From: a virus
DNA length: 28,529 nt
Reading direction: 5' to 3' (one strand)
IMG/VR virus record: IMGVR_UViG_3300013306_000047
Coordinates: 1-28,529 of that record
Shown piece by piece: positions 1 to 28,529 of this stretch. Position 1 is the first letter of the stretch. Every line of letters starts with the position of its first letter. The position numbers and the translations under genes are program-made. Below the pieces are notes generated by a model. The model saw nothing but the letters and a program-made list of their open reading frames with translations, was not told where the DNA came from and made no database searches.

Positions 1-41
1 GAGTCAGATAAACTCTTGGAAAGCTGCTCGTAGTTGAACAT
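1..41 (-). CDS. Start of an unidentified gene, cut by the left window edge
   Basis: An ATG at 41-39 overlaps the TAA stop of the upstream pyrophosphatase gene as TAATG, the junction used repeatedly between genes here. The visible part reads MFNYEQLSKSLSD and stays open to the edge. There is no clear Shine-Dalgarno sequence, so translation would depend on coupling to the upstream gene. Thirteen codons are too few to suggest a function. The overlap and the shared direction are the only evidence that it is a gene. Confidence 0.5.
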   Translation of the reverse strand, partial: MFNYEQLSKSLSD

Positions 42-487
42 TACGGAGTCGTAACGTCAGGGTTACAGATTTCGCAGACCTCAGGATCGAAGATAGACGG
101 CTTGACATCGTCCAAAGCTCGAGTACAGATTTTACACTTGTTCTCATTGGTATATCCAGCAGCCTGGCGGTCTCGGTTGACCTGCATTTTGGCCAAATAA
201 ATCTCATTCAACTCTTCGTCAGTCACCTTAGAAGCGACAAGACCGTTTGCGATGAAGTGAAGAGCATCCACAAGCTCCTTGACATATTCACGTCGGTTAA
301 AATATTCCTTTGAAGACCACGTCTTCCACGAGAATTCTCCGGCAGCTTCATGCATCTCATCAAGAGTTGCGAAAGTCTGGACGAAGAGATACTTTAGAAG
401 CTCTTCACCTTCTTTTGCTGCTGGATCAGTTCCAAAGGAATCGATCTGAAGCTGGCGAGTCTCTTCCAACCACTTGTCAAATAGCAT
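41..487 (-). CDS. All-alpha dimeric dUTPase/dCTPase (MazG-like NTP pyrophosphatase) with C-terminal Cys4 motif
   Basis: This 148-aa protein has the metal-binding pattern of the all-alpha dUTPase/MazG superfamily: E44xxE47, then E71xxD74 inside ELVDALHF. It also has the FSWKTWSS segment and the late K..VNRDRQAAGY segment of dimeric dUTPases. The family hydrolyses dUTP, and in T4 (gp56) also dCTP, to the monophosphate and pyrophosphate. A tail after residue 115 carries C118xxC121 and C138xxC141, a probable zinc ribbon not part of the core fold. Its ATG directly abuts the TAG stop of the glycosyltransferase gene, with GAAGGTAAG upstream as a ribosome site. If cytosine is replaced in this phage, this enzyme would clear dCTP and supply dCMP. 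The family call is firm; the choice between dUTP and dCTP is inference. Confidence 0.85.
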   Translation of the reverse strand: MLFDKWLEETRQLQIDSFGTDPAAKEGEELLKYLFVQTFATLDEMHEAAGEFSWKTWSSKEYFNRREYVKELVDALHFIANGLVASKVTDEELNEIYLAKMQVNRDRQAAGYTNENKCKICTRALDDVKPSIFDPEVCEICNPDVTTP

Positions 488-1525
488 CTATTTCTTACCT
501 TCAATTTCATTTTGGATTGCAGCGTCGATCTGGAATGCAGCCTCTGCTTGAGAAGTCTTATTCTGGTACCATGCTGTTGCCTGAGCATTAGCGATTTTAA
601 GCTTCTGAGTGAGGTTCATTGCTTCCACTTCTTTAACTGTAACATCATATGCAGCAGAAATGAAACTCAGCTCCTTGGACTGTGATACAAGGATTGCTCC
701 AGTCGAAGCTGCCTGATCATGACGGATACGAAGCCAGCCAGAACCTGCATGCCAGTAGGGGCAAGAGAGAACGCCCCAAGAGTCTGAGTACATCTGGACA
801 AGCTCAGACTCAGGCATTCCACCTGCTTCTGCCTTTGACGCTTTACTACCGCGGTGAGCAAGAGGCCAGCCAAGGTCCAGCTTTTCAAGCCACTTCTGCT
901 GGTCAGAGAGAATACCGAAGACCCACTGGTCCTTCTTGTCTACGGCAAGAGTGGAAGGAATGTTGTAGTCAGTATAGAAGTCGGTTGGATCGATCGCAAT
1001 GATGTTCGTACCTTCAGGCATCTTTGGCTTGAAGAGGTCGTGGTCACCGTTTTTATAGAGTGGCATGACGACGTCAAACCAGTCAGTAGCGAGAACTGTT
1101 AGTCCAGCCTTAATCGAATCAACGTTCTCCTGGGCCCATGCATAGTGTTGACGACCTTCAAAGAACTTTTTGGTGATCGTCTCAGGCTTGGCAAGGAGAC
1201 CTGCAGCATTACCCTGAATGCCATGCATCTTCCAGTCATCGATAAAGAAGAGCATAGGTAGGTTATGCTTCTTTGCCTCGCCAATAGCCCAGAGGGCACC
1301 GTATGAGTAGCCGGCAGTGATTGAGGACAGTGAGCTGACACCCATAAAAATGAGGTCGAACTTTGTTAGGTCTTCTTCAGGTTCAGTGGGGCGGTGCTCC
1401 ACGCTGTATCCTGCAGCGACAATGGCTCGGGCAAAGAGCTGTGCCACTGGATCGTACTTCAGACGAGTACCTTTTCCAGTGTGTTGATTGGTGAAGCCAG
1501 TAATGAGAATGTTACCCTTAGACAA
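488..1525 (-). CDS. GT-B-like glycosyltransferase, candidate DNA (hydroxymethylcytosine) glycosyltransferase
   Basis: About 345 aa. The N-terminus is a Rossmann-type strand (GNILITGFTNQHTGKG) with alternating hydrophobic strands such as FDLIFMGVSSLSS and LPMLFFIDDW. Late in the protein, SELVQMYSDSWGVLSCPYWH, then GSGWLRIRHDQAASTGAILV, resembles the donor-binding half of GT-B glycosyltransferases, where a surface-exposed sugar-nucleotide site precedes a short hydrophobic strand. I chose the TTG at 1525 because AAAGGA sits six bases upstream and the Rossmann strand follows at once; an ATG at 1540 and a TTG at 1558 are in frame but lack a ribosome site. The gene has its own candidate promoter and lies just upstream of the dUTPase/dCTPase. 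No secretion signal or membrane segment is visible, so it is cytoplasmic, which suits a DNA or nucleotide acceptor. Donor sugar and acceptor cannot be read from sequence. Confidence 0.65.
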   Translation of the reverse strand: MSKGNILITGFTNQHTGKGTRLKYDPVAQLFARAIVAAGYSVEHRPTEPEEDLTKFDLIFMGVSSLSSITAGYSYGALWAIGEAKKHNLPMLFFIDDWKMHGIQGNAAGLLAKPETITKKFFEGRQHYAWAQENVDSIKAGLTVLATDWFDVVMPLYKNGDHDLFKPKMPEGTNIIAIDPTDFYTDYNIPSTLAVDKKDQWVFGILSDQQKWLEKLDLGWPLAHRGSKASKAEAGGMPESELVQMYSDSWGVLSCPYWHAGSGWLRIRHDQAASTGAILVSQSKELSFISAAYDVTVKEVEAMNLTQKLKIANAQATAWYQNKTSQAEAAFQIDAAIQNEIEGKK

Positions 1526-1549
1526 AGGTAATCCTTTCATGTTAAGAAT

Positions 1550-1577
1550 ACTATACAATAGGATGCCCGATGTACAC
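1550..1577 (-). promoter_or_regulatory. Candidate promoter of the glycosyltransferase unit
   Basis: Reading the minus strand, GTGTAC (1577-1572), a 16-base spacer and TATAGT (1555-1550) lie between the upstream hairpin and the glycosyltransferase start. The predicted transcript would begin near 1543, a few bases before the AAAGGA ribosome site. The -35 shares the core TGTAC with two other candidate promoters in this window. This is motif evidence only. Confidence 0.4.
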
Positions 1578-1584
1578 AGGCAAG

Positions 1585-1614
1585 AAGAGGCGCCTATCGA
1601 AATAGACGCCTCTT
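1585..1614 (-). terminator. Hairpin terminator after the ssDNA-binding protein gene
   Basis: A 13-bp stem with a TTCG tetraloop (minus-strand sense) lies 13 bases after the stop of the gene at 1628. On the minus strand every pair forms, with one G-U wobble; on the plus strand the same position is a C-A mismatch, so the structure is built for the minus-strand transcript. The 3' tail (TCTTCTTG) is only moderately U-rich. On the plus-strand side the arm is followed by a T run, so it may also stop antisense transcripts. Confidence 0.65.
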
Positions 1615-1627
1615 TTTTCAGGTCAGA

Positions 1628-2266
1628 CTAGAGACCCGGTGCCGGAGGGGCATTGTTCTCCCAAGGGTTCGCCGAAGGAACCTGAGGTGTAGTCGGAATG
1701 TTCGGTACTCCAGGTACGGTAGGACCTGCAGTAGGAGCGCTAGCAACCTGAGGTGCAGATGCAACCTGAGGTACAGACGGAACAGACGGAGTGCTGCTAC
1801 CGCTAGAAGAACCAACAGTCGCTGCAGCATTACCAATTGCTGCGCCTACAGGGGCTGCAAAGCTGGAGAACTCGTTCTTCTTTTTACCTGAGTTTGCAGG
1901 ATACTCAGTAGTCTTCAAACCACCAACGAAACGCTTGTTGATGAGGTTGCTGACAATCTGCTCATCACTCGGGTTCGACTTCCAGAAACCTTCGAGAGTC
2001 AGACCGAAGACAGCCATTTCTCGGAAGAAGTAAGCAAGAGCATTCGGGTTCTCAGGTGAGATGTACCAAGTGTTCCAGACCTTACGCTTAGCGTTTGGAC
2101 CACTTTCAACAATTGCAGTGATTCCGATACTCTTCTTACCGGTTTTTGATTCACCGACTTCAGCTTCAGAAACTACGAAGTTGTAGTTGTCATCCGGAAG
2201 CGGTTCGAAAGCCTTACCAGCTTCGCCAGCGGCTTCGACAAGGTTGTCCCATGAGATATTAGGCAT
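1628..2266 (-). CDS. Single-stranded DNA-binding protein-like, DUF669 type
   Basis: This 212-aa protein has a globular N-terminal half (about 1-130) with the pattern of phage DUF669-type proteins: DDNYNFVVSEAEV, then KRKVWNTWYIS, then a helix ALAYFFREMAVFGL and a late GGLKTTEYPANSGKKKNEF strand. These proteins usually sit with a Sak4-like ATPase and are thought to be phage single-strand DNA-binding proteins. Residues from about 130 to the end are low-complexity Ser/Pro/Ala/Val with short PSVPQVAS-like repeats, a disordered tail like those bacterial SSBs use to recruit partners. However, it ends NPWENNAPPAPGL rather than with the acidic DDDIPF tip. The start is an ATG with GAAAGAAG upstream. 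It is the last gene of its unit, followed by a hairpin terminator. Confidence 0.65.
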   Translation of the reverse strand: MPNISWDNLVEAAGEAGKAFEPLPDDNYNFVVSEAEVGESKTGKKSIGITAIVESGPNAKRKVWNTWYISPENPNALAYFFREMAVFGLTLEGFWKSNPSDEQIVSNLINKRFVGGLKTTEYPANSGKKKNEFSSFAAPVGAAIGNAAATVGSSSGSSTPSVPSVPQVASAPQVASAPTAGPTVPGVPNIPTTPQVPSANPWENNAPPAPGL

Positions 2267-2288
2267 TTAGTAATTCTTCTTTCGTCGT

Positions 2289-3095
2289 TTATTCTGCAGG
2301 AGGAGCAGGGGGTGTAGAGGAATCTACGATTGTGGTTGTTGGAGTCAAAATAGCAGGAGCAGGTTTAGTCACTGCCTGTTGCGAACTCGTCTGAGGAAAT
2401 ACTGTATCAAGCATTCCCTCGATAGATGGGTTTTCGATGATGATTGGAAGTCCAGGAACTCTGTTTCCAGCTTCGAAACTGGGGTTCTTGTCTGTAAGAA
2501 GCTTACGAACAACGACCCAGTTACCAGCTTCATCCTGTACTTGATCAAGGAAGATGTAAGACGTGACATCGAACCAGTATGCAACCTGAGATGCAATCTG
2601 ACCCTGAAGATATGGCTTTAGAACACCTTCAACTTCACGAGACATTGCTGTGACAACAACGGCTTCAAGTGGATTTTTCTGGACAGTCAAGTCACGGAGG
2701 TCTCGAGCAAAGAATGCCATCTTCGCAAGTAGAGTTCCCCAGTCCTGAGTCTTCATCTGATTACGACCAGCGACCAGTTCCTGTGCCTTTACCTGAAGCT
2801 CTGAAATAGAGTCAAGAATAACGGACTTGAACGGGTGCTTACCACTCTTTAGCCATTCATAGGCTTTTAGAGCTGTCGTAAAGTCCGTAACTCGGACAAT
2901 ACAGGTATCCCACGTGCCATCAGCTTCAGGTGGAGCGTCAACCATCGGGTCCCAATAGACCTTTTCGCACTGTAGAAAGCGGCTAGCAGCTTCTACGTCA
3001 AGCAAAAGGCGTGGATATGGTGCGGTATTTGCAAATGTTGTTTTACCAACCTTAGCATGTCCGTGAACTAGAACGCTTAGGGCGCGATCTGTCAT
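2289..3095 (-). CDS. Sak4-like RecA-fold ATPase for recombination
   Basis: 268 aa. A Walker A motif GHAKVGKT (residues 12-19) and a Walker B strand SVILDSIS (Asp95) place it in the RecA/AAA_24 group of phage ATPases often called Sak4, which bind single-stranded DNA and help annealing or strand exchange together with a phage SSB. The segment between the motifs (LLLDVEAASRFL) and the later VVVTAMSREVEG are consistent. The C-terminal 35 residues are Pro/Thr/Ala-rich and probably disordered. It overlaps the upstream exonuclease gene as TGATG and is followed by the SSB-like gene, so nuclease, ATPase and SSB would be made together as a recombination or replication-repair module. The exact biochemical role is inferred from family and context. 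Confidence 0.75.
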   Translation of the reverse strand: MTDRALSVLVHGHAKVGKTTFANTAPYPRLLLDVEAASRFLQCEKVYWDPMVDAPPEADGTWDTCIVRVTDFTTALKAYEWLKSGKHPFKSVILDSISELQVKAQELVAGRNQMKTQDWGTLLAKMAFFARDLRDLTVQKNPLEAVVVTAMSREVEGVLKPYLQGQIASQVAYWFDVTSYIFLDQVQDEAGNWVVVRKLLTDKNPSFEAGNRVPGLPIIIENPSIEGMLDTVFPQTSSQQAVTKPAPAILTPTTTIVDSSTPPAPPAE

Positions 3096-4081
3096 CAGCC
3101 ATCACTACTTTCTTTTTCTGTTGTTACGTTGTATCGCTCGTAAGGATTGACAACATTATAATGGTCTTCAATATACTGTTCTGCAGAGGACCCATCATCA
3201 AGCATTGGACATACCTGAAAGAATGGGCACATACCGCAGTGCCAGTCCATTTGTGGTTTTGGATAAGCTACAAAACGATGGTCTGCACCTTCGTCGAGTT
3301 TATCGCGAACTTCCATCATATCATGCAGAACGCCACGTAGGCGAATCCAGAACGAGTTAAGAGTTACATCATTAAATCGTACGTCGATACGGTCATAGAA
3401 AGGAGGTTTAGCTGTTCCAGTTCGTTTTACTTTCTTAAGAAGATTGTAAACTCCACCATCAACTTCTGCACCATCTTCGGGAGGATTGAACTTATTGATA
3501 AGCGTATACGTCATGAGTTGTTCAGACATATGCGAATACTTGTAGTACGGTCCCAAATCTGCTGCGGTTTTATGATCAATAATTGCGAGTGAATTATCTG
3601 ATCGGCGACGAGCTTCTGCGTCAACCTTAGCTTGAAGAATAACTCTACCACCAAAATCATCGATGATGAGAGAAATTACTTTCTCTGCATACTGAATATC
3701 GATGTTGGCATCGGCATTTGTTTCTGCAAGCCAGTCTAAATAACCTTCAAGCATCAAACGGCCAAGTTCACCCTCAGACTCGAATTTTCTAACCTTTGTA
3801 GGGTCTTCTGCTTCGATACTGTCTCGAAAGATAGCATTGTCTTTTCTCATCAAACGGTTATACGCATCTACAGGATTATCGTAGGTAGTGTAGTACTGCT
3901 CGAGAGAATCATGAACTCGGGTTCCAAGCGGCAAAGGTCCAACTAAAGTCTGTTCTTTCTTTTGAAGTCCCAGATAATTAGCGAGATACCAATGCCGCTT
4001 GCAATTTTTGAACCCTTGAATTTCAGAATTGGAAATACGCACTTGTTCGGGCTTGATACCCAAGTAAGGCTGTAAAGTCAT
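3095..4081 (-). CDS. Cas4/RecB-like PD-(D/E)XK exonuclease with iron-sulfur cysteines
   Basis: 328 aa with a complete Cas4/AddB-type nuclease layout: first cluster cysteine C27 (FKNCKRHW), His57 (GTRVHDSLEQYY), Asp154 (LQAKVDAEA), D169-H-K171 (IIDHKTA), Gln188 (EQLMTY), and a C-terminal triplet C282, C285, C291 (CGMCPFFQVC). The four cysteines would hold a 4Fe-4S cluster; the acidic residues and lysine form the metal-dependent nuclease site. In phages such enzymes resect DNA ends for recombination. The ATG has GAGGAA six bases upstream. It is the first gene of a unit with its own candidate promoter and overlaps the Sak4-like gene by TGATG. All catalytic and cluster residues seem intact. Confidence 0.85.
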   Translation of the reverse strand: MTLQPYLGIKPEQVRISNSEIQGFKNCKRHWYLANYLGLQKKEQTLVGPLPLGTRVHDSLEQYYTTYDNPVDAYNRLMRKDNAIFRDSIEAEDPTKVRKFESEGELGRLMLEGYLDWLAETNADANIDIQYAEKVISLIIDDFGGRVILQAKVDAEARRRSDNSLAIIDHKTAADLGPYYKYSHMSEQLMTYTLINKFNPPEDGAEVDGGVYNLLKKVKRTGTAKPPFYDRIDVRFNDVTLNSFWIRLRGVLHDMMEVRDKLDEGADHRFVAYPKPQMDWHCGMCPFFQVCPMLDDGSSAEQYIEDHYNVVNPYERYNVTTEKESSDG

Positions 4082-4112
4082 GTATTTCCTCTATGTTTTT
4101 GTTTCTAGAATA

Positions 4113-4142
4113 ATTGTATTACGTTTCCTTGCAAAAGTACAA
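4113..4142 (-). promoter_or_regulatory. Candidate promoter of the exonuclease-ATPase-SSB operon
   Basis: On the minus strand TTGTAC (4142-4137), an 18-base spacer and TACAAT (4118-4113) fill the 61-base gap before the exonuclease gene. The 12-mer GATTGTACTTTT, which includes the -35, also occurs upstream of the kinase gene at 12154-12165; both copies start right at the stop codon of the preceding gene. TTGTA and TACAA also form an inverted pair, so an operator is possible. Confidence 0.5.
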
Positions 4143-4844
4143 TCAAGGTGCTACATACTTACTTTCCTCAAAAGCTTCCCAAACGTTCGGGAATTTCTCC
4201 TTGATAATTTCTACAATCTGATCAGTGACGAGTTCAATTTCGTCCTGAGCATGTGAAACAACAGCTGCACCTTCCCATTCTTTTCGCTTTGAAAGGAAAT
4301 TCATCAGGCTGCGCATATTAATAGTGAGGAACATTGAGGTGTATGTATTCACTGGCATGTGCATTCGTGCAACTTCTTTCGCTACACCAAGCTCAAGGAG
4401 CTTTTCGTAGTTGTCCCAAAATGCCTGAGCACTATTCTCCAACACCCAACGTACAGCTGCCATCTGATCTGGAGTACCATCAACAAAATGGTAGTCTCCA
4501 GTCTTACCAACCTGGACGAGCTTGCGCTCATCTCGTGGAGTGTAGAAGTTGGGCATGAACTCACGGTACCGACCTGATTCCTCATTAATAGAGGAAAGAC
4601 GATGCTTTACGATCTGCCGAGAGACGAAAATCGGTACCTCGAGATAGAACGTAAAGAGTACATGCTCGAATGGAACTCCGTGCTGGTCCCTGAAAAGGTA
4701 CTTCAGGAGCCTTGTGTTGCCTTTTGTGTCACGAGAATCAGCACCTAATGTAGATACTTTAGCGACCTGCACCACGCGATCCTCGGTGCCCATAGAGTCA
4801 ATCAACTCTACTGTTACGTCACTTCGTAGTGAAACTTCTGTCAT
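4143..4844 (-). CDS. thyX: Flavin-dependent thymidylate synthase ThyX
   Basis: 233 aa. It methylates dUMP to dTMP using methylene-tetrahydrofolate, NADPH and FAD. The ThyX signature is at residues 80-93, KHRLSSINEESGRY, matching RHRxxSxNExSxRY except for a conservative Lys in place of the first Arg. The C-terminal NMRSLMNFLSKR segment, with the family's substrate-binding Arg-Ser, is also present, and length is normal. The gene directly follows the helicase gene (TAAATG junction) and ends the long operon that starts at the kinase gene. Its presence matters for interpretation: with a full ThyX, the ThyA-fold protein at 10311-11192 is not needed for dTMP. The Lys80 change might alter FAD or dUMP binding but is unlikely to abolish it. 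Confidence 0.93.
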   Translation of the reverse strand: MTEVSLRSDVTVELIDSMGTEDRVVQVAKVSTLGADSRDTKGNTRLLKYLFRDQHGVPFEHVLFTFYLEVPIFVSRQIVKHRLSSINEESGRYREFMPNFYTPRDERKLVQVGKTGDYHFVDGTPDQMAAVRWVLENSAQAFWDNYEKLLELGVAKEVARMHMPVNTYTSMFLTINMRSLMNFLSKRKEWEGAAVVSHAQDEIELVTDQIVEIIKEKFPNVWEAFEESKYVAP

Positions 4845-6740
4845 TTAGGAATCGTCTCCGTGTAGTTCTTCTTCGTCATCTTCAGTCAAGGTGACTGCTC
4901 TGTCGAGCTCATCCTGACTGATTTCTTCTCCCAAAAGGGTTTTCAAGATGAGTGCTTCATCTCGAAGGATACTCTGTAGGTGGCGGTTCTTCTCATCAAT
5001 AGCTTGGAAGACGCGCTCCTGTACAGTTCCCTTTGTCACATAATCAATAATGCGGACACGTTCATGAATCTCAGAACCAATTCGGTGTCCGCGAGCTTCA
5101 GCCTGAAGGTTCTCGATGAGACTCCAGCTTCTCTGGAGGAATGCTGTTGTGCTTCCTCGAGTCAGAGTAATACCCGTTCCACCAGCCGCAATCGTACAAA
5201 GAATGTACTTGATCTTGCCGTCCTGGAAATCATCCATATGGATTTGACGTTCCATAGCAGTCTGGGCACCTGTGATGAGACCATGCTTGATTTTCAGCTT
5301 TGTTAGTCGCTTCGACAATAGATCAATCAGCTGTCGAGAAACTGCAAATACGATGATCGACTCTTCACCAAAATCAGGAATATCATCAATGAAAGCATCC
5401 AGAGTAGCTGACGGATCAGCGAGAATAACTTTCTGCTTGACTTCATCCATCTGAGTGTATGGATTAAATACTACTTCATCAGAATCAACAATCTCAGCAT
5501 ACGAAGAAGAGAACTGAAGCATTCGCATCATTCGAATAAGTGGAGAGTCTGTTACAACTAACTCACCATTCAACTCAGCGATCATCTGGTTTTCCATTTG
5601 CTTATACGCTTTTGCCTGTTTAGGAGACATTTCAACATCTCGGCGTTCACGAATAATAGGAGGCAAGAACTTCAGAATAACGTCTTTCGGCATGCGACGA
5701 AGGAATGGATCGAGTCCTGCAAAGAACTCCTGCTCCATGTGTCGCTTGACACCCAAAACTACAGGCTGGCCCCATGCATCAAACGAAGTATCCATAAAGC
5801 GTTCACGCCATTTGGTGCGAGACGGGAAGACTTCTGGCCACATCCAGTTGAGCGCTGAAAAGAGGTCATACGGCTTCGAAGCAATCGGAGTACCAGACAA
5901 TCCGAAGCGGAATCTAGCATTTCCAGTTGCAGCCTTCAAAGCTCGAGCCATCTGAGACTTCGGATCCTTGATACGATGGACTTCATCGATGATCACGGTA
6001 TTAAAGTCTATCACATTTAGCTCACGAATGTGAACTTGGCATGCAGTCTCTTTCACATTCGAGTCATGACCACCACAAGCTACGCATCGTTTCAGACCGA
6101 CGCTGCCGTATGGAGCTAGACGACTGTGAGACTTTGCAATCTCGTGGTTGATGATGTAGACGTGAGCCTTCTCCTCGAGAAGCTTACGACGCTGACCAGC
6201 AGAGCCAGTCACGACGTTTACTTTCAAGCCAGGCCATACGATGTCAATCTCTCGCTGCCAACCGATTTTGGTCGAGTTTGGAACTGAGATAAGAACTGGA
6301 AAAGGATTCTTACCTTCTTCAAACAGTCGACGGACTGTAGAGAAAACGGTTCGAGTCTTTCCAGAACCCATGTCATCACAGAGGAATCCACGTTCGGCTA
6401 GAGCCAGAAATTGGACTCCCGCATTCTGGTGTGGTCGAAGGTCTGGATATCCTTCTGCTTCAAGCTGGTCTCTCAGCTGATGAAGAATACCAATTCGAGT
6501 GGTCCACTCATCCTCTGCCCATCTCTGAAGCTCAGGTCCAACTTCTGGAACCTCAGTCCCAAAAGTGTTGAACATTGCAAGATAGGAATGCCAAGACAAA
6601 GGAATATCAGCAGTGTTCTGCGTACCTGGTTTTGGCCTAGCTCCGGGAATTGTCTTTACGAGTTCAGCGAATCTCCACTCGTAGGTTAGGCGAATTTTTG
6701 ATTTGTCGCCTTCAAATATTTCAGCTAGGACTGCTGACAC
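4845..6740 (-). CDS. SNF2-family DNA helicase/translocase with inserted zinc finger
   Basis: 631 aa with two helicase lobes. Motif I is DDMGSGKTR (GK at about 127-128), motif II is DEVH (252-255), motif III is GLSGTPIA, and motif VI is QAEARGHRIG (about 546-555), close to the QAxDRxHRIGQ of SNF2 enzymes. Between motifs Ia and II lies C219xxC222...C234xxH237, a probable zinc-binding insertion. The end is strongly acidic (EDDEEELHGDDS). SNF2-type enzymes move along duplex DNA and in phages are linked to replication, recombination or displacement of bound proteins. The start is a GTG at 6740 with GACGAAAGG upstream; the first 20 bases overlap the methyltransferase gene. It lacks the hexameric fold of replicative helicases, so the replicative helicase is probably elsewhere or from the host. 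Confidence 0.88.
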   Translation of the reverse strand: MSAVLAEIFEGDKSKIRLTYEWRFAELVKTIPGARPKPGTQNTADIPLSWHSYLAMFNTFGTEVPEVGPELQRWAEDEWTTRIGILHQLRDQLEAEGYPDLRPHQNAGVQFLALAERGFLCDDMGSGKTRTVFSTVRRLFEEGKNPFPVLISVPNSTKIGWQREIDIVWPGLKVNVVTGSAGQRRKLLEEKAHVYIINHEIAKSHSRLAPYGSVGLKRCVACGGHDSNVKETACQVHIRELNVIDFNTVIIDEVHRIKDPKSQMARALKAATGNARFRFGLSGTPIASKPYDLFSALNWMWPEVFPSRTKWRERFMDTSFDAWGQPVVLGVKRHMEQEFFAGLDPFLRRMPKDVILKFLPPIIRERRDVEMSPKQAKAYKQMENQMIAELNGELVVTDSPLIRMMRMLQFSSSYAEIVDSDEVVFNPYTQMDEVKQKVILADPSATLDAFIDDIPDFGEESIIVFAVSRQLIDLLSKRLTKLKIKHGLITGAQTAMERQIHMDDFQDGKIKYILCTIAAGGTGITLTRGSTTAFLQRSWSLIENLQAEARGHRIGSEIHERVRIIDYVTKGTVQERVFQAIDEKNRHLQSILRDEALILKTLLGEEISQDELDRAVTLTEDDEEELHGDDS

Positions 6741-7584
6741 TATTTAGCCTTTCGTCCATAATTTTCTTTGCGTCTTCTTTCTCATCGATCATAACGTAGT
6801 TACGACCGAGTTTCTTTGCTACTGCTCCAGTTGTGCCAGAGCCAGCGAAGAAGTCAAGAACCCAGTCACCTTCCTTGGTGGAAGCCTGAATCATCCTACG
6901 AATAATACCTTCCGGCTTTTGCGTAGGATACCCAGTACGCTCCTTACCATTGGTAGGAACGATCGTGTGCCACCAGACATCAGTCGGTAGCTTGCCAAGT
7001 TCACGCTTTTCTGGAGTCACAAGACCCGGAGCCATGTAGGGCTCACGATCGACCTCTTCAGAGTTGTAGTAGTACTTGGATGGGTTCTTGACGTATACAA
7101 GAATATTATCATGCTTTGTCGGCCACTTAGACTTCGACTTTCCGCCATAGTCGTAGGCCCAGATGATCTCATTCAGAAAGCACTCACGACCGAAGATCGT
7201 GTCCAGGATTACCTTCGCATAGTGGACTTCACGGTAGTCGAGATGGAGGTAGAGAGTGCCTGTCTCATCCAAGAGACGCCATGCTTCACGAAGACGGGGT
7301 TCAAGGAAAGCCCAAAAATTAGCAAAAGAGTCGTTATACTCAATAGTTCGTCCAAGAATTTTCACGCCTTCGATCGTCGTCTGCTTGGCCATAGACTGGG
7401 TGTCCCCGGTGTTGAATGGGGGATCGATATAGATCATCTGATATGATTCATCAGCCATCTGGTTCATGAAGCCCAGGTTGTCACCGAGTAGGATTTGGCA
7501 TTCGCGCTTCGTTCCGTCTTTTTTCAAGTTCTTCAATCTGTGTAGTGCTTCTTTAATTCCAGTTGCATTGTCAGTCAACGTCAA
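6721..7584 (-). CDS. DNA adenine-N6 methyltransferase, beta class (type III Mod-like)
   Basis: 287 aa. The catalytic motif IV DPPFNTG (54-60) comes before the AdoMet motif I DFFAGSGTTG (244-253), the order of beta-class amino-methyltransferases. DPPF favours adenine N6 over cytosine N4, which usually has SPP. The middle region (DYGGKSKSKWPTKHD to YYYNSEEV) is the likely target-recognition part, and GYPTQKPEGIIRRMI is the conserved block before motif I. No restriction endonuclease gene is adjacent, so it is an orphan, probably protecting phage DNA from host restriction or marking DNA for regulation. The start is a TTG at 7584 (or a TTG at 7578) after GAAGGG; no in-frame ATG lies before motif IV at a usable place. 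The gene overlaps the resolvase gene upstream and the helicase gene downstream. Confidence 0.88.
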   Translation of the reverse strand: MTLTDNATGIKEALHRLKNLKKDGTKRECQILLGDNLGFMNQMADESYQMIYIDPPFNTGDTQSMAKQTTIEGVKILGRTIEYNDSFANFWAFLEPRLREAWRLLDETGTLYLHLDYREVHYAKVILDTIFGRECFLNEIIWAYDYGGKSKSKWPTKHDNILVYVKNPSKYYYNSEEVDREPYMAPGLVTPEKRELGKLPTDVWWHTIVPTNGKERTGYPTQKPEGIIRRMIQASTKEGDWVLDFFAGSGTTGAVAKKLGRNYVMIDEKEDAKKIMDERLNSVSSPS

Positions 7585-8065
7585 GCAACCCTTCAGGGCG
7601 CCATTTATGCTTCAGTACGAGGTAGATAACACCATGTCGGATGGCATCTCGTGTGTGTCCTCCTTGGACTCCATCTGTAGGATTAAGTCCAAGAGCTTTT
7701 AGTCGTTCGTCAGGTGCAAAGTCCTTCTGCATTGGCTGCTGAAGAGTGTACATGACTCCAAACTTCCAGCATAGGTACTCGAGGACTCCGATGTACTTCA
7801 GAGACCAAGGACCTGCACCCAGTTTGGCTGTCTGGGTTGTGATGATAAAGTTCTCACACACAACCTCAAATTGGTACTTCTCATTGTGAGCGTACTGATC
7901 AAAAAGCTCATCAAGAAAGGCAAAGAATTCAGGACCTTCACCAACTTGCTTTGTCCAGAGAAGGTTAGCATCTTCACCACCATTGATTCCAGTGATGTCC
8001 CATAAAGCTGTTCCAGTTGCTTTTCCTGGATCGCAAGAAAAGAGAATACGTTCTGGCTCATCCAT
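7571..8065 (-). CDS. RuvC-like Holliday junction resolvase
   Basis: 164 aa with an RNase H-like opening strand carrying the first catalytic acid, SCDPGKATGTALWD (Asp12 in DPGxxTG). A middle strand FEVVCENFIIT brings the second acid (Glu), and a C-terminal GGHTRDAIRHGVIYL helix brings the last acidic residue, as in phage RuvC-family resolvases. The enzyme would cut branched DNA made by replication and recombination before packaging. Start is ATG in a TAATG overlap with the polymerase stop; the 3' end overlaps the methyltransferase start. Position between polymerase and SNF2 helicase supports a replication-recombination role. Confidence 0.8.
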   Translation of the reverse strand: MDEPERILFSCDPGKATGTALWDITGINGGEDANLLWTKQVGEGPEFFAFLDELFDQYAHNEKYQFEVVCENFIITTQTAKLGAGPWSLKYIGVLEYLCWKFGVMYTLQQPMQKDFAPDERLKALGLNPTDGVQGGHTRDAIRHGVIYLVLKHKWRPEGLLDVD

Positions 8066-9849
8066 TAGTACTTGTCACCCCATCGAGCTAGAGGCTTTGT
8101 GACGTCTGCAGTGAAGGGAACTTCCCAGTCTGTAGTCGTCATGCACTCTACGATTTCTCGTGAAGCTGTCTCCAACTCATGCTCATCAACTTCAAGAACG
8201 ATTTCATCGTGGACTGGAATGCTCATCGCATCTCCGTATCCAGCTGCATCGAGCTTCAGAAGGTTACGCTTCATGATGTCTGCTGCAGAACCTTGGCACA
8301 GATAGTTAATTGCTCGGTATTCTGCACCACGCTCAACAGGAATCTCTCGACCTGAAACAGGAATAGTCACGAAACCATCAGAGGTACGAGTCGAAGAAAG
8401 CTGAGTCTCTCGAATAATTTCTTTCTGCCACTGCTCCATGCGAGGATACTTCTCATTGAGATTCTTTGCGAATGTTCTCATGACATCAACTGAAACTCCA
8501 GCAGACTTTGCCTGCTTTTCAAGAGAAGCACCGAAGAGCTTCGAGTAGATGTATGTCTTTACAAGAGCACGACGTGGGTCCTTCTTTTGCATGTCAGGAT
8601 CGCCGTAAACCTCACGACCAATCTCTGTGAAGGAGTCACTACCATTTGCATCTGCACGATGGAAAGTGTCCTGAAGACCAGCATCTCCCGACAAACATGA
8701 GAAGATACGGAACTCCACCTGATCGAGGTCAGATGTCAGCATTTTCTTACCATCACGAGGAATGAAAGCATTCTTCACAAGAGGACCATCAGATGGAACC
8801 TGCTGCATGTTCGGGTTTGATGAGCTCATACGACCTGTAATAGCACCAATAGTGTTGATGTTACAGTGGATGATTCCATTGTCATGCTTTTCAAGGAATG
8901 ACTCAAAATAAGTACTCTTGATCTTCTGGTAACGACGAGCATCAAGTGCTACCTTCGCAACATACTTAACTTTGTCATTGCCAGTCTCTACAAACTTCTC
9001 GAGAATTTCAGCTTTCACACTCAAAGAACCCGAAGCAGTGATCATCTCACTTGTAAAGTCTGCACCCAAGTCCTTGAGATAGCGAGCAAGTGCTGCAGGT
9101 GATGAGATGGAGAATCCAAGCTCTTCCTTGGCCCATTTCTGGACTCGCTGATCATACTCGTCAAGCTCTTTTGCTTTCTGAGCGCAGTAGTCAACGTCAA
9201 TCTTGAGACCCTTCAGCTCCATATTGGAGCATACACGAAGAACACCCATTTCCTGATCATAAGCGTCAGGATACTTGAGGTCTGCTCGTAGCTGCTTCCA
9301 GAGATGAGCTGTCAGGATCGGGTCCAAAGCACCATATGCCCAATACTCAGGAAGATCAATCGGTACATTGTGCCAGAACCAACCGTGCTCCTTGAACTTT
9401 GCATCCAAGAGAGCTTGACCGACTCCAGCTCGAGGATCGACCAACTCTGTAGCAAGGTTCTTCAGTGCTGCAGGTTTTCCAGGTCTCATGAGCTTTGCCA
9501 TAATCATCGTATCATTAATTCGATGCCATGGAATCTTCCACTCTGTAGCTAGAAGCTGGAAGAATTTTAAGTCGAAGTTTGCATTGTGGAGTGCAATCGG
9601 TTGCGTCGATTTCTGAAGTGCTTCAATTGCCACTCCACCAAAACGCTCCCAAGGAATTGCCCAACCAGAATTATAATCACCAATCTGGACTAGTCGAATT
9701 GCCGAGTCACTTTTGAATGCAGATAGACCCTGAGATTCGATGTCGAGACCAATTACTTCTCGTCCTCTGTCGTTATTAAGCCACTCGTAGAACTTCCCAA
9801 TGTCTTCCATTGAGTTTACTAGGTGTAGCTCTGGATTTCCAATACCCAA
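8065..9849 (-). CDS. DNA polymerase I-like (family A) replicative polymerase with 3'-5' exonuclease
   Basis: 594 aa, lacking the 5'-3' exonuclease domain. The proofreading domain is intact: Exo I LDIES (Asp36, Glu38), Exo II LHNANFD (Asp93), Exo III Y172GALD176. The polymerase domain has motif A (Asp374 and Glu379 in SDLDQVEF), motif B (R427, K431, Y435) and motif C HDE (548-550). In E. coli Pol I the position of Y435 is Phe762; Tyr here is the state seen in T7 DNA polymerase. The second O-helix aromatic is Phe instead of Tyr. Start is TTG at 9849; the nearest in-frame ATG, 14 codons on, has no ribosome site. The gene sits seven bases from the dCMP deaminase stop, inside the nucleotide-metabolism operon, so it is likely the polymerase that would use the modified dNTP pool. 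Confidence 0.93.
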   Translation of the reverse strand: MGIGNPELHLVNSMEDIGKFYEWLNNDRGREVIGLDIESQGLSAFKSDSAIRLVQIGDYNSGWAIPWERFGGVAIEALQKSTQPIALHNANFDLKFFQLLATEWKIPWHRINDTMIMAKLMRPGKPAALKNLATELVDPRAGVGQALLDAKFKEHGWFWHNVPIDLPEYWAYGALDPILTAHLWKQLRADLKYPDAYDQEMGVLRVCSNMELKGLKIDVDYCAQKAKELDEYDQRVQKWAKEELGFSISSPAALARYLKDLGADFTSEMITASGSLSVKAEILEKFVETGNDKVKYVAKVALDARRYQKIKSTYFESFLEKHDNGIIHCNINTIGAITGRMSSSNPNMQQVPSDGPLVKNAFIPRDGKKMLTSDLDQVEFRIFSCLSGDAGLQDTFHRADANGSDSFTEIGREVYGDPDMQKKDPRRALVKTYIYSKLFGASLEKQAKSAGVSVDVMRTFAKNLNEKYPRMEQWQKEIIRETQLSSTRTSDGFVTIPVSGREIPVERGAEYRAINYLCQGSAADIMKRNLLKLDAAGYGDAMSIPVHDEIVLEVDEHELETASREIVECMTTTDWEVPFTADVTKPLARWGDKY

Positions 9850-9855
9850 TTATCT

Positions 9856-10314
9856 TTACCATCTTTCGACTGTTATTCCGCATTCTCTGAGAAACTTTTC
9901 AGTCTCTTCAGGATTACGATGCATATCAATCTCATCCACTCTGTGGACAAGTTTCACTATTCCTGCTGCAGCTAATGCCTTGGCGCAAGAATAGCAACTA
10001 GCTCGAGTCACGTATGCAGTGGCTCCAACTGTTCGAGAGCGGTCAACTCTCGCAATACTGTTTACTTCTGCATGGACTGACGGACAACCATCATACGTGG
10101 GTCCTAGATCAGTCTTTCCTTGGCTCCGTAAGCACCAGTTAGTGCATGGACCATCTGCAATAAAGTTACTAGGTGGACCATTATACGAGGCCGAGAGGAC
10201 ATTCTGGTCTTTGTCAACAATAACACAGCCTACCTGAGCACGACTACACTTCGAGCGAAGTGCAATCGTGTCAGCAAACTGCATCCAAATTTCATCCCAA
10301 TCGGGTCTACTCAT
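9856..10314 (-). CDS. dCMP deaminase (ComEB-like)
   Basis: 152 aa. It converts dCMP to dUMP, the substrate of ThyX. The zinc site and catalytic glutamate are in HAEVNSI (His81, Glu83) with C107xxC110 in ASCYSCAKAL, Ser replacing the Pro usually found before the first Cys. Extra cysteines at 30, 57, 61 and 77 around DGPCTNWCLR probably make the structural zinc site known from phage dCMP deaminases. SYNGPPSNF is the substrate-binding loop. It overlaps the ThyA-fold gene by ATGA, so both would be made in step: one enzyme would take dCMP to dUMP, the other is proposed to hydroxymethylate dCMP. T4 has the same pair of activities competing for dCMP. Confidence 0.93.
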   Translation of the reverse strand: MSRPDWDEIWMQFADTIALRSKCSRAQVGCVIVDKDQNVLSASYNGPPSNFIADGPCTNWCLRSQGKTDLGPTYDGCPSVHAEVNSIARVDRSRTVGATAYVTRASCYSCAKALAAAGIVKLVHRVDEIDMHRNPEETEKFLRECGITVERW

Positions 10315-11192
10315 TTAGTATTCCGCATAAACTTTACAAGCTGAGCTGCTCGTCTATCGAGAAGTAAGCCAGCAGTTAGTTTTTCATCGGGAGTCTGAGC
10401 ATCTTCCCAAGGAAGAGTCTGCGTCACAACTCGATACGTTTTGAACGCACGCTCTTGGAATGTTTCTTCGCCAATTTTTCTAAACATTGGAATAAGGAAC
10501 CAGTCACCAAGACCATGCTTGTTGGCAATAATCTCATTCGCAACGTTCCAGTGTGGTTCGTAGATATGGAAGCTTCCGACATGGTGAGAATATGTTCCAA
10601 CCTCAACACCCAATTCAGCTGCCATAGACTGCATCAACATCGAGAACTGGATGAGGTCGAAAGGCCAACCATGAATTGCATCATTAGATCGCATAAACAC
10701 AGACATGTTCAACTTACCGTCACGAATACGGAAGTTGAAGAGACTCGTGCAAGGGTGGTCTTTCTTTCCACCGTGTGCATCAAACTCTGGGTCCCATAGT
10801 GTGATGACTGCCTGCCGAGTGTCTGGGTCTTTCCTGAGACGCTCTACAATGATAGGCAATTGGTTTACAATACGAGGACCGTAAGCACCCCAAAACTTAC
10901 CTGTGTCATCCTCCATATAGTTTCTGAAGTTAGGTTGAATTTGTGCAGTGAGTGCAGAGTCAGAAACTCCAGAAACTAGCTGAAGTCCTTCAACAAGACC
11001 GATTTCAGGAGAATAGAAAGGTCGGACACCATTAGCGGCAGTGAGTGTTGGATTTTCAACTTCGATGACTACGTCTTCAAGCTCAATAGTTTCACCATTG
11101 CGGCTTTTCTGCTTGACTCCCTTCATCATGAGATGACTGAGAATCATTCGATAACCTGTATGGTTGTCTTCAATTTTAATAAGGTGAGCCAC
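10311..11192 (-). CDS. ThyA-fold deoxycytidylate (dCMP) hydroxymethylase
   Basis: 293 aa, thymidylate-synthase fold. Catalytic Cys148 is followed by Thr (HPCTSLF), not by the His of true ThyA. MRSND (167-171) replaces QRSxD, Asp179 in GWPFDL sits where ThyA has the Asn that selects uracil, and VGSFHIY (205-211) replaces GDxHxY. T4 gp42 dCMP hydroxymethylase, as I recall its sequence, has MCTNT, MRSND, Asp179 and VGSLHVY, with the same 31-residue step from Cys to Asp. The expected reaction is dCMP plus methylene-tetrahydrofolate to 5-hydroxymethyl-dCMP. The start is GTG in a TAGTG overlap with the kinase, and the stop overlaps dCMP deaminase by ATGA. ThyX in the same operon makes a dTMP role unnecessary. 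A 5-methyl-dCMP product or a CMP substrate (MilA-like) are alternatives. An automatic label of 'thymidylate synthase' would be misleading. Confidence 0.82.
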   Translation of the reverse strand: MAHLIKIEDNHTGYRMILSHLMMKGVKQKSRNGETIELEDVVIEVENPTLTAANGVRPFYSPEIGLVEGLQLVSGVSDSALTAQIQPNFRNYMEDDTGKFWGAYGPRIVNQLPIIVERLRKDPDTRQAVITLWDPEFDAHGGKKDHPCTSLFNFRIRDGKLNMSVFMRSNDAIHGWPFDLIQFSMLMQSMAAELGVEVGTYSHHVGSFHIYEPHWNVANEIIANKHGLGDWFLIPMFRKIGEETFQERAFKTYRVVTQTLPWEDAQTPDEKLTAGLLLDRRAAQLVKFMRNTK

Positions 11193-12109
11193 TAATCCAG
11201 GTCCTGTGCTTTCTCTGCTGCAACGTACACACTAGTCGGGTACATTCTATCTGTCGATGGTGCATCAATCTTGATATGGTTGATGCCATAAGAGTTTAGT
11301 CTTGCACTTACTGTCTCACTATATGTCAAAACACCTGACATTGACAATCGAGTCAAAAGCTCCTCAAGTGCAGACTGTGACACTGAACTGACAATTGCGA
11401 GACTCTGGATGAATTCAGGTCGAAGTACGTCGAGAAAGACTTCAGCTTCATCAGACTGTGTCGGATGGAATCTAGCATTCTTTGCTTTATTGTCTACAAC
11501 GAGAATTGTCTGCGGATCATCGAATGTACGACCAACGTATGATTTAACTCCGTGACTGAGAATGCTAGCTGCTCGGAATTCTGCATACTCAGCATCAAGA
11601 ATAATATGTGGTGCAATTATAGCAAGAGACTCTTCATTGGGTGAAACTTCATTTGCGAAGATTAGAGATTCTTTTGTAAGAAGTGTGAACTGCTCTCGAA
11701 CGAAATCAACGTGACGTTCTTCTAAGTAGTCTTCACCACGAGCTGCAAGACGCTCTTGGAGAACTTCAAGAGGCTGCGTTACATTCCAGAGTCTGGCTCC
11801 TTTGGAGGCAAGGAACAGTTCGATCCACTCGTATGATCCACGGGAAGAATCATAACCCGAAGAATTTCGGTATAGAGGTCCGTAGATTCGTTCTCCCACA
11901 TGCCAGCGATCGATGATGATGTGTCGTCCATCGGAGGGCGTATAATTATCAAGTCGTTCTACATACTCCTCGTATACAGTACCTTTAATCTGCGAGGCAT
12001 GGATGTACTCCACAGTATCTTCAGGATGTGCTTCTTGGATTAGTTCACTGATGGCTCCAGCAAGAGTCGACTTGCCTGCTCCATCAACACCCTCAAGAAT
12101 AATTAGCAT
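11192..12109 (-). CDS. Deoxynucleoside monophosphate kinase fused to an extra C-terminal domain
   Basis: 305 aa. The N-terminal ~185 residues are a thymidylate-kinase-like P-loop kinase: Walker A EGVDGAGKST (6-15), a DRWHVGERIYGPLYR segment in the DRx position, and a lid-like region ERLAARGEDYLEERHVD. The C-terminal ~115 residues (from about KSYVGRTF) are not part of normal kinases. They begin with a hydrophobic strand TILVVDNKAK and later show VLTYSETVSARLNSYGI, loosely like the strand-helix elements of uracil-DNA-glycosylase-fold proteins found fused to some phage kinases, but without clear catalytic motifs. The gene starts the long operon: ATG with AAAGGA, own candidate promoter, and TAGTG overlap with the hydroxymethylase. 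The proposed job is to phosphorylate hm-dCMP and other dNMPs, like T4 gp1. Confidence 0.8.
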   Translation of the reverse strand: MLIILEGVDGAGKSTLAGAISELIQEAHPEDTVEYIHASQIKGTVYEEYVERLDNYTPSDGRHIIIDRWHVGERIYGPLYRNSSGYDSSRGSYEWIELFLASKGARLWNVTQPLEVLQERLAARGEDYLEERHVDFVREQFTLLTKESLIFANEVSPNEESLAIIAPHIILDAEYAEFRAASILSHGVKSYVGRTFDDPQTILVVDNKAKNARFHPTQSDEAEVFLDVLRPEFIQSLAIVSSVSQSALEELLTRLSMSGVLTYSETVSARLNSYGINHIKIDAPSTDRMYPTSVYVAAEKAQDLD

Positions 12110-12135
12110 GGTGTCCTTTCGTCATTAGTTTCTAT

Positions 12136-12165
12136 CTTATAACTTTTTCGAGAAAAAGTACAATC
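12136..12165 (-). promoter_or_regulatory. Candidate promoter of the kinase-hydroxymethylase-polymerase operon
   Basis: Minus strand TTGTAC (12163-12158), 16-base spacer, TATAAG (12141-12136), in a 55-base gap. It shares the 12-mer GATTGTACTTTT with the promoter at 4113-4144. An A/T inverted repeat (seven bases, loop CTCG) fills the spacer between the two boxes and could be an operator or a weak terminator of the upstream gene. Confidence 0.5.
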
Positions 12166-12659
12166 TACTCGATGGTCTGCATAGTGTATGCTTTGAAGAT
12201 TTTCTCATCGTATTTGCCAGCATCCTCAAGTAGACGCTTAGCAACATGGGTTAGGTACCAGTTGTCGAAGTTGTCTTTCTTCATGAGAGATTCTACTACA
12301 CCTTCAGCAGTCTCGCATGTTTGGGCCCAATAGCGAGGGAGTTCAGGGAAGACACCATCCATATCGACGCGAGTAGGTCGGCATTCTGGGCAGGGCTGGT
12401 AAAATCCAGCAAGCTCTGCACCGTCAACTGCGCTAAGGTGGTTTCTAGAAACTGTATCGCAATCTTTGGTGTGGTAGAACACACTCATGCCGATACGTGA
12501 CAATACATATTGATTTCGTGGAGTGATAAAGAGCTCAAACTCTACCCAACGAGGGCGGTTTGCTACACGGCTGGAGCTCTGAGCAAGTACAATTCCTTGG
12601 AATGTGTACGTAATAACACCGTTCTTGACAGTGTACTTTGAGTATAAGTTTTCAGACAT
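12165..12659 (-). CDS. Small soluble protein of unknown function with a likely zinc site
   Basis: 164 aa; I do not recognise the family with certainty. The first half alternates strands (VITYTFQGIVLAQ, RWVEFELFITP, YVLSRIGMSVFYH). The middle has YHTKDCD and then QPCPECRP, a His/Cys set spaced like a small zinc-binding site. The last third is helical (AEGVVESLMKKD, THVAKRLLEDAG). No signal peptide or membrane segment is visible. It stands alone between the structural-gene terminator and the kinase operon, with its own candidate promoter and the leader GACGAAAGAA. Position suggests an early-region accessory protein, but no function can be given. Confidence 0.75.
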   Translation of the reverse strand: MSENLYSKYTVKNGVITYTFQGIVLAQSSSRVANRPRWVEFELFITPRNQYVLSRIGMSVFYHTKDCDTVSRNHLSAVDGAELAGFYQPCPECRPTRVDMDGVFPELPRYWAQTCETAEGVVESLMKKDNFDNWYLTHVAKRLLEDAGKYDEKIFKAYTMQTIE

Positions 12660-12686
12660 AATTTGGGTTCTTTCGTCGCTTCATTC

Positions 12687-12701
12687 ATTATATCTATTAT
12701 A
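12687..12701 (-). promoter_or_regulatory. Candidate -10 region upstream of the 164-aa gene
   Basis: Two perfect TATAAT hexamers occur on the minus strand at 12701-12696 and 12692-12687, just after the structural operon terminator and about 30-40 bases before the ATG at 12659. No good -35 is present (CTGTTT lies at a 16-base spacing from the second hexamer), so activity may need a phage factor. Confidence 0.4.
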
Positions 12702-12714
12702 TGCTGTAAAACAG

Positions 12715-12744
12715 GTAAGGCGCTAGATTTCTCTAGCGCCTTAC
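12715..12744 (-). terminator. Strong hairpin terminator ending the structural gene operon
   Basis: A perfect 13-bp inverted repeat, GTAAGGCGCTAGA and its complement, with a GAAA tetraloop in the minus-strand RNA, starts three bases past the stop of the 109-aa gene. It is followed by CTGTTTTAC, a short U tract. It separates the tail genes from the replication region. Confidence 0.82.
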
Positions 12745-12747
12745 TCA

Positions 12748-13077
12748 TTATGCTAATGGATTCGTTTTATACTTTGTACCTACTAAAGGCCATTTAGCGG
12801 CAACAACACGTTGAATGTCTGAGTCGAGTACTCCACTGGAGTCGACTGTACCATCTGTAGTAGAGATAACAGCAGCTGACACAACAGGGTCCATGGCAAC
12901 AAATGCAACCATCGACATATCAACTGTTAGAGGATTAAAGATTGTCGTAATGGCATAAAACTTTCCATTTGCTTCAGTCATTGTTGCAAATCCAGAAGCA
13001 TGAACTAGGCATGCTCCTAGAACTCTCCACTTAAAGTATCCATCATCTAGGGCTCGGGTCGTGCTTAGAAGTGACAT
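12748..13077 (-). CDS. Small protein following the fibre gene, unknown function
   Basis: 109 aa, not recognised. It has a mixed hydrophobic pattern (VLGACLVHASGFATM, YAITTIFNPL, MSMVAFVAMDPVVSAAVIS) without a clear membrane helix, and a C-terminal segment VLDSDIQRVVAAKWPLVG. The ATG has AAGGAA five bases upstream. It is the last gene of the structural operon, 15 bases after the giant fibre gene and directly before the terminator. A small gene in this place can be a fibre assembly chaperone or a virion component, but nothing in the sequence decides it. Confidence 0.75.
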   Translation of the reverse strand: MSLLSTTRALDDGYFKWRVLGACLVHASGFATMTEANGKFYAITTIFNPLTVDMSMVAFVAMDPVVSAAVISTTDGTVDSSGVLDSDIQRVVAAKWPLVGTKYKTNPLA

Positions 13078-13092
13078 AAGGTTCCTTACTAG

Positions 13093-16000
13093 TTATTTAG
13101 TCCACGTAATGCGGATTTTGGGATCATGGGCATACCCATAACGCTCGTAGCTTCCACCAGACCCACCAAGAGTAATTCCTCGGTGTGTTCCAGACACCCA
13201 TCCAGCGTAGGTGCTAGAGGACATTTTGATCCAACGACCAGCGGCTCGTGGCCAGCCAGTAGATACTGCATGGCTATAGGTTTTGGTCGGCTTAGTAGAG
13301 GTTAGAGCTGTCTGACCATGCATACCGATGTAGGCATCTCCACCACCACCATAGTACCAGAAGTCGTAGTAGACATAGACCCAGATACCTGTGATTGTAG
13401 CACCTGAGAGAGTGCTAGTCAGAGATGGGAATATAGCCATGGATGATAAGTCACCATTGCTAGTTCCATACTGCAAACCGCTGTACATGTACTGGGTGTT
13501 GAAGGCATATGTGCCACCTGACCCGAGGAACGATCTAATGCCTGTAGCATTCCAAGTCTGGTCGTAGTTCTTCTTGACAGCTGGAGCTGTGACTTCTCCG
13601 CCGGTGTTGCCACCTGCCGGAGCATTGGCTGTACCATTGCGGTCTTCACCCGTCTGGGACATTGCCAGCCCGATGTCAGTTACCGTCATCATGACCGGAC
13701 GGTAGCCATTGGCCAGAATCTTCGCTCGGCCGGCTGTCTCCACCTTACAGCTAATCAACAGCGAGATACTGTCATCAACAATCGGGGTGAGGAGACGGTT
13801 GAATGTCACAGTAGATCGGATGCCACCACCCATGCTCGTAGGGACTGAGTAACCTTGATCGATTACGGGGTCAGCGACTGTTGCCGCGCGACCGCTTGGC
13901 CCCAGGTGTAGCTGTACGATGGCATCAACGCTACCGGTATCTGAGTAGGTATGGATCGGAGTTGTCTGAACCATATAGGCACGGCCTGCCTTTAGCCCGT
14001 CAAGCTGCAGGTGCAGATACGGGTGAGCGGTAGTTCCTGCATAATACAGGCTGTCGTTAGAACGAGAGGCCCACGCCAGCAGACTACCACCCTTGGCATC
14101 CAGCATATCCTCTACCTGCGTACCACCGAGGGAGAGGCCTCCCTTGTCTGTAGCAGAGTCATACTTGTCTATACCTATACTCAGAGCGGACATAGCCCCT
14201 GTGGAGCTAATTGATGCGACCTGCTTACCAGTAGAATCTGTCACACCGAAGTAATCATCATTGGCGGTACCGATGCTGATAACTTCCTTCGGCGCTGTCT
14301 CACCAGGAAGAAGAGCCATAGCATGGAAACCAGCAGGGTTCATCTTCGCATGTGTACCCAATGGGTTACCTGCAATAACTTCAGATGCAAGAACCAGTGT
14401 TGCTTCTAGCTTCTTGGCAGTGATAGCACCATCAACAACTAGAGCAGCATCAACCTTCTTGCGGAAATATTGACCATCACCATACACTGATACCCAACCA
14501 GTAGTACCTCGATGTTCAAGACGAGCACCCATCTTAATAACATCTGCTGGAATAGTGAACTCCCACTTAGGAGTTTGGTTTGCAGCATTGGCTGTATTTG
14601 GTGTTACTGTCGGAGATGAATACCCCGACGTTGTTCCATCATTTTTTAAGTATGAGACGTACATTTTAGTGGTAATTGAGGCATCATTGGCATAAAATGA
14701 TCCATAGTATTCGTATACTTCTCCCTCACCGACTGGAAGCCAGCCCGTCTTATCGGCTACACCTGGAGTTGAATCAAAGTCAAAAAGGTTTAGATAGCCT
14801 ACAGCTGGCCATGATGGAGTGGCACTACCATAGCGAAGCGCAATCTTACCTCCACCTGAAACGTAAGAGTCCCAACCAGTTGCATTGCCCTTTTTCAAAG
14901 CCAGAGATTCTGGATTAGTAAATGTAGGGTCAGGTATTAAGTTAGAAGTATTTGAAATCACCATCATGTCAGTAGTGATTTTACGCGAGTGAACTACATC
15001 AGCCCATAGCTTGTCAATAGTAGCTTGATTCATTGTAGCTGATGTAGCCACAAGCTTCTCTACGCCTAGGTTAGAAATTAGTGATGCTTCAGACATACGA
15101 CGAATCTGAATGTCATCGACATAGGCGAGCCCTGCAGTATTGTCATTCCACAGTTCTACCTTCAGCGCAGTAATCCCAGCTGGAATGGTAATGGTCTTTT
15201 CCAGTGGTACGGTCGTCCATGCACTGCGAGTGATAGTATTAAATTGGATGTCACCCAGGACTGTGGCATTGTTCACTGCATCTGAGATGCGAAGTTTAGT
15301 ATTACCAGTACCATTAAATGATGCATCAAGATACGCGTGCAGTTTGAAGTAGTACTGCTCACCTTCCTTTACGCGTAAGTCACCGATAAAGATGGACTTG
15401 GCAGGAGATGATGCACTGGCAACTGCACTAAGACGAAGGGAAGAGGCACCAAATTTCTTCTGTGTAGTGCTAATAGTGTGCTGTGTCGCTAGAGTCCATG
15501 GCACAGCGGTAGCATCTTCAAAATCAGACCCGATAGCGAAGTTTTGGAAGTCACCAATAACAATGTTCTTGGCTGTAACTGCATTAGCTGCTAGTGAGGT
15601 TGTAGTGATAGAACCATCTACAACTAATTCTCCACCTGTCATGCGGCGGGCCATCATGTTGGAAACAACTAGATAGGAACCAATGCTGGCTGATGCTGAA
15701 ATGTAAGGGCGGAAACGTACTCGTATTGCATCAGATGGAATCGTGACTACGTAGCTGTGGTCTGGGCGGGGTGCAGTGGCATTAGTAACACCTGGATTAA
15801 AGGATGATACTGCACCAGCAACAGTCATTTTTTGTGCGTAGATTGCACCATTTCCAGAACTCCAGCTACCCTCAGTAGAGTAAGAAAGACGGATCTTTTC
15901 ACCTGGAATAACATCAACCCACTCAGCGTAGGCTGTAGCCTCTAGAGTTGCACTAGTCGCGGTGAGCTGTAGTCCAGGTACTCCACCAGTTGCAGTGACA

Positions 16001-18990
16001 ACGGCAAGTGTTGTATTAGATGGTGTGAATCCAGTCGTACCACTCTGCAGCTGCGCGTTAGGAATTAAGTTAGTGAAATCACCAACAGCCAACATCTGTG
16101 TCGTAATTTTCTGGGAGTTGACGACATCGGTCCATAGCTTTGTGATAACTGCCTGGTCCAGAGTGCTTGCTGTAGCATATAGGTTCTTTACATCCACAGT
16201 CTGGAAAGCTGCAGTTCCTGCGGCAATCTTCTGCGCAACTAAGTCTATAATCGTTGCGGACCCAGCGGTTAGTTTACCAACGTCTAGGTTACTCACAGCA
16301 TCAGAACTGATAAGGGTTTTTACCCAGCTACCTGCAGGTGGAATACCATCCCAACGCCACTCAGCAATGATGTTGTTATTTGCATCACGTTGGCGCCAGA
16401 GGTCTCCATCTGCTGTAGGAACTCCTGAGGCAGGGCTGGTGTTGTAGTAAACACGAGACTTCGATCCAGCCATGGTAAGTGCTGCACCAGCATTGATCTC
16501 TTCTGCGGTCGCCGGGCGTACGTTAATCCAATCAAAGATAATATCTTTGGCTGTTAATGCACCTAAGTTGCTTCCAGCATAGTTGGCCATTAGGTAGCCA
16601 GTCATGGCTGTCCATGTGCCGGTGGCAGTGGTAGGGCGACGAATTGTCTTGGTAACCGTGTACCACTTACCAAGGATTGGGGTTGGAACCTCATCCTTAA
16701 AAACGATAGTAGAACGGTTAGGGGTCAAACCAGTCCAGTCTAGTAGAACCCCTGCCCCGGTAAGGCTACCTGAAACAAGCTGGAATGATACCTCTACGGT
16801 CCAGTACTCCAGGTTCGGAGCATGGGTTAGCGCACCATTATTCAGATTGAGGCCCTTTGCCACTGTCGCATCACATACAAAGCGAGCCGCGTATGGTCCA
16901 CGACGGAAGATAGTAGTTTCCTTAGTTGCTGCCACGCCATAGATGCTGTACTTGGCTGGTGTAGTGCCTGTCCAGTCGTCAAAAGAAGGATTCAGGCTGT
17001 ACGCTTGTGCATTGATAGATAGTGATGCAGCATCATTTGCTTTTGTGGTTGCATCATCAGCGGCAGCCGCAATAGCCGCAGCCTCAGCCGCATCAGCAAG
17101 TGCTGCAGCAGCGATAGCAGCATTTGCTTCTGCCAACTCCTGCTTTGCAGTCGCATCGAGGGCCGCAGCTGTAATAGCCGCAGCCTTGGCTGCATCTGCT
17201 TTGGTAGTAGCATCAGCTTTTGCAGTGGCTAGGGCTGTTGCACTTGCTCCTGAAGCTTGAGCATCTGCGTAAGTTTTAGCTGATGCGAGAGCAGCGGCTT
17301 GTGCTGCATCAGCTTTAGTCTGTGCGACTGCTGCGGCAGCAGTAGCAGCATTTGACTCCGCTAGTTGCTGCTTGGCTGTAGCATCTGCTGCTGCCGATGA
17401 AATAGCTGCAGCCTTTGCAGCATCTGCTTTAGCAGTCGCGTCTAGTTTTGCGGCTGCTAGTGCATTATCAGCCTTAGTTTTAGCATCAGCAGCTGCATTT
17501 GCTTCAGCTTGCTCTTTTTTTGTTGTAGCATCGGCAGCAGCTGCTGTAATAGCAGCTGCTTTAGCAGCATCTGACTTAGTGGTTGCATCGGTCTTAGCTG
17601 TGGCTAGTGCATTATCAGCTTTAGTCTTCGCATCAACTGCTGCATTAGCTTCTGCAAGTTCTTTTTTCGCAGTAGCATCGGCAGCAGCCGCAGCGATAGC
17701 TGCTGCTTTAGCAGCATCAGCTTTGGCAGTAGCATCAGCTTTTGCAGCATCGAGTGCTCCTTGGCTTGCACCACTAGATTGAGCATCAGCATAAGTTTTT
17801 GCCGCTGCTAATGCTGCTGCTTGAGCAGCATTAGCTTTGGAAGTGGCATCAGCAGCTGCAGCAGTTGCTGCATTAGCTTCTGCAAGTTCTTTTTTCGCAG
17901 TAGCATCGGCAGCAGCCGCAGCGATAGCTGCTGCTTGTGCTGCATTAGCCTTAGCAAGTGCATCTGCCTTTGCAGCTGTCAATGCAGCATCAGCCTTTGC
18001 TTGTGCTACTACTGCTGCATTTGCTTCAGCTAGTTCCTTCTTTGCAGTTGCATCTGCAGCTGCAGCTGCAATTGAAGCAGCTTGCGCGGCTGATACGCGA
18101 GTGTCGACTGTGGCTAGCTGACCAAAAGCATTCTGTAGTGCAGTATCGTTGTCTACAAGTCGTTCTTCATGTGCTACAAGATCAGTCTCAGCTGTTTCAA
18201 GACGTGAATCAAGATTGCTTGCATCAGTGATTACACCATCATACTTACCATCGAGTTCAACAAGCTTAGTATCGACATCGACAAGTCGGCCATCAACACT
18301 GTTGAAGCGAAGTGTATTTGCTGCAAGATCATCTTCAGCAGTAGCAAGACGGCTGTCAAGCTCGAATGCCTCGGTAACTACTCCATCATATTTTTCATCG
18401 AGGTCTGCAATAGCATTCTCAACATTGATGAGTGATGCAACAGAGTCCTGCATAATGCAGGATAGGCTACGAGCACCCTTTGCTGCTTTGTTGCCGTTGT
18501 AGTCTTCAGATTCTAGCGAGAATTGCCATAGTTCATTAGGTAATGCAATGTCCAATCCAACGTATACTGTATCCATATCCAGTCGGATAATGCCAACAGG
18601 TACACTTAGGACTGTGGTAGTTCCATTTATGTCTGTTCCAGCCATCTTATGGGCCCAGACATTTACGTGCAAAAAGTCACGAGGCTTCTCCGCATTGCCT
18701 ACAAATTTGCCATCCCACGTGATGATGTACATACCAGGCTGGCCAGATACGAATGGCATAGTGGCTACTGGTGGAGGTGTTGTGTCTCCTACGAACGGCA
18801 GAATGCCGTAGGTACCGTCAGGAAGCAGCCCAAAAATAGTTTCTTCACCCGTATTAGGGTCTCTTGTTGTTAGGGATTGGCTGATGAAGACTTCACCAGC
18901 AGGGCGCGTTTCAAGAGACTCAACTCTTTTTCGTACGTCCGTAAATTCTCGGACAAATGCGCCATCTGGCCCAATGCGTCTTACCTGCAT
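13093..18990 (-). CDS. Giant minor tail/fibre protein (1965 aa) with alanine-rich stalk and receptor-binding-like tip
   Basis: Residues 1-190 are a beta-rich base. About 190-295 is a coiled coil holding two copies of a KYDGVxTxAxxLDSRLxTAE unit. About 293-648 is an Ala/Lys/Asp/Thr stalk made of six or seven imperfect repeats around ADATAKKELAEANAA. Next come four jelly-roll-like segments resembling carbohydrate-binding modules, opening at about 660 (NPSFDDWTG), 973 (NLIPNAQLQSG), 1150 (GSDFEDATAVPW) and 1350 (NLIPDPTFTN). They are joined by linkers of the VDGSITTTSLAANAVTAKNI and KLWADVVHSRKITTDMM type. After a beta-rich region, the last ~160 residues are Tyr/Trp/Gly-rich (YVYYDFWYYGGGGDAYIGMH ... 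RGITLGGSGGSYERYGYAH), like C-terminal domains of actinophage minor tail proteins. ATG with AAAGGA. It probably binds the host surface polysaccharide; the assignment is by architecture. Confidence 0.88.
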   Translation of the reverse strand: MQVRRIGPDGAFVREFTDVRKRVESLETRPAGEVFISQSLTTRDPNTGEETIFGLLPDGTYGILPFVGDTTPPPVATMPFVSGQPGMYIITWDGKFVGNAEKPRDFLHVNVWAHKMAGTDINGTTTVLSVPVGIIRLDMDTVYVGLDIALPNELWQFSLESEDYNGNKAAKGARSLSCIMQDSVASLINVENAIADLDEKYDGVVTEAFELDSRLATAEDDLAANTLRFNSVDGRLVDVDTKLVELDGKYDGVITDASNLDSRLETAETDLVAHEERLVDNDTALQNAFGQLATVDTRVSAAQAASIAAAAADATAKKELAEANAAVVAQAKADAALTAAKADALAKANAAQAAAIAAAAADATAKKELAEANAATAAAADATSKANAAQAAALAAAKTYADAQSSGASQGALDAAKADATAKADAAKAAAIAAAAADATAKKELAEANAAVDAKTKADNALATAKTDATTKSDAAKAAAITAAAADATTKKEQAEANAAADAKTKADNALAAAKLDATAKADAAKAAAISSAAADATAKQQLAESNAATAAAAVAQTKADAAQAAALASAKTYADAQASGASATALATAKADATTKADAAKAAAITAAALDATAKQELAEANAAIAAAALADAAEAAAIAAAADDATTKANDAASLSINAQAYSLNPSFDDWTGTTPAKYSIYGVAATKETTIFRRGPYAARFVCDATVAKGLNLNNGALTHAPNLEYWTVEVSFQLVSGSLTGAGVLLDWTGLTPNRSTIVFKDEVPTPILGKWYTVTKTIRRPTTATGTWTAMTGYLMANYAGSNLGALTAKDIIFDWINVRPATAEEINAGAALTMAGSKSRVYYNTSPASGVPTADGDLWRQRDANNNIIAEWRWDGIPPAGSWVKTLISSDAVSNLDVGKLTAGSATIIDLVAQKIAAGTAAFQTVDVKNLYATASTLDQAVITKLWTDVVNSQKITTQMLAVGDFTNLIPNAQLQSGTTGFTPSNTTLAVVTATGGVPGLQLTATSATLEATAYAEWVDVIPGEKIRLSYSTEGSWSSGNGAIYAQKMTVAGAVSSFNPGVTNATAPRPDHSYVVTIPSDAIRVRFRPYISASASIGSYLVVSNMMARRMTGGELVVDGSITTTSLAANAVTAKNIVIGDFQNFAIGSDFEDATAVPWTLATQHTISTTQKKFGASSLRLSAVASASSPAKSIFIGDLRVKEGEQYYFKLHAYLDASFNGTGNTKLRISDAVNNATVLGDIQFNTITRSAWTTVPLEKTITIPAGITALKVELWNDNTAGLAYVDDIQIRRMSEASLISNLGVEKLVATSATMNQATIDKLWADVVHSRKITTDMMVISNTSNLIPDPTFTNPESLALKKGNATGWDSYVSGGGKIALRYGSATPSWPAVGYLNLFDFDSTPGVADKTGWLPVGEGEVYEYYGSFYANDASITTKMYVSYLKNDGTTSGYSSPTVTPNTANAANQTPKWEFTIPADVIKMGARLEHRGTTGWVSVYGDGQYFRKKVDAALVVDGAITAKKLEATLVLASEVIAGNPLGTHAKMNPAGFHAMALLPGETAPKEVISIGTANDDYFGVTDSTGKQVASISSTGAMSALSIGIDKYDSATDKGGLSLGGTQVEDMLDAKGGSLLAWASRSNDSLYYAGTTAHPYLHLQLDGLKAGRAYMVQTTPIHTYSDTGSVDAIVQLHLGPSGRAATVADPVIDQGYSVPTSMGGGIRSTVTFNRLLTPIVDDSISLLISCKVETAGRAKILANGYRPVMMTVTDIGLAMSQTGEDRNGTANAPAGGNTGGEVTAPAVKKNYDQTWNATGIRSFLGSGGTYAFNTQYMYSGLQYGTSNGDLSSMAIFPSLTSTLSGATITGIWVYVYYDFWYYGGGGDAYIGMHGQTALTSTKPTKTYSHAVSTGWPRAAGRWIKMSSSTYAGWVSGTHRGITLGGSGGSYERYGYAHDPKIRITWTK
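17040..18110 (-). repeat. Alanine-rich degenerate tandem repeat in the fibre gene
   Basis: DNA coding for the fibre stalk is internally repetitive. The best preserved pair is an exact 71-base direct repeat at 17638-17708 and 17866-17936, start to start 228 bases. Other copies match with scattered substitutions, mostly at third codon positions. The pattern suggests duplication followed by drift and could permit length change by recombination. Confidence 0.85.
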
Positions 18991-19016
18991 ACTACATCCT
19001 TTATGTCACTATGGAA

Positions 19017-20156
19017 TTAGACTTCGTCTTGCAAAGCCTTGTCAAACTTGCTTTCCTGTTGTAAACTAATTCTAACATTGCTAGAATCATCACCAGTAAA
19101 ACTAAGAATTCTCATGGGGGTCATACCGTCAGGAATTGAAATCCATCCCTTAGTATATATCATCGCTAAATCGCCTGGCCAAAACTGGCCCAGAGGTATA
19201 TCTCCATCTCCACGCACAGTCATTTGAACCTCGAGTAGAGCCTCGTCATTAGCACTCAACTCTGCATCACCGTGGCCGCGGACAACGGCAGCATTTTCAC
19301 TACTGCCTCTGTTGATAACTTTCTCTAGAAGAGGATACTGCTTCTGTAATGGTGTCTTATTTGTGCTGACAGTCATTAGAAGCTTTTCATCTGTTCCAGC
19401 ACCTAGAGAAAATACTCTAGATGCTTGATATGTGCCTGTATAGTTTACAGTCATATCAGCAACTTGACCTTTTGAAGGTGTTGTATCCCATACTTGAGTA
19501 AATGCTTGACCAATTCTAGGACGGTCTTCTGTTCCGTGGTACATATCAAACATTAGCTGGTTGTCTCTGATTAGTCGAGGTCTAAACATGACATCTGGAC
19601 CATCAATAACATTGGAAAGCTTTGTAAGAATCCCATCGCAGCTCAGATTCTGTACATCAAATCCTTTGTAGGTTCTTGTATGATCAGCATTGTTAGCTGC
19701 CGTCTGCTCAGGAATTGCAAAATTAATAGGCAGTGATCCAGAAGGTTTTGCCATAGCTTGTTGGACAACACGCTGAGCAATTGTTCCAAGAGACAGACCT
19801 GAGTAAACAATTTTCGACTTGTTGAGTTTAGACCAATCAGTCTGCTCTGTTACTACCACTCGGTTTGCAAGAATTGATCTAAGGCCACCGCAACTAACTG
19901 AGATAGAATCCCAGTTTTCTGAAGGGCGAGTGATGATAGGGCCTGCAACTATAGGAACACCATCCCAAAAAATAACAATGCCAGCCCACCAAGCAGACAA
20001 CCAGTACGTTAGATCAACTTTTGGAAGATCAGATTTTCTCAGTTTGACTTCAATAGTCTCGATACCATTAAGTTCGACAGACCATGAGAGAGATTCGTAG
20101 CTAAGCTGAGGTCCAATTTGGCCATTGATCGTTTGATATAAATTGGCAGTCCACAT
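19017..20156 (-). CDS. Minor tail protein, baseplate hub / Tal-like
   Basis: 379 aa. The N-terminal LYQTINGQIGPQLSYESLSW, then a membrane-like but beta-structured WWAGIVIFWDGVPIVAG and SVSCGGLRSILANRV, match the opening beta-barrel of siphovirus hub proteins (gp44/Tal family) that follow the Dit protein and close the tail tube. The second half (FSLGAGTDEKLL ... ANDEALLEVQMTVRGDGDIP) resembles the later barrel. It overlaps the preceding tail gene by TAATG and precedes the giant fibre gene by 26 bases. No peptidoglycan-hydrolase domain is visible, unlike many Tal proteins. The class is assigned from gene order and pattern, not from a catalytic motif. Confidence 0.7.
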   Translation of the reverse strand: MWTANLYQTINGQIGPQLSYESLSWSVELNGIETIEVKLRKSDLPKVDLTYWLSAWWAGIVIFWDGVPIVAGPIITRPSENWDSISVSCGGLRSILANRVVVTEQTDWSKLNKSKIVYSGLSLGTIAQRVVQQAMAKPSGSLPINFAIPEQTAANNADHTRTYKGFDVQNLSCDGILTKLSNVIDGPDVMFRPRLIRDNQLMFDMYHGTEDRPRIGQAFTQVWDTTPSKGQVADMTVNYTGTYQASRVFSLGAGTDEKLLMTVSTNKTPLQKQYPLLEKVINRGSSENAAVVRGHGDAELSANDEALLEVQMTVRGDGDIPLGQFWPGDLAMIYTKGWISIPDGMTPMRILSFTGDDSSNVRISLQQESKFDKALQDEV

Positions 20157-21031
20157 TACTTCACAGGTCCCATGTCAGTCACCTTGAAGACAAGGCCAGT
20201 TCGCCAGTAGCCGTCACCACCAGTACCGAAGTGCAGTGTGGCCTGCCCGGGTCCATAGTTCCTCAAGCCGCCTAAGTTGACAGTATGCTTTCCAGCAAGT
20301 ACAGTTGTCGTGAGGTTGAAGTTCACTGTCTGCCAAGACTGATGCAGTCCAGGCGTAGTCCAGAGAGCGAGATTAACACCATCTAGCTGAGGCAACCATC
20401 CATACTCAACATACTTTGCATTGTCAAATCCTACAGCACCAACGGCGCTTACACAGGCAGACATGCTGAAATTCACCATGCGGTCGGTTGGGAGACTGAA
20501 GCTGCCCTGACCTTCACGGAGTAAGGTGGCAGAAAGCTGACCGTTGTAGGTGTTCTGCCACTGGTGAAGTACACCAAGGCTAGCACCATAAGGAATGGAG
20601 TAGTCGACATCCTTATCTTTCACTGCCGCATTTGTGTTAGTAGCTCCTGAAGAGATAGCATATGATCCTAACTCCAAAGCGCGAGACGGCAGAGATGTTC
20701 CGACGCCTAGAACAAGCTCAGAGTCACCTTCAATAGAAGGGAATCTCTGCTGAACATAAACAATGTCTGTTCGATTGCTGGTGACGGTAGAGGCTGTAAC
20801 AGTACCACCTGCTACAGGTGCCATTACGACTTCTCCAGTAGCAGTCTTAATTGCAACTACACCAGATGCTACCGTGTATTTGAGCTGTGAGCTGCTTGTA
20901 GTGATTTTACATCCTGAGATAATTCCTGGAGTATATAGTGCTCCCCATACTTTACGTACGTCAAGATCGTCGGTACCTCCAGTGGGTACCCCTCCAACTA
21001 TTGTGGCGTTAACGCCCCATCCTGAAGTCAT
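20156..21031 (-). CDS. Minor tail protein, baseplate-associated
   Basis: 291 aa. The N-terminal part VDGSW-like opening (TSGWGVNATIVGG, VRKVWGALYTPGIISGC, LKYTVASGVVAIKT, RTDIVYVQQRFP) resembles the attachment domain of phage baseplate or receptor-binding proteins that tether a distal module. The C-terminal half from about residue 150 is a beta-sandwich-like region (YNGQLSATLLREGQGSFSLP ... HTVNLGGLRNYGPGQATLHF), perhaps a sugar-binding or structural jelly roll. It lies between the Dit-like and hub-like genes, an uncommon place for a receptor-binding protein, and overlaps the hub gene by TAATG. ATG with GAGGAA nine bases upstream. Function beyond virion tail component is inference. Confidence 0.7.
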   Translation of the reverse strand: MTSGWGVNATIVGGVPTGGTDDLDVRKVWGALYTPGIISGCKITTSSSQLKYTVASGVVAIKTATGEVVMAPVAGGTVTASTVTSNRTDIVYVQQRFPSIEGDSELVLGVGTSLPSRALELGSYAISSGATNTNAAVKDKDVDYSIPYGASLGVLHQWQNTYNGQLSATLLREGQGSFSLPTDRMVNFSMSACVSAVGAVGFDNAKYVEYGWLPQLDGVNLALWTTPGLHQSWQTVNFNLTTTVLAGKHTVNLGGLRNYGPGQATLHFGTGGDGYWRTGLVFKVTDMGPVK

Positions 21032-21054
21032 TTGTCAGTTCCTCTTCTCTTGGA

Positions 21055-21918
21055 CTAAATCCAAGTATCTTTGATAATTATATCACACCAGCCTGAACCA
21101 GCTTTTCTGGGTTCAAATGATGGTCTTAGAATTTCTTTAGGTGAAACAGAGAACCAATCTCTTTCTGTAAGAGATGTTGATCTGTCTACACCTCCCTGCG
21201 TCGCTGTGCCTTTAGCCGTATCAATAATTACCGGTGATGAAGAAGTTACCATTCCAGTATAAGTAATTCGATGGTCATCATTATCTGAAAGAGTAAATCC
21301 TTCTGTGTAGTCACCAGTTACCTTGAAGACAGGCCATGCCTCAGCATTACCGTCATTTGTAACAACACCACCCTGAAACAGGGTAGGGTCTGCATTGTAG
21401 TTTAGTGGGTAAGTAAGAATATACGTCAGACCACCACCATTTGCTGATGCAGAAGAGCCAACCGTAATCTTACGCTCTAGCCCATAAATGAAGGGGTCAG
21501 GTGCATAGAAGTCAATTTTCCAAAGTGCTGATGTATCAGACTGCTGGACCCATGATGTACTTCCCTCAAGACCTACTGTAGAGTAGCGGGTGCTAGCCTG
21601 AGTTTGGACTTTCAGCGTGCTGTAAGAACCATTTACGAGGATGCCTACCAGTGAGTCACGCATTTCCTGTAGACCCGTGATGGTAGAAGCAACAGCAACG
21701 CCTGAGAAAGAAATAAGTCGCGCAGCCATCTTCGCTTTTTCAGAGAAATCACCGTGTGCATTCATTCGACCAGTTGTATTTCGCTTGACGTTGGTGCCAT
21801 CAGTCCAACCAGTCACTGCCGTTGGGTCTAGAAGAAATTCTTTTGTACCACCTAGCTTGTGTGATCGCATGGTTACACCACCGACTGTCACTGTGATTCT
21901 GTCATTTTTTAAGTACAT
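21055..21918 (-). CDS. Distal tail (Dit)-like minor tail protein
   Basis: 287 aa. This protein follows the tape measure gene, the standard place of Dit, which forms the ring joining the tail tube to the baseplate. The pattern matches: a strand ITVTVGGVTM, an FSEKAKMAARLISFSGVAVA segment, a helix LQEMRDSLVGIL, the late DFYAPDPFIYG, and a galectin-like C-terminal part (EAWPVFKVTGDY, PVIIDTAKG, SLTERDWFSVSP, GSGWCDIIIKDTWI). The DPFIYG and PVFKVTG motifs are typical of the siphovirus tail component family. It is separated from the tape measure stop by eight bases. Confidence 0.8.
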   Translation of the reverse strand: MYLKNDRITVTVGGVTMRSHKLGGTKEFLLDPTAVTGWTDGTNVKRNTTGRMNAHGDFSEKAKMAARLISFSGVAVASTITGLQEMRDSLVGILVNGSYSTLKVQTQASTRYSTVGLEGSTSWVQQSDTSALWKIDFYAPDPFIYGLERKITVGSSASANGGGLTYILTYPLNYNADPTLFQGGVVTNDGNAEAWPVFKVTGDYTEGFTLSDNDDHRITYTGMVTSSSPVIIDTAKGTATQGGVDRSTSLTERDWFSVSPKEILRPSFEPRKAGSGWCDIIIKDTWI

Positions 21919-21926
21919 TGCTTACC

Positions 21927-24900
21927 TTAGCTGATGGATAGTTTCCAGTAGAGTTGATTCAAAGCAGCTTCACCAATCTGCTCCTCTGATAGACCCTTAG
22001 ATGGGAATACGTTGAAGTTTACATTCTGTCCAGGGGATGTTGATGTTACGGCAGCAGGAGCTAGCGGTTGATCTACTGTTCCACCGTTTTCGAACTGCAT
22101 TTTGTGAAGACCGAAGCCGAAGATACGAGCAACCTCTTCAAGAATCTTGAGTGATCGCATACGCTTACCCTTTGCGAGAGGAATATAAGCTTCACCGCCA
22201 GTCTCAGGTTCAGCCCATAGACGCATAGCTCCAGCTTTAGCAATCTGCGCTGTGTGCTTCTCAAATCCACCATCAGCGAATGCTTTGATACCCTTGTTAC
22301 CGAACATACCAAGTGCACCGTTGACTGGAGAGCCACCCTTGAAAATACCACCATTAGCGATAGCATATTTAGTGTTCTTACCGGCTGTACCAGGATTACC
22401 TGTAGTCGTATAGTTGGTGGTGATAGTAACCATCTTGCCTTGAATAGCTTCAATCGCTCTTCTCATCACCCCTGCTGGGCCTGAAACACCATCAACAGCT
22501 TCAAGCTTAACTTTTTTACCGACAACTTGTTCAATCATTTTCTTAGCCGCTGCAACTTCAGGTGCTGTGAGGTTCATAGCTTTAAGAACAGCGTCGTAGT
22601 TGCCATCGGTAACTGAGAGGATTGAGGCTAGAGCTGCTTCACGTCCACCAGGAGTATTGTCAAGAGCTTCAAGAACAGCGTCGTAGTTGCCTTCAGCATA
22701 CTCTTTACCCTTGCCAGTCACAGCAGCGATTACAGCCTTAGCAGCATCTGGAAGAGCTGCTAGTGTAGCTGAATAAGTTCCATTTGCAAATGAATCTGCA
22801 GCCAGTTTGGTCATCATAATTTTACGCTGAGCTTCTTCAGTACCTGTGATGTTGATTGCACTAGCAATCTGGTCAGGCATAAGACCGAAGCTACGAATGA
22901 TGGCATCAATCTTAGGGCTTTCAACTCCAAGATCAGAAAGCTGCTTACGAAGAGCTGCCACACCAGGCTGCATTGCCTGCATCGCAATAGACTGCGCGTC
23001 TGCAGTGCTCTTACCGGCCTTGAGGGCTTGGTCTAGAGCAGCAGTACCACTCTTAAGAACACCATCAGCTGCACCATCCATCGCTGTGTGGAAGTCACGA
23101 CCAGCTTGAGATGCAAAGTTGAATCCATCCTTGACAGAGAATAGAGCATTAAGAGAAACTTTACCGCCGTCGGCAATTCCAACTAGACTCTTCTTTGTGT
23201 CATCGAGTGCCTGTCCGAGACTCTTCTTGGCATTTGCAGTAGATTGCATTCCACCACTGAGGATGTCAAGGTTAGACTTTAGAGCACTAAACTTGTCTCC
23301 AGCGGAGCTAGAAGCACTCGCTAGAGTAGTGAAGTTTCCTTCAAGAATTTTGGCTTGAGCACTGGTGATACCTGTTGCTTCAGCTAGAGCTCTAGTCTTT
23401 TCTTCAGCTTTTCTGAGTTCATCAGCAGCATTTTTGGCTTTTTCACCAAGGTGAGCAATGCTGTCATCATTCATACCCTCGAGAGCTTCTTTAGTAGTAC
23501 CAATAGAAGCAGCCATCTCATCGGTAATTGGAATACCATTGCGTAGAGCTTCTTTGATTGTGTCAAAACCCTTGACATATGCATCGCGACCAGAAGGATC
23601 AGCTAGCTTGTCAGTGTATTCCTTTGTAGAGATACCAAGTGTTTTAAGAGTTTCCTCAGTTGATGCGGAGTTCTGCATCATTCCGCGCCAGAAATTGTCC
23701 CAGTCGTTAGTTACTCCATCGAGTGCATTTGTAGCGAGCATTCCCTTGGTAGCATTTGTAACTGCACCAGTCTGTTGGTCAAGAGTCTGCGATAGAGCAT
23801 CAACCTTCTGGCGTGACTCTTCCTGAGCAGCTGCATACATACCGAGAATAGCAGTTGCACCACCGATGGCTAGTCCCCATGGACCACCCATCATACCCAT
23901 TAGACCAGAAGCTGCACCACCAAGACCGCGCAAACCAGCCTTAGCACCTGAACCAGCTGCAGCTTTAGCAGAAGCAGCAATACCGCTCAAACCACCCGTG
24001 ACAGCGGCAAACGGCATTGTTCGAAGAGCATTCATGGCATTTCGACCATGGTCTCTCATCATGGTGAACTGGCCTACAGTTCTCTGAGCACCAGCAGATA
24101 GCCCTTGAATGTTACCATCCATGCGAGCACGCATTGTGCCGAATCCTTCAGAAATACTTTTGAAGACTCCATTTAGCTTAGGGCCAAGGAATAGAAGAGC
24201 ACCAAAGCTCATCAAGAGAATCTGTACGAATCCAGGTGCTTTAGAGAATGCTGTAAGAAGGTTACCAATACCTTGAGCTAAAACGACGATTGGTCCACTG
24301 GCAAGAGATACGATAGACTGTACGAATGCGTTGAAGATTGGGATAACTGTTTGAAGACCAGGAGTTAGCGCAGCGAAAACTTGATCAAGAGTGCTCATGA
24401 TGTCGTTGAAGCCCGGTGCCATTGCAGTAAATACTGCTCCAGCAATTAGACCAACATTGCTGATGATGTTACCGAGGTGGACGAATCCAGGCTCCATGGT
24501 CTTGAGAGCATTTCTGAAACTATCGATAGCTACATAAAGTCCACCCAAAAAGTTAGACTTGCTGATAATAGCTGAGATGTTGTCCATCATCGCTGCAACA
24601 GCACCAGAGCCTGCTCTGAACAACCCACCAAACACCTGTGAGGCGCTACCCAAAGTGCTGAATAGATTACCTACAGCTTCGTGTAAGACGTCTGAGGCAT
24701 CACCAGCAGCTTGGAAGAAGTTGACTAGCTGTGATTTGAATGGTTCGCTATTGACTACTTCAGCGGCTCCCGCAAGACCATCTGTGAATGCACGGAGTCC
24801 ACCGAATCCAGCTTGATTAGCTGCATCACTAATACCTGAGAAGATACCAGAAATACTTCCAATGCTATCTCCTAGCATTTGGATTGTGCTTACCGCATCT

Positions 24901-26039
24901 CGAATCCAGCCCGAGATAGTATCTTCACTCGCTTGGTCAATGAAGTTACCGAACTGTACACCAAGCTTACCCATCCAGTCACCAAACTGAGGGAGGAACT
25001 TTGATCCTACAACTCCCAGCTTGCCAAGGGCGGTAATGAGTGGACCCATACCCTGGCGCATGTTCTCAAGACCTTGATTCGATCCCTTGAACATGGTGTC
25101 AAGTCCGCCACTTTTGACAAACTTCTCCATTGACTGGAAGCTATCCTTCATTAGGCCACCCATGGCCTTAGAAGTACCAGTCAATCCCTTTGTCAGCGCA
25201 GGGATTGAGGCCTTGACCATGTGCTGGAGAGTCCCATCAAGGGCATCCCAGAAAGCATCTCGAGCGGGGCCGGCAATTTCTTTACCCAACCCTCGAAGAG
25301 ATTCGACAGCTTCTTTTCCATCAGCATTAAGTTTTGCAAACGCTTCAGCACCCTTTTTACCGTCATTGGTAAGAGCAGTAAAGAAGCCCTTGAATCCAAT
25401 ACTTAGGGCTGCGATTGCAGTGCCTGCCATAAAGATACCAGCAGGGAGTGCCGCAGTTAGTCCAACTACGTCTGTTAGGTCATTTCCGATTGCAAATGCT
25501 GCACCGGAAACGGCAAATAGCTCGGAGGCTAATGCTGAGACGACTGAAACAACTGCGGCACCCTTGATGGTGATAGCTTCAAAGTTTCCAGCAAGACCGA
25601 GAAGTCCTGCTTTCACCTTATCAAACGGGATAGAACCCGTGATAGTGTAGAACAGACCCTTTAGAGCTTTTTGGGTTTCAGGGCTAATTCTTGCATTGAT
25701 GTTTGAATCACGATTGCGAGATGCAAATGCGAGCTGAGCTTCTGCTCGGGCTGTGTCTGCTCCACCTTGAATTGTAACATTGCGACCGTCGTAATGGCTG
25801 ACAATTCTTTCGAAGTCAGCTTCAATGGTGGCAGTATTTGCATCAATATTGAGTTCGATGACATTGTTACGCATGCGGTAACGAAGATCACGAAGCTTTT
25901 TGTTGACCTTCGTAAGATCAACATCAGCTTTGAGTTCGATCTCAACGTTCTTGATCTTTTTCACTGCAGCACGAACATCACGCTCAAAGAACTTATCTAT
26001 GGCGCGAATCTGAACGCTTGCTGAACCTATAATAGGCAT
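21927..26039 (-). CDS. Tape measure protein
   Basis: 1370 aa. The N-terminus (SASVQIRAIDKFFERDVRAA) is helical; long amphipathic helices alternate with several hydrophobic stretches (about 160-220, then IISNVGLIAGAVFTAM, GFVQILLMSFGALLFLGP, GPWGLAIGGATAILGMYAA), the usual tape measure architecture. The C-terminal ~150 residues change to a Gly-rich, compact region (GNPGTAGKNTKYAIANGGIF ... EPETGGEAYIPLAKGKRM), a common ending in which EAYIPL is often seen. At about 0.15 nm per residue the tail would be near 205 nm, a long siphovirus tail. No lysozyme or peptidase motif was noticed. It follows the chaperone frame at a distance of 16 bases. Confidence 0.93.
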   Translation of the reverse strand: MPIIGSASVQIRAIDKFFERDVRAAVKKIKNVEIELKADVDLTKVNKKLRDLRYRMRNNVIELNIDANTATIEADFERIVSHYDGRNVTIQGGADTARAEAQLAFASRNRDSNINARISPETQKALKGLFYTITGSIPFDKVKAGLLGLAGNFEAITIKGAAVVSVVSALASELFAVSGAAFAIGNDLTDVVGLTAALPAGIFMAGTAIAALSIGFKGFFTALTNDGKKGAEAFAKLNADGKEAVESLRGLGKEIAGPARDAFWDALDGTLQHMVKASIPALTKGLTGTSKAMGGLMKDSFQSMEKFVKSGGLDTMFKGSNQGLENMRQGMGPLITALGKLGVVGSKFLPQFGDWMGKLGVQFGNFIDQASEDTISGWIRDAVSTIQMLGDSIGSISGIFSGISDAANQAGFGGLRAFTDGLAGAAEVVNSEPFKSQLVNFFQAAGDASDVLHEAVGNLFSTLGSASQVFGGLFRAGSGAVAAMMDNISAIISKSNFLGGLYVAIDSFRNALKTMEPGFVHLGNIISNVGLIAGAVFTAMAPGFNDIMSTLDQVFAALTPGLQTVIPIFNAFVQSIVSLASGPIVVLAQGIGNLLTAFSKAPGFVQILLMSFGALLFLGPKLNGVFKSISEGFGTMRARMDGNIQGLSAGAQRTVGQFTMMRDHGRNAMNALRTMPFAAVTGGLSGIAASAKAAAGSGAKAGLRGLGGAASGLMGMMGGPWGLAIGGATAILGMYAAAQEESRQKVDALSQTLDQQTGAVTNATKGMLATNALDGVTNDWDNFWRGMMQNSASTEETLKTLGISTKEYTDKLADPSGRDAYVKGFDTIKEALRNGIPITDEMAASIGTTKEALEGMNDDSIAHLGEKAKNAADELRKAEEKTRALAEATGITSAQAKILEGNFTTLASASSSAGDKFSALKSNLDILSGGMQSTANAKKSLGQALDDTKKSLVGIADGGKVSLNALFSVKDGFNFASQAGRDFHTAMDGAADGVLKSGTAALDQALKAGKSTADAQSIAMQAMQPGVAALRKQLSDLGVESPKIDAIIRSFGLMPDQIASAINITGTEEAQRKIMMTKLAADSFANGTYSATLAALPDAAKAVIAAVTGKGKEYAEGNYDAVLEALDNTPGGREAALASILSVTDGNYDAVLKAMNLTAPEVAAAKKMIEQVVGKKVKLEAVDGVSGPAGVMRRAIEAIQGKMVTITTNYTTTGNPGTAGKNTKYAIANGGIFKGGSPVNGALGMFGNKGIKAFADGGFEKHTAQIAKAGAMRLWAEPETGGEAYIPLAKGKRMRSLKILEEVARIFGFGLHKMQFENGGTVDQPLAPAAVTSTSPGQNVNFNVFPSKGLSEEQIGEAALNQLYWKLSIS

Positions 26040-26055
26040 ATGTTACTCCAGTGAA

Positions 26056-26388
26056 TTAGCCGAGTGGTGCCTCTAGGCCCACGAACCCTTGATCAGTCTG
26101 CTCTGTATACTCTATAGGGCTATTCCCGTAGGATTCATCGTCAGCTCCATATGATCTATCTCGTCCATAAATATTATTCAGCTTTGCTCTCATTAGCACA
26201 AGATTACCTTGTACCTCTGCATCACGAATTGCTTCATTTATGAATATATTGTCAATCAAGTTGAATGAACGTTCGGCATCATATTCATTCAACAGTTCGA
26301 GAAGGTCTATACCGCGGCCAATATGCTCACCGTCGATATATTCCCATCTCTGTATAAATATGCGCCCTATTTCTAGGACGCTTCCGTA
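26056..26388 (-). CDS. Tail assembly chaperone, second (T) reading frame, reached by -1 frameshift
   Basis: The frame runs from a TGA at 26407-26409 to its stop at 26056. Relative to the upstream G frame it is -1. It has no ATG with a ribosome site; the first conventional candidate is a TTG at 26292 with no Shine-Dalgarno. Conserved-looking residues begin well before it (IFIQRWEYIDGE, GRGIDLLELLNEYDAE), so the part between the G stop and 26292 is clearly coding. The shift must occur between 26406 and 26373. The only place where a P-site tRNA can re-pair well after -1 slippage is CCT (26390-26388) to CCC, giving a fusion of about 216 aa. The GT product would bind the tape measure protein while the tail assembles. 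Confidence 0.75.
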   Translation of the reverse strand, partial: YGSVLEIGRIFIQRWEYIDGEHIGRGIDLLELLNEYDAERSFNLIDNIFINEAIRDAEVQGNLVLMRAKLNNIYGRDRSYGADDESYGNSPIEYTEQTDQGFVGLEAPLG

Positions 26389-26394
26389 GGGCGC
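26362..26394 (-). promoter_or_regulatory. RNA stem-loop over the chaperone frameshift region
   Basis: GCGCCCTA and TAGGGCGC form a perfect 8-bp stem (26394-26387 with 26369-26362) around a 17-base loop. The loop contains the G stop codon and a 3-bp inner stem (GGA-AGCG-TCC). It is not followed by a U tract, so a terminator is unlikely. The candidate slip codon CCT lies inside the 5' arm rather than upstream of it, unlike classic stimulators. Confidence 0.55.
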
Positions 26395-26705
26395 GAGGTC
26401 TGCTCCTCAATGAGGAATGACACGATTTCGGAAAGTACTTCCAATTCGATATCATTCTCAGGGTCTCGGACGAACTCATTGAATCGGACATACTCATCCT
26501 TTGGAAGAGCTGCCTTTAGATAGTCGCCAATGCCTCGTGCAGTTGAAGATGAGTTATCATCAGAAGAACCGATAAAGTCCAGGAGCACAGCTCCGGGAAT
26601 AGAACCGTATGCTTCGAATGTTTCTCCAAGAAGTTCAAAAGAAAGTCGAGGTGCCTTAGTCTTCTTGACAGAAGAGGTGAAGGACTTTGTAGTTTTTGCA
26701 GCCAT
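26373..26705 (-). CDS. Tail assembly chaperone, first (G) product
   Basis: 110 aa. A short protein immediately before the tape measure region, with the composition expected of siphovirus G-type chaperones: Lys/Ser-rich N-terminus, a compact centre LSFELLGETFEAYGSIPGAV, a helix LDFIGSSDD, and an acidic helical C-terminus (PENDIELEVLSEIVSFLIEE). The ATG has AGGAA eight bases upstream. It stops at a TAG enclosed in an RNA stem-loop, with the T frame continuing beyond it. It is needed for tail assembly but is not part of the virion. Confidence 0.82.
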   Translation of the reverse strand: MAAKTTKSFTSSVKKTKAPRLSFELLGETFEAYGSIPGAVLLDFIGSSDDNSSSTARGIGDYLKAALPKDEYVRFNEFVRDPENDIELEVLSEIVSFLIEEQTSRPTEAS

Positions 26706-26729
26706 GTCAATTCCTATTTATATCGTGTA

Positions 26730-27122
26730 TCAGTCGTCAATAACTCTGCGAAGCGGTTCTGTTAGGAATCTATTTGGTTTAGTTCCAGGATGATGAACAA
26801 GCTTCGTATATACCATTTTACCACGCACTGGAAAGCGTAATGTAGTACTTCTTCGTGGTGTTATAATGTGTGCTCGTGTACCATTGTGGTGCATCATAGC
26901 AATTTTGCTGTCGGCAGTAACAGTACCAATTGGTCCGCCACGTGTTCCAGCTTTTGTAGAAGCTTTAATTGAGTTATAAAGCTTCATCGTGTCTTTACCC
27001 ACCTGACGGCGGGCAAGACGACGAAGTCGTTGCGTTAGTGTGTCGATGTGGTTGAAAACCATGCCACCCTTGCCACGTAAAAGATGATTCCATTCAGCAT
27101 CAAATTTTTCAAAGGTAGCCAT
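26730..27122 (-). CDS. HK97 gp10-like head-tail joining / tail completion protein
   Basis: 130 aa, basic. The order of features matches the HK97-gp10-like family: an N-terminal helix followed by VGKDTMKLYNSIKA, a short strand after KAGTRGGPIGTVTADSK, MMHHNGTRAHIITPRRS, and the end VHHPGTKPNRFLTEPLRRV. In these proteins the HxGTxxH..P and HPGTxxxxFL motifs are highly conserved. The family acts between head completion and tail tube. It lies between the tail terminator candidate and the chaperone gene, with a three-base gap upstream. Confidence 0.82.
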   Translation of the reverse strand: MATFEKFDAEWNHLLRGKGGMVFNHIDTLTQRLRRLARRQVGKDTMKLYNSIKASTKAGTRGGPIGTVTADSKIAMMHHNGTRAHIITPRRSTTLRFPVRGKMVYTKLVHHPGTKPNRFLTEPLRRVIDD

Positions 27123-27125
27123 AAT

Positions 27126-27620
27126 TTATTCTCCTACAACAGTTGTGATAGACATCACAATTGCCTGCATAGCACCATTAGGCGGAGCTGCACTAACGTC
27201 GACAATGCCCGTGCCGAACCAAGTTCCTTCACATGCATTCATTCCAGCAGTCATCATTAAGTCCATGTCAAGCATACGAGACAGAGCTGTCTCAGACTGT
27301 TGAGCTGCATCAGTACCAGCAGGTAACGGTGTTGAGCGTCCTCGTGCAGTTCCTGTCGGAGCACAGCGGACCAATTCGACAGCAAATGAGGTTGAACGAG
27401 GTGCATCACATCTTACAGCATTCTGGGCCTGGTCACCTGGAGTTCCTGAGTACATCTGCTCGACAGACACACTGACCTGTTCACCTAGATGCGTAGCAGA
27501 ACCTTGACCACCCAGAGTGAAAAACTGCAGGGTAGGAAGGTCTACACCAGCCTCTTCAAATGTAGCATTAAGCACAGTAAGAATGTGCTCTGCAAGGTTT
27601 CCTACTGGGTTTGATGGCAT
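27126..27620 (-). CDS. Tail terminator / head-tail adaptor candidate
   Basis: 164 aa. The N-terminal helix (NLAEHILTVLNATFEEAGVD), then strands QVSVSVEQMYSG and STSFAVELVRCAPTG, and a helix AAQQSETALSRMLDMDLMM, with a final strand AMQAIVMSITTVVGE, match the alpha/beta layout of phage tail terminator proteins or stoppers in actinophages. The order (connector, small protein, this protein, HK97 gp10-like, chaperone) fits head-tail joining genes. I cannot separate terminator from stopper by sequence alone. There are two Cys near VRCD and VRCAP of unknown meaning. Confidence 0.6.
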   Translation of the reverse strand: MPSNPVGNLAEHILTVLNATFEEAGVDLPTLQFFTLGGQGSATHLGEQVSVSVEQMYSGTPGDQAQNAVRCDAPRSTSFAVELVRCAPTGTARGRSTPLPAGTDAAQQSETALSRMLDMDLMMTAGMNACEGTWFGTGIVDVSAAPPNGAMQAIVMSITTVVGE

Positions 27621-27621
27621 C

Positions 27622-27843
27622 TTAGAATAGTTCCTTTAGCTGTGAGAGAAGAGAGCTTCTCTGCTTGTCTTCTGTTTCTACAGCATATGCAGCTCTAGCC
27701 TTGTCAGCATCAGTACCGACCCACTTAAGAACTTCCTTGACAGAGCCGTCAGGAACATCGAAAGTGATTGCTTCTTTGACTTCTGTAGGCTGCTCAGGTG
27801 CCTTAGCTTTAAGCTGTGATTTTGGGGCGTAAGGGTTACTCAT
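27622..27843 (-). CDS. Small structural-region protein with a VPDGSVKEVLKWVG motif
   Basis: 73 aa. A Lys/Pro-rich opening precedes a compact segment, FDVPDGSVKEVLKWVGTDAD, followed by KARAAYAVETEDKQRSSLLS and a terminal helix. A short domain with this VxExLxWVGxDxxRAxxAL...L pattern is common at the ends of small proteins in actinophage head genes, but its role is not known to me. The start overlaps the connector stop as TAATG and it ends two bases before the next gene, so translation is coupled to the head-tail genes. Confidence 0.75.
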   Translation of the reverse strand: MSNPYAPKSQLKAKAPEQPTEVKEAITFDVPDGSVKEVLKWVGTDADKARAAYAVETEDKQRSSLLSQLKELF

Positions 27844-28529
27844 TAGTTTATTCTTCCGTTAGATCGGCCAGCAACGTAAATCGCTGGTTTCTTTAAAGCA
27901 CCTCTAGGATTAGCGGCGTAAATGAACATGTCAATCTCGTAAATTCCTGTACGTCCTTTGTCAACGTAGACTTGAGGATCGAGGAGTGTGTAAGAGATAC
28001 CTTGACGTTGGATTGAGGTTACTGAGTCTGGGAGAGCACACTGGGAGTCTCCAGTCTCAGCCATAATAAGTTCATTAGCTAGACGGATTGCTGCACGTTT
28101 ACCAGCAATCGGTGGTGGGCTTCCATGAGTGTACGTAACACTTAATTCATCCTGAGATTTTGTAACCCAAGGCATTTTGTCTTTTCGTACAGTATAGGAA
28201 TTATTGCGGAGTTCGTATTCAGAGTTAGGCACAAGGATGCCACCAGAGTAGAGCTCAGAAATAGACAGGACAGGAGTACGGCGCAATCTTAGTTGAAGAT
28301 TGGAACTAGACGATAGTCCTTTAGGGAGATTGAACATCTCACCATTAACGATTTGTGGTTGGTATTGTAGCATACCAGAACTATCAAGACTGTAGAAGTC
28401 CGTAGTCGTCTGAATGCCTGAATATTTTTCGGCAGTTAGCTTGTAGAGTATCCAGCTAGCTGTTCTAACTGCCCAATCAGTAAATGGGCCAGTAGGGTCC
28501 ATAGTGTCATTTGCACTAATCCATAAAAC
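27843..28529 (-). CDS. Head-tail connector (adaptor) protein, 5' end outside the window
   Basis: At least 228 codons are visible. An internal ATG at 28502 has no ribosome site, while the frame stays open to the edge with ISANDTMDPTGPFTDWAVRT, and the helix AVRTASWILYKLTAEKYSGI begins soon after. This matches the N-terminal helix of HK97 gp6-like / SPP1 gp15-like adaptors, so the true start is probably beyond the window. Later parts fit too: RRTPVLSISELYSGG, LVPNSEYELRNN, ELSVTYTHGSPPP, then a helix AAIRLANELIMAETGD and the closing IYEIDMFIYAANPRG. These proteins sit below the portal and contact the tail. Confidence 0.75.
   Translation of the reverse strand, partial: VLWISANDTMDPTGPFTDWAVRTASWILYKLTAEKYSGIQTTTDFYSLDSSGMLQYQPQIVNGEMFNLPKGLSSSSNLQLRLRRTPVLSISELYSGGILVPNSEYELRNNSYTVRKDKMPWVTKSQDELSVTYTHGSPPPIAGKRAAIRLANELIMAETGDSQCALPDSVTSIQRQGISYTLLDPQVYVDKGRTGIYEIDMFIYAANPRGALKKPAIYVAGRSNGRIN

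Follow-up and report, generated by a model that had tools for sequence, protein, structure and literature searches.

A predicted pathway for glycosylated hydroxymethylcytosine in a virus fragment with ThyX and a family A polymerase

Glycosylated hydroxymethylcytosine (hmC) is a known constituent of T4 DNA. RB69 and its relatives have arabinosyl-cytosine (PMC6024577, PMC13390438), and in Thanatos cytosine carries a pentose (PMC12838424). Metagenomes have supplied diverse DNA glycosyltransferases of phages (Pyle et al. 2024, as cited in PMC13216743). RB69-type enzymes, which are homologous to the ThyA-fold dCMP hydroxymethylases, have 5-hydroxy-dCMP as their product (PMC13390438). Agrobacterium phage Atu_ph04 (L090) carries a UDP-galactopyranose mutase (UGM), a dCMP hydroxymethylase and a GT1 enzyme (PMC6630229), and enterococcal phages carry a galactofuranosyltransferase-like gene that, in the available part of the report, is suggested as one that might further modify phage DNA (PMC4999554). 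DSL-LC01 is a lake metagenome-assembled genome, according to the available text of its report (PMC10611076). Within the available parts of PMC10611076 and PMC4524720, the genes of DSL-LC01 and the Gordonia phages are not described as a hydroxymethylcytosine pathway.

The gene run and the proposed pathway

The window, the whole stretch of DNA that was analysed, is an IMG/VR virus fragment of 28,529 nucleotides with 46.5% GC and genes on the minus strand. It has no match in phage records at the DNA level, and a search for longer contigs of its own lineage turned up short ones alone. Tail genes lie to the right of position 12109. Between 12109 and 41 the minus strand carries a single uninterrupted gene run, with intergenic gaps of -20 to +102 bases, in the order kinase, ThyA-fold enzyme, dCMP deaminase, PolA, RuvC-like protein, N6/N4 methylase, SNF2-type helicase, ThyX, PD-(D/E)XK nuclease, Sak4-like ATPase, SSB-like protein, glycosyltransferase (GT) and MazG/dUTPase. 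An earlier, sequence-only reading had placed the named genes correctly, and all of them prove to be on the minus strand; its division of the pathway into several operons is replaced by this one run. The main features are:

11192..12109, minus strand: P-loop deoxynucleoside-monophosphate kinase, thymidylate-kinase-like, proposed 5hm-dCMP kinase (phrog_761; YorR by sequence and fold)
10311..11192, minus strand: predicted dCMP 5-hydroxymethylase of the ThyA fold (PF00303, 4e-23; signature residues; PDB match)
9856..10314, minus strand: dCMP deaminase (PF00383, 3e-17; phrog_174, 6e-44)
8065..9849, minus strand: family A DNA polymerase with a 3'-5' exonuclease domain (PF00476, 4e-60; PF01612, 3.5e-11)
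6721..7584, minus strand: N6/N4-type DNA methylase (PF01555, 5e-50)
4143..4844, minus strand: ThyX flavin-dependent thymidylate synthase (PF02511, 1.6e-44; TIGR02170, 3.6e-48, above cut-off)
488..1525, minus strand: GT-B glycosyltransferase of the phrog_14998 family, proposed 5hmC-DNA glycosyltransferase (AlphaFold model, fold match, family alignment)
41..487, minus strand: MazG-like/dUTPase_2 pyrophosphatase, proposed dCTPase/dUTPase (PF08761, 5e-10)

The TAGTG overlap reported earlier between the kinase and ThyA-fold genes is real (..GGATTAGTGGC..), the ThyA-fold and deaminase genes overlap by 4 bases, and the MazG-like gene abuts the GT stop codon. These three junctions suggest translational coupling. 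The order kinase, hydroxymethylase, deaminase, PolA, RuvC, helicase, nuclease, Sak4, SSB, GT, MazG is repeated in DSL-LC01 and many IMG/VR contigs; since it recurs in other phages, the arrangement is more than chance. The N6/N4-type methylase (6721-7584), which lies within the run, was not seen in the related loci compared using seeds from the window.

The phage probably carries 5-hydroxymethylcytosine plus a sugar in its DNA. This pathway reading is supported by sequence, predicted fold and gene neighbourhood; from these we infer what each enzyme does, which acceptor and sugar are used, and that the DNA is protected against restriction. The MazG/dUTPase_2 protein would degrade dCTP and dUTP, clearing normal dCTP and giving dCMP, which the ThyA-fold enzyme would hydroxymethylate. 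The adjoining kinase would take 5hm-dCMP to the diphosphate, host NDP kinase would complete the series, and the phage polymerase would incorporate the hydroxymethylated nucleotide. Because the ThyA-fold protein would no longer make dTMP, this would be provided by the dCMP deaminase and ThyX; with the ThyA-fold enzyme changed in substrate, the presence of ThyX in the run explains the dTMP supply, and GMA2 has the same ThyX and ThyA-fold pair. Once the base is in DNA, the GT would glycosylate its hydroxymethyl group; for the family as a whole the candidate donor is UDP-galactofuranose, which would come from phage-encoded UGM in several lineages and perhaps from the host elsewhere. The earlier proposal that these activities are combined with ThyX and a family A polymerase is borne out, both of these and the dCMP deaminase scoring well above cut-offs.

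The MazG-like protein shares PF08761 with T4 gp56 (5e-10 for the window protein, 2e-5 for gp56), with 31.5% identity over 92 amino acids. It is proposed to be a dCTPase/dUTPase; its sequence does not single it out as a dCTPase. The kinase matches the thymidylate kinase family phrog_761 (1.6e-12), and its nearest solved structure is YorR, which comes up in the sequence comparison (2.5e-4) as well as in the fold comparison (TM to target 0.79). It does not match PF21448, the family of T4 gp1, which gp1 itself matches at 3e-107. Its candidate substrate is 5hm-dCMP, the substrate of this kinase not being predictable. The C-terminal domain of the kinase is poorly modelled; in the relatives L021, L024, L031, L033, L036 and L038 this domain shares the pattern LLVGDxRN ... 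VVALG ... HPQYxxRF, which looks degenerate in the window. A resemblance of the domain to uracil-DNA glycosylases, noted by eye, is not claimed, because the model there is poor and Pfam yields nothing.

The glycosyltransferase family and its sugar

The GT gene begins with a TTG codon, a start supported by a 93% identical copy in L002. Its product matches no Pfam or NCBIfam model, and weakly (7e-9) matches phrog_14998, a family of unknown function to which the GT genes of Aeromonas phage 25 and FBB1 belong. The AlphaFold model, made with 26 sequences, is a confident GT-B fold (pLDDT 90, pTM 0.90), in agreement with the assignment made from the sequence. In the structural search, T4 beta-glucosyltransferase (BGT) heads the listed PDB matches when they are ranked by TM-score (0.63), although the lowest Foldseek E-values belong to antibiotic GT1 enzymes, macrolide and natural-product GTs, whose TM-scores are low (0.3-0.4 for the macrolide GTs). 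By hhalign there is no sequence-level homology to T4 BGT (probability 4.5%) or to the RB69 ORF003c arabinosyltransferase (probability 0.2%). Weak PDB sequence matches to flavodoxin from the GT alignment are taken as chance. Invariant residues of the family alignment are G10, D57, D97, E239, R266, R268, E285 and Q315. When about 85,000 genomes of prokaryotes were scanned with patterns from a tighter alignment, there were 15 hits to the patterns, none of them a relative.

Relatives of the GT were collected from phage records and IMG/VR. On sufficiently long contigs, family members co-occur with a C5-hydroxylating source, which is a dCMP hydroxymethylase in actinophages and in T4-like Aeromonas and Erwinia phages, a TET dioxygenase in cyanophage-like viruses that have no hydroxymethylase, and an arabinose cassette of the RB69 type in Gualtarvirus. 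When 12 relatives were checked over their whole records, 11 had a ThyA-family gene and the remaining one had TET. This complete co-occurrence, together with the active-site residues, the GT-B fold and the gene order, strengthens computationally the earlier idea that a dCMP hydroxymethylase and a DNA glycosyltransferase would together give glycosylated hydroxymethylcytosine. A Tet_JBP dioxygenase gene precedes the GT in C48C1 and in 19 C48C1-like IMG/VR contigs, unless the contig is cut within the GT. TET-GT-UGM clusters are found in C48C1 and IMG/VR contigs, with GTs 24-28% identical to that of the window. In Gualtarvirus (Rgz1, Providencia phages) a GT homologue with 22% identity to the window protein sits inside a cassette resembling the RB69 arabinose module, the identities to RB69 being 74.5% for the isomerase, 84% for the U32 protein and 81% for the ThyA-like protein.

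In DSL-LC01 and Gordonia phages, a diverged GT paralogue lies near the GT (L006, 25441-26430; L007, 8526-9512; L008, 7336-8310; L012, 5587-6567), which suggests a second sugar or a second acceptor. A homologue of C5-cytosine DNA methylases (PF00145) accompanies the GT cassette in 14 of the 17 records searched that are of the hydroxymethylase type and not T4-like; of the three without it, two are shorter than 40 kb. Examples are L006 28375-29619, GMA2 orf51, Phendrix 106, Sixama 120 and L063 10093-11352; the PPC motif is present in the copies read, and the gene lies 3-4 kb from the GT in the four records measured. None was found in the eight TET-type or the three T4-like records searched. Its position beside a hydroxymethylase-type GT cassette is odd, since C5 should be hydroxymethylated already.

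UGM (PF03275) adjoins the GT in three unrelated groups, the adjacency being seen in DSL-LC01-like actinophage contigs, L032, L063, the TET group, Erwinia FBB1 and Aeromonas phage 25, and the two genes overlap in several cases. It is present in 24 of 41 GT-bearing phage records, compared with 88 of 50,697 phage records overall. Since many of the 41 are near-copies, the fair unit is about six lineages, of which three have UGM; the chance of this at the background rate is about 1e-7. The UGM label requires at least four changes on the GT tree, and the spread of UGM-linked homologues over the tree suggests that the donor is conserved. Three UGM-bearing Agrobacterium/Rhizobium/Ochrobactrum phages were tested, and no GT of the phrog_14998 family was found in them; Rhizobium phages also carry UGM. 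For the GT family as a whole, UDP-galactofuranose is the leading donor candidate. It is a nearly even prospect that phrog_14998 and its relatives form a new class of DNA furanosyltransferases, which would transfer galactofuranose, supplied by phage UGM or by the host, to 5-hydroxymethylcytosine in phage DNA, and which would have been paired on separate occasions with different partners: dCMP hydroxymethylase in actinophages and T4-like phages, TET in cyanophage-like viruses.

For the window phage itself the sugar is less certain. No UGM gene lies within the 28.5 kb fragment, whose genome is incomplete, and none is present in the 93% relative L002, which runs past MazG into nrdH-, nrdI- and nrdE-like genes (by eye). 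UGM is absent as well from several GT-carrying contigs of 77-112 kb and from Gordonia phages; it was detected in the C. glutamicum control. Because of the linkage in relatives and its absence from the window fragment and L002, there is good reason to propose galactofuranose for the family and moderate reason for the window phage, where we regard it as a tentative assignment somewhat short of an even chance. As a variant of this reading, compatible with it, the same pathway could use glucose, as T4 does, or some other common UDP-sugar; UGM in relatives would then reflect a different donor confined to their lineages. The missing UGM genes in the window, L002 and several large contigs favour this variant, as does the first rank by TM-score of BGT, a glucosyltransferase. 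It is opposed by the donor conservation that the GT tree suggests and by the ability of Mycobacteriales-type hosts to supply UDP-galactofuranose; Mycobacteriales, the hosts of Gordonia phages among them, make it for arabinogalactan. We consider a common sugar possible, if rather doubtful.

The ThyA-fold enzyme

Residues are given in T4 gp42 numbering, in which 171 corresponds to Asp169 and 179 to Asn177 of E. coli thymidylate synthase (TS). The window enzyme keeps the catalytic Cys148, which is followed by Thr149 where TS has His, so the Cys-His pair of TS is not found. The folate-site Asp171 is kept, as in TS and gp42, and is Asn in RB69-type enzymes; Asp179 replaces the Asn of TS. The set C148, T149, D171 and D179 is common to T4 gp42, to the hydroxymethylases of Aeromonas phage 25 and Erwinia FBB1 and to every GT-carrying actinophage hydroxymethylase examined, while three IMG/VR relatives from loci without GT by seed search have Asn at 179. 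The closest PDB relative is a CMP 5-hydroxymethylase (3e-20). Judged by sequence, the enzyme has the signature of a dCMP hydroxymethylase, as the sequence-only reading had proposed, and neither that of TS nor that of an RB69-type 5-hydroxy-dCMP enzyme, and the residue set and the PDB relative fit a predicted dCMP hydroxymethylation activity.

Two other products would alter the pathway. The enzyme might make 5-hydroxy-dCMP, with the GT glycosylating 5-hydroxycytosine, as the homology of the RB69-type enzymes that do so (PMC13390438) and the Gualtarvirus GT relative in an RB69-like arabinose cassette would allow. However, the motif MRSND of the window enzyme and gp42 is replaced by MRSQN in RB69-type proteins, which branch apart as their own clade in the ThyA tree (row td_L082, in the wrong reading frame, was disregarded), which makes this product very improbable. 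There is equally little probability that the genes serve nucleotide metabolism alone, in which case the enzyme would be either an additional thymidylate synthase or one that hydroxymethylates dUMP, and the DNA would be canonical or contain hydroxymethyluracil (hmU). Relatives are annotated as thymidylate synthase and hmU phages have comparable ThyA-fold and kinase genes, but Thr149 and Asp179 differ from TS and from YuA gp17, an annotated putative dUMP enzyme with Asn at both positions, and ThyX is present already. Least probable is that the GT acts on the host surface or on small molecules and has no tie to the nucleotide genes. Wall-modifying GTs do occur in phages and the lowest Foldseek E-values are to macrolide and natural-product enzymes, but the gene lies inside a replication run beside MazG in actinophage-like contigs, its relatives are paired with TET or dCMP hydroxymethylase, and the prokaryote genomes yielded no relative with the patterns used.

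Comparison with known systems

What appears to be new, from sequence comparison, is the tie between the phrog_14998 GTs and C5-hydroxylating partners, the most novel point being the link of this unnamed family to UGM. Its members may use a sugar for which there is no earlier report on DNA. The literature searched contains no paper that joins hydroxymethylcytosine, galactopyranose mutase and phage, no report of galactofuranosyl-hydroxymethylcytosine and no experimental work on DNA as a substrate of the family. Pyle et al. 2024 or a preprint by Lee et al. 2025 may already describe the family. An unnamed phage protein family thus gains a functional hypothesis, and the predicted base, galactofuranosyl-hydroxymethylcytosine, is testable in isolated phages (Gordonia GMA2, Sixama, Aeromonas phage 25). 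Phage UGM genes, described as wall-related (PMC6630229), gain an alternative reading. If the hypothesis is true, such DNA should respond differently to restriction, to type IV enzymes and to CRISPR nucleases, and hmC could be labelled with the GT.

DSL-LC01 and the Gordonia phages GMA2, Phendrix and Sixama have homologous hydroxymethylase, PolA, GT and MazG genes as well as the kinase and deaminase. DSL-LC01 also keeps the gene order of the window and has UGM and a second GT in addition; among these four genomes ThyX was found in GMA2 alone. The TET-associated systems share a homologous GT, in TET-GT-UGM clusters; there TET is expected to hydroxymethylate the DNA itself, whereas the window uses a predicted dCMP hydroxymethylase and has no TET gene in the fragment. 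The RB69/Gualtarvirus arabinosyl-cytosine cassette resembles the window through the homologous Gualtarvirus GT. It differs in its enzyme, which lacks Asp171 and makes 5-hydroxy-dCMP (PMC13390438), and no arabinose genes were seen in the window.

The T4 glucosyl-hmC pathway (gp56, gp42, gp1, AGT/BGT) has the same logic and step order as the one proposed here. The window hydroxymethylase has the gp42 signature residues, and the GT has the BGT fold. Even so, the kinase lies outside the gp1 family, the GT has no detectable sequence homology to BGT, ThyX and a family A polymerase are present, and the sugar is possibly galactofuranose. The earlier view of a T4-like route built from different parts thus stands for the kinase and the GT, which by sequence are not homologues of gp1, AGT or BGT, and gives way for the MazG-like protein, which belongs to the Pfam family of gp56.
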